From positions 1 to 36,387 of the forward strand of contig JAUWWQ010000044.1 in the NCBI GenBank assembly GCA_030616775.1: a stretch of DNA of 36,387 nt, given 5' to 3'. Source of the stretch: Planctomycetota bacterium (GTDB lineage Bacteria > Planctomycetota > Phycisphaerae > UBA1845). Shown here piece by piece: positions 1 to 36,387 of the stretch (position 1 is the stretch's first letter; every line of letters begins with the position of its first letter). Position numbers and translations under genes: made by a program. The notes beneath the pieces are model-generated. The model made no database searches, had not been told where the DNA came from, and was given only the letters and a program-made list of their open reading frames with translations.

Positions 1-60
1 GCTGCGAACCGGCTCGCCGAAGACCTCGACGTAGCGGTCCTGCAACTGCCCAACGGTCAT
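1..60 (-). CDS. DUF2924 family protein, N-terminal fragment
   Basis: The gene reads leftward and is cut by the window edge, so only about 20 residues are visible (MTVGQLQDRYVEVFGEPVRS). The pattern M-T-V-G-x-L-x-x-R-Y-x-E-V-F-G-E is typical of the start of DUF2924 proteins. These are small proteins of unknown function often encoded beside large serine recombinases on integrated elements (family knowledge). The same frame continues upstream to an ATG at 102 and encodes MSLNIAREVAAL, also family-like, but an amber TAG at 66-64 separates the two parts. The gene therefore either starts at position 60 or is a pseudogene with a nonsense codon. A recombinase would be expected to the left, outside the window. 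Confidence 0.6.
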   Translation of the reverse strand, partial: MTVGQLQDRYVEVFGEPVRS

Positions 61-262
61 CTGCTAGAGCGCGGCAACCTCTCTGGCGATATTCAGGCTC
101 ATGCATCGTCTCCGTTATGCCGCAGGCAGGCGTGAGTCCTTGGCCACTGGTACGCGAACCACGCTCGATCCGACGGGGCGCTCTGCGTGTTGGGAGCGTG
201 TAAAAAGTAAGAGCGTTGAGCCGCTAGGTCGGTGGGCGACACCGGGAACGGGGGGAAGCGAA

Positions 263-553
263 CTAAGGAATCCGCTTCCCGTCCTTGAGTGCGCCGCCAG
301 TAGACGGGTATTGCTCGTCGAGCATCCGACAACGCTTAATAACGTTCTTGATTGCATCGACGCTCGGTACAACATTCCATGCGACAGGCTCTTCACCCTC
401 ATTGTATCTAACGGTGATCGTAGCGCCGCTAGGAGTCAGCGGTTCAATCTTGACAACTTGATCGGGGAAGAAACTATGAATGAAGATCGATGGCTTCCCG
501 TCGCTACCCATCCCGTTTACTCGGAACCCGTGCCGGATTTGATCTTGTTGCAT
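263..553 (-). CDS. hypothetical protein, third gene of small leftward operon
   Basis: This 96-residue protein matches no family I recognise. It is mildly basic and has no signal peptide or membrane segment. The middle (about residues 28-60, from FFPDQVVKIEPL to the WNVVPS segment) looks like alternating beta strands, and the C-terminal third could form one helix. The ATG at 553 is preceded by GGAG with about 8 bases spacing, which supports this start. It follows the 65-residue gene by 18 bases on the same strand, so the two are probably co-transcribed. No function is proposed. Confidence 0.5.
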   Translation of the reverse strand: MQQDQIRHGFRVNGMGSDGKPSIFIHSFFPDQVVKIEPLTPSGATITVRYNEGEEPVAWNVVPSVDAIKNVIKRCRMLDEQYPSTGGALKDGKRIP

Positions 554-571
554 CCGTTGTTCTCCAAGTAG

Positions 572-769
572 CTATTCATTGTAACCGATGATGCTCGTTA
601 TCTGAATGACTGCACCACGCTTGAGCCTTTTCGCTTTCGCCTGCGCTAAGTACATCCGCACGGCGAGAATCAATTCTCCCTTGGTAAGCGGACGGTATGA
701 CAAGACTTCGTAGCGCACGCCATGAGTCTGGTCGTGGTAAATGTTCCTCACCTTCGGCGTTTGAATCAT
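572..769 (-). CDS. hypothetical small protein, second gene of operon
   Basis: This 65-residue basic protein is not recognised. It has a lysine/arginine-rich helix-like stretch near residues 38-55 (VRMYLAQAKAKRLKRG). The start at 769 has a good ribosome binding site (GAGG, about 7 bases upstream). It lies 15 bases after the stop of the 102-residue gene and 18 bases before the next start, so all three genes look like one transcription unit running from the promoter at 1179-1208. The tight spacing is the main argument that it is real. Confidence 0.5.
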   Translation of the reverse strand: MIQTPKVRNIYHDQTHGVRYEVLSYRPLTKGELILAVRMYLAQAKAKRLKRGAVIQITSIIGYNE

Positions 770-784
770 CGTATCGCCTCGACT

Positions 785-1093
785 CTAGTTGCGAAACGAA
801 GCTAGAGCATCTGTATAGCCTGCTCTCGGGAAACGCCCGAATCGGTTGAACGGGGGAATCGGCGGGATCGGTGGGATCGGCGGGATAAGCGGGATTCGAG
901 GTATCGGAGGAATCCGAAGCTGAGAACGCAGAATGTAGCTCCCGTCGATTAACTCGCCCACAAAGTTTCCGTTTGCATCCCAAGTGTCACCATTGTCATC
1001 GACCCATCCGAGGTAGTTCGAGTCGGCGTCAAACAGCCGCCCGCTTCGCAAGAAGCCGAAGTACAATCCGTTCCAACGAAAGATCGCTTGCAT
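785..1093 (-). CDS. beta-flower-like small protein with Pro-Ile repeat
   Basis: This 102-residue protein begins with a glycine- and aromatic-rich segment, residues 1-57, with repeated strand-turn units (GRLFDADSNYLGWVDDNGD, WDANGNFVGELIDGSYIL). That pattern resembles the 4-fold beta flower fold proteins, a family of unknown function. Residues 58-82 are a low-complexity Pro-Pro-Ile repeat encoded by a 9-base tandem repeat (about 852-905), and the tail is basic. It is the first gene after the leftward promoter at 1179-1208. Ribosome binding is only moderate (GGAG about 11 bases upstream). The fold assignment rests on pattern recognition and the cellular role is unknown. Confidence 0.55.
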   Translation of the reverse strand: MQAIFRWNGLYFGFLRSGRLFDADSNYLGWVDDNGDTWDANGNFVGELIDGSYILRSQLRIPPIPRIPLIPPIPPIPPIPPFNRFGRFPRAGYTDALASFRN

Positions 1094-1178
1094 CTGAACC
1101 TAAGCTCCAGCACAATATATGGATATGACAGGGTCGCTGACCACGCCATATGGTACAATTCACAGCCCTGTCGTCCGA

Positions 1179-1208
1179 AGTATAGGACGTCTCCAAGTCT
1201 GGAGTCAA
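1179..1208 (-). promoter_or_regulatory. sigma70-type promoter for the three-gene operon
   Basis: Reading leftward, TTGACT (1208-1203) is followed by an 18-base spacer and TATACT (1184-1179). Both hexamers match the sigma70 consensus at five of six positions. Transcription would start near 1172 and give a leader of about 80 bases before the ATG at 1093. No other promoter of this quality is visible upstream of these genes. Confidence 0.5.
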
Positions 1209-1291
1209 GTCGTAAGTTCGGCGTTTGGCTGGATGAGTCTGCGCCGATTGCCAAGAGCGGTCATTGTATAGAAAAGTGTATAGAAATGCGA

Positions 1292-1327
1292 AAACCCTTG
1301 CCGTAAGTCCTCATACGACAAGGGTTT
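1292..1327 (-). terminator. intrinsic terminator after tRNA-fMet
   Basis: A perfect 9-base inverted repeat (AAACCCTTG at 1292-1300, CAAGGGTTT at 1319-1327) flanks an 18-base loop. On the minus strand the stem is followed by further T residues. It sits 4 bases beyond the 3' end of the leftward tRNA, where a rho-independent terminator is expected. Confidence 0.7.
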
Positions 1328-1331
1328 ATGA

Positions 1332-1404
1332 TAGCGGGGGCAGGACTCGAACCTGCGACCTCCGGGTTATGAGCCCGACGAGCTGCCAACTGCTCTACCC
1401 CGCA
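1332..1404 (-). tRNA. tRNA-fMet (CAT), initiator
   Basis: A 73-base cloverleaf is readable on the minus strand with anticodon CAT. Two features mark it as the initiator: the anticodon stem ends in three G-C pairs (GGG CTCATAA CCC), and the first acceptor pair is mismatched (U1-U72). The T arm is GCAGG TTCGAGT CCTGC. CCA is not encoded. A hairpin terminator follows directly. Confidence 0.93.
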
Positions 1405-1694
1405 ACGGTCACTGGAACGTACAGTAGTATCGTCACCCAAGGCCGTCAAGTCCTCTTGCGCGGCTGCCGGCCACCGCTTTTGTAACAGAGCTGCCAGCGG
1501 TGCATTGGGCAACAGAGGCAGAGCCTTGGACCCGCGTGCCGCCGCCCCGGGAATCACGGGGGTTGCTTATAGCATTCGCGGGTCTTAGATTCGGGCTCGG
1601 CGACCGGCCTTAACCCGGCCACCGAATACACGGACACACGTTCGTTCCTTGCGTCATGGTCACGATCCCAAACTAAGAAAAAGGGGCTGGCGGC
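1405..1694. other. intergenic region between tRNA-fMet and purD
   Basis: I see no gene here. It must hold the divergent promoters of the leftward tRNA and of purD, but no convincing hexamer pair stands out. The short open frames crossing it overlap the tRNA or lack ribosome binding sites. Confidence 0.5.
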
Positions 1695-2972
1695 ATGCGA
1701 GTGATGGTAATCGGAAGCGGTGGGCGAGAGCACGCTCTAACGTATGCCGTCGCCAAGTCGCCTCGGGTGGACGAGGTCCTCTGTGTTCCTGGCAACGCCG
1801 GTACGGCGTCGATCGGGCAGAACATTGAGGTGAAGGCTGCTGATCCCGACGGCCTGGCGGTTCTCGCACGGCAGCGTGGCGTCGATCTGACAATCGTGGG
1901 GCCTGAGGCACCGCTGTGTGCGGGTATCGTCGATCGGTTTGAGGCGGAGGGTTTACGAGTCTTCGGCCCGAGCAAGGCCGCTGCCCGAATCGAAGGCGAT
2001 AAGGCGTACGCGAAGCGATTGATGAAATTGGCCCACGTACCAACCGCTGAGGGCCGCGTATTCGAGCGATACAAAAACGCACGGGACTATGTCGCGACAC
2101 GCGATACCGGAGTGGTGGTCAAGGCCGCAGGGCTTGCAGCCGGAAAGGGCGTGAGCGTGTGCGAGGATCCGGCTGACGGACTCCTCGCACTCGAACGGAT
2201 CATGGTTGACCGTGTGTTCGGGGACGCCGGCGATACGGTCGTTGTCGAGGAGCTTCTGAAAGGACAAGAGCTTTCGGTGTTCGCGTTGGTCGAGGGCTGC
2301 ACGATTTACGTGCTCGAGACTGTCCAAGACCATAAGCCCATCGGCGATGGCGACACCGGACCCAATACCGGTGGTATGGGGGCTTACAGTCCGGCCCCGA
2401 TCGCTACACCCGACATGATGGCCGTGGTGGAACGCGACATCCTGGTGCCCATCGTCGATGCCATGCGAAACGACGATGCCCCCTATCACGGGTTGCTGTA
2501 CGTTGGTTTGATGCTGACCGCCGCGGGGCCGAAGGTGCTCGAGTTCAACTGCCGCTTCGGGGATCCCGAGACACAGCCCATCTTAATGCGACTCCAATCC
2601 GATCTGATCGATCTGTTGGAAGCGGTTGTCGATGGCCGGTTGGCCGACGCGGAGGTACACTGGAGTCCGAGGCCGGCCGTGTGCGTGGTGATGGCCTCCG
2701 AGGGCTACCCCGGCAAGTACGAATCGGGCAAGGTGATCGAAGGGCTCGATCATGTGGCGGCCATGAAGGACGTATACGTCTTCCACGCCGGGACGCGCCG
2801 GATCGAGAACGTGACGGTGACGAGCGGCGGGCGGGTGCTAGGCGTTACCGCACTGGGCGATGACATCGCCGACGCCAAACGACGTGCTTACGAAGCCGTC
2901 GAGGCCATCCACTTCCAAAACGCCTACTATCGCCGGGATATCGCCGATAAGGCGATTCCTACGGACGGTTGA
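1695..2972 (+). CDS. purD: phosphoribosylamine-glycine ligase (GAR synthetase)
   Basis: PurD catalyses the ATP-dependent joining of 5-phosphoribosylamine and glycine, the second step of de novo purine synthesis, in the cytosol. The 425-residue length is normal for the family. The N domain opens with GSGGREHAL (residues 7-15) and PGNAGTA. The ATP-grasp core shows FGPSKAAARIEGDK, VVKAAGLAAGKGV, VVVEELLKGQELSVFAL and the signature GPNTGGMGAYSP, and FNCRFGDPETQ supplies metal ligands. The ATG at 1695 follows a purine-rich AAAAAGGGG tract. The gene stands alone between two leftward tRNA genes, with no other pur gene adjacent. All key motifs are intact. Confidence 0.97.
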   Translation: MRVMVIGSGGREHALTYAVAKSPRVDEVLCVPGNAGTASIGQNIEVKAADPDGLAVLARQRGVDLTIVGPEAPLCAGIVDRFEAEGLRVFGPSKAAARIEGDKAYAKRLMKLAHVPTAEGRVFERYKNARDYVATRDTGVVVKAAGLAAGKGVSVCEDPADGLLALERIMVDRVFGDAGDTVVVEELLKGQELSVFALVEGCTIYVLETVQDHKPIGDGDTGPNTGGMGAYSPAPIATPDMMAVVERDILVPIVDAMRNDDAPYHGLLYVGLMLTAAGPKVLEFNCRFGDPETQPILMRLQSDLIDLLEAVVDGRLADAEVHWSPRPAVCVVMASEGYPGKYESGKVIEGLDHVAAMKDVYVFHAGTRRIENVTVTSGGRVLGVTALGDDIADAKRRAYEAVEAIHFQNAYYRRDIADKAIPTDG

Positions 2973-3204
2973 ACGTCGGGTGCGGTTGGCGCTCGTAGGA
3001 TGTGCGAAGGACGGCTGTGCGGCACGGTCCTGCGGAGCGAAGCGCAGCAGGGCCATGATATTCAACGACCGGACCTGCTGCGAAGAGGAGGGAATCAGGG
3101 AAGCCACACGCCGGTAAGTCACGGGCTGGCTTTGCCAGACCGTCGCACCCGCTGGTTGCCGGTGGGTTGAAGCAACTTGTGGGACTCGACGTTCTGAGGG
3201 TTAA
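2973..3204. other. intergenic region after purD
   Basis: No gene is supported. A GC-rich imperfect hairpin (CCTGCG...CGCAGCAGG, about 3029-3052) lies 57 bases after the purD stop and lacks a T-run, so I do not call it a terminator. Confidence 0.4.
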
Positions 3205-3278
3205 AGGCGGCGATGGGATTCGAACCCATGAATAACGGATTTGCAATCCGTCCCCTTAGTCCGCTTGGGTACGCCGCC
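3205..3278 (-). tRNA. tRNA-Cys (GCA)
   Basis: The minus strand shows a 74-base cloverleaf. The acceptor stem is GGCGGCG/CGCCGCC with discriminator U, as usual for tRNA-Cys. The anticodon arm is ACGGA TTGCAAA TCCGT (anticodon GCA) and the T arm is ATGGG TTCGAAT CCCAT. CCA is not encoded. Confidence 0.93.
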
Positions 3279-3609
3279 GTAATCGAAACCGCATTCCGGC
3301 TTGCCGGAAGGCCGCCAATTCTACGTGATCCGGGGCCAAGGCAACAGGGGACAATTTGCCCGGCTGGGACCATTTTGCCGCAAGGCCCCCACCAAGGAGC
3401 GGGCCTGAGCCTCCAGCGCGAGCATAGGTTTGCCTGAGGCGGGTAAGCGCCTCGGGGCAAGCTGTGAAGGCCCTGGATTGTATTTGCCGCGCAACAATCC
3501 CCGCTTGCGGTCCTGCCTCCACATTGCCCGACCTGGCCTTTGCCGATAGGCTGCCTGTTCGTAAACCTCGCGCGGATTTTCTACACCCAAGACCGCACCC
3601 CGGCGTTGC
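3279..3609. other. intergenic region, no gene seen
   Basis: About 330 bases lie between tRNA-Cys and the TolC-like gene. Small overlapping frames occur in all phases, but none has a ribosome binding site or recognisable sequence. It presumably holds the promoter of the downstream gene. Confidence 0.4.
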
Positions 3610-5139
3610 ATGCAGCAGAACACAGGCCAAACGCATTCGAGTACCGGTCACCCGTGTCTTTTCCCGGCGGTGCTGCTGCTTTTGGCCCCGGCCTGCGACA
3701 GCACCATGCCCTCCCAGCGGCTGGGGAACGGGATCAGGCTGCCTGTTCCCGCCCTGACCCTGCCGAGTCCGGATCGCTTCTCACCGGAGAACCACGATGA
3801 GACTTTCTCACTGTCGGCCCGGTCGTTAATCCCAATCGCGTTCGACCGGCAACCGGAGATCAAATCCAGCTTCCACCGTTTCAAATCGGAAGAAGCACGC
3901 TACGACTTTTTCTACACCTCACGGGATTCACTGACACCACGCCTGCGTACCTCCAGCAGCTTCGGCGATACTCGAGCGGACGAGACGGTGGAGCGCACCC
4001 GTGACCACACCGTCGAGCTGAGCGTTGAGAAACGGTTTTTCGACACGACAGAGCTGGACGTAGCCGTTGGCTACCGCGCCGACGCAGTGGACGAGGCGAT
4101 AGGCTCCCATCCGTTCATCTCGGCCAATCTGCGATACCCGCTGTGGGCATCGCGTGAGAAGCTGGAGCGGACCAGCGAGGAGATTTTCTGGCGGAATCAG
4201 GTCGATGACGCCCAGCTCGACTACATCCAGACGGTCCGGTCGAAACTCGAGCATACCTTATTTGAGTTCCACGAGGTGGTCGAACTTCGGCAGCAGGTCG
4301 AGAACACAACACGCTGGCAGCGCGATCTGGAGGGCTTCATACGCCAAGTCGATTCAATCGAGGGACGTGACATGTCCGCGGACCGGCGACGCCTTGACGC
4401 GGAGATTGCCACCGTCATCGCTGAGGTGCGGAACTTCTCCGGGAAGTTCGAGGTTGACATGGAACGGCTAAAGGCGGCTTGCGGCCTGCCTTTTCACGCC
4501 AAGGTCGAACTCGTCGAGGATCCTTTCAATCCTTTCGGAGGTTTCAGCCACGAGGAGCTGTTCCGGCTCAGTGTCGAGACCGACCCCGAGATTGCCACAC
4601 TACAAAACGCTCAGCGGAATGCGGAAGTGCAACTTGATCTGGCCCGGCGCGGTAGATGGGATCTGGCCCTTCGTTTGGACGGAACTTCGAACCTCGAGGG
4701 GGGAGGCGAGCACGAAGGCGTCTCCGACTGGTCGGCATCCGTCGGTTTTGACGTCAGCGCGGTTGATCGGCGCGTGACCGACAGTCTGATCGGGCAGGCC
4801 GAGGCCAACATCGCCCGCTTTCACCAGGCGATAGCGTCACGGCAGAACGAGGTCTATGTCGATACCTTCGAGCCGCTTCTTCGCATTGAAACGCTCGGCA
4901 AGAGCCGCGACGAACTGATCGCCAATCTTCCCCGCTACCAGGCTGATTACGACAGCGGCGTGCTAGAGTACCTGGCGGGGAATCTCAACATCGACGATCT
5001 ACTCAAGCGCCGCGAGAAGCTATTCGACCAGGAGCAGGAGATATCCCACCTTACCTTTATGGTGGGTGCCAACGTATCGGAACTCTGTGCCGCCACGGGC
5101 AAATTCTTCGAGTTGCTCGAACAAGCCAACAACGACTGA
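3610..5139 (+). CDS. TolC-like outer-membrane efflux lipoprotein
   Basis: This 509-residue protein resembles outer membrane factors of the TolC/OEP family, which form the exit channel of tripartite efflux pumps or type I secretion systems. A lipoprotein-type signal ends in LLLLAPAC (Cys29 as the lipid attachment site), as in NodT/OprM-type members. Residues about 85-165 carry beta-strand character, followed by long coiled-coil helices (about 170-290 and 395-500), matching the family's barrel and helical-tunnel organisation. Sequence similarity is visible only as this pattern, so the assignment is moderate. The ATG at 3610 has no clear ribosome binding site, but no better in-frame start precedes the signal. 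No pump gene is adjacent; the nearest is the leftward MacA/MacB-like operon at 15-18.5 kb. Confidence 0.65.
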   Translation: MQQNTGQTHSSTGHPCLFPAVLLLLAPACDSTMPSQRLGNGIRLPVPALTLPSPDRFSPENHDETFSLSARSLIPIAFDRQPEIKSSFHRFKSEEARYDFFYTSRDSLTPRLRTSSSFGDTRADETVERTRDHTVELSVEKRFFDTTELDVAVGYRADAVDEAIGSHPFISANLRYPLWASREKLERTSEEIFWRNQVDDAQLDYIQTVRSKLEHTLFEFHEVVELRQQVENTTRWQRDLEGFIRQVDSIEGRDMSADRRRLDAEIATVIAEVRNFSGKFEVDMERLKAACGLPFHAKVELVEDPFNPFGGFSHEELFRLSVETDPEIATLQNAQRNAEVQLDLARRGRWDLALRLDGTSNLEGGGEHEGVSDWSASVGFDVSAVDRRVTDSLIGQAEANIARFHQAIASRQNEVYVDTFEPLLRIETLGKSRDELIANLPRYQADYDSGVLEYLAGNLNIDDLLKRREKLFDQEQEISHLTFMVGANVSELCAATGKFFELLEQANND

Positions 5140-5264
5140 TCCACGCTCACCGCAAGCGCTCGTCCCAGCACCGTCGGAGCGGAAAACCACCTGCGAGCCC
5201 GGGACCGCTGGTTATCGGTCCCTTCTCGGCCCATCAACTCTGATAGTCACCTTACTCGAATAGT

Positions 5265-5303
5265 GCCTGAGTTGGATCGGCCAGCGCCTGAGTTGGATCG
5301 GCC
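5265..5303. repeat. 21-bp tandem direct repeat, two copies
   Basis: The 18-base unit GCCTGAGTTGGATCGGCC occurs at 5265-5282 and again at 5286-5303 with a 21-base period. The second copy ends about 75 bases before the sugar cluster. It may be a regulator-binding site or a slippage product. Confidence 0.7.
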
Positions 5304-5376
5304 TGGATGTAGTTCCGATATTTCAGATGTCACGAGGTTGCTGACCAGCGCAGGCGATTCTTGGAGTAACTAGATA

Positions 5377-6582
5377 ATGCCGGACGATCCACGCATACTG
5401 ACCGTTGGGGTTATCGGATGCGGGCACTGGGGACCCAACCACATACGCGTCTTCTCAGAGCACGATCGTTCCGAGGTGAAGATGACCGCAGATCTCAACG
5501 CATCTCGTCTTGAGCGGGTGTCGCGACGTTTCCCCGGGGTGCGCACGACGACCGATTACCGGGACCTGCTCGGTGACCAGGCCATCGATGCCGTCGTGAT
5601 CGCAACCCCGACCAAGACACACGGAGCGATCACACGCGAAGTCCTGCAAGCGGGCAAGCATGTGCTCGTCGAAAAGCCACTGTGCGCGACTACGGAAGAG
5701 GCCCGCCGGCTGACTGCGCTTGCCGCAGCTACCGGCCGGGTGCTTATGGTCGGCCACGTATTCCTTTTCAACAACGGCATTGTGAAGCTTCGCCAGGCCA
5801 TTGCCCGAGGTGAGCTGGGTCGCATCCTTTACGCCGACGCGGTCCGAACCAATCTGGGGCCTGTCCGGGGAGACGTGAACGCACTCTACGATCTGGGTAC
5901 ACACGACATCAGCATTTTCAACTATCTGATGGACGCGACCCCCGTGGCCGTATCGGCGCAGGGTAGCTGTATCTCTCAGACGACGATTGAGGACGTCTGC
6001 TTCGCTACCTTGAAATATCCTGACGGAACGTTGGGGCACATCCATGTGAGCTGGCTGAATCCCCGTAAGGTCCGAACGCTCACCGTCGTGGGGCAGCAGA
6101 AGATGGCCCTGTGGGATGACGTGGATCCGTCGGACACACTGCGCCTGTACGACAAGGGATTGGACGAACCACCGTACTATGACTCGTTCGGTGAGTTCCA
6201 GTTCCTGCTCCGCAACGCCGACGTACACCTTCCCAAGATTGACCGCGTCGAGCCGCTGGTCAACCAGGCCAACGAGTTTCTGGATACTGTACTGGATGGC
6301 GCACCGTGTCGATCGGGGGGGAGGGAGGCGGAGGCTGTGGTCGCGGTCCTCGAAGCGGCGACCCGTTCGCTTCAAACGGGCGGTGTGATGTGTCCAGTGT
6401 CAGCTTCGCATCTGGGTGAGCCTGTCTACGCCGATGCCGGGAGCGTGACACTTGCACAGGTTGTTCCGGTATATGAGCCGCCGGGGGTGACGCCCCATCG
6501 ACCGGTTGCCTACTCCGTCCCGCCCGACCGCCGGGGCGCGGACACTGCATTGCCGATTCAAGAGACATGCGAACTGGAGTGA
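5377..6582 (+). CDS. Gfo/Idh/MocA oxidoreductase, WlbA/WbpB-like
   Basis: This is an NAD-dependent sugar dehydrogenase of the Gfo/Idh/MocA family. The Rossmann start VIGCGHWGPNH (residues 12-22) binds NAD, the catalytic EKP motif contains Lys100, and DLGTHDIS supplies His176. The next gene is an acetyltransferase and the last gene of the cluster is an aminotransferase. In the wlb/wbp pathway this trio oxidises C3 of UDP-GlcNAcA (WlbA), transaminates it (WlbC) and acetylates it (WlbB), giving UDP-2,3-diacetamido-2,3-dideoxy-glucuronate. The role is inferred from family and neighbourhood. The C-terminal 60 residues (after about 340) look like a non-conserved extension. The stop overlaps the proposed start of the next gene by 16 bases, which suggests translational coupling. 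Confidence 0.85.
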   Translation: MPDDPRILTVGVIGCGHWGPNHIRVFSEHDRSEVKMTADLNASRLERVSRRFPGVRTTTDYRDLLGDQAIDAVVIATPTKTHGAITREVLQAGKHVLVEKPLCATTEEARRLTALAAATGRVLMVGHVFLFNNGIVKLRQAIARGELGRILYADAVRTNLGPVRGDVNALYDLGTHDISIFNYLMDATPVAVSAQGSCISQTTIEDVCFATLKYPDGTLGHIHVSWLNPRKVRTLTVVGQQKMALWDDVDPSDTLRLYDKGLDEPPYYDSFGEFQFLLRNADVHLPKIDRVEPLVNQANEFLDTVLDGAPCRSGGREAEAVVAVLEAATRSLQTGGVMCPVSASHLGEPVYADAGSVTLAQVVPVYEPPGVTPHRPVAYSVPPDRRGADTALPIQETCELE

Positions 6583-7196
6583 GAACCGTAAACATGGGCA
6601 ACGCAGTGGACTCAACCGTGTACGTCCATCCGACGGCTGTCTGTGAATCGCAGAACGTGGGCCAGGGCACCCGTATTTGGGCCTTCGCACACGTCCTTGA
6701 CGGTGCGGTCATCGGGCGGGGGTGCAACATCTGCGACCACGTATATGTTGAGGGTGGAGCACGGATCGGTGATCGCGTGACGGTCAAGAACCGTGTTATG
6801 GTCTGGGAGGGAGTGACAATCGAGGATACCGTCTTCATCGGCCCCGGGGTGATCTTCACGAACGACCGCTACCCCCGGAGCAGGGGCCTCCCTGAGGTCG
6901 TCGGCAGGTATGGCCACAAGGAGAGCTGGCTGGTGACCACTACGGTCCGTCGCGGGGCGTCGATCGGTGCGGGGGCAATCATCCTGGCCGGTCTGACCAT
7001 AGGACGGTACGCCAGCATCGGCGCCGGCGCTGTGGTGACACACGATGTTCCGGACCACCGGGTCGTTGTCGGCAACCCTGCTAGGGGAATTCGCTGGGCG
7101 TGCATATGTGGTGTGCCTCTCGACGGCAACCTGTGCTGTCCGCGCTGCAAGCGGCGCTTCCGGTTGCAAGCCGACACCTTAGTGGCGGCGGAGTGA
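6567..7196 (+). CDS. hexapeptide-repeat N-acetyltransferase, WlbB/WbpD-like, with zinc ribbon tail
   Basis: A left-handed beta-helix acyltransferase of 209 residues is encoded. Repeated isoleucine-patch hexapeptides run from about residue 18 to 170 (VHPTAV, IGRGCNI, IGDRVTV, IGAGAII, IGRYASIGAGAVV). The segments RIWAFAHV and FTNDRYPRS are typical of WlbB/WbpD, which acetylates the 3-amino group of UDP-2-acetamido-3-amino-glucuronate. The C terminus adds a small zinc-ribbon-like motif (CxC about residue 178, CCPRC about residue 191), seen in some family members. Two starts are possible: the ATG at 6567 overlapping the previous gene, or the ATG at 6594 (MGNAVDST), which is closer to the usual family start. 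GGAGTGAG lies about 14 bases upstream of the latter. Confidence 0.87.
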   Translation: MRTGVRTVNMGNAVDSTVYVHPTAVCESQNVGQGTRIWAFAHVLDGAVIGRGCNICDHVYVEGGARIGDRVTVKNRVMVWEGVTIEDTVFIGPGVIFTNDRYPRSRGLPEVVGRYGHKESWLVTTTVRRGASIGAGAIILAGLTIGRYASIGAGAVVTHDVPDHRVVVGNPARGIRWACICGVPLDGNLCCPRCKRRFRLQADTLVAAE

Positions 7197-7200
7197 GGCG

Positions 7201-7923
7201 ATGTACAAGGGCCGGAAGATCATCGCCCTGGTCCCTGCCTACAATGAGGAGGCCAAAATAGGCCGGGTCGTTGAGCGCACCGACCACCGTCTGGTTGATA
7301 CCGTCCTGGTTGTCGATGACGGCTCCACCGATGCAACCGCTGTAGTTGCACAGGCACGCGGCGCGGAAGTGCTATCGACCGGAACGACACGGGGTGTCGG
7401 CGCCGCGCTGCGCAGCGGCATTGAGTATGCCCGCAAGTCGGGCTACGACATCGCAGTCATCATGGCCGGCAACAACAAGGACGACCCTTCGGAAATCCCG
7501 CGGCTACTCGACCCAATATGCGATGAAGGCTTCGATTTCGTTATAGGATCGCGCTTTCTCCCGGGCGGTAGCTGTGGTGGCGACACACCGCTTTATCGCA
7601 GGTTGGCAACCCGCTTGCACCCGTGGTTGATGAGCCGCTTCGCCGGTAGACGGTTAACCGAGAGTACGAACGGATTTCGTGCTTTCAGGCTGGCACTCTT
7701 GGACGACGAGCGCATCAACCTGCGCCAGCCTTGGCTGGATACTTACGAGCTCGAAGTCTATCTGCTGTGGAAAATGCTGAAGCTGGGCTATAGGCACACC
7801 GAGGTGCCGTGCACCAAGACCTACCCGTGTAAGGCCCTGGGCTACACGAAGATGAAACCGTTTGTGGATTGGTGGAGCATTCTACGACCACTCTTTGTAT
7901 TGGGCTTGGGTCTGCGGCATTAG
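7201..7923 (+). CDS. family 2 glycosyltransferase (DPM1/dolichol-phosphate mannosyltransferase-like)
   Basis: This 240-residue GT-A fold enzyme begins with ALVPAYNEEAKIGRVV and has the nucleotide-sugar binding motif DDGSTD at residues 39-44. NNKDDPSEIPRLL and VIGSRFLPGG follow, as in polyprenyl-phosphate sugar transferases of family GT2. No C-terminal membrane domain is present, so it is a soluble or peripheral enzyme. It starts 4 bases after the acetyltransferase stop, so it is in the same operon and probably transfers the cluster's sugar or a neighbouring residue to a lipid carrier or glycan. Donor and acceptor cannot be read from the sequence. Confidence 0.85.
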   Translation: MYKGRKIIALVPAYNEEAKIGRVVERTDHRLVDTVLVVDDGSTDATAVVAQARGAEVLSTGTTRGVGAALRSGIEYARKSGYDIAVIMAGNNKDDPSEIPRLLDPICDEGFDFVIGSRFLPGGSCGGDTPLYRRLATRLHPWLMSRFAGRRLTESTNGFRAFRLALLDDERINLRQPWLDTYELEVYLLWKMLKLGYRHTEVPCTKTYPCKALGYTKMKPFVDWWSILRPLFVLGLGLRH

Positions 7924-8102
7924 GAAGCGGGCGTCTGCGGCACCTCGCCACAGAACAACCGCCGTCACGTTATCGGTCACTCCCCATTTTTAAGTCCACT
8001 CGCGCCGTTTTTCGGACGACGCAATGGACGCGGCGCCGTTTGCTCGCAGATCGGCGTGTGCAATCCCCCTGCGGATTCTATGAGGACTCAGGAGCATCCC
8101 TC

Positions 8103-9596
8103 GTGGACATCCTGTTGATCAACCCGCCGTGGGTGACCAAGGACGGCAACATCTGGCACGGGGTGCAGAGTACGTCGCCACCGCTGGGTCTACTGTACGT
8201 GGCGGCCTATGCCGAGGTCTGTGGGCGGACCGTGCACGTGATGGATGTCAACGCAGAGGTCCTCCACACTGAGGATATTGAGCAGTTTGTTCGTGATCAC
8301 CACCCCCGATGGGTGGGGATCACTTCGGTGACGGCGCAGATCGGCAACACCCACAGTGTGGCTGGTATTATCAAACGCGTTTCACCCGAGTCCAAGGTCG
8401 TAGTCGGAGGGGTGCACGCGACCGCCTTACCGCACGAAGTGCTTGGCGACCCCAACATCGACTATGTCATTCGCGGCGAGGGTGAAAAACCGTTTTACGC
8501 TCTGGTCGACGGGCAACCGCTCGAATCGATTGGCGGGCTGTCGTACCGGAATGGGAATCCGCTCCAGCCAATGGTACACAACCCGCCGGCGGAGCCGGTC
8601 GCGGATCTCGATTCGCTGCCCACCCCGGCCTATCACCTGATCAAATTCCATCTCTACAAGCCGGCGGCCGGTGCGTATCGACGCCTGCCCGCGGTCAACA
8701 TGACCATGACACGCGGCTGTCCCGGCAAGTGTACCTTCTGCAACTCGGCGGAGACACCCCTTCGCAGCCGCTCGGCTGAGCACATCGTCGATGAGATTGT
8801 CAGGCTCAAGGCCCGGTATGGGATTCGCGAGGTGAGCTTCTACGACGATACCTTCACGATCTTCAAGCGGAACGTAGCCGGATTGTGCGAGCTGATCGTT
8901 AAACGCAACCTCGATCTGACATGGTCCTGTTTTGCCCGGACCGACTGTGTCAGTCCGTGGCTGCTTAAGAAAATGAAACGGGCCGGGTGCCATCAGATCC
9001 TTTTTGGGATCGAATCAGCCGACCCCCAGATCCTGCAGACCATCCACAAGCCCATCAACATCGAGCAGACTCGTAAGGTCGTTCGCATGGTGCAGGACGC
9101 CGGCATTGAGGTCCGGGCGGCCTTTATGTTCGGCAGCCCCGGCGAAACGGTCCAGAGCCTGCGGCGGACTATCGATTTCGCGAAAGAGCTCGATCCGGAT
9201 ATCGCCGTGTTCAACATCACCACGCCGTATCCGGGAACGAAGATGTTTGAGTGGGCCAGGAGGAACGGCTACCTGCGCACGCTTGACTGGAGCCAGTATG
9301 ACCTGGCCAACTCGGTGATGGAACTCCCCACCGTGTCCACTGAGGAACTCAACCGTCTTTATAGGGTGGCGTACCGGGAGTTTTATTTCAGACCGCGCTA
9401 TCTGTGGCGCCGGCTTCTGCGCATGCGCGGGTTTGAAGACATCAGAACGAATCTACGGGCCTTGCGATCGATCCTGTTCGTCCGCGACACGGCGCCGCGG
9501 CCCGCGCGTCGCAAACGACCCGCAGACCGGTCCTTAGGTGGGTTCGCACCCAAGACCGCTTCATCCGCTATGGAAGTCTGCGCTCCGACAACTTAG
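8103..9596 (+). CDS. B12-binding domain radical SAM protein
   Basis: The protein has an N-terminal cobalamin-binding-like Rossmann domain (residues about 1-150, starting DILLINPPWVTKDGNIWHG, with SPPLGLLYVAAYAE and VVGGVHATALP). The radical SAM barrel holds the cluster motif CPGKCTFC (Cys206, Cys210, Cys213), followed by EVSFYDDTF, FGIES and RAAFMFGSPGE. Such enzymes use a 4Fe-4S cluster, S-adenosylmethionine and often cobalamin for methylation or rearrangement at unactivated carbons. I chose the GTG at 8103 because AGGAG precedes it by 8 bases and the conserved domain begins there; a longer frame from 7869 overlaps the glycosyltransferase and adds unrelated sequence. Its position between the glycosyltransferase and the aminotransferase suggests it modifies the cluster's sugar or lipid. 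The substrate is unknown. Confidence 0.88.
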   Translation: MDILLINPPWVTKDGNIWHGVQSTSPPLGLLYVAAYAEVCGRTVHVMDVNAEVLHTEDIEQFVRDHHPRWVGITSVTAQIGNTHSVAGIIKRVSPESKVVVGGVHATALPHEVLGDPNIDYVIRGEGEKPFYALVDGQPLESIGGLSYRNGNPLQPMVHNPPAEPVADLDSLPTPAYHLIKFHLYKPAAGAYRRLPAVNMTMTRGCPGKCTFCNSAETPLRSRSAEHIVDEIVRLKARYGIREVSFYDDTFTIFKRNVAGLCELIVKRNLDLTWSCFARTDCVSPWLLKKMKRAGCHQILFGIESADPQILQTIHKPINIEQTRKVVRMVQDAGIEVRAAFMFGSPGETVQSLRRTIDFAKELDPDIAVFNITTPYPGTKMFEWARRNGYLRTLDWSQYDLANSVMELPTVSTEELNRLYRVAYREFYFRPRYLWRRLLRMRGFEDIRTNLRALRSILFVRDTAPRPARRKRPADRSLGGFAPKTASSAMEVCAPTT

Positions 9597-9618
9597 GGAA
9601 CCAAGGAGACAATAGACC

Positions 9619-10797
9619 GTGCCGATTCCACTCGTCAACCTTCAGCAGCAACACGACGAACTGTACGACGAAGTCCGTAATGCGATCGACCGGGTGATCG
9701 ACCGAAGCGATTTCATCCTCGGATCCGAAGTTGAGGCCTTCGAAGAGGAATTCGCCGCCTACTGCGAAGTCAAGCACTGCATAGGCGTCGGCAGCGGCCT
9801 CGATGCCCTGACACTGGCGATGAGAGGGCTCGGTATCGGCCAAGGCGACGAGGTTATAACCCCGGCCAACACCTTTGTCGCCACCGCGCTGGCCATCAAG
9901 CAGACCGGTGCCACGCCCGTGCTCGTCGATCACGATCCCGCTACGTACAACCTCGACCCGCGGCGCCTATCCGCAGCCATCACTCCGCGCACCAAGGCCA
10001 TTCTCCCGGTGCACCTCTATGGACACCCGGCTGATATGGATCCAATCCAGACAATCGCCAACGAGCATAGTCTCCTGGTGATAGAAGACGCCTGCCAGGC
10101 TCACGGCGCCCGCTACAAAGGGCGTCGCTGTGGAAGCATGGGCCGGGCGGCTGCGTTCAGCTTCTACCCCGGAAAAAACCTCGGCGCCCTGGGCGACGGT
10201 GGGGCGGTGGTTACCGATGACGACAGCCTGGCGGAATGGATCCGGGCGGCACGAAACTACGGATCGACGGTCAAGCACCGCCACGCGATCCGGGGCGTCA
10301 ACAGCCGGTTGGACAACATTCAAGCCGCTGTTCTCCGCGTGAAGCTGCGCTATCTGGACGAATGGAACCAGACGCGACGGTGGTTGGCTTCGGAATACTG
10401 CAAGCTGTTGGGTGGATCGGATGTGATCCTTCCGACGGAACGTGATGACGTGGAGCACGTCTATCATTTGTTTGTGATCCGCCACATCGAGCGGGACGGG
10501 CTGCTGGAGCACCTCCTCCGGCGCGGAGTCATAGCGGCGATCCACTATCCTGTACCGATTCACCGGCAGGTGGCGTTGGGGCGCGCCTGCCTCGTTCCCA
10601 GCCCGGTTACCTACACCGATACCTTCTGTGACCAGCTCTTGTCGCTACCGATGTGTCCATACTTGACCCTGGGCGATGTGGAGAGCGTGGCCCACGAGGT
10701 GGCCAGTGGTCTGACCCGCCTAAGTGCACCCCGCACACACGTAGCCCGCACGCAGGTAGACAGCGTATCCTTCTCAGAATCATCCCTTCCGGGATGA
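9619..10797 (+). CDS. DegT/DnrJ/EryC1/StrS aminotransferase, WlbC/WbpE-like
   Basis: This is a PLP-dependent sugar aminotransferase of 392 residues. The PLP lysine is Lys186 in [17 protein letters not shown]. Asp157 and Gln160 in [10 protein letters not shown] contact the cofactor, and [11 protein letters not shown] and [11 protein letters not shown] form the phosphate-binding region. In the proposed pathway it transfers an amino group from glutamate to the 3-keto sugar made by the Gfo/Idh enzyme. The GTG start at 9619 has AAGGAG 10 bases upstream. It is the last gene of the cluster, 22 bases after the radical SAM gene. The C-terminal 20 residues look non-conserved and the stop lies in an inverted repeat. 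Confidence 0.92.
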
Positions 10798-10798
10798 T
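10779..10798 (+). repeat. perfect 8-bp hairpin over the aminotransferase stop codon
   Basis: ATCATCCC (10779-10786) and GGGATGAT (10791-10798) form a perfect stem with loop TTCC, enclosing the TGA stop at 10795-10797. No T-run follows, so it is a poor intrinsic terminator. It may protect the transcript 3' end or be a remnant repeat. Confidence 0.5.
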
Positions 10799-11021
10799 AT
10801 GTCCGTCCGCATCGGTGATCCCTTGTCGACGATTGTTCTGCCTTGCCGCCGTCAGCCCTTCAAACACATCTCGTCAAAAACACCGGCCATTGTGTGTGTC
10901 CGGGGTGTAAAAGCTCGCAGACTGGACGACAGACCGGGTGGTGCTAGAATAACAGGTTCGCGCTCCCGGCTGTCTTTGGCAGGCATGGCGCGCATTCGTT
11001 TGATGGAACGGCGGACCCTGT

Positions 11022-14000
11022 ATGGTCGTCTTTCACGCCATTTGGACAGACTTTACCCTACATTTGTGGGGCGAGCATTGTCCGGCTGAGGACCCCGTCC
11101 GCGATCTTGAACTCGCAGAGTCCACCGCGCAGGCTGAAGCCTGCGGCTCGCCATCCCCAGGGTCTCAGCCGCCGCTCTTACCGATAGCGCTGACCGAGGA
11201 AATGTTGCGTCGCAGCGTCGGCGACGTTTACGACAGCTTGCTGGTTTCCGGAGCGGCGAGTTCGGAACTGACGCTGCGACTGCCACATCGTAACGGCCGG
11301 CCTGTTTCTTCGGCCAGGGCGGCAGCTTCGCCTGCTGTTGCGGATCGATCTCAGGACATCTTGCTGGTCCCCTGTCGGGTGCCGACCCTGGCCTTCGCAC
11401 CGGCAGACGCGGTCGATTTGCTGACGGCTTCGCCTGGCTTCGTTCGCGGCGACGTTCACGGCGGCGCCTCGTTGTGCTATTGGTCGCGGGTTGCGGCGCT
11501 GGTGTTGGAGTTGCTGGCCAGACAGCGTTTTGTACCGGCTATACACCATGCGGGCGGCGACCAATACCTAGGCTATTGGCGGGTGGTGGTGGAAGATGAG
11601 TACACCTCGGATCGTTTGGGGGCATTAATTGCGTCTATGCCCCCCGTATGTCGTTCGCTCGTCGTCGCAGGTGAGCCGCTTCAGGCCTCGGCGCTGGTGG
11701 AGAACTTCCTGTGGACGACGGTCGATGCGTTGGTCAGGCGTTGCTTGGAAGGGGATGAGCTTGCCCACGCCCTTTATGATCAGCCCCAAGAGGGACACTT
11801 GCCGCAGATGTGTTGGCTTCGGTCGGTAGTCCAACCCGACGCCAACCTCACCGGGCCGCCCGAGCAGCGCCGGGCCGTTTACGAGACCGTCAGGAACTGG
11901 CTGGCCAGGCTTGAACCAGCCACTCAGGAACGAACCTGCCGGACCTGCTTCCGGCTTCACGCCCCACCCGTAGCCGCGATGCTCCCATCGTCGGAGTCGG
12001 AGCGATCGTGGAGACTGACACTGCACGTACAAGCCGCCCAAGACCCCAAGGTGGTACTCGATGCCGCCCGCCTTGTTAACCGGCACAGCAGCGATCCGGT
12101 GATCCTCAAACGCCCCTTTGACAACGCCCACGAGCAGCTTCGCTCGGATATCGCCCAAGCTGCGCGTCATTTCCCACCGTTGGCTGTCTGTGCAGAACCC
12201 CAAGGCCCTTTGGAGTGCCTCCTGACGCGCCAGGAGGCGTATGCGTTCTTGCGTGATGCAGCCCCGATTCTGGAGTCGGAAGGATACGTGGTGTGGATGC
12301 CAAGCTGGTGGCACGAAGATCGTCCGCGGTTGCGCATGTGGTTGGACATCCGCCCGGTAGACGCGCAGACGCCCGTCGGGGCGTCGGCGATGGGGCTCGA
12401 TACTATCGTTTCGTACGATTGGCGGGTGGCCGTCGGGGATCAGGAGCTGTCGCCTGAAGAGATTTCCCAGATTGCGGACGCCAACGAGCCGCTTGTGAAT
12501 TTGCGAGGTCGATGGACCGATGTTCACCCGTCGGACCTACAAGCGGCCTTGTCTTTCCTGAAAAGGAACCGCGGCGGCAGAATGAGTGTCTTCGAGGCCC
12601 TTCGGCAGTGCTATATCGCCGATGATCTGGAAACCGGGCTGCCCGTTGCGGGATTAAGGGCCCGCGGATGGATCGAAGACTTTCTCAACGCTGCCGATGC
12701 CTCCGGCAGGATCGAGCGTCTGCCGCCGCCGGTCGGTTTCCATGGAGAGTTGCGACCGTATCAGCAGCGTGGCTTGGAGTGGCTCGATTTTCTCACCAGG
12801 CTGGGATTGGGGGCGTGTCTGGCCGACGACATGGGGCTTGGCAAGACGATTCAGCTTATCGCCTTGTGGCTTCATGAGCGCGAATCGGGCTCATTGCCGG
12901 GTCCAACGCTGCTGGTCGTCCCCATGTCCCTGGTGGGCAACTGGCAGCGGGAGATTGAGCGATTCGCACCGTCACTGCGGGTAATGGTGCATCACGGACA
13001 CGAACGGTTGACCGGGCAGGAGTTTGTCAACGAAGTGGCCAGGTACGACGTGGTCATCAGTACCTATGGGCTGATTCATCGCGACCTCGAACATCTTGCG
13101 GCCGTTGACTGGCACAGAATCGCGCTCGATGAAGCGCAAAACATCAAGAATCCCGCAGCGAAACAGGCTGTGGCGATACGGTCGCTTCGGGCGGTCCGCC
13201 GGGTGGCGCTTACGGGCACGCCGGTGGAGAACCGCCTCAGCGAGCTGTGGTCGATCATCGAGTTTCTCAACGCCGGGTACCTGGGTGGTGCGACGGAGTT
13301 TCGACGGCGGTTTGCCGTGCCGATCGAGCGATATCACGACGCCGATCGGGCCCAGCGTCTTCGCCACCTGATTCGGCCGTTCGTTCTTCGCCGCCTCAAG
13401 ACCGATCCGGATATTCAGGTCGATTTGCCCGACAAGATGGAGATGAAGGTCTTCTGTAATCTCACGCGTGAGCAGGCGGGTCTTTACGAAGCCGTCGTGC
13501 GCAACATGCTGGGGCAGATTGACCGGGCGGGCGGCATCCAGCGCCGCGGATTGATCCTGACAGCGCTCGTGAAGCTCAAACAGGTTTGTAACCATCCGGC
13601 GCACTTTCTCTCGGACGGTTCAAGCCTGCCGCAGCGAAGCGGAAAGTGTGAGCGGCTTACGGAAATGCTCGAAGAAGTACTTGCCGAGGGTGACTGTGCC
13701 CTCATATTCACGCAGTTCAGGGTAATGGGAGAGCTGTTGCTGCGGCACCTGCGGGAAGTGCTTGGCCGAGACGTGCTCTTCCTGCACGGGGGTACTACCC
13801 GGAAGAACCGCGACGCGATCGTCGAGCGGTTTCAATGCGGAGACGGTGACGCCCCCATACTGATTCTCTCGCTTAGAGCCGGTGGATATGGGTTGAACCT
13901 TACCGCCGCAAATCACGTGTTTCATTTCGATCGCTGGTGGAATCCGGCGGTGGAGGATCAAGCGACGGACCGGGCCCACCGGATCGGTCAGGATAAGCAC

Positions 14001-14183
14001 GTGCAAGTTCACAAGTTTGTTTGTATAGGGACTCTCGAGGAGAGGATCGATTCACTGCTCGAACAAAAGCGGGGCTTGGCCGACAACATCGTGGGGAGGG
14101 GCGAAGAGTGGCTCACCGGACTGTCCACCGAGAAGCTGCGCGAGGTGTTCGCCCTGTCGCGCGAGGCGGTTGTCGAGGATTGA
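11022..14183 (+). CDS. SNF2-family helicase/ATPase with SNF2-associated N-terminal region
   Basis: This 1053-residue protein belongs to the bacterial SNF2 (HepA/RapA-related) superfamily 2 ATPases, which translocate on double-stranded DNA. The N-terminal 570 residues match the SNF2-associated DUF3670 architecture, opening with VFHAIWTDFTLHLWGE. The ATPase core has motif I DDMGLGKT (about residues 602-609), a DEAQ box (about 702-705), GTPVENRLSELWSI, and in the C-terminal lobe LFLHGGTTRKNRD, LILSLRAGGYGLNLT and DRAHRIGQ (about 980-987). All helicase motifs are intact. The start lacks a strong ribosome binding site, but the conserved N terminus begins there. The partner SWIM zinc-finger gene seen beside many such helicases is absent. 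Likely roles are transcription recycling or DNA transactions; the sequence does not decide. Confidence 0.93.
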   Translation: MVVFHAIWTDFTLHLWGEHCPAEDPVRDLELAESTAQAEACGSPSPGSQPPLLPIALTEEMLRRSVGDVYDSLLVSGAASSELTLRLPHRNGRPVSSARAAASPAVADRSQDILLVPCRVPTLAFAPADAVDLLTASPGFVRGDVHGGASLCYWSRVAALVLELLARQRFVPAIHHAGGDQYLGYWRVVVEDEYTSDRLGALIASMPPVCRSLVVAGEPLQASALVENFLWTTVDALVRRCLEGDELAHALYDQPQEGHLPQMCWLRSVVQPDANLTGPPEQRRAVYETVRNWLARLEPATQERTCRTCFRLHAPPVAAMLPSSESERSWRLTLHVQAAQDPKVVLDAARLVNRHSSDPVILKRPFDNAHEQLRSDIAQAARHFPPLAVCAEPQGPLECLLTRQEAYAFLRDAAPILESEGYVVWMPSWWHEDRPRLRMWLDIRPVDAQTPVGASAMGLDTIVSYDWRVAVGDQELSPEEISQIADANEPLVNLRGRWTDVHPSDLQAALSFLKRNRGGRMSVFEALRQCYIADDLETGLPVAGLRARGWIEDFLNAADASGRIERLPPPVGFHGELRPYQQRGLEWLDFLTRLGLGACLADDMGLGKTIQLIALWLHERESGSLPGPTLLVVPMSLVGNWQREIERFAPSLRVMVHHGHERLTGQEFVNEVARYDVVISTYGLIHRDLEHLAAVDWHRIALDEAQNIKNPAAKQAVAIRSLRAVRRVALTGTPVENRLSELWSIIEFLNAGYLGGATEFRRRFAVPIERYHDADRAQRLRHLIRPFVLRRLKTDPDIQVDLPDKMEMKVFCNLTREQAGLYEAVVRNMLGQIDRAGGIQRRGLILTALVKLKQVCNHPAHFLSDGSSLPQRSGKCERLTEMLEEVLAEGDCALIFTQFRVMGELLLRHLREVLGRDVLFLHGGTTRKNRDAIVERFQCGDGDAPILILSLRAGGYGLNLTAANHVFHFDRWWNPAVEDQATDRAHRIGQDKHVQVHKFVCIGTLEERIDSLLEQKRGLADNIVGRGEEWLTGLSTEKLREVFALSREAVVED
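11128..11145 (+). repeat. REP-like hairpin inside the helicase coding sequence
   Basis: CGCAGGCT-GA-AGCCTGCG forms a perfect 8-base stem within codons of the helicase N terminus (about residues 36-41). The encoded segment (AQAEACGSPSPGSQPP) looks like a non-conserved insert, so a small repeat may have landed in frame here. Confidence 0.4.
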
Positions 14184-14190
14184 TGTAAGA

Positions 14191-14243
14191 ATTGGGGATT
14201 GCGGATTGGGGATTGATGACGGGCAGCCGAGAATCCGTAATCC
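14191..14243 (+). repeat. inverted repeat downstream of the helicase gene
   Basis: GGATTGCGGATT (14196-14207) pairs along 12 bases with AATCCGTAATCC (14232-14243), with one G-U pair in RNA. The left arm lies in a repetitive run containing GGATTGGGGATTG. It begins 13 bases after the helicase stop, so it could end or stabilise that transcript. It also resembles dispersed intergenic repeats. Confidence 0.5.
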
Positions 14244-14267
14244 GGGACTTCCTATGAAGGATAAATG

Positions 14268-14549
14268 ATGTCTTCTACGGATCAGTATGCTGATAAGCTG
14301 CCGCCGTCGCTGAAGATCGTGCCGACGATACACCCGACTTCCCCGCCGGTAGAGGAGCTCATCGACCGGTTCTGGGTTACAGGCCCGGAGTTCGAGACGG
14401 TTCACATCCAGATCGAACCGCCGGAAAGACCATTCGCGTTACTGGAGCAGCTTGGGCCGTCACCTTTCGAGCGGGGTGGATTCCCAGTCATGGGGTTTTT
14501 GGCGACCATGTATGACAAGGTGAGCCGATATGCCATAGAGCGCGGTTGA
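14268..14549 (+). CDS. hypothetical protein downstream of helicase
   Basis: This small protein of 93 residues is not recognised. It is proline-rich in its first half, contains no cysteine and no membrane segment, and ends with a possible helix (LATMYDKVSRYAIERG). Two adjacent ATG codons occur at 14265 and 14268; AAGGA at 14257-14261 is better spaced for the second. It lies 84 bases downstream of the helicase on the same strand, across the inverted repeat, so co-transcription is possible but unproven. Confidence 0.55.
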   Translation: MSSTDQYADKLPPSLKIVPTIHPTSPPVEELIDRFWVTGPEFETVHIQIEPPERPFALLEQLGPSPFERGGFPVMGFLATMYDKVSRYAIERG

Positions 14550-14712
14550 CACTGCGAGAATTACCAGTTACGAGTTACAGACCGTCAATGGCAGAACCGC
14601 GAATGGAGCATCATCGCCAGCCTGGTACCGAAAAGACATGCTTGAGCACGATCTGGAGCACGCGGGCGTTGGATCGTGCGCTGGGTTCTGGACTATGACC
14701 CGCGGCCTCTCG

Positions 14713-14784
14713 GCCGACCTAGCTCAACGGTAGAGCACAGCTTTCGTAAAGCTGAGGTTCTGGGTTCGAATCCCAGGGTCGGCT
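14713..14784 (+). tRNA. tRNA-Thr (CGT)
   Basis: A complete 72-base cloverleaf is present: acceptor GCCGACC/GGTCGGC, D arm GCTC...GAGC, anticodon arm CAGCT TTCGTAA AGCTG with anticodon CGT, five-base variable loop, and T arm CTGGG TTCGAAT CCCAG. CCA is not encoded. Confidence 0.94.
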
Positions 14785-14815
14785 GTCAAACAAGTCACGC
14801 GGAGCAGAGTCTCGA

Positions 14816-14836
14816 AAGCTTGCGCTGGGCAAGCTT
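14816..14836 (+). terminator. possible hairpin after tRNA-Thr
   Basis: AAGCTTGC and GCAAGCTT form a perfect 8-base stem with a 5-base loop, 31 bases after the tRNA end. No T-run follows, so termination is uncertain. Confidence 0.35.
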
Positions 14837-14925
14837 CGGCCCTGCGTTCCCATGCCACTGAGCGTGTGTGGGTGGATCCCGCGCTACATCCTTTTCAACT
14901 ACGTGCCCGGGCGATACACGGAGCG

Positions 14926-14973
14926 TTTCTCGGCACCTGTCAGAGGACCGAGAAGGGATTCTCGGTCCAGCGA
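14926..14973. repeat. dispersed two-hairpin repeat, copy A (truncated)
   Basis: This 48-base segment is identical at 47 positions to the reverse complement of 28429-28476. It keeps one complete hairpin (GGACCGAGAA-GGGA-TTCTCGGTCC, 10-base stem). Only one arm of the second hairpin remains, so copy A is truncated relative to copy B. Confidence 0.8.
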
Positions 14974-15041
14974 GATTCTTGGTCCAGCGACGGTATCAGA
15001 ACGTCGAACCACTTTCCCGCCGGTCGATTCACGACTGCGTA

Positions 15042-15084
15042 TCTCAACGTTTCGACTTTTCGACGTTTTGACTCTTCGACGTTT
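15042..15084. repeat. short degenerate tandem repeat at end of MacB operon
   Basis: The motif TTCGACGTTT and close variants recur three to four times with a period of about 16-17 bases, ending 2 bases before the permease stop codon (leftward gene). It may be a slippage-generated spacer. It is not a classical terminator. Confidence 0.45.
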
Positions 15085-15086
15085 CC

Positions 15087-16355
15087 CTACTCGTGTCTCA
15101 GTGCGTCGATGGGGTGTACGATGGCGGCTTTGAAAGCGGGGACGATGCCGAAGAAAATCCCCACCCCGGCGGAAAAGCCCAGGGCCAGCATGACCGACCA
15201 CAGTGGGACGTTGACCTCAACCATCTTGGGGTGGAGGGACGCGACAAAGCCGATCGCGTAGCCCAGGACGATGCCGATACCACCGCCGACGGTGCTCAAA
15301 ACCACAGCCTCGGTGAGAAACTGCGACAGGATATCCCGCCGCCGCGCTCCGACACTCTTGCGCAGGCCGATCTCGCGCGTCCGCTCCGTAACTGACACGA
15401 GCATGACATTCATGATCCCGATGCCGCCTACCAGCAGCGATATGCTCACGATCCCCGCCAGCACGCTCGTGGCGATAACCCTGACCCTGCCGAATTCCTG
15501 GAGGACCTGATCCTGTTTGAAAACCCCAAAGTCGTTGGGCTGGCCCGGCTTGAGCCCGTGACGCTGCCGCAGAATTCGAACGATCTGCCCCTCGGCTTCC
15601 GGGATCTGCGCTTCGTCGGCCGCTTCAACGTAAAAACCCAGATAGTTGCGGGCATAGGGGTACATCTTCAAACCGGTGGTCCAGGGGATAATAGCCAGGT
15701 CGTCCTGGTTATCCCCCATGAAACTGCCTTTGGTTTCCAGCAATCCGACCACCTTGAAACGCTGCCCGTCTATGTGCACGTAGTCACCGACAACGGATTC
15801 GTCGCATTCCAGCTTGCGCAGCAGTTCGCGCCCCAGCACGCAGACCTGGGCCGCGTTTCCCACGTCAACGGCGCCGAAGAACCGCCCAACGTCAACATAG
15901 AAGTTGCGGATCGGCTGGAAGAACTGACTCGTGGCGATCAACGTGACGCCGGTCTGTTGTTGCCGTCCGTACTCCAGCGTGGCCGGGGCCCAGATTCGCG
16001 GTGTTGTCCGGCGAACCGCCGTTGCGTGGGCATCCACGGCGCGGATGTCCTCGATGGTCATCTCCGCCCGTCTGAGGTACTCGCCACGCGGGCCGCGGAT
16101 CCACTCCGGATACACCACCATCAGGTTGGTCCCCAGCCCGCGGAGGAAATTCGTGAAGTAATCGCCGAAGCCCTGCACGAACGACACAACCGTGATGATT
16201 GACGTGACCGCAATGATGATCCCCAACACGGTCAGCAGCGAGCGGATTTTATTCGCCCAGATCTGGATCAGGGCGGTCGCTACGTTGGTGGCCAGGGCAG
16301 CCGCCCGGTGCGGCAGAAACAGAAGCACGCTGAGAAGAAAACGTAAAACCTTCAT
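15087..16355 (-). CDS. MacB-like ABC transporter permease (FtsX/MacB family)
   Basis: This 422-residue inner-membrane permease has the MacB topology. One membrane helix (about residues 36-65, SLLTVLGIIIAVTSIITVV) is followed by a large periplasmic domain (about 66-300). Three C-terminal helices belong to the FtsX domain (about 305-400, containing SLLVGGIGIMNVMLVSVTERTREIGLRKSVGA, the hallmark of the family). With the ATPase and adaptor upstream it would form a mechanotransmission pump exporting peptides, lipids or drugs across the envelope. The ATG overlaps the ATPase stop by 4 bases. Substrate is unknown. Confidence 0.9.
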   Translation of the reverse strand: MKVLRFLLSVLLFLPHRAAALATNVATALIQIWANKIRSLLTVLGIIIAVTSIITVVSFVQGFGDYFTNFLRGLGTNLMVVYPEWIRGPRGEYLRRAEMTIEDIRAVDAHATAVRRTTPRIWAPATLEYGRQQQTGVTLIATSQFFQPIRNFYVDVGRFFGAVDVGNAAQVCVLGRELLRKLECDESVVGDYVHIDGQRFKVVGLLETKGSFMGDNQDDLAIIPWTTGLKMYPYARNYLGFYVEAADEAQIPEAEGQIVRILRQRHGLKPGQPNDFGVFKQDQVLQEFGRVRVIATSVLAGIVSISLLVGGIGIMNVMLVSVTERTREIGLRKSVGARRRDILSQFLTEAVVLSTVGGGIGIVLGYAIGFVASLHPKMVEVNVPLWSVMLALGFSAGVGIFFGIVPAFKAAIVHPIDALRHE

Positions 16356-17128
16356 GAGGCGGCCAATTCCTGGGCGGGCACTTTGGACGGGTGCGACACC
16401 CGGGCGGCAGGAGAGCGCTTATCATCGGCGGTATCAAGCACGATCTGGCCATCCATGAGTCTGATGATCCGCCGGCAGTGCCGCGCGATATGATCCTCGT
16501 GTGTCACGATGATGATGGTCTGTCCCTCGGCGTGCAGGCCATCCATTATATTCATGATCTCCTCGCCGGTGGTGCTGTCCAGATTGCCCGTCGGCTCGTC
16601 GGCGAGGATGATGTCGGGTTGTTGGGCCAGTGCCCGGGCTATCGCCACCCGCTGTTTCTCTCCGCCAGAAAGCTGGTTCGGGTGATGGTGAGCCCGATCG
16701 ACCAGGGTCACCCGCTTGAGCGCTTCGATCGCCCGCTGCCGCCGGTGCGGCGTTCGACTATAGACCAGCGGCAGCTCCACATTCTTCAAGGCGGTCGTAC
16801 GGGGCAGCAATTCGAACGACTGAAACACAAACCCGATTTGCCTCCCCCGGATCCGTGCCAGCTTGGATTGTGACAGCTTGGAGACGTCCTGTCCCCGCAA
16901 CCGGTACTCGCCCCCGGTGGGAACGTCGAGGCAACCGATGATGTTCATCATCGTACTCTTTCCCGAGCCCGACGGTCCCATGATGGCCACATACTCGTTC
17001 TCGCGGATTGTCAGCGAGGTGCCCCGCAGTGCATGGACCAGCTCCGTGCCGACCCGGTAGACTTTATGCACGTCGATCAGCTCGATGACCGGTGGCGGGT
17101 ATTGTGTTGCGGTGTGTGTGACCATCAA
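16352..17128 (-). CDS. ABC transporter ATP-binding protein (MacB/LolD type)
   Basis: This 258-residue ATPase carries Walker [10 protein letters not shown] (residues 51-59), the Q loop in [10 protein letters not shown], signature LSGGEKQR (153-160), Walker [14 protein letters not shown] (173-185) and the H loop in VTHEDHIA. It is of the MacB/LolD/FtsE subfamily that powers FtsX-type permeases. The last 35 residues, rich in charge and proline, form a non-conserved tail. Its start overlaps the adaptor stop and its stop overlaps the permease start, each by 4 bases, so the three genes are translationally coupled. Confidence 0.95.
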
Positions 17129-18474
17129 CCTTTCTCCGCCAACGCGTGCTTCTCGTCCTCCTCGGGCGTGTCCGGCGTCTTCTCGCTGTCCTCTGCGTCA
17201 CCCTCGTCGGTTTCTCCTTCGATCTTAATCTTGGAGCCCTCCTTGAGCTGGTCCAGGCCGCGGAAAGGACCAGTCACTATGCGGTCATCAACCGAGATCC
17301 CGTTTACGATCTCCACGGCGGTGGCATCGCTGATCCCCGTTTCAACCAGATGGGGATGGGCGACGTCATCACTAATGCAGAACACGATCTTCAGGTATTC
17401 AGCCGCGCGTCGGGTTTGCCCGGGCGAGTCTGAATCCTGCTGCTCGTCGTAGCGCGCCACGAGCTCTTCGGGCAAATCGCGTCGCTTGCGGTGCACCACG
17501 GACTCCACGGGAACGATTAGCACGTTATCTGCGCGGGCGACTTCGATCTCCATATTGGCCGTCATACCCGGCTTTACGCGCGGGTCGTCAGCATCTACAA
17601 GGACCAATGTCTCGAAGGTGACAACGTCCCGTCCCGGCGGTTTTGTCCCCTTGGTGGCCACCCGAAGTACGTGCCCTGGAATGCTCTTTTGAGTGTCGGA
17701 TTGCAGGTAGATTCGCGCCACCTGATCGGCTTTCACCAGAGGCACGTCGGTCTCGTCGACCCGGCATCTAACCTGCATTTCAGACAAGTCGCTGATGACC
17801 ATGATCCGGGTGCCGGGGTTGTTCATCGTGCCCGTAATGACCACTTCACCCTGTTTGGCGAAGAGCTGGGAGACGACCCCGTCGATCGGCGAGGTAATCA
17901 CGGTCTTCTCCAGGTCTTCCCTGGCCGACTGCAGCATCGCCTCCGCTCCCGTCAACTCTTGCTTACGGACCTCGACCAGGGCACGCGTTCGTATCAGGGT
18001 TGTGCGATAGTCGGCCAGCTCCATCGCCGATGTGGCATCGGACTCAGCCAGTCGCACCTGACGCCTGTAATCACGCTCCGCTTTCCCCAGGTCCGCCTCA
18101 GCCTGAGTAATGGTTGCCTTGAGCTTGGCCACATTAGCCTCAGCAGACGTCAATCGTGCCCGATAGTCGGCGTCATCCAGTCGGCAAAGCAGATCGCCCT
18201 GCTTGATCGTGTCACCCTCCTCGACCGGCATCTCCAAGATTTTGGCAACGACCTCGGCGCTAATGTCCACCTCGGACAGAGCCTCGACCTCACCGGGGGC
18301 CTGCACCGTCCGGACGATGTCGCGCTGCTCAGGCTTGGCCACCTTCACGGTAACCGGCAATTCACCGGCTACCTTCAAGATGCTCGAACCGTCTTCAGTG
18401 CGGGTGATGTCGTTGAGGAAATACAGAACTCCCACAACGCCGACCAAGACCACAATCCCGATCACCGTTTTCAT
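17125..18474 (-). CDS. MacA/HlyD-family periplasmic adaptor protein
   Basis: The 449-residue adaptor has an N-terminal membrane anchor (VIGIVVLVGVVGVLYFL, residues 4-20). A biotinyl-lipoyl domain half (VDISAEVVAKILEMPVEEGDTIKQGDLLCRLD), a long coiled-coil hairpin (about 105-195), the second lipoyl half (ITSPIDGVVSQ) and beta-barrel domains follow. It would bridge the MacB-like permease to an outer-membrane TolC-type channel. A candidate channel is the TolC-like lipoprotein at 3.6-5.1 kb, although it is not linked. An acidic, glutamate-rich tail of about 35 residues ends the protein. GGAG lies 7 bases before the ATG. Confidence 0.92.
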   Translation of the reverse strand: MKTVIGIVVLVGVVGVLYFLNDITRTEDGSSILKVAGELPVTVKVAKPEQRDIVRTVQAPGEVEALSEVDISAEVVAKILEMPVEEGDTIKQGDLLCRLDDADYRARLTSAEANVAKLKATITQAEADLGKAERDYRRQVRLAESDATSAMELADYRTTLIRTRALVEVRKQELTGAEAMLQSAREDLEKTVITSPIDGVVSQLFAKQGEVVITGTMNNPGTRIMVISDLSEMQVRCRVDETDVPLVKADQVARIYLQSDTQKSIPGHVLRVATKGTKPPGRDVVTFETLVLVDADDPRVKPGMTANMEIEVARADNVLIVPVESVVHRKRRDLPEELVARYDEQQDSDSPGQTRRAAEYLKIVFCISDDVAHPHLVETGISDATAVEIVNGISVDDRIVTGPFRGLDQLKEGSKIKIEGETDEGDAEDSEKTPDTPEEDEKHALAEKG

Positions 18475-18529
18475 ACCAGACTCCGATCAGCGACCCGGCA
18501 ATGTCGTGGCCACGCCGCCATGACTCTAC

Positions 18530-19330
18530 TCATCCCAGCGCGGGCCCCTTCACAGATAGCATCGCCAAGGCCGTCCGCGCAATAGCGGCTGTCAGCCAGA
18601 AAAGCGAACAGCACGTCCAAACCTTCCATCCCCGAAGCTGCGAGGTTACCGACAACCCACAGGCTACAATCACCCAGAACCAGATCCGAAAGGGATCCAC
18701 GGCTGACAGCAAGCCCGAAACGGCAGCCGTTGACATGGCGGCACCCTCGCCTTCCATGTTGATCAGCCGCGCCGCCAAGGCGAGAGATGTGTCCACCGCC
18801 AATGTGCGGAACCGCAGCATGAACAGCAATCGCACCACCCCACCGACAACATCCGCAAAGCCGGCAAACACGCAAATCGTCATAAGCGTATGCCATTCGG
18901 GCTTCTTCCCGGTAAGGGCCACCACGGCGTAGAACACTGCCGACAGCAAAAGGACCGTGGCCAATGTCGCCGCCGGATTGGCAACCACTACCTGCACCCG
19001 GTTGATCAGCCGCAGAAACTCGCCCTCCTGCCGCTTCTCCTCGATCATCTTGCTAAGCGCAGAGCGCTCCACGACATCGAGTTGCTCAGCCTCCAGAGCG
19101 GTAATGCTCTGTTGGACCTTACGCTCCACCTCCAGATCGATCAGTCCGGTCTCGATGGTGGCGTACCCGATGACGGTCACCGCCACCAACAACACAACCA
19201 GCGCCCATCCGTAGGCCGGGACGTCCTCCACCCTGGCGAACACCCGGCGGGGCGCAAGCAGGGCCAGCGGTATGTCCATGGCACCGACCGTCGGTCGCCG
19301 CATACTGGCCAATTCTGCAGGCACCACCAT
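18530..19330 (-). CDS. YIP1-family integral membrane protein
   Basis: This 266-residue protein has five or so hydrophobic segments (near ALVVLLVAVTVIGYA, ATLATVLLLSAVFYAVVAL, LMTICVFAGFADVVGGVV, IWFWVIVACGLSV and CCSLFWLTAAIARTAL). The layout resembles bacterial Yip1-domain proteins. A charged, probably cytoplasmic or periplasmic helix (about 70-125) follows the first segment. It lies 55 bases upstream of the adaptor gene on the same strand and is probably the first gene of the transporter operon; YIP1 proteins are often found beside such transporters. Starts at 19330 or 19279 (MDIPLALLAPRR) are both possible. Function is unknown. Confidence 0.75.
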   Translation of the reverse strand: MVVPAELASMRRPTVGAMDIPLALLAPRRVFARVEDVPAYGWALVVLLVAVTVIGYATIETGLIDLEVERKVQQSITALEAEQLDVVERSALSKMIEEKRQEGEFLRLINRVQVVVANPAATLATVLLLSAVFYAVVALTGKKPEWHTLMTICVFAGFADVVGGVVRLLFMLRFRTLAVDTSLALAARLINMEGEGAAMSTAAVSGLLSAVDPFRIWFWVIVACGLSVTSQLRGWKVWTCCSLFWLTAAIARTALAMLSVKGPALG

Positions 19331-19706
19331 TCCCTCGGTTCAAGACAACGTCGAGGCGGACGTTGGGACGCATCTCATGAGGCCGCGTCACCGGACGCCT
19401 GGCGACGCCAATTCCATCATAATACCGATTCGACTATTAGTGGTAATATTCGGCATCAAATGGACGTTTTTCGACATTCCCCGACAATATAAGACGCCCC
19501 TGAGCCGAATCTGTTAGGTGCGGGACATACGGTTTGCGCTCAGCGGTGGTTTGATCTTGACGATTAACTCCGTACACTCTCAGCAACGCAGGTGTGCGGC
19601 GCGGTACGCTGCGGAAGTTGCCGGTAAGGATCAATGTAAATGGTCAGTTCTGGCCGTCGCAGGAGCCGGCGCCGGCAGGGAAGCTGCCATTTAGAGGGAG
19701 CCGATC
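19331..19706. other. divergent intergenic region
   Basis: These 376 bases must contain the promoters of both the leftward transporter operon and the rightward antiporter gene. The stretch near 19410-19500 is richer in A and T than its surroundings. A possible weak leftward promoter is TTACCA with a 16-base spacer to TATTAT. No gene is supported. Confidence 0.4.
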
Positions 19707-21704
19707 GTGACTGCAAAGCAATCAACGGGAATTGGTTGGCGTAGATGGGCGGGCTGGCTTACGGTGGCATGTGTGACAGCCCTCTGGCTCGGTGTGGCCT
19801 TGCCTGCCTTGGGGCAACAGAGCGGCACCACTCAGACAGGCGTCCAACCGGCCGCGGAGCCGAATGACCCGACGCCCGAGGACGAAGCGGCTAGCGAATC
19901 GGAGTCGTCGACGACCAAGTCACTAGATGCGGGTGCGCAGCAACCTCAGGGTGAGGCCCAAGAAGCTGATGTCGAGAGGGTGTCAGCCGTCACCGCTCCA
20001 ACGGAAGGGCCGAAAGACCCGGTCTCCTACGACCTTTGGGTCCTGCTGCCGGCAGTGGTGGCGATCCTCCTGGCCATCTTCTTGCGGCAAGTCGTGCCCG
20101 CGCTGGTGGTGGGCGTGCTGGTTGGAGCGTACATGTTGGTGCCTTGCCTGCCCGCGGGCGACGCGTACGCGCAATTGAATTCGATCATCGCCGGCTTTCG
20201 CCTGGCCGCAGAACGATACGTCCTCGGAGAGCTCACCGATCCGACCGATGGGTACGGGCACATCACCATCATCGTCTTCACATTGATTATCGGGTTTACC
20301 GTCGGCATCATCGGTCGCAACGGCGGGACCGAGGGAATGGTCAGACTCATTGCCGGGAAGACGACTTCGCCGCGCCGCGGCGGCTTGACCGCCTGGTTTG
20401 CCGGCCTGGTCGTTTTCTTCGATGACTACGCCAACACCATGATTGTGGGGCCGACCATGCAGTCGGTTTTCGATCGGGTGAAACTCTCCCGGGCCAAGCT
20501 GGCCTACATTGTCGACTCGACGGCCGCACCGGTCGCATCTATCGCCCTGATCGGAACGTGGGTTGGCGCGGAGATCGGCTACATCAAGACGGGTATTGAC
20601 GCCGTCGCCGAAAGCGGGGCCCCCGCGTTCATGATCGACAATCAGGGCAGTCTCGTGGACGGCTGGCAGGCGTTCCTGCACAGCATTCCCTATCGGTTCT
20701 ATCCGATCCTTGCTCTTGTGCTCGTCTTTCTGGTTGCGCTGACCAGGCGGGACTTCGGCCCCATGAGACAATCCGAACGGAAAATCCTGAGCAAGATCGA
20801 GCCGGATGCCGCAACGGGTGAGTCCGACGCCCAAAAAGAGAAACAAACCCCACCGAGGTGGTGGTTGGGGCTCATCCCAATCCTGGTTCTCGTTGCCGGG
20901 ACCGTAGTGGTGCTCGGCGTCACCGGTTATCACGCCGCCGGTGCCCCGGCGCAAATGCAGGAGCCGGTCTCGTGGTGGAGAGGGGCAGCGGACATTGCCA
21001 GTGAAGGTGACGCCTACCTGTCCATCTTTTACGGAGCCATCCTGTCTGCATTTGTGGCTGTCATCCTGACGCTCTTGGTCCGGGTTTGCTCAATGCGAGA
21101 CGTGGTCGATGCCGGCCTTGAGGGCATGACCCGGATGTTCCCGGCCATGGTCATACTGGTCCTGGCCTGGGCGCTTTCTGCTGTCCTGCAGGACCTCAGG
21201 TTGGGCCAGGTGGTCGCGGGTCACCTGCAGGCACTTCAGTTCCCGCCGGTGTGGCTTCCGCTGGCGATCTTCATAAGTGCCGCGGTGATCTCGTTTGCGA
21301 CCGGCACCTCCTGGGGCACGATGGGCATCCTATGCCCGTTGACCGTTGAAATCTCAGCCCGCCTGATGACGGGGCTCGAACAGGGTGAAGCCCTTGCTCT
21401 TTTCTACGCATCGGTCGGCAGCGTGCTGGCAGGAGCCGTCTTCGGCGACCACTGCTCGCCGATCAGCGACACAACGGTACTCTCGTCGATTGCCACCGGC
21501 TGCCGGCACGAGGAGCACGTATGGACACAGATCCCCTACGCCTTGATAGCTGCAATCGCCGCGATGGGTTTGGGCGATGTGTTGTGCAGCGTCTATAAGC
21601 AGCCTTGGTACTACGGCTTGGGCGCCGGGGCAATCTTCCTGCTTCTGGTCGTCTACATCGTCGGGCGACGACCCGTACCCAGCTTCGACCTTGCTGACGT
21701 ATAA
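19707..21704 (+). CDS. NhaC-family Na+/H+ antiporter with secretory leader
   Basis: This 665-residue protein has a signal-like first segment (WLTVACVTALWLGVALPALG, about 17-36) and then an acidic, low-complexity stretch (about 37-105). A multi-helix transporter follows from about residue 110 (LPAVVAILLAIFLRQVVPALVVGVLVGAYM). Family-typical segments include GRNGGTEGM, VVFFDDYANTMIVGPTM, STAAPVASIALIGTWVGAEI, ATGTSWGTMGILCPL and GDHCSPISDTTVLSS, found in NhaC-type antiporters that exchange Na+ for protons across the inner membrane. The GTG start has GGGAG close upstream. The leader and linker are unusual for the family, whose members generally start directly with membrane helices. Confidence 0.88.
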   Translation: MTAKQSTGIGWRRWAGWLTVACVTALWLGVALPALGQQSGTTQTGVQPAAEPNDPTPEDEAASESESSTTKSLDAGAQQPQGEAQEADVERVSAVTAPTEGPKDPVSYDLWVLLPAVVAILLAIFLRQVVPALVVGVLVGAYMLVPCLPAGDAYAQLNSIIAGFRLAAERYVLGELTDPTDGYGHITIIVFTLIIGFTVGIIGRNGGTEGMVRLIAGKTTSPRRGGLTAWFAGLVVFFDDYANTMIVGPTMQSVFDRVKLSRAKLAYIVDSTAAPVASIALIGTWVGAEIGYIKTGIDAVAESGAPAFMIDNQGSLVDGWQAFLHSIPYRFYPILALVLVFLVALTRRDFGPMRQSERKILSKIEPDAATGESDAQKEKQTPPRWWLGLIPILVLVAGTVVVLGVTGYHAAGAPAQMQEPVSWWRGAADIASEGDAYLSIFYGAILSAFVAVILTLLVRVCSMRDVVDAGLEGMTRMFPAMVILVLAWALSAVLQDLRLGQVVAGHLQALQFPPVWLPLAIFISAAVISFATGTSWGTMGILCPLTVEISARLMTGLEQGEALALFYASVGSVLAGAVFGDHCSPISDTTVLSSIATGCRHEEHVWTQIPYALIAAIAAMGLGDVLCSVYKQPWYYGLGAGAIFLLLVVYIVGRRPVPSFDLADV

Positions 21705-21752
21705 ACAGCATCAGCCGATACCTCGAGCTTGGCCCCTGACAACGTACTCGAG

Positions 21753-21833
21753 GGAAAAGGTGTCAGGATGAGTTTCTTGACATCAGGAGCGGCGTCGGTT
21801 GGCTTGATTAAAAATAATCCCGACACCTTTTCC
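21753..21833. repeat. 81-bp MITE/REPIN-like inverted repeat element
   Basis: GGAAAAGGTGTCAGGAT (21753-21769) and ATCCCGACACCTTTTCC (21817-21833) are 17-base inverted repeats with one mismatch. They bound a 47-base centre ending in an AT-rich run (GATTAAAAATAAT). The structure fits a small non-autonomous element of the kind mobilised by IS200-like REP-associated transposases. No transposase gene is visible nearby. Confidence 0.6.
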
Positions 21834-21924
21834 GTCCCAATCCACCGTAGACCGTCGAGGCATCCGGTGTCTTGGTCCCGTCAGTGTCAAAGATCCGATC
21901 GGCAAGAGGCGATCTCCAGAATAC

Positions 21925-22434
21925 TCAGTCCGGAGTGACACCGCCCAGGCGGTCGTCGCCTAGACTGTACAAGCGGCCTGCGGTGCGGTCCTCGTTCATG
22001 TGCGCCGCCACAACCTGCCCTACGAACAACACGTGGTCACCCGTTTCCAACTCCGAGACCAGCTTGCACTCGAAATTGGCCACGGCGTCGGTTAGCAGCA
22101 CACCGTCGATTACGCCGGCCGACTGGGTCTTGGCCCCGGAGGCGGCAAGCTTGTCCAGGTCACGCCCCGACTTCGTGCCGTATAGCAATGCCTCAGATGC
22201 CATGGCCGACGTGGGGAAGGACACGACGAACTCCCGTGCGTGCCGTATCACCTCCAGCGAATAACGAGTGTGCCCGATGGAAATGGCCATCAACGGCGGC
22301 TCGTGAGAGGTGATCATAGTCCAGCCCAACGTAATCGGGTTGTACTTGCCCTGGGCATCTCTGGCGATGGCAATGGCCACCTGCTCCGGATACTTCCTGG
22401 CCATCGCCTGCTCATATGCTACTGGAACCTGCAT
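21925..22434 (-). CDS. flavin reductase-like FMN-binding protein
   Basis: This 169-residue protein fits the flavin reductase-like split-barrel family that binds FMN. It contains NPITLGWTMITSHEPPLMAISIGHTRYSLEVIRHAREFVVSFP, matching the FMN-phosphate and isoalloxazine contact region, followed by ANFECKLVSELETGDHVLFVGQVVA. Family members supply reduced flavin or act as flavoprotein oxidoreductases. The ATG has AGGAG about 7 bases upstream. It is transcribed away from the DUF72 gene and no partner monooxygenase is adjacent, so the electron acceptor is unknown. Confidence 0.88.
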   Translation of the reverse strand: MQVPVAYEQAMARKYPEQVAIAIARDAQGKYNPITLGWTMITSHEPPLMAISIGHTRYSLEVIRHAREFVVSFPTSAMASEALLYGTKSGRDLDKLAASGAKTQSAGVIDGVLLTDAVANFECKLVSELETGDHVLFVGQVVAAHMNEDRTAGRLYSLGDDRLGGVTPD

Positions 22435-22687
22435 GTAATTCTCCTATCGCTCTTACGGCAATATTAGCACCGGCGACATGTGCCCACCCGGATCCATCGG
22501 CGGCTATATTTGGATCCCGCACTCCCCACAGCAACCGACATCCACTCCACATGCACCTGCATGCTACTACGCCCGCGAGATTGTGGAGCAAGTACGGCCC
22601 CGGGGCAACAGCCTCCAAGTGGTTCGCAACAGATTCTTGCCGCCTCCCGGTCTGCATTCATATACTGGGCACGACCAGGAGACAGGT

Positions 22688-23437
22688 ATGGCTCGCGGGA
22701 AGTGTTACATCGGTACAAGCGGGTGGAGCTACGCCCACTGGGCTAAGGGGCGCTTCTATCCTAAAGGGCTGAAGCAGGGGGAGTGGTTGAGCTTTTTTGC
22801 CCGGCACTTCGGCACCGTCGAAATCAACTCCACCTTTTATCGAATGCCCAGGCCGGAGATGGTCTCCCGATGGCAACAGGTAACGGAATCGCGATTCCGA
22901 TTCGCCGTCAAGTTATGGCGCCGAATCACACACCAAAAACGCCTGGCCGGCTGCGGACGGGAGCTGGGCGACTTCTTCGAGGTGGCCCAGTTGCTCGGAC
23001 CCAAGCGAGGCCCGCTGCTGGTTCAACTGCCGCCTTCGATGCGGAAGGACGTAGCCCGGCTGGAGACATTCCTGGCGGAGCTAAAGAAAATCTTAGGGCG
23101 ATCTCGCTGGAAAGCGGCCATCGAGTTTCGCAACACCGATTGGCTTTGCGAGCAAGTCTACGAGTTATTGGATGGGCATGGGGCTGCGCTGTGTCTAGCC
23201 GACATGGAAAGATGTCCGATTACCGAGCCGAACGACGTTTCCTTCGTGTACGTGCGCCGGCACGGTCCCGGTGGTCGCTACCGTGGCTGTTACACACCCG
23301 CCCACATCGCCGCCGACGCCGATCACGTTCGCGGATGGCTGCAAGCAGGTAAGGATGTCTTCGTGTATTACAACAACGATATCGGCGGCCATGCCGTGGA
23401 CAACGCCGGCCAACTGATCGAGGCGGTCGGTACCTGA
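22688..23437 (+). CDS. DUF72 domain protein (YecE-like TIM barrel)
   Basis: The 249-residue protein opens with the DUF72 signature YIGTSGWSYAHWAKGRFYP and continues with FGTVEINSTFYRMP, FRFAVKLWRRITH and LVQLPPSM. The C-terminal part has AIEFRNTDWL, FVYVRRHGPGGRYRG and VFVYYNNDIGGHAVDNA. The family has a TIM-barrel fold with no firmly assigned reaction. I chose the ATG at 22688 because AGGAG lies 6 bases before it and the domain begins there; a frame extending to 22478 adds unrelated sequence. The cyclophilin-like gene starts 15 bases downstream and is probably co-transcribed. Confidence 0.92.
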   Translation: MARGKCYIGTSGWSYAHWAKGRFYPKGLKQGEWLSFFARHFGTVEINSTFYRMPRPEMVSRWQQVTESRFRFAVKLWRRITHQKRLAGCGRELGDFFEVAQLLGPKRGPLLVQLPPSMRKDVARLETFLAELKKILGRSRWKAAIEFRNTDWLCEQVYELLDGHGAALCLADMERCPITEPNDVSFVYVRRHGPGGRYRGCYTPAHIAADADHVRGWLQAGKDVFVYYNNDIGGHAVDNAGQLIEAVGT

Positions 23438-23452
23438 TGGAACGGAGAAGCC

Positions 23453-23794
23453 ATGAATCGCGTGCGAATCACACTCGGTGACATCGTTGTGACTGTGACG
23501 CTCGACGCCTCGAACACCGCCCGATTGCTTGAAGAGGCCATGCCCTTCGAGTCCACCGCACAGCGCTGGGGCGACGAGGTCTACTTTCAGACGCCGGTGG
23601 AGGCCGGGGAAGAGAACGCCCAGGCTGAGGTCCCTTCCGGTACCGTGGCGTACTGGCCTCCCGGAAAGGCGTTGTGCCTGTTCTTCGGCCAGAAACCCTA
23701 CAGCCCCGTGAACGTTGTTGGGCAAGTTGAGGGTGATGCTACGGTCCTCGCAGGCGTCAAAGACGGGGATGCCGTGCGCGTCGAGCGTGCCTGA
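23453..23794 (+). CDS. cyclophilin-like fold protein
   Basis: This 113-residue protein resembles the small cyclophilin-like family of prokaryotes (TM1367 type). Features are an opening beta strand pair (RVRITLGDIVVTVTLD), NTARLLEEAMPFESTAQRWGDEVYF, then GTVAYWPPGKALCLFFG and SPVNVVGQVEGD near the C terminus. Members share the cyclophilin barrel but usually lack peptidyl-prolyl isomerase residues, and their function is not established. It follows the DUF72 gene after 15 bases. Confidence 0.85.
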   Translation: MNRVRITLGDIVVTVTLDASNTARLLEEAMPFESTAQRWGDEVYFQTPVEAGEENAQAEVPSGTVAYWPPGKALCLFFGQKPYSPVNVVGQVEGDATVLAGVKDGDAVRVERA

Positions 23795-24337
23795 CCAGCG
23801 GGAGTGCTCGACTGCTCGCCAGACGCCCATCCACACCGCCTCTTCTTCGGCGGGGCGGCGGCTTCCTAATTGACATGAACCGGGTGTGTCCTACCCCGGT
23901 CTGCGAGCGATGACAGAAGTCAAGTGCAAGCGGACAACGGCCGGGGGACCGCAAAACCGCAGGATGCCCAGGAGATTATTCTTGACTACGGCTGGCGACC
24001 CGCTAATTTACGAAATTACATGGACCTTTCGGAATTGCGCTGAATTTGTGGGCAAGTTTGGGCCTTGGGCTGCGGGCAGGGCAAGAATAGGGGGAACGAC
24101 GTGGGCTGGTATCCCACCCAGGCATATTGGCGGCTTGGGTGCGTAGCCACGGCTTCTATTGACTCTTGTCTGCGTCTTTTTGTCAAGTTAGCGGAATGTG
24201 AGCCACGGTTCGTGCGTGGCGTTCGCACATTGGAATGGCGAGGAGTAAACGGAATGGGTGATGACGGAACCGCATAGTCGCCAGCGGTAGCGGCAAGTGT
24301 TTCGTCATGGGCAGGTCTATTGTGGAGGTACCGGGTT
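23795..24337. other. intergenic region upstream of subtilase
   Basis: About 540 bases carry no gene I can support. A GC-rich hairpin (CCGCC...GGCGG, near 23838-23856) follows the cyclophilin-like gene and may end that transcript. The short frames at 23886-24146 and 24065-24277 lack ribosome binding sites and family features. Confidence 0.4.
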
Positions 24338-27031
24338 ATGAGATCAAATTGCACACGAAAGAGTCTGTTGTGGGTACCGGCCATGGTTGCTGTGCTGACC
24401 ATTGGCACGGGTCTCGTTTGGTCTGCGAGTGGCGCGGACGGGACCGAGCGAGAAGTTGTTCAAACCGTACCGATCGAATTGGAACGCGGTGTAGCTGACT
24501 TAACAAGCCGGCCAGGTGTGCCGGCTGACGAGATCAACGACGTACAAGTCAAACCGGGAAGTGTGCTCGTGCACCTGCAACCCGCCGTGAATCGTGCCTC
24601 TCTCCGTACGTTCGCGGCTGCTAGGGGAGCAAAGATCCACCACGAGTACAAGATACTTCCCAATGTCATCAACATGCGCAACCTCTCCGAACAGGCCATC
24701 GAAGCCCTGAAGCGACGTCCCGACGTTGTTCGTGTCGAGGAGGATCGCATCGTGCATGCGCACCTGACGGTGAGCACTCCGCTTATCCGTGCCTTGCAGA
24801 GCCAGATCACTGGGGCGGGACTCTCAGCGGACGGCTCCGGCGTCCGTGTCTGCGTGATTGACACCGGGATCGACTCGGACCACATCATGTACTCCGATCG
24901 GATTGATACCGACGCCGGGTGGGACTTCGTCAACAACGACAAAAACCCCGAGGACGACCACGGCCACGGGACGAACGTGGCCGGGATCGTCTTGGGTGGA
25001 ACCGGTCTGTCAATGACCCGGTGCGGTGTTTCGACGACCCTCCAGGGTGTCGCACCTGAGGCCACGTTGATCGGTATTAAGGTTCTCGACTCGGGCGGCG
25101 GCGGGACTTTCTCCGATGTCATTGCCGGTATCGACCACTGCGCCGATCAAAGCCCCTCAGGTGGGCGCGGAGACGTGGCGAACCTTAGCCTCGGGGGCGG
25201 CCAATACTCGGGGAACTGCGATTCCGACAGCGCGGCCGCCGCGGCCAACAACGCCGTGGACGCCGGCGTGGTCGTCGTGGCATCGTCGGGCAACAACGGG
25301 TATTCCAACGCTATGGGCACACCAGCCTGCGGCTCAAAGGTCATCGCGGTAGGAGCTGTCTACGACGACGACTACCCCAACTGTGAGTGGCCCAGTCAGA
25401 GCAGCTTCACCTGGTGTCTTGATGCCTACTGTTTCACCACCTGTACGGACAACACGCCGCCGCAAGATTCGCTGATCTGCTTCAGCAACCAGAGCGACAC
25501 CATCGACGTAGCAGCACCCGGATGCATCACCACGTCCGCGGACAACGCTGCCGGCGGCACGACCGTTTCCGGGATGTGCGGCACCAGTCAGGCTTCTCCG
25601 CATGTCGCCGGTCTCGCCGCCCTGATCCTCAGCGCAGATGGGTCCCTGACCCCGGCTGAAGTGCGCCAGATCATCCGTGACGGCGCGATCGACATGGGAT
25701 CGGCGGGATTCGACCGCGGATACGGTTATGGTCGTATCGATGCGATCAACTCGCTGGAGCTTCTCGAGCCGCAGCCGGAGTGCGACTACGACTGGGAGTG
25801 CGACGACGATAACGTGTGCACCGATGATGCATGTGTCGGCGGATACTGCGAGTACACGAACAACACGGAGCCGTGCGACGATGCCTTGTTCTGCAACGGT
25901 GCGGACACCTGTTCCGGCGGGAGCTGCTCGGTGCATGCTGGCGACCCATGTGCCGGCGGGCCGGAGTGCGCTGATAGCTGCAACGAGACCGCCGACAACT
26001 GCTATGATCCGGCGGGCACGGCATGCACGGACGACGGCAATGTGTGCACGGACAACGAGTGTGACGGCGCCGGTAGCTGCGTGGCCTACGACAACACGGA
26101 CCCATGTGACGACGGCTTGTTCTGCAATGGTGCGGATACCTGTTCCGGTGGTAGCTGCTCGGTGCACGCCGGCGATCCGTGTGTCGGCGGGCCGGAGTGC
26201 GCCGACAACTGCAACGAGACCGCCGACAACTGCTTTGATCCGGCGGGCACGCCATGCACGGACGACGGCAACGTGTGCACGGACGACGAGTGTGACGGCG
26301 CCGGCACCTGTGGCGTCCCCAACACGGCCCCCTGCGATGACGGACTGTTCTGCAATGGTGCCGACACATGTTCCGGTGGTAGCTGCTTGGTGCATGCGGG
26401 CGATCCCTGCGAGCCGGATGAGACGTGCGACGAGGTGAACGACGTTTGTATCCCGATGGTATGCGACAACGACGGCACGTGCGAGCAAGGCGAGGACTGC
26501 AACAATTGCCCCAACGACTGTATCAGCGGCACCGGCGGCGCGGTCTGCGGCAACGGCCTCTGCGAGGCCGGTGACGGCGAGGACTGTAACAACTGCCCGG
26601 AGGACTGCAGCGGACTCCAAACCGGCAAGCCTGACTATCGCTTCTGTTGCGGTGCGACCGAGGGTTGCGGCGACCCCCGGTGCAACGAAAGCGGGTGGGC
26701 GTGCACGACCACACCTCAGGGCGTAGCTTATTGCTGTGGCGACGAAGTCTGCGAGGGTGCGGAAGATTACACGAACTGCTATGATTGTCCGGAGCCCTAC
26801 TGCGGTGATGGGAGCTGTGATCCGGGCGAGGATCAGTGCAACTGCTCCGCGGACTGCGGCACGCCACCACTAACCGAGACCAATTGCACAGACGGCATTG
26901 ACAACGACTGCGACGGTCTGACAGACATGGAAGATCCGGATTGTGAGTGCACGCCGTCGGGTGAGCCCTGCACGACGCACGAGGAGTGCTGCAGCGGCTC
27001 CTGCCATCCGGTTAAGGACTACTGTAAGTAA
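24338..27031 (+). CDS. secreted S8 (subtilisin-like) serine peptidase with cysteine-rich C-terminal repeats
   Basis: This 897-residue exported protease starts at the ATG at 24338, with GGAGG 9 bases upstream, and a signal peptide of about 33 residues follows. Residues about 70-142 look like an inhibitor I9-type propeptide. The catalytic domain (about 145-475) has the triad Asp175 (VIDTGID), His210 (HGHGT) and Ser417 (GTSQASPH), with oxyanion Asn319. From residue 480 the protein is extremely cysteine-rich: two and a half copies of a 76-77-residue repeat (CNGADTCSGGSC, ADNCNETADNC), two CxxGEDCNNCP units, an NCTDGIDNDCDGLTD motif of the MopE-like type, and a final Cys pattern like an inhibitor cystine knot. 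The tail probably attaches or stabilises the protease outside the cell. It is a single-gene unit. Confidence 0.95.
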   Translation: MRSNCTRKSLLWVPAMVAVLTIGTGLVWSASGADGTEREVVQTVPIELERGVADLTSRPGVPADEINDVQVKPGSVLVHLQPAVNRASLRTFAAARGAKIHHEYKILPNVINMRNLSEQAIEALKRRPDVVRVEEDRIVHAHLTVSTPLIRALQSQITGAGLSADGSGVRVCVIDTGIDSDHIMYSDRIDTDAGWDFVNNDKNPEDDHGHGTNVAGIVLGGTGLSMTRCGVSTTLQGVAPEATLIGIKVLDSGGGGTFSDVIAGIDHCADQSPSGGRGDVANLSLGGGQYSGNCDSDSAAAAANNAVDAGVVVVASSGNNGYSNAMGTPACGSKVIAVGAVYDDDYPNCEWPSQSSFTWCLDAYCFTTCTDNTPPQDSLICFSNQSDTIDVAAPGCITTSADNAAGGTTVSGMCGTSQASPHVAGLAALILSADGSLTPAEVRQIIRDGAIDMGSAGFDRGYGYGRIDAINSLELLEPQPECDYDWECDDDNVCTDDACVGGYCEYTNNTEPCDDALFCNGADTCSGGSCSVHAGDPCAGGPECADSCNETADNCYDPAGTACTDDGNVCTDNECDGAGSCVAYDNTDPCDDGLFCNGADTCSGGSCSVHAGDPCVGGPECADNCNETADNCFDPAGTPCTDDGNVCTDDECDGAGTCGVPNTAPCDDGLFCNGADTCSGGSCLVHAGDPCEPDETCDEVNDVCIPMVCDNDGTCEQGEDCNNCPNDCISGTGGAVCGNGLCEAGDGEDCNNCPEDCSGLQTGKPDYRFCCGATEGCGDPRCNESGWACTTTPQGVAYCCGDEVCEGAEDYTNCYDCPEPYCGDGSCDPGEDQCNCSADCGTPPLTETNCTDGIDNDCDGLTDMEDPDCECTPSGEPCTTHEECCSGSCHPVKDYCK
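25874..26400 (+). repeat. intragenic direct repeats in subtilase tail
   Basis: A unit of 231 and then 228 bases starts at 25874, 26105 and 26333 (third copy partial), each beginning with a TGYGAYGA-type sequence encoding CDD. The first two copies are nearly identical over long stretches, which points to recent internal duplication. Confidence 0.8.
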
Positions 27032-27048
27032 GGCCACATACAAAACGT

Positions 27049-27112
27049 GTGGCACTAATGTGCCACTGCGTGCGTAAGCACAGGGCGGAGCGGACCCGAT
27101 CTACTCCGCCCT
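27049..27112 (+). terminator. tandem hairpins after the subtilase gene
   Basis: The first hairpin is GTGGCAC-TAAT-GTGCCAC (27049-27066), 18 bases after the stop. The second has a 9-base GC-rich stem, AGGGCGGAG (27082-27090) with CTCCGCCCT (27104-27112), followed by TTGTCT. Together they probably terminate the protease transcript, although the T-run is weak. Confidence 0.55.
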
Positions 27113-27353
27113 TTGTCTGCGCGCATCCACCTTTGCTGGGTGGTCTGGGGCGTACGTGCTCCCTTGGCCTACGGTGAACGGACGCGACCACGGGCTGCCC
27201 TGATTGGCTTGGCACCGACCTGGGTGAGGTCGGGCACGGCTAGGATGGCAACGGCAGGGCAACTGCCCCGCCCGCTTCTTGCGTGCCGTGGGATGGCGTG
27301 CGGACACGGAAGTTGAAGTCATCCGGGCCTTGATGGCAGATACAGCAGGACGC
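27113..27353. other. intergenic region between convergent genes
   Basis: The 241 bases between the terminator hairpins and the stop of the leftward membrane protein hold no supported gene. Confidence 0.4.
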
Positions 27354-28172
27354 TTACTGAGCCGTGTCTTGTATGATGGGTGTTCCGCATTCCGGGCAGG
27401 CGGTGGACTCCAGGCGGTAGAGCGGGTAGCCGCAGGTCTGGCAGTGTTCCTCCTCGATCTCTATCAAGAATATCAGGCCACATTGGGCGCACTTCGATCG
27501 GCCTACCGGTAGATCCTGAGTCTTGTTGCAGCGTGGACAGGTGATCGAAAGAAGCAGCTCGACTGTCCGGATTGCCTCGCGAACCCGGATAGCCGAGACG
27601 CGATGCAAGACAGGGACGGCTATCGTACCACAGACAACTGCGATGCCCACAACACCCATTGCGCGGAACCACTCGTCGTCGTCGATCTCGGTGATGATCG
27701 TGCAGGCAATCATGGCGGCCAACGCTGCAATCACAAAAGCGGTGCAGCGGCGCATCCACGCGTACTCGCGCCGCAAACGAGCAAGCGATAGAAGCCCGAC
27801 GTGCGGCAGGGCGACCCCAACAACGCACGCAACACCCATTGTCTTGAGGAACATCTCCGTTATGCGTGACCGCCACGGGAGATCGGCCCAGATGGCTACT
27901 AGGACAAAGACCAACGCCACGGCAACGGCCGCCAGCCCAACCGGCCCGATCGGATGCCAGCGGCGACGCTCCCAAGGGATGGCGCTGGCCAAGCCCAGGA
28001 TCGATGCCGCACCGACGACAGCCGTGGTGCCCAGAACCCGAGCCTCGAACTCCCCAAACTGCCCGATCACCAAGCAGTAAACCCCTACAAGACCACAGCA
28101 GACAATCGAACCGATGAAGCCAAGAAGCAGGCTACGCTGCGTTTGGGATTGCATGGCCATAATCGGCGTCAT
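27354..28172 (-). CDS. multi-pass membrane protein with C-terminal zinc ribbons
   Basis: This 272-residue protein has about six hydrophobic helices over residues 12-185 (for example LLLGFIGSIVCCGLVGVYCLVI, VGLAAVAVALVFVLVAIWA, AFVIAALAAMIACTII, VVGIAVVCGTIAVPVL). The C-terminal 70 residues hold two zinc-ribbon-like modules: CPRCNKTQDLPVGRSKCAQC, and CQTCGYPLYRLESTACPEC. Similar membrane proteins with terminal zinc ribbons are common in planctomycetes and have no known role. The start at 28172 lacks a ribosome binding site; ATG codons at 28160 and 28154 are alternatives. It is a single gene, convergent with the subtilase. Confidence 0.75.
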   Translation of the reverse strand: MTPIMAMQSQTQRSLLLGFIGSIVCCGLVGVYCLVIGQFGEFEARVLGTTAVVGAASILGLASAIPWERRRWHPIGPVGLAAVAVALVFVLVAIWADLPWRSRITEMFLKTMGVACVVGVALPHVGLLSLARLRREYAWMRRCTAFVIAALAAMIACTIITEIDDDEWFRAMGVVGIAVVCGTIAVPVLHRVSAIRVREAIRTVELLLSITCPRCNKTQDLPVGRSKCAQCGLIFLIEIEEEHCQTCGYPLYRLESTACPECGTPIIQDTAQ

Positions 28173-28234
28173 GGTACGCCGGGAGCACCGAGCCCGCCAC
28201 CCGCCGATTCGACAGGGTGAGGCAGATTACGCTG

Positions 28235-28526
28235 CTAGTACCGTGTTTCGCAAGTCTCGCGACTATCTGAGCCGCATGCTTCAGCTTGCGCGGACGTCCG
28301 CGCGGGCTTCAAGCCCGCGGATCAGGGTAGGAGCATCGTCGTACTACTCATGAAACGCCGTACTAGCTGTGCGTCGAAAGGTCGTATACCCTTACGTCAG
28401 AGCTTGTGTCAGCGTGTGGAAAGCGATGTCGCTGGACCGAGAATCCCTTCTCGGTCCTCTGGCAGGTGCCGAGAAAGGATTCTCGGCACAGCGTATAGTC
28501 GTACTAGTTGTGAAACACGGTACTAG
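28235..28526. repeat. composite inverted-repeat island upstream of kynU
   Basis: The island is bounded by perfect 15-base inverted repeats, CTAGTACCGTGTTTC (28235-28249) and GAAACACGGTACTAG (28512-28526), with a degenerate third copy near 28354-28368. Inside lie a 16-base palindrome GCGCGGACGTCCGCGC (28288-28303), a hairpin CGCGGGC-TTCAA-GCCCGCG (28301-28319) and the two-hairpin repeat copy B. A 28-base direct repeat (28399-28426 and 28525-28552, 26 of 28 identical) spans its right half. No gene is inside. Confidence 0.75.
28429..28488. repeat. dispersed two-hairpin repeat, copy B (complete)
   Basis: Hairpin 1 is GGACCGAGAA-TCCC-TTCTCGGTCC (28434-28457) and hairpin 2 is TGCCGAGAA-AGGA-TTCTCGGCA (28467-28488). 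Positions 28429-28476 match the reverse complement of copy A (14926-14973) at 47 of 48 bases. Paired hairpins of this kind are typical of REP/BIME elements. Confidence 0.8.
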
Positions 28527-28567
28527 AGCTTGGGTCAGCCTGTGGAAAGCGACGGAACAACGTAGCA

Positions 28568-29851
28568 TTGTCATACGATTTTCGTCCAGATGAGGCCTAC
28601 GCCTGGCAGCTCGATGCCGACGACCCGCTTGCCGGTTATCGTGAGCAGTTTCACATTCCCCAACGGCCGGACGGATCCGAGATCGTCTATTTCCTTGGCA
28701 ACTCGTTGGGTTTGCAGCCCAAGCGTGTACGCGCGCTTATGGATCAGGAGTTGAGCGACTGGGCCGGGCTCGGCGTCGACGCGTACTTTGAAGGCACCCG
28801 GCCGTGGTATTCATATCAGGAGAGGTTCCGGGAGATTGGGGCGCGGCTTGTCGGCGCGAAGCCCAACGAAGTCGTGACGATGAACAGTCTGACGGTCAAT
28901 CTGCACCTGATGATGGTGACGTTCTACCGCCCCACGAAGGCGCGACACAAGATCCTGATGGAGGACGCCGCGTTCCCGTCGGATACCTATGCGGTCAAGA
29001 CACAACTCGGCTATCACGGTTATGACCCGGCCGAGGCGTTGTTGATCGTGAAACCCCGACCCGGCGAGCACATCATCCGAACCGAAGACATCGAACAGCA
29101 GATCACGCACAACGGCGAGCAGATCGCGCTGGTGCTGTTGGGCGGGGTCAATTTCTTGACCGGTCAGGTGTTTGACATGCCGCGGATCGCCGTGGCGGCC
29201 AGGCGGCAGGGTTGCGTGGTCGGCTATGATCTCGCCCACGCGGCCGGCAACGTGCCGCTGCAACTGCACGACTGGAAGGTCGACTTCGCCGTATGGTGCA
29301 ACTACAAGTATCTCAACAGCGGGCCCGGCGCGCTGGCAGGCTGCTTCATCCACGAAATGCATGGGCACAACCTCGACTTGCCGCGGTTCGGCGGCTGGTG
29401 GGGTAATGACCCCGACACGCGGTTCATGATGCACCTGCAACCCCAGTTCATTCCCCAGGGCGGTGCGGACGGATGGCAGATCAGCAGTCCGCCGATCCTG
29501 GCGATGGCCCCGATAGCCGCCTCATATGAGCTGTTTGACGAGGTCGGGATGCCCGCGCTGCGGCGCAAGTCCGAGCTGTTGACCGGCTATATGCAATACC
29601 TGATCGACCGGATTCCGTCCCGGCGATTTGAAGTGATTACTCCGCGCGAACCGGCCTGGCGCGGATGTCAAATATCATTGCTGGTGCACGATCGACCCGA
29701 GGAATTGCTCGCGGCGCTAAAGGCCGATGGCGTGGTCTGTGATTTTCGGCAACCGAACGTGATTCGCGCAGCTCCGGTCCCGTTCTATAACACGTTCCAC
29801 GATGTCTGGATCTTCACGCAGGTGCTCGCCCGACACCAGCGGACCCGGTGA
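28568..29851 (+). CDS. kynU: kynureninase
   Basis: Kynureninase hydrolyses kynurenine (or 3-hydroxykynurenine) to anthranilate (or 3-hydroxyanthranilate) and alanine using PLP, in tryptophan catabolism or de novo NAD synthesis. The 427-residue length is normal. Signature segments are YFLGNSLGLQP, DAAFPSD, YDLAHAAGN (PLP-binding Asp), the PLP lysine Lys247 in NYKYLNSGPG, GWWGND and the C-terminal RAAPVPFYNTF. The start appears to be a TTG at 28568 without a clear ribosome binding site; the conserved N terminus begins within the first 30 residues. The repeat island ends about 40 bases upstream, so the promoter must lie in or next to it. No other kynurenine-pathway gene is adjacent. Confidence 0.95.
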   Translation: MSYDFRPDEAYAWQLDADDPLAGYREQFHIPQRPDGSEIVYFLGNSLGLQPKRVRALMDQELSDWAGLGVDAYFEGTRPWYSYQERFREIGARLVGAKPNEVVTMNSLTVNLHLMMVTFYRPTKARHKILMEDAAFPSDTYAVKTQLGYHGYDPAEALLIVKPRPGEHIIRTEDIEQQITHNGEQIALVLLGGVNFLTGQVFDMPRIAVAARRQGCVVGYDLAHAAGNVPLQLHDWKVDFAVWCNYKYLNSGPGALAGCFIHEMHGHNLDLPRFGGWWGNDPDTRFMMHLQPQFIPQGGADGWQISSPPILAMAPIAASYELFDEVGMPALRRKSELLTGYMQYLIDRIPSRRFEVITPREPAWRGCQISLLVHDRPEELLAALKADGVVCDFRQPNVIRAAPVPFYNTFHDVWIFTQVLARHQRTR

Positions 29852-29950
29852 TTACCAACACGCATCAAGAGTCTGCCATAGGGTTCGGCCATATGATCGT
29901 GGAGATCGCCGCCGATTGAATGATCACCGTGCAATGTGTTAGTGGTCGCG

Positions 29951-30181
29951 CTAGACCATGATCTCGAAAACGAGCCACAGGCCGAAACCCACTGCGTACA
30001 TGCCGGCCACAATCGTAACCCACAGAACCAGGGCGGCCACAGGTACGTCGCGCAGGTTGCGGCATCGCGTCGTCTTATAAACGATCGCGATACTCAAACA
30101 GAGCGGAAGCATCAGCAGAAAACTCTGGATGCCTGTCAGCTCGATCGGCGTGGTGAACAGCCCGGCCAGCGCACTTATCAT
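29951..30181 (-). CDS. small membrane protein, third gene of FmdB operon
   Basis: This 76-residue protein has two membrane helices (about residues 19-35, FLLMLPLCLSIAIVY, and 49-75, AALVLWVTIVAGMYAVGFGLWLVF) joined by a short basic loop with RCRNLRDVP. The ATG at 30181 overlaps the previous stop codon by 4 bases, which shows translational coupling and fixes the start; a longer upstream frame is a shadow. The family is not recognised. Confidence 0.7.
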   Translation of the reverse strand: MISALAGLFTTPIELTGIQSFLLMLPLCLSIAIVYKTTRCRNLRDVPVAALVLWVTIVAGMYAVGFGLWLVFEIMV

Positions 30182-30633
30182 GGAACACCTCCGGGGTGTT
30201 CTCGCTCCTCTCGCCTCTTGGCAGACGACGGTTCTGCCCGGGCGAAGGCGTCGAATATGACCAACAGGTTCAGCAGGCCGGCAACGCCCGTATAGTGGAC
30301 CCCGACATCCACGGACGCCCAATGGGCTGTGGCTGCCGGCTTACGTCCCTCTGACTCGCCGGCAGCGATGCTGCGATGCAGAGCATAGCCCGTTAACGTG
30401 TTGCCCGCAGTGCAGACCTGGGCAATGAACCAGAGCTTTCGATTGTGGGGGTCAACCGTTGCCCGCACCCCGCCGAGGGCCACGCCTGTCCAGAAGGTCG
30501 CGGTAATGGTTATAAGGCAAACGATGCCCCGGCCGCGATCACCCAGATATAGGTGCCCCAGGCCGGGAACAAGCCATGCCAGCAGTCCGGTCACGGGCAT
30601 CCGTACTGCGGAAGTCAGTCTCTGGTTGGCCAA
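30178..30633 (-). CDS. DUF6677-like small membrane protein
   Basis: The protein of about 151 residues has hydrophobic segments and the motif LLAWLVPGLGHLYLGDRGRG near its N terminus. That motif resembles small planctomycete membrane proteins (DUF6677-like), but this is recalled, not searched. I chose a TTG start at 30633 because GGGAG precedes it by about 7 bases; an ATG at 30600 (MPVTGLLAW) is the alternative. It follows the FmdB gene by 25 bases and overlaps the next gene by 4, so the three form one leftward operon. The C terminus is charged and repetitive in E and R. Confidence 0.68.
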   Translation of the reverse strand: MANQRLTSAVRMPVTGLLAWLVPGLGHLYLGDRGRGIVCLITITATFWTGVALGGVRATVDPHNRKLWFIAQVCTAGNTLTGYALHRSIAAGESEGRKPAATAHWASVDVGVHYTGVAGLLNLLVIFDAFARAEPSSAKRREEREHPGGVP

Positions 30634-30658
30634 TTCGGTGCTCCCTCTCTGAGTCAGA

Positions 30659-30889
30659 TTACAACAACGGACATGGGCCGTTGGGGTCACTACACGTCGA
30701 GCACGGGCCGCCAGGGGAAAGGTTGGCAGGCCTCGACTCACCCTGTCCTGCTGTGAATACGCTCAACTCCCGGGCCACTTCGCTGCTTTCGCAAGCCGGA
30801 CACTTCATGGCATCCCGGTCCGATGGGGAGCGCGCCAACTCTTCAAACTCATGGTTACACGATTCACAGACGTATTCGTAGATTGGCAT
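30659..30889 (-). CDS. FmdB-family zinc ribbon protein
   Basis: This 76-residue protein starts MPIYEYVCESCNHEFEEL, the characteristic N terminus of the FmdB/CxxC_CXXC_SSSS regulatory zinc ribbon family, and has the second CxxC at CPAC (residues 30-33). A second cysteine cluster (CSTCSDPNGPC) ends the protein. Members are putative regulators; the name comes from the formamidase operon. The ATG at 30889 fixes the family start, although an open frame continues upstream to 31288. It is the first gene of the leftward three-gene operon. Confidence 0.9.
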   Translation of the reverse strand: MPIYEYVCESCNHEFEELARSPSDRDAMKCPACESSEVARELSVFTAGQGESRPANLSPGGPCSTCSDPNGPCPLL

Positions 30890-31399
30890 CGATCCACATC
30901 CCTGGTCGGTTATGTCCCGCGCCTTTCGCGGAGTATAGGCTCGGGTGAAGATGCTTTCAACAGGGCGAGGCAAACGGCCTGCACCACACCCGGGTCGCTG
31001 GACCGGTCGGCTTGCGAATCCTGGACCGGTGTTTTCGGATCGTTTGACGCTCCTCTTGTTTGGGAAAACACGTGACCACCCACCTGCCCATCGCACGCCC
31101 GCGCAACCAAGACCACCCAGCCAACGCCAAGAAGCTATCCGCCATCCGCTGCGCCAGTCCAACGTGTCGAGCTCAATCGCGCTATCTTGGACCCAAGCGA
31201 GGAAGTCCTTGCCGGATACGTGGCCGTCACTTGGACCGGCATGCACTGTGGCCAAGCGCACATGCGGCGTTACTACTCCCAGAGCCAAACAACGGCATCA
31301 GGTTTCTTCGCCGACGTCCGACCATGGTGTCCTCCTACCGCTCATAATCCTGCTCCGGAGCGGCTACACGCGTGCTCGCGCCGCGGATGATGGGCTATG
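30890..31399. other. region without an intact gene, possibly decayed coding sequence
   Basis: These 510 bases lie between the FmdB start and the protease stop. On the minus strand a strong AGGAGG precedes an ATG near 31350, but that frame stops after about 32 codons. Two other minus-strand frames carry protein-like composition in turn (about 31288-31140 and 31125-30910). This could be a frameshifted pseudogene, but no family can be named with confidence. The FmdB promoter must also lie here. Confidence 0.3.
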
Positions 31400-32332
31400 T
31401 TATCCTCCGCCACTCCTGCCTCGCCGGAATCTTGCGCGGTGGTTCTTCTGATCCACGGTGACAGCGAAGTCCTTGAGCAACCGGGAGCCGATGTTGCCGG
31501 CATCATAATCCAACATCGGTCCGAGATCGGCGAAATCGATCCGGGGCTTGGCCCATTCGTGCTTGCCGAGCTTGAGTACTCCGTCAAGCACGGCCGATCG
31601 GACTTCCGCTTCGCCCTGAGGCGTTCGAGCCATGCCCACGACATGTGGCTTACCCTTCAGGGGAAGCTTCTTCTGAAGTTTGTTTAGCAGGGTGACAAGG
31701 GCCGGAGAGCCGGTGTCCAGGTGGGCCTTGACGGGAACTCCCGCAACCGACAGCGTCATCGTCACACCGTAGTCGTGCACATTGTCTGCCGAGTACTCGA
31801 TCGTCTCGCCGTCCGGCCGCGGTAGTTCGCCGGACTCGAAACTCACGCGGCGCTCAGGGAAGTCTAGGGTGAGCAAACAACCCTTGAACAACGGCAATCC
31901 CAGAATGCCGCGGATTCCTTCGCCGGTCATGGAAACACATCCACCACTGGTCGAACGAATCCCTTGGATCGACGAGAATTCGGCGTCGCCGATTGTAAGG
32001 GTGCCAACGTCGACGATATCCAGGTCTTCCGCTTCGCCCCGTGGCCATGTCGTGCCCGTGGCGGGAAGCTTGAGTTTGTCTACAAGTGCGTCATCCAGAA
32101 CGGCTGGAAAGCTGGTCCCTGTGTCGATAAGCAGCTTGAACGGCCCCTTACCGTTGATCCGGGCCTCCACGACCGGACGGCCTCCCCAACTGTCCATCGG
32201 CACAGACACCGTTGTCGTGTGGAGCGTTGTTCGTATAGGGGCGCCCATGTAGCCGGGCTCGGTTTCTGCACGGACTGCCGTATTCGAGATCGTCAGAAGG
32301 GGCAATAGAAGCGTTACGGTTCTAATAGGCAT
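31400..32332 (-). CDS. secreted two-lobed aspartic protease (retropepsin-like repeats)
   Basis: This 310-residue protein has a signal peptide (VTLLLPLLTISNTAVRA, cleavage near residue 22). Two homologous clan AA lobes follow. Lobe one has the catalytic LLIDTGTS (Asp70) and a flap-side GILGLPLFKGCLLTLDF. Lobe two has AHLDTGSP (Asp206) and NIGSRLLKDFAVTVD. Each lobe thus has its DTG and its hydrophobic-glycine motif, so one chain could form an active site that retropepsins build from two chains. The ATG at 32332 has GAGGAG 7 bases upstream; an open frame extending to 32512 lacks such support. It is a single gene, and the substrate is unknown. Confidence 0.82.
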   Translation of the reverse strand: MPIRTVTLLLPLLTISNTAVRAETEPGYMGAPIRTTLHTTTVSVPMDSWGGRPVVEARINGKGPFKLLIDTGTSFPAVLDDALVDKLKLPATGTTWPRGEAEDLDIVDVGTLTIGDAEFSSIQGIRSTSGGCVSMTGEGIRGILGLPLFKGCLLTLDFPERRVSFESGELPRPDGETIEYSADNVHDYGVTMTLSVAGVPVKAHLDTGSPALVTLLNKLQKKLPLKGKPHVVGMARTPQGEAEVRSAVLDGVLKLGKHEWAKPRIDFADLGPMLDYDAGNIGSRLLKDFAVTVDQKNHRARFRRGRSGGG

Positions 32333-33469
32333 GGTTGCACTCCTCAATGTTTGTATAGAGTAACTATCACTACACGCAAGCGCTGGCCAGCGGCGAGTCT
32401 TGTAAAACCTTGTCGCAGAGACCATCGCACCAGAACTCGATTCCAGCACATGGACGAGTTCGCTCCATAGCCTAGAACCGGGCCTTACAGCCCTTCCCTG
32501 GCTTGAACACACTTCGTCCTTTTCCTGGACGACAGCCGACCCCGCCAGCGCTCACAACCGTGACGCAGAGTTGTCGGAATGTGTGAATATCTCAGCGATC
32601 TCGTCCCAGTGGCCATCCGTACCCTGTCAGCGAAGTCTCTCAGGGCGGTCTGGACATGGCAAGCGTCAACGCCGGGCCAAAGCGACAACGCCGACATGGG
32701 TTACGGCCAGCGCGTAAGACCAAAGTCAAGGATGTGGGGTCACTCACGCCACACGGGGGAGCGATATACGTCGTCCTACGAGGGCTCAAACCGCGTCAAC
32801 GAGCGCGCGCCGCTGAGTCGCGGTGAAGCTCCCTTTGGACAATATCATGCGGCTCGGATTGAAGAACATCGGTCGACGCGGTCGATACCCGGGTTCACTG
32901 GCGGTGCCCGATGAACGACGACTGGCATCCGTCCCCCGGACCGCATCGTTCATCCCATGCAAGAAGTCCATCGCCGGCTCCTCCCGTTCTCGGCGGACCA
33001 ACGGGTTGCCCTGCGTCTGTTCGCAGCAGCCCGTATCGCCGCCCGACGGCCATCCTAACATCAACCGAACACACTGCAAGCTCCATACGAGGGCCTTCAA
33101 CCAGATCTCTGGTGCGTTGGCCGGAGATCCCATCGTCTCCGGCCCTTTGAGCTAATAAAGTACCCGGCGCTCGTGCGGCTGTGAGCGCATTGCGAGCACC
33201 CTCGGTGCTGGTCGCCTGGGTGGCTGGGCCCAGACGCGCCATCAGACGTGAGAGGCTGCCCGGCATTCTTTGGCGGAGTGCGAGCGTCCCTCGGGCCGGG
33301 GAGTAATCTACCCCCACCTTGCAGTCGCCGTCGTGGTGCACGCAGAAGCAGCGGAAACTGCCCAAACAAAACACGAACTTCACATCCCGACTGACCGACT
33401 TGATCGTTTTCGGACCTTGCACGGCTCGCGCCAGCGAGTGTAAGTCATTTCAAATAAAGAAGACGTGAA
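32333..33469. other. 1.1-kb region without a supportable gene
   Basis: Many overlapping frames of 60-175 codons exist on both strands, but none has a ribosome binding site together with recognisable or protein-like sequence. Composition is GC-rich. It may be a decayed region at the edge of the proposed integrated element. I see no RNA gene or repeat in it. Confidence 0.4.
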
Positions 33470-33511
33470 AGCGGGCGAGCGGATTCGAACCGCCGACGTC
33501 CAGCTTGGGAA
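33470..33511 (-). other. tRNA-Gly(CCC) 3' half: probable attachment site (att)
   Basis: On the minus strand 42 bases match the 3' half of a bacterial tRNA-Gly from the anticodon loop to the discriminator: TTCCCAA loop, GCTGG stem, T arm GGCGG TTCGAAT CCGCT and acceptor CGCCCGC. Upstream of the anticodon loop the sequence no longer pairs (CTGGCT instead of the expected CCAGC), so it is not a functional tRNA. A 3' tRNA fragment starting at the anticodon loop is the usual product of tyrosine-integrase insertion into a tRNA gene. Confidence 0.65.
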
Positions 33512-33523
33512 AGCCAGAACCGC

Positions 33524-33562
33524 CCGAACGTAAGTCCAGCAATGACAGTAGTTAACGTTCGG
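33524..33562. repeat. inverted repeat beside the tRNA fragment
   Basis: CCGAACGT (33524-33531) and ACGTTCGG (33555-33562) are perfect 8-base inverted repeats, extended by TAA/TTA, around a 23-base centre. They lie 12 bases from the tRNA-Gly fragment on the proposed element side and could be recombinase arm-type sites. Confidence 0.45.
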
Positions 33563-33894
33563 TGGCAAAAGGGCTTAGCGTGTGTCTCGGTACTGGCACC
33601 AGAACTGATTTCGGACTGTTTGTAGGCTGTTTTGGACACAACTTTGACACAACTCTCGTGCCTCTCGTCTCAGGCGATACTCCCTGTTGCTGCATGCCGA
33701 TCAACGCAAAAGCCACCGGGTGCCAATGGTTGGCGGCGATCCAGGGTAAACAGCATATCGAGCGGGGGTGCAGCGTATCCGCAGCCGGTACGGCGGGACG
33801 GCCCCGGCTGTGTGAACTGCGACTCTGTCTAGAAGATGCAGACTCCAGGCCCCGCTGGAGTGTCCAGGCTTCGAAGCAGACCGTCAAGGATACT
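33563..33894. other. intergenic region next to proposed att site
   Basis: No intact gene is visible. A minus-strand frame (33887-33552) ends near the att site with a basic tail (RVVSKLCPKQPTNSPKS) that could be the end of a decayed integrase, but no integrase motif is present, so this is only a suggestion. Confidence 0.3.
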
Positions 33895-34101
33895 CTAGCG
33901 TCGCTCGTAGCGGTCGCAGTCGTTCTCCTCGTACAAGAGTTGCTCCAAGATATTCAGATCGTCGTATTCTCGCTCCGAAATGGTGTCCCCACCGAGGCAG
34001 TTGGACAAGAGACCCCCGAGGAGGTCAATCGGACAGCCTTGGAACACTACGGAGCCAAGGCTCACCACGGCGACCACCGACCAGCGTATCGTACGTCGCA
34101 T
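33895..34101 (-). CDS. small lipoprotein
   Basis: This 68-residue protein has a lipoprotein signal (MRRTIRWSVVAVVSLGSVVFQGC, lipobox FQGC with Cys23). A short mature part rich in acidic residues follows (ISEREYDDLNILEQLLYEENDCDRYERR), with two further cysteines. The ATG at 34101 has AGGAG 8 bases upstream, which selects it over the longer frame reaching 34503. No family is recognised. It is probably anchored to a membrane face. Confidence 0.65.
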   Translation of the reverse strand: MRRTIRWSVVAVVSLGSVVFQGCPIDLLGGLLSNCLGGDTISEREYDDLNILEQLLYEENDCDRYERR

Positions 34102-34612
34102 CACAAGTTCTCCTTGAGAAGCCGTCTCTTGGGACAGGTCAGCTCGGCCCGGATTATCGTGAAGAATGGAGCCGCCGTCGACAGTAATCAAAGAAGCCGG
34201 ATGACCCACACGTGTGCTCGGATCGATCCTGGTTCTCCCAGGGTCGCCGCCATCCGTGCGAATGACCATGCTGCGGGAGGAGCTGATCAAGATCGGGGCG
34301 AAGGTGGTCCAGCACTCCAAGTGCCCGTGGTGGAGAAATTGCGTTGAGAGAGCGAGACTGAGTTCGCTGTTCCTGGCAAAGTGGGCACTTGTGGCCCTGG
34401 TTGACCTGCTTCCGTCCCATCGATACGATCTCCTGGGTGTCGAAAGCGACCAACAATCGCTGGGCCGGGCACTGGCTTGACGGTCCACATGGAACCCAGA
34501 CAAGAATACACCCGACAGTCGTCGGAATCAGGTGTTGTTGCGAATCATGGAGATATTCAGGTAGCTGCGTAAGCTAGTCTGAGACATTCCACATCATTAA
34601 GGAGTCCCTCTG
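34102..34612. other. divergent intergenic region, no gene seen
   Basis: These 511 bases separate the two divergent lipoprotein genes and must hold their promoters. The open frames crossing it are extensions or shadows without ribosome binding sites. Confidence 0.4.
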
Positions 34613-34963
34613 ATGTTGACACGATTGAGCAACTGGCGGACCTGTTGGCTGGTTGGATCAATGGTCTTGATTGCTGTAACCGGTTGCCGGAAGGAGGAAC
34701 CCGAAAAAGAGCAGCCAGCGAGCGATGCCAAAGTCAGGGTAAAGATTGTAGAGGCCAAGCTTGCCAAGGCTGACCAGGTGGACGGCACCACCGACAAGAT
34801 TGTGTCCAAGTGCCCAGCCTGTGAGCTAGCTATGGACGGCAAGAGTGAACATGCTCTGCAAGTCTCGGGCTACACGCTCCACTTCTGCAGCGAGAAGTGT
34901 AAGACGGAGTTCGAGAAGGACACGACGAAGTCCATCCTGGACCTGAAGATCCCGGAAGACTAA
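34613..34963 (+). CDS. lipoprotein with YHS/TRASH-like metal-binding motif
   Basis: The 116-residue protein has a lipoprotein signal ending in AVTGC (Cys25), a charged linker (26-62) and a C-terminal cysteine motif: KCPACELAMDG (Cys67, Cys70) and FCSEKCKTEF (Cys92, Cys96), with His80 and His90 nearby. The arrangement CxxC...HFCSxxC resembles YHS and TRASH domains, which bind copper, zinc or other soft metals. A periplasmic metal-sensing or chaperone role is an inference. The ATG at 34613 has AGGAG 8 bases upstream. No metal-transport gene is adjacent. Confidence 0.8.
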   Translation: MLTRLSNWRTCWLVGSMVLIAVTGCRKEEPEKEQPASDAKVRVKIVEAKLAKADQVDGTTDKIVSKCPACELAMDGKSEHALQVSGYTLHFCSEKCKTEFEKDTTKSILDLKIPED

Positions 34964-35273
34964 CGCTTGTGATCGCTGAGGCGGAGTGACGGTCATCAGG
35001 GCGTCAGCGTGACCGTCAGCCGGCATCGACCTCACACCAGCGGCCCAACCGGCCCAACCAGCCCGGCACCCCGTGTCTATGCTCATCGAGGGCGATTCCG
35101 ATGGGCCGGACATGGTATGGCGACTCGGAAACCGGCCCACCGAGCTGGACGGTCTTATGCCGTTGCCAGGTACCCAGGCCGAGGGTTTGACCGCTGCCTG
35201 ACTCTCCACTTCTGTGGTCCAACCGTACTATACCATATGGTATAGGCACACTCTGGGGGAGGACCTCAGAACA
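34964..35273. other. intergenic region with palindrome
   Basis: About 310 bases between the convergent YHS lipoprotein and the leftward regulator-like gene contain no supported gene. The notable feature is the 18-base palindrome at 35228-35245. Confidence 0.4.
35228..35245. promoter_or_regulatory. 18-bp perfect palindrome, possible operator
   Basis: CTATACCATATGGTATAG is a perfect palindrome of 18 bases, 28 bases downstream of the leftward RHH-like gene's stop. Its length and AT-rich centre suit binding of a dimeric regulator. No gene start is close on either strand, so its target is unclear. Confidence 0.4.
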
Positions 35274-35516
35274 TTAGGATTCCACGGGCTTGGGGCCCAT
35301 TTCCGCCAGCTTCTCAGCGGTTAGGGGTTCGAGGTTGTAGGCTTCCATGTTCTTGGCAACCAGAAGGCCGATCAGGTCGACGATGCTCAGGTTGAGCTTC
35401 TCGGAAAGCCTGCGAATGTTGTACCAGTCATGCTCCCGGACGTTGATGGGGTGGTAGGGGGTCCTCCGGGTTCCCTTCTTTCCACGGGAGTGATAGACAC
35501 GGTTGAGACCAGGCAT
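35274..35516 (-). CDS. ribbon-helix-helix-like small DNA-binding protein
   Basis: This 80-residue protein has a basic N terminus (RVYHSRGKKGTRRTPYH). Residues 23-58 (INVREHDWYNIRRLSEKLNLSIVDLIGLLVAKNMEAY) fit a ribbon-helix-helix pattern: a beta strand, a first helix with IRRLSEKL, a turn at NLS, and a second helix VDLIGLLVAKNM. Such proteins bind operators as dimers and often regulate themselves or toxin-antitoxin or partition genes. The ATG at 35516 has no clear ribosome binding site. A good leftward promoter with an embedded dyad lies about 100 bases upstream. No toxin partner is visible. Confidence 0.55.
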   Translation of the reverse strand: MPGLNRVYHSRGKKGTRRTPYHPINVREHDWYNIRRLSEKLNLSIVDLIGLLVAKNMEAYNLEPLTAEKLAEMGPKPVES

Positions 35517-35611
35517 GATGGATTACGGTGGGGTAAGGGGGGAAACCTTCACATCCCCTGACTATCTACATCTCCTAGCTATATATAATCAGTAACTATC
35601 TTCATCTACTT

Positions 35612-35640
35612 ATTATTGACACATGATATGATTATGTCAA
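35612..35640 (-). promoter_or_regulatory. leftward promoter with embedded dyad operator
   Basis: On the minus strand TTGACA (35640-35635), a 17-base spacer and AATAAT (35617-35612) form a near-consensus sigma70 promoter. TTGACA at 35616-35621 on the plus strand mirrors the -35 hexamer, so an interrupted dyad (35616-35640) spans the promoter, as expected for an operator. It lies in the most AT-rich stretch of the window and faces the RHH-like gene. Confidence 0.5.
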
Positions 35641-36025
35641 GCGGATTCTTTGGGTCCCGGAGAGTGCTCCAGCGGCTTCGTGGACAGGCGGACGATGCGG
35701 ACGGTCTGTTGCATACTCTTGGGGAAGAAGGCTTGTGGGGACTCACGATCTTGGGGTCCGTCCGGGCAGGGGCTATGCCTCCACGAGGTAAGCTTACGGG
35801 GCTACTCCTCAAGGAGCCGATGAGGTTACCCTTGGACGGCTTGGTCACATGCACGAAAGATACCGCAATCATCGTCCGCACCGTCCGCAGCCTAATCTGC
35901 TGGTTGGCCTGCATGGAATGGTCCACGCGAGTTCCTGACGACGATGACCCGGCGATCCAATATGGCGTCCCGATCGTCCGGGATAATCGAGTGATCGTTG
36001 CTATAATTGCAGGGAATTGAGTGTG
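35641..36025. other. region with only doubtful open frames
   Basis: Opposing frames of 134 codons (plus, 35616-36020) and 106 codons (minus, 35926-35606) cover this stretch. Neither has a ribosome binding site or recognisable domain, and at most one can be real. I annotate no gene here. Confidence 0.35.
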
Positions 36026-36054
36026 TTGACAGGACTTGTTCAGGTTCTTATAAT
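36026..36054 (+). promoter_or_regulatory. perfect-consensus sigma70 promoter
   Basis: TTGACA (36026-36031), a 17-base spacer and TATAAT (36049-36054) match the sigma70 consensus at all twelve positions with optimal spacing. Transcription would begin near 36061, giving a 36-base leader before the ATG at 36097. Confidence 0.75.
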
Positions 36055-36096
36055 CGTTCCGTTGCCTGGGGAGGTTCCTTTTCAGGAGAACAAATC

Positions 36097-36249
36097 ATGC
36101 GCTGGACACGCTCGGCAATAGTTGCCATCGTAGGTTACTCGTCGGTGTTTTGCCCGGACCGGGCAGAAGGTCACCCGATTACGTTCCAGTTTGCGGGAGA
36201 GATTACGTATGTCAGGGATGATGACGACCTGCTATTGATCTTTGAGTAG
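36097..36249 (+). pseudogene. truncated exported protein, PEP-CTERM-like N terminus
   Basis: The frame encodes 50 residues: a signal peptide (MRWTRSAIVAIVGYSSVFCPDRAEG) and then ITFQFAGEITYVRDDDDLL. The latter resembles the first beta strands of the extracellular domain in PEP-CTERM exosortase-substrate proteins, after which several hundred residues would be expected. Instead it ends after LLLIFE at a TAG. AGGAG lies 8 bases before the ATG and a perfect promoter precedes it, so this was an expressed gene. The stop lies at the presumed end of an IS630-like element, which probably interrupted it. Confidence 0.6.
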
Positions 36250-36262
36250 ATAAATAAACGCT

Positions 36263-36387
36263 TCATAGTCTGAGTCCGGCATGGTGGAAGAACGAGCGCA
36301 ACATCTGCTGGTCTGTGCTGATCTGATCGAGGGAGGCGATGACCTCATCGGCGAGCGCGCCGGCATCGTCCGGGATGTAGTTGGCCA
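36263..36387 (-). mobile_element. IS630-like transposase, C-terminal fragment
   Basis: The last 40 codons of a leftward gene are visible, cut by the window edge. The sequence ANYIPDDAGALADEV...LRSFFHHAGLRL resembles the end of IS630-family DDE transposases (LANxxPD...FLxHxGLxL). The stop is about 14-30 bases from the point where the PEP-CTERM-like gene loses its reading frame, a normal distance from a transposase stop to an IS630 terminus. IS630 elements insert at TA, and TA dinucleotides occur at 36233-36234 and 36247-36248. Confidence 0.5.

Follow-up and report, generated by a model that had tools for sequence, protein, structure and literature searches.

The window analysed here, which is the entire contig C41 (36,387 b) of a 108-contig draft genome, was found to contain the 3′ half of a tRNA-Gly(CCC) gene, which very probably represents a scar marking one end of an inserted element. 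We hold with considerable confidence that this half was displaced by a tyrosine-recombinase element in a tandem array, and that the anticodon loop is used from both sides throughout the order. The tRNA-Gly(CCC) gene is an integration hub of the order, with elements on both sides of the gene.

The half was found to be identical to a part of the genome's own intact tRNA-Gly(CCC) gene (42/42), as expected of an integrative element of the tRNA-targeted tyrosine-recombinase kind, and was not called as a tRNA gene by ARAGORN or by Rfam (gathering threshold). The source genome contained one intact tRNA-Gly(CCC) gene on contig C33 and three 42/42 3′ halves, one in the window and two on contig C90 (E 2.1e-15 each). 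The identity among all four copies was found to start at one common base of the anticodon loop (nt 31). A chance origin of the window half is excluded because of the two further 42/42 copies and the common start base. A preliminary description of the window had proposed a lone attachment-site half with a crossover at the anticodon loop; the piece does look like an attachment-site half beside a recombinase-arm-like flank, and the start base shared by the four copies agrees with the proposed crossover, but the half is not lone, as two identical halves are present on C90. Since the window is the whole contig, its right side stops at the contig break (36387). The features of the window are given in Table 1.

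Table 1. Features found in and around the displaced tRNA-Gly(CCC) half of the window
Feature	Position	Strand	Evidence
Aspartyl-protease gene, left flank	31400..32512	-	PF13650, 63.9 bits; 89% over 1187 nt in G002
Sequence beyond the half, perhaps the decayed arm of an adjacent element	33440..33469	-	Resembles the flank of the half at C90:31413
tRNA-Gly(CCC) 3′ half (nt 31-72), displaced attachment-site half	33470..33511	-	100% over 42 nt to C33:13095-13166
Shared core TTCCCAAG, anticodon loop plus one base, putative crossover region	33504..33511	-	Four-copy identity begins there
Right-hand recombinase arm (attR arm) of the element	33512..33720	-	Arm matches in G015 and G025; partial matches in relatives
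Distal part of integrated element, cut by the contig end (putative extent)	33512..36387		3′-half polarity 23/23; arm match
8-bp inverted repeat CCGAACGT (33524-33531) / ACGTTCGG (33555-33562) beside the core	33524..33562		By eye
Tandem 11-nt direct repeat TTGGACACAAC/TTTGACACAAC, candidate arm-type site	33632..33653	-	Repeat scan
Lipoprotein-like ORF, weak YHS/metal-binding similarity	34613..34963	+	YHS 21.5 bits; Pfam cut-off 30.3
Small basic ORF, RHH-like in the preliminary description	35274..35516	-	No family match
IS-like repeat near the contig end	36229..36358		98-99% copies at three other places in the genome

The element had been predicted at higher coordinates, and the right flank was indeed found to resemble the recombinase arms beside tRNA-Gly halves of two other genera. 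The 250-nt arm of the window matched three ends in G015 and one end in G025 (0/200 shuffles each), and the match was weaker for the other 18 of the 22 ends compared. Partial matches of 81-88% were present in four relatives. The similar arms in G017, G042 and G032 are followed by different sequences, and no tRNA was found beside them by Rfam (up to E 1). The word GTTGTGTC of the direct repeat is also repeated beside the recombinase gene on C90. The perfect inverted repeat described earlier beside the site is present, but it is only 8 bp long and the adjacent direct repeat is stronger; a repeat scan with a minimum length of 9 listed no inverted repeat beside the core. The sequence on the other side of the half was found to resemble that at C90:31413 with 85% over 72 nt including the core, the flank alone giving 2/200 shuffles.

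No recombinase gene was found within the window, and recombinase queries against positions 30000-36387 matched only the tRNA-antisense tail, followed by a best E of 0.017 elsewhere. A candidate for the predicted integrase is present on a separate contig of the genome as a tyrosine recombinase gene (C90:36213-37532; PF00589, 52.0 bits, cut-off 27.1), which was assigned to the window by arm match, and its ORF was found to overlap one 3′ half and to run across it. The same contig contained a methylase frame (C90:33182-35599) as one open frame. No phage structural genes were found among 9 selected C41 and C90 proteins scanned with PHROGs, and no relative of the C90 recombinase was found in a scan of viral contigs.

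Arms were compared by pairwise alignment in place of a fixed-word motif count, which is uninformative because the words vary between elements. The left arm of C90:36292 and the right arm of C41 were found to score 29, followed by 26 and 25 for the best other pairings and 23 for C33-C41. Re-paired ends were as good as the ends of one unit in 30/5000 re-pairings for the 5′ type and in 3/5000 for the 3′ type; adjacent end pairs are not always the best-matching ones, and for several ends the true partner stands midway or at the bottom of the ranking. Judged by its arm, the element of the window probably begins at the C90 recombinase gene, and its far end would therefore be another 3′ half (C90:36292) in a tandem array, an arrangement that also follows from the three 3′ halves in the genome. 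The margin of the C90-C41 score is small (29 vs 26). The array order is most likely C33(-), C90(+), C41(-). No overlap was found among the ends of contigs C33, C90 and C41, the C41 half is not joined on any contig with a recombinase or an intact tRNA gene, and synteny with G002 is too rearranged to place the contigs. The intact tRNA-Gly expected by the preliminary description at the far end is present elsewhere in the genome, but the arm match places the C90 half there; the intact gene as the direct far end is not favoured.

Eighty genomes of the order, probably Phycisphaerales, were surveyed for tRNA-Gly(CCC) halves, and were found to contain 53 listed 3′ halves (32/80 genomes) and 22 listed 5′ halves (15/80 genomes), these counts including halves without any requirement for a recombinase. 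On contigs that also carry the intact gene, the 3′ halves were found downstream on the same strand in 23/23 cases. The 5′ halves were upstream on the same strand in 10/11 cases, with element DNA at the intact gene as expected of 5′-half-restoring elements, in the relatives only; the exception, G076:C16:96993, departs in both strand and side. The 3′ halves were found to start at nt 31 in 32 of the 53 listed and the 5′ halves to end at nt 37-38 in 14 of the 22 listed, with the core TTCCCAAG as the meeting point of the two kinds. Several genomes contained three or four halves of one kind. For the control tRNA-Cys, the same set of 80 genomes gave 6 rows of 3′ halves and none that is clearly a 5′ half.

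The left-flank protease gene is present in the congener G002, where the surrounding 20 kb that were read contained no tRNA-Gly fragment; a recombinase is present beside the intact tRNA-Gly of G002, yet no 3′ half was listed. In G000 the DNA upstream of the tRNA looks derived from an element, yet no 5′ half was listed there. The preliminary description had named as contrary evidence an identical fragment in relatives that lack any insertion; no such case was seen, and the fragment of the congener G001 adjoins the arm of the C90 elements.

A recombinase gene or fragment was found within 1.5 kb on the 3′ side of 13 and on the 5′ side of 6 of the 21 intact loci read. The 3′-away and 5′-side recombinases form separate branches, each fully supported. 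On the 5′ side, 5 intact genes are preceded by open frames of 421-468 aa whose ends lie 35-62 nt upstream, and an open frame of 429 aa was found 47 nt upstream of one 5′ half; a recombinase was absent from 10/10 fully read 5′-type units. At three intact genes, the recombinase ORF was found to end within the tRNA antisense strand with the tail ...DVQLGKLAFYH. This overlap is confined to some 3′-side recombinases and was found for none of the open frames of the 3′-away and 5′-side groups.

In four genomes (G028, G023, G072 and G044), a native-like promoter was found 16-27 nt ahead of the outermost 5′ half, and the intact tRNA-Gly(CCC) genes of these genomes contained different upstream DNA. These are 4 of the 14 genomes with a 5′ half read, the promoter calls being promoter-like hexamers only, scored without a shuffled control. 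The native-like promoter of G021 was found both at the intact gene and at an upstream partial copy (nt 1-30), which looks like a duplication rather than an element. Judging from the sequences, one kind of element seems to part the tRNA gene from its own promoter and to give it a new upstream region, and transcription may then proceed from element promoters.

The DNA to the right of the half had been described as accessory, with small lipoproteins, an RHH-like regulator and an IS. One lipoprotein-like ORF was found, its YHS match being under the cut-off, and the supposed regulator matched nothing in Pfam (up to E 0.1) or in PHROGs (up to E 0.01). The repeat at the right end is compatible with an IS, but a transposase was not shown. 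The accessory character was likewise not shown, as the lipoprotein gene has DNA matches of 73-79% in both congeners, G001 and G002, and in G002 it lies >1 Mb from tRNA-Gly. Together with the poor synteny with G002 and the ORFs scanned to the right, in which no clear mobility family (Pfam) or phage family (PHROGs) was found, this would suit an element that has been lost or rearranged away, so that 33512-36387 is now mostly ordinary chromosome and an IS. We consider such a loss unlikely, because the first ~200 nt to the right of the core are still an element-type arm with direct repeats, and this arm matches the arm beside the C90 recombinase.

Partial tRNA copies exist in prokaryotes, and the G021 copy may be of such a kind; tRNA gene fragments are the subject of PMC9897764. 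For the window half, a plain tRNA pseudogene formed by duplication or truncation, without site-specific recombination, was rejected as very improbable, in view of the exact common start at the anticodon loop at four places in the genome, the far fewer halves of tRNA-Cys, and the strict polarity in relatives where testable, the break points and orientations of the halves not being random; recombinase genes also adjoin many halves. Even less credit is given to an assembly or binning artefact that joined the half to wrong flanks. The draft assembly comprises 108 contigs, and a repeat lies at the end of this one, but the half is 2.9 kb inside the contig, 42 nt are short for a misjoin, and the right flank is of the arm type found beside halves in other genera.

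Under the preferred reading, that of a half displaced by an element, a tyrosine-recombinase element would have crossed over in the anticodon loop and left window positions 33470-33511 as the displaced 3′ half, the 3′ half of its attP would have completed the tRNA gene (or an earlier half) at the opposite end, and the window half would be one junction of the tandem array. The 3′-side elements would restore the 3′ half and carry the recombinase gene at the tRNA 3′ end. The 5′-side elements would restore the 5′ half with a divergent recombinase gene just upstream, and after their insertion the native promoter would remain at the outermost, dead 5′ half. We tentatively extend this to a proposal that is possible rather than probable, in which tRNA-Gly(CCC) would be an order-wide shared two-sided landing and storage site, distinct recombinase clades would use one 7-8 bp core from opposite sides and build cassette arrays of cargo units, most of which would have no recombinase of their own and be moved in trans, and each 5′-side insertion would swap the tRNA promoter, so that the gain or loss of elements would be tied to the decoding of GGG codons.

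Two-sided integration may account for orphan halves of tRNA genes in the group's draft genomes. The loci are natural aligned material for asking why the 5′ side is normally spared when elements integrate into tRNA genes, what lets a tRNA gene tolerate a replaced promoter, and how recombinase-free cargo units spread. Cargo units at tRNA genes, some without a recombinase of their own, are also known as tycheposons and related tRNA-flanked elements, and the cargo units proposed here would be of a comparable kind.

The Islander class A islands, as described in PMC4383910, are alike in the tyrosine recombinase, the anticodon-loop crossover, the intact gene at one end, the displaced half at the other end, the tandem arrays, and some integrases that extend across attP. 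That survey of tRNA-integrated genomic islands, in which a recombinase was demanded per island, reports a 5′ fragment in 159/3919 islands and 4 tandems of three or more, whereas 5′ halves are frequent in the present set (15/80 genomes, 22 listed rows), three or four halves of one kind recur in several genomes, and a recombinase was not demanded. Integrase genes running across attP are named there for Mx8 and SSV (PMC4383910); the recombinase ORF ending in the tRNA antisense strand is alike, but only some 3′-side recombinases do so here. The pTN3-type integrases of Thermococcales are described as using the tRNA 5′ half, so that element DNA drives expression of the gene after its restoration (PMC8371274), and the 5′-side elements found here would use the same half; pTN3 is an archaeal element, whereas here 5′- and 3′-restoring elements share one bacterial tRNA gene. 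According to that review, the use of the 5′ half is seldom met in bacteria, and with very few exceptions bacterial tRNA genes retain their original promoter when restored (PMC8371274). Promoter replacement, the opposite of this rule, appears recurrent across the order, on a gene with the usual outcome too. Literature searches on tRNA islands of Planctomycetes and Phycisphaerae, and on 5′-side or two-sided tRNA islands, brought up nothing to the point. Insertion on the 5′ side is already known and is rare in bacteria; the common two-sided array on one tRNA gene varies this known pattern in a new way.

The 42-base 3' half of tRNA-Gly noticed in the window in the preliminary description was borne out as a 42-nt match to nt 31-72 of tRNA-Gly(CCC), in the query genome G000, a 108-contig draft of 4.45 Mb in which the window comprises all of contig C41. 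The intact gene was found on contig C33 and two further 3' halves on contig C90. When the four places of G000 were aligned, the common block was found to begin at one base, the first of TTCCCAAG, and to stop at the tRNA 3' end. The window feature belongs to a known kind, very probably one end of a tRNA-integrated island with a 3' fragment.

tRNA-Gly(CCC) copies and associated unit in the query genome (L numbers denote the stretches read)
Feature	Position	Strand	Stretch
3' half in the window	C41:33470-33511	-	
Intact tRNA-Gly(CCC)	C33:13095-13166	-	
3' half, 42/42 copy	C90:31413-31454	+	
3' half, 42/42 copy	C90:36292-36333	+	
4.8-kb unit separating the two C90 halves	C90:31455-36291		L018, L019

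A tyrosine recombinase gene (L019:2213-3532; PF00589, 52.0 bits) had its end antisense to the C90:36292 half, its open frame reading ...GERIRTADVQLG... across the half. Two named relatives of this recombinase come from Phycisphaerales bacterium MAGs, and the order of the 80 compared genomes is therefore probably Phycisphaerales. The 4.8-kb unit was found to contain a spore-photoproduct-lyase-like gene (PF20903) and an 805-residue ORF (C90:33182-35599, a single open frame), the right part of which matches Eco57I methylase (PF07669); PF00589 and iterated-profile searches gave no recombinase of its own. No PF00589 match was found in the window or on C33.

The 250 nt to the right of the window core (the putative crossover region in the anticodon loop) matched the arms, or core flanks, of four halves, three from G015 and one from G025 (0/200 shuffles each), and the remaining 18 of the 22 ends compared with the window arm were below that level in mono-nucleotide shuffles. 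The window arm contained an adjacent direct repeat at 33632-33653, and its GTTGTGTC word was also repeated next to the C90 recombinase. In the pairing of left and right arms, C90:36292 with C41 scored 29 (best alternatives for these arms, 25 and 26) and C33 with C90:31413 scored 51, followed by 47, presumably for the second C90 half, and 33. These scores suggest the contig order C33(-), C90(+), C41(-); the ends of the three contigs were found to share no common sequence, and the order is therefore one that we infer. An element to the right of the window half, with the intact tRNA at its far end, had been predicted; the arm-like right flank agrees with such an element, whereas the C33-C41 arm score of 23, against 29 for C90:36292 with C41, does not favour C33 as the direct partner. 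Elsewhere in the window, 28225-28532 contained intergenic repeats of about 100-130 nt, partly inverted, which recur dozens of times in G000 and are also present in G001 and G002.

Of the 80 genomes, 8 carried the right arm found at the C90 elements and 5, with G000 and G038 among them, the window arm. The C90-type arm adjoined a tRNA-Gly 3' half in G001 and G033, and in four further matches read the tRNA-Gly core was found alongside in G008, G050 and G014 (a short remnant) and in decayed form in G027. The window-like arms read in G017, G042 and G032 were followed by other sequences, not by tRNA-Gly(CCC). In L083-L086, the four that run on among these window-like arms (L083-L087), the arm was followed by GCGTGAGC and then by differing flanks, which suggests a related family of elements with a different or less strict target.

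With the intact tRNA as query, matches were found in 72 of the 80 genomes, G000 included. Of the 150 matches listed, 62 (from 59 genomes) were intact genes, 53 (from 32 genomes) were 3' halves and 22 (from 15 genomes) were 5' halves; a further 12 were less similar full-length tRNAs and 1 was unclassed. Both kinds of half were found in 8 genomes. Among the same matches, the 3' halves started at nt 31 in 32/53 cases (the others at 24-30), and the 5' halves ended at nt 37-38 in 14/22 (the others at 30, 39, 41, 42, 43 and 47). For listed halves that share a contig with an intact gene, 23/23 3' halves lay downstream of that gene and 10/11 5' halves upstream, all of these on its strand (the exception being G076:C16:96993), counts that leave out 30 3' halves and 11 5' halves without an intact gene on their draft contigs. 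tRNA-Cys, the single control tRNA, gave 6 3'-half rows in 5 of the same 80 genomes and no clear 5' half, a G020 row of nt 1-59 being cut by the contig end.

Twenty-one intact loci were read, some with short flanks (none upstream in G036, less than 200 nt downstream in G027 and G072), and a tyrosine recombinase gene or fragment was found at a distance of up to 1.5 kb on the 3' side in 13/21 (that of G064 a 136-residue piece) and on the 5' side in 6/21, one being a C33 remnant. Three arrangements were present: on the 3' side aimed at the tRNA, overlapping it in some cases (with the C-terminal ...DVQLGKLAFYH in G015, G066 and G021); on the 3' side aimed away; and on the 5' side aimed away, the open frame starting 35-62 nt from the tRNA at five intact genes. 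Distances refer to stop-to-stop frames rather than start codons. A tree of 31 proteins placed the six 3'-away rows in one branch (100/100), as it did the six 5'-side rows together with one protein adjoining such a gene (100/100), and the 3'-toward rows were split over more than one group; the program warned that long-branch joins may be false, and only the branches themselves were used. In G066 and G050, and in G064 if its fragment is counted, recombinases flanked one tRNA gene on both sides.

The C33 remnant (C33:13287-13583, L017), an N-terminal piece of a 5'-side recombinase directly upstream of the intact tRNA, shared 75% identity with the G044 protein of that type over 99 residues, so that insertion from the 5' side has apparently also taken place at the tRNA-Gly of G000 itself. 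The 5' half expected with it was absent from G000 among the matches listed. In the whole G000 genome, 11/21 PF00589 matches were located no more than about 1.2 kb from a tRNA gene (contigs C22, C35, C36 with two, C8, C31, C12, C48, C15, C107 and C56), and tRNA targeting therefore extends well beyond tRNA-Gly. A recombinase fragment and a tRNA open both C15:18-481 and C48:18-481, at identical coordinates and with differing tRNA scores, perhaps as two versions of one tRNA-element junction.

Upstream of the intact genes of G027, G033, G002 and G021, promoter-like hexamers TTGACC-16/17-GATAAT or GATACT were found, ending 27 nt before the tRNA, and were taken as the putative native promoter. The outermost 5' halves of G028, G023, G072 (contig C253) and G044, 4/14 genomes with a 5' half read, were preceded by native-like TTGACC/TTGACG and GATAAT ending 16-27 nt upstream, and the intact genes of these genomes had different DNA upstream. 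The native-like signal was absent from the upstream regions of G076, G015, G060, G050, G064, G034 and G011; in G056, G066 and G052 a TTGAC hexamer was visible by eye yet unpicked by the scan. In G021 the signal was present twice, at the intact gene and at a partial copy of nt 1-30 farther upstream that resembles a duplication. In raw counts without a shuffled control, the best pair of 43 upstream regions was found at 16-27 nt with native words in 9 and at 84-91 nt in 12 (among them G076, G015, G060, G034 and G028:197), and was scattered in the rest. A 5'-type insertion would thus strand the native promoter beside a dead 5' half.

Arms at the two ends of one unit were compared for 5'-type and 3'-type units. 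The summed arm similarity of 13 adjacent 5'-type pairs on the same contig was matched by 30/5000 re-pairings and that of 11 3'-type pairs by 3/5000; individual pairs varied, G076:32829-39601 coming 9th of 11 when ranked against the rights and last against the lefts, and G038:9516-24939 8th of 10. A recombinase was found in 0/10 fully read 5'-type units of 2-26 kb (iterated profile, ORFs of at least 70 residues, E <1e-3), and at the tRNA end of the G060, G066 and G050 units, read at their ends only; 4/11 3'-type units had their own gene or fragment. Among ten proteins scanned from the G023 and G028 5'-type units were a peptidase, a sigma factor, a dehydrogenase, regulators and a protein of the beta-lactamase family, but no recombinase. 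The 5'-type units without a recombinase may be decayed or may have moved in trans.

In Table 1 of the Islander survey, 3760/3919 islands contained a 3' fragment and 159/3919 a 5' fragment, and the survey gives tandems of three or more as 4 (PMC4383910). According to a review, the restored bacterial tRNA gene retains its original promoter in all but very few cases, and the 5' half is used by pTN3-type archaeal integrases (PMC8371274). Searches of open-licence papers gave no prior description of a two-sided tRNA hub. Anticodon-loop islands with a 3' fragment are the standard arrangement, the same as that of the window feature; the order-wide two-sided tRNA-Gly hub is, as judged from sequence comparison, a variant.
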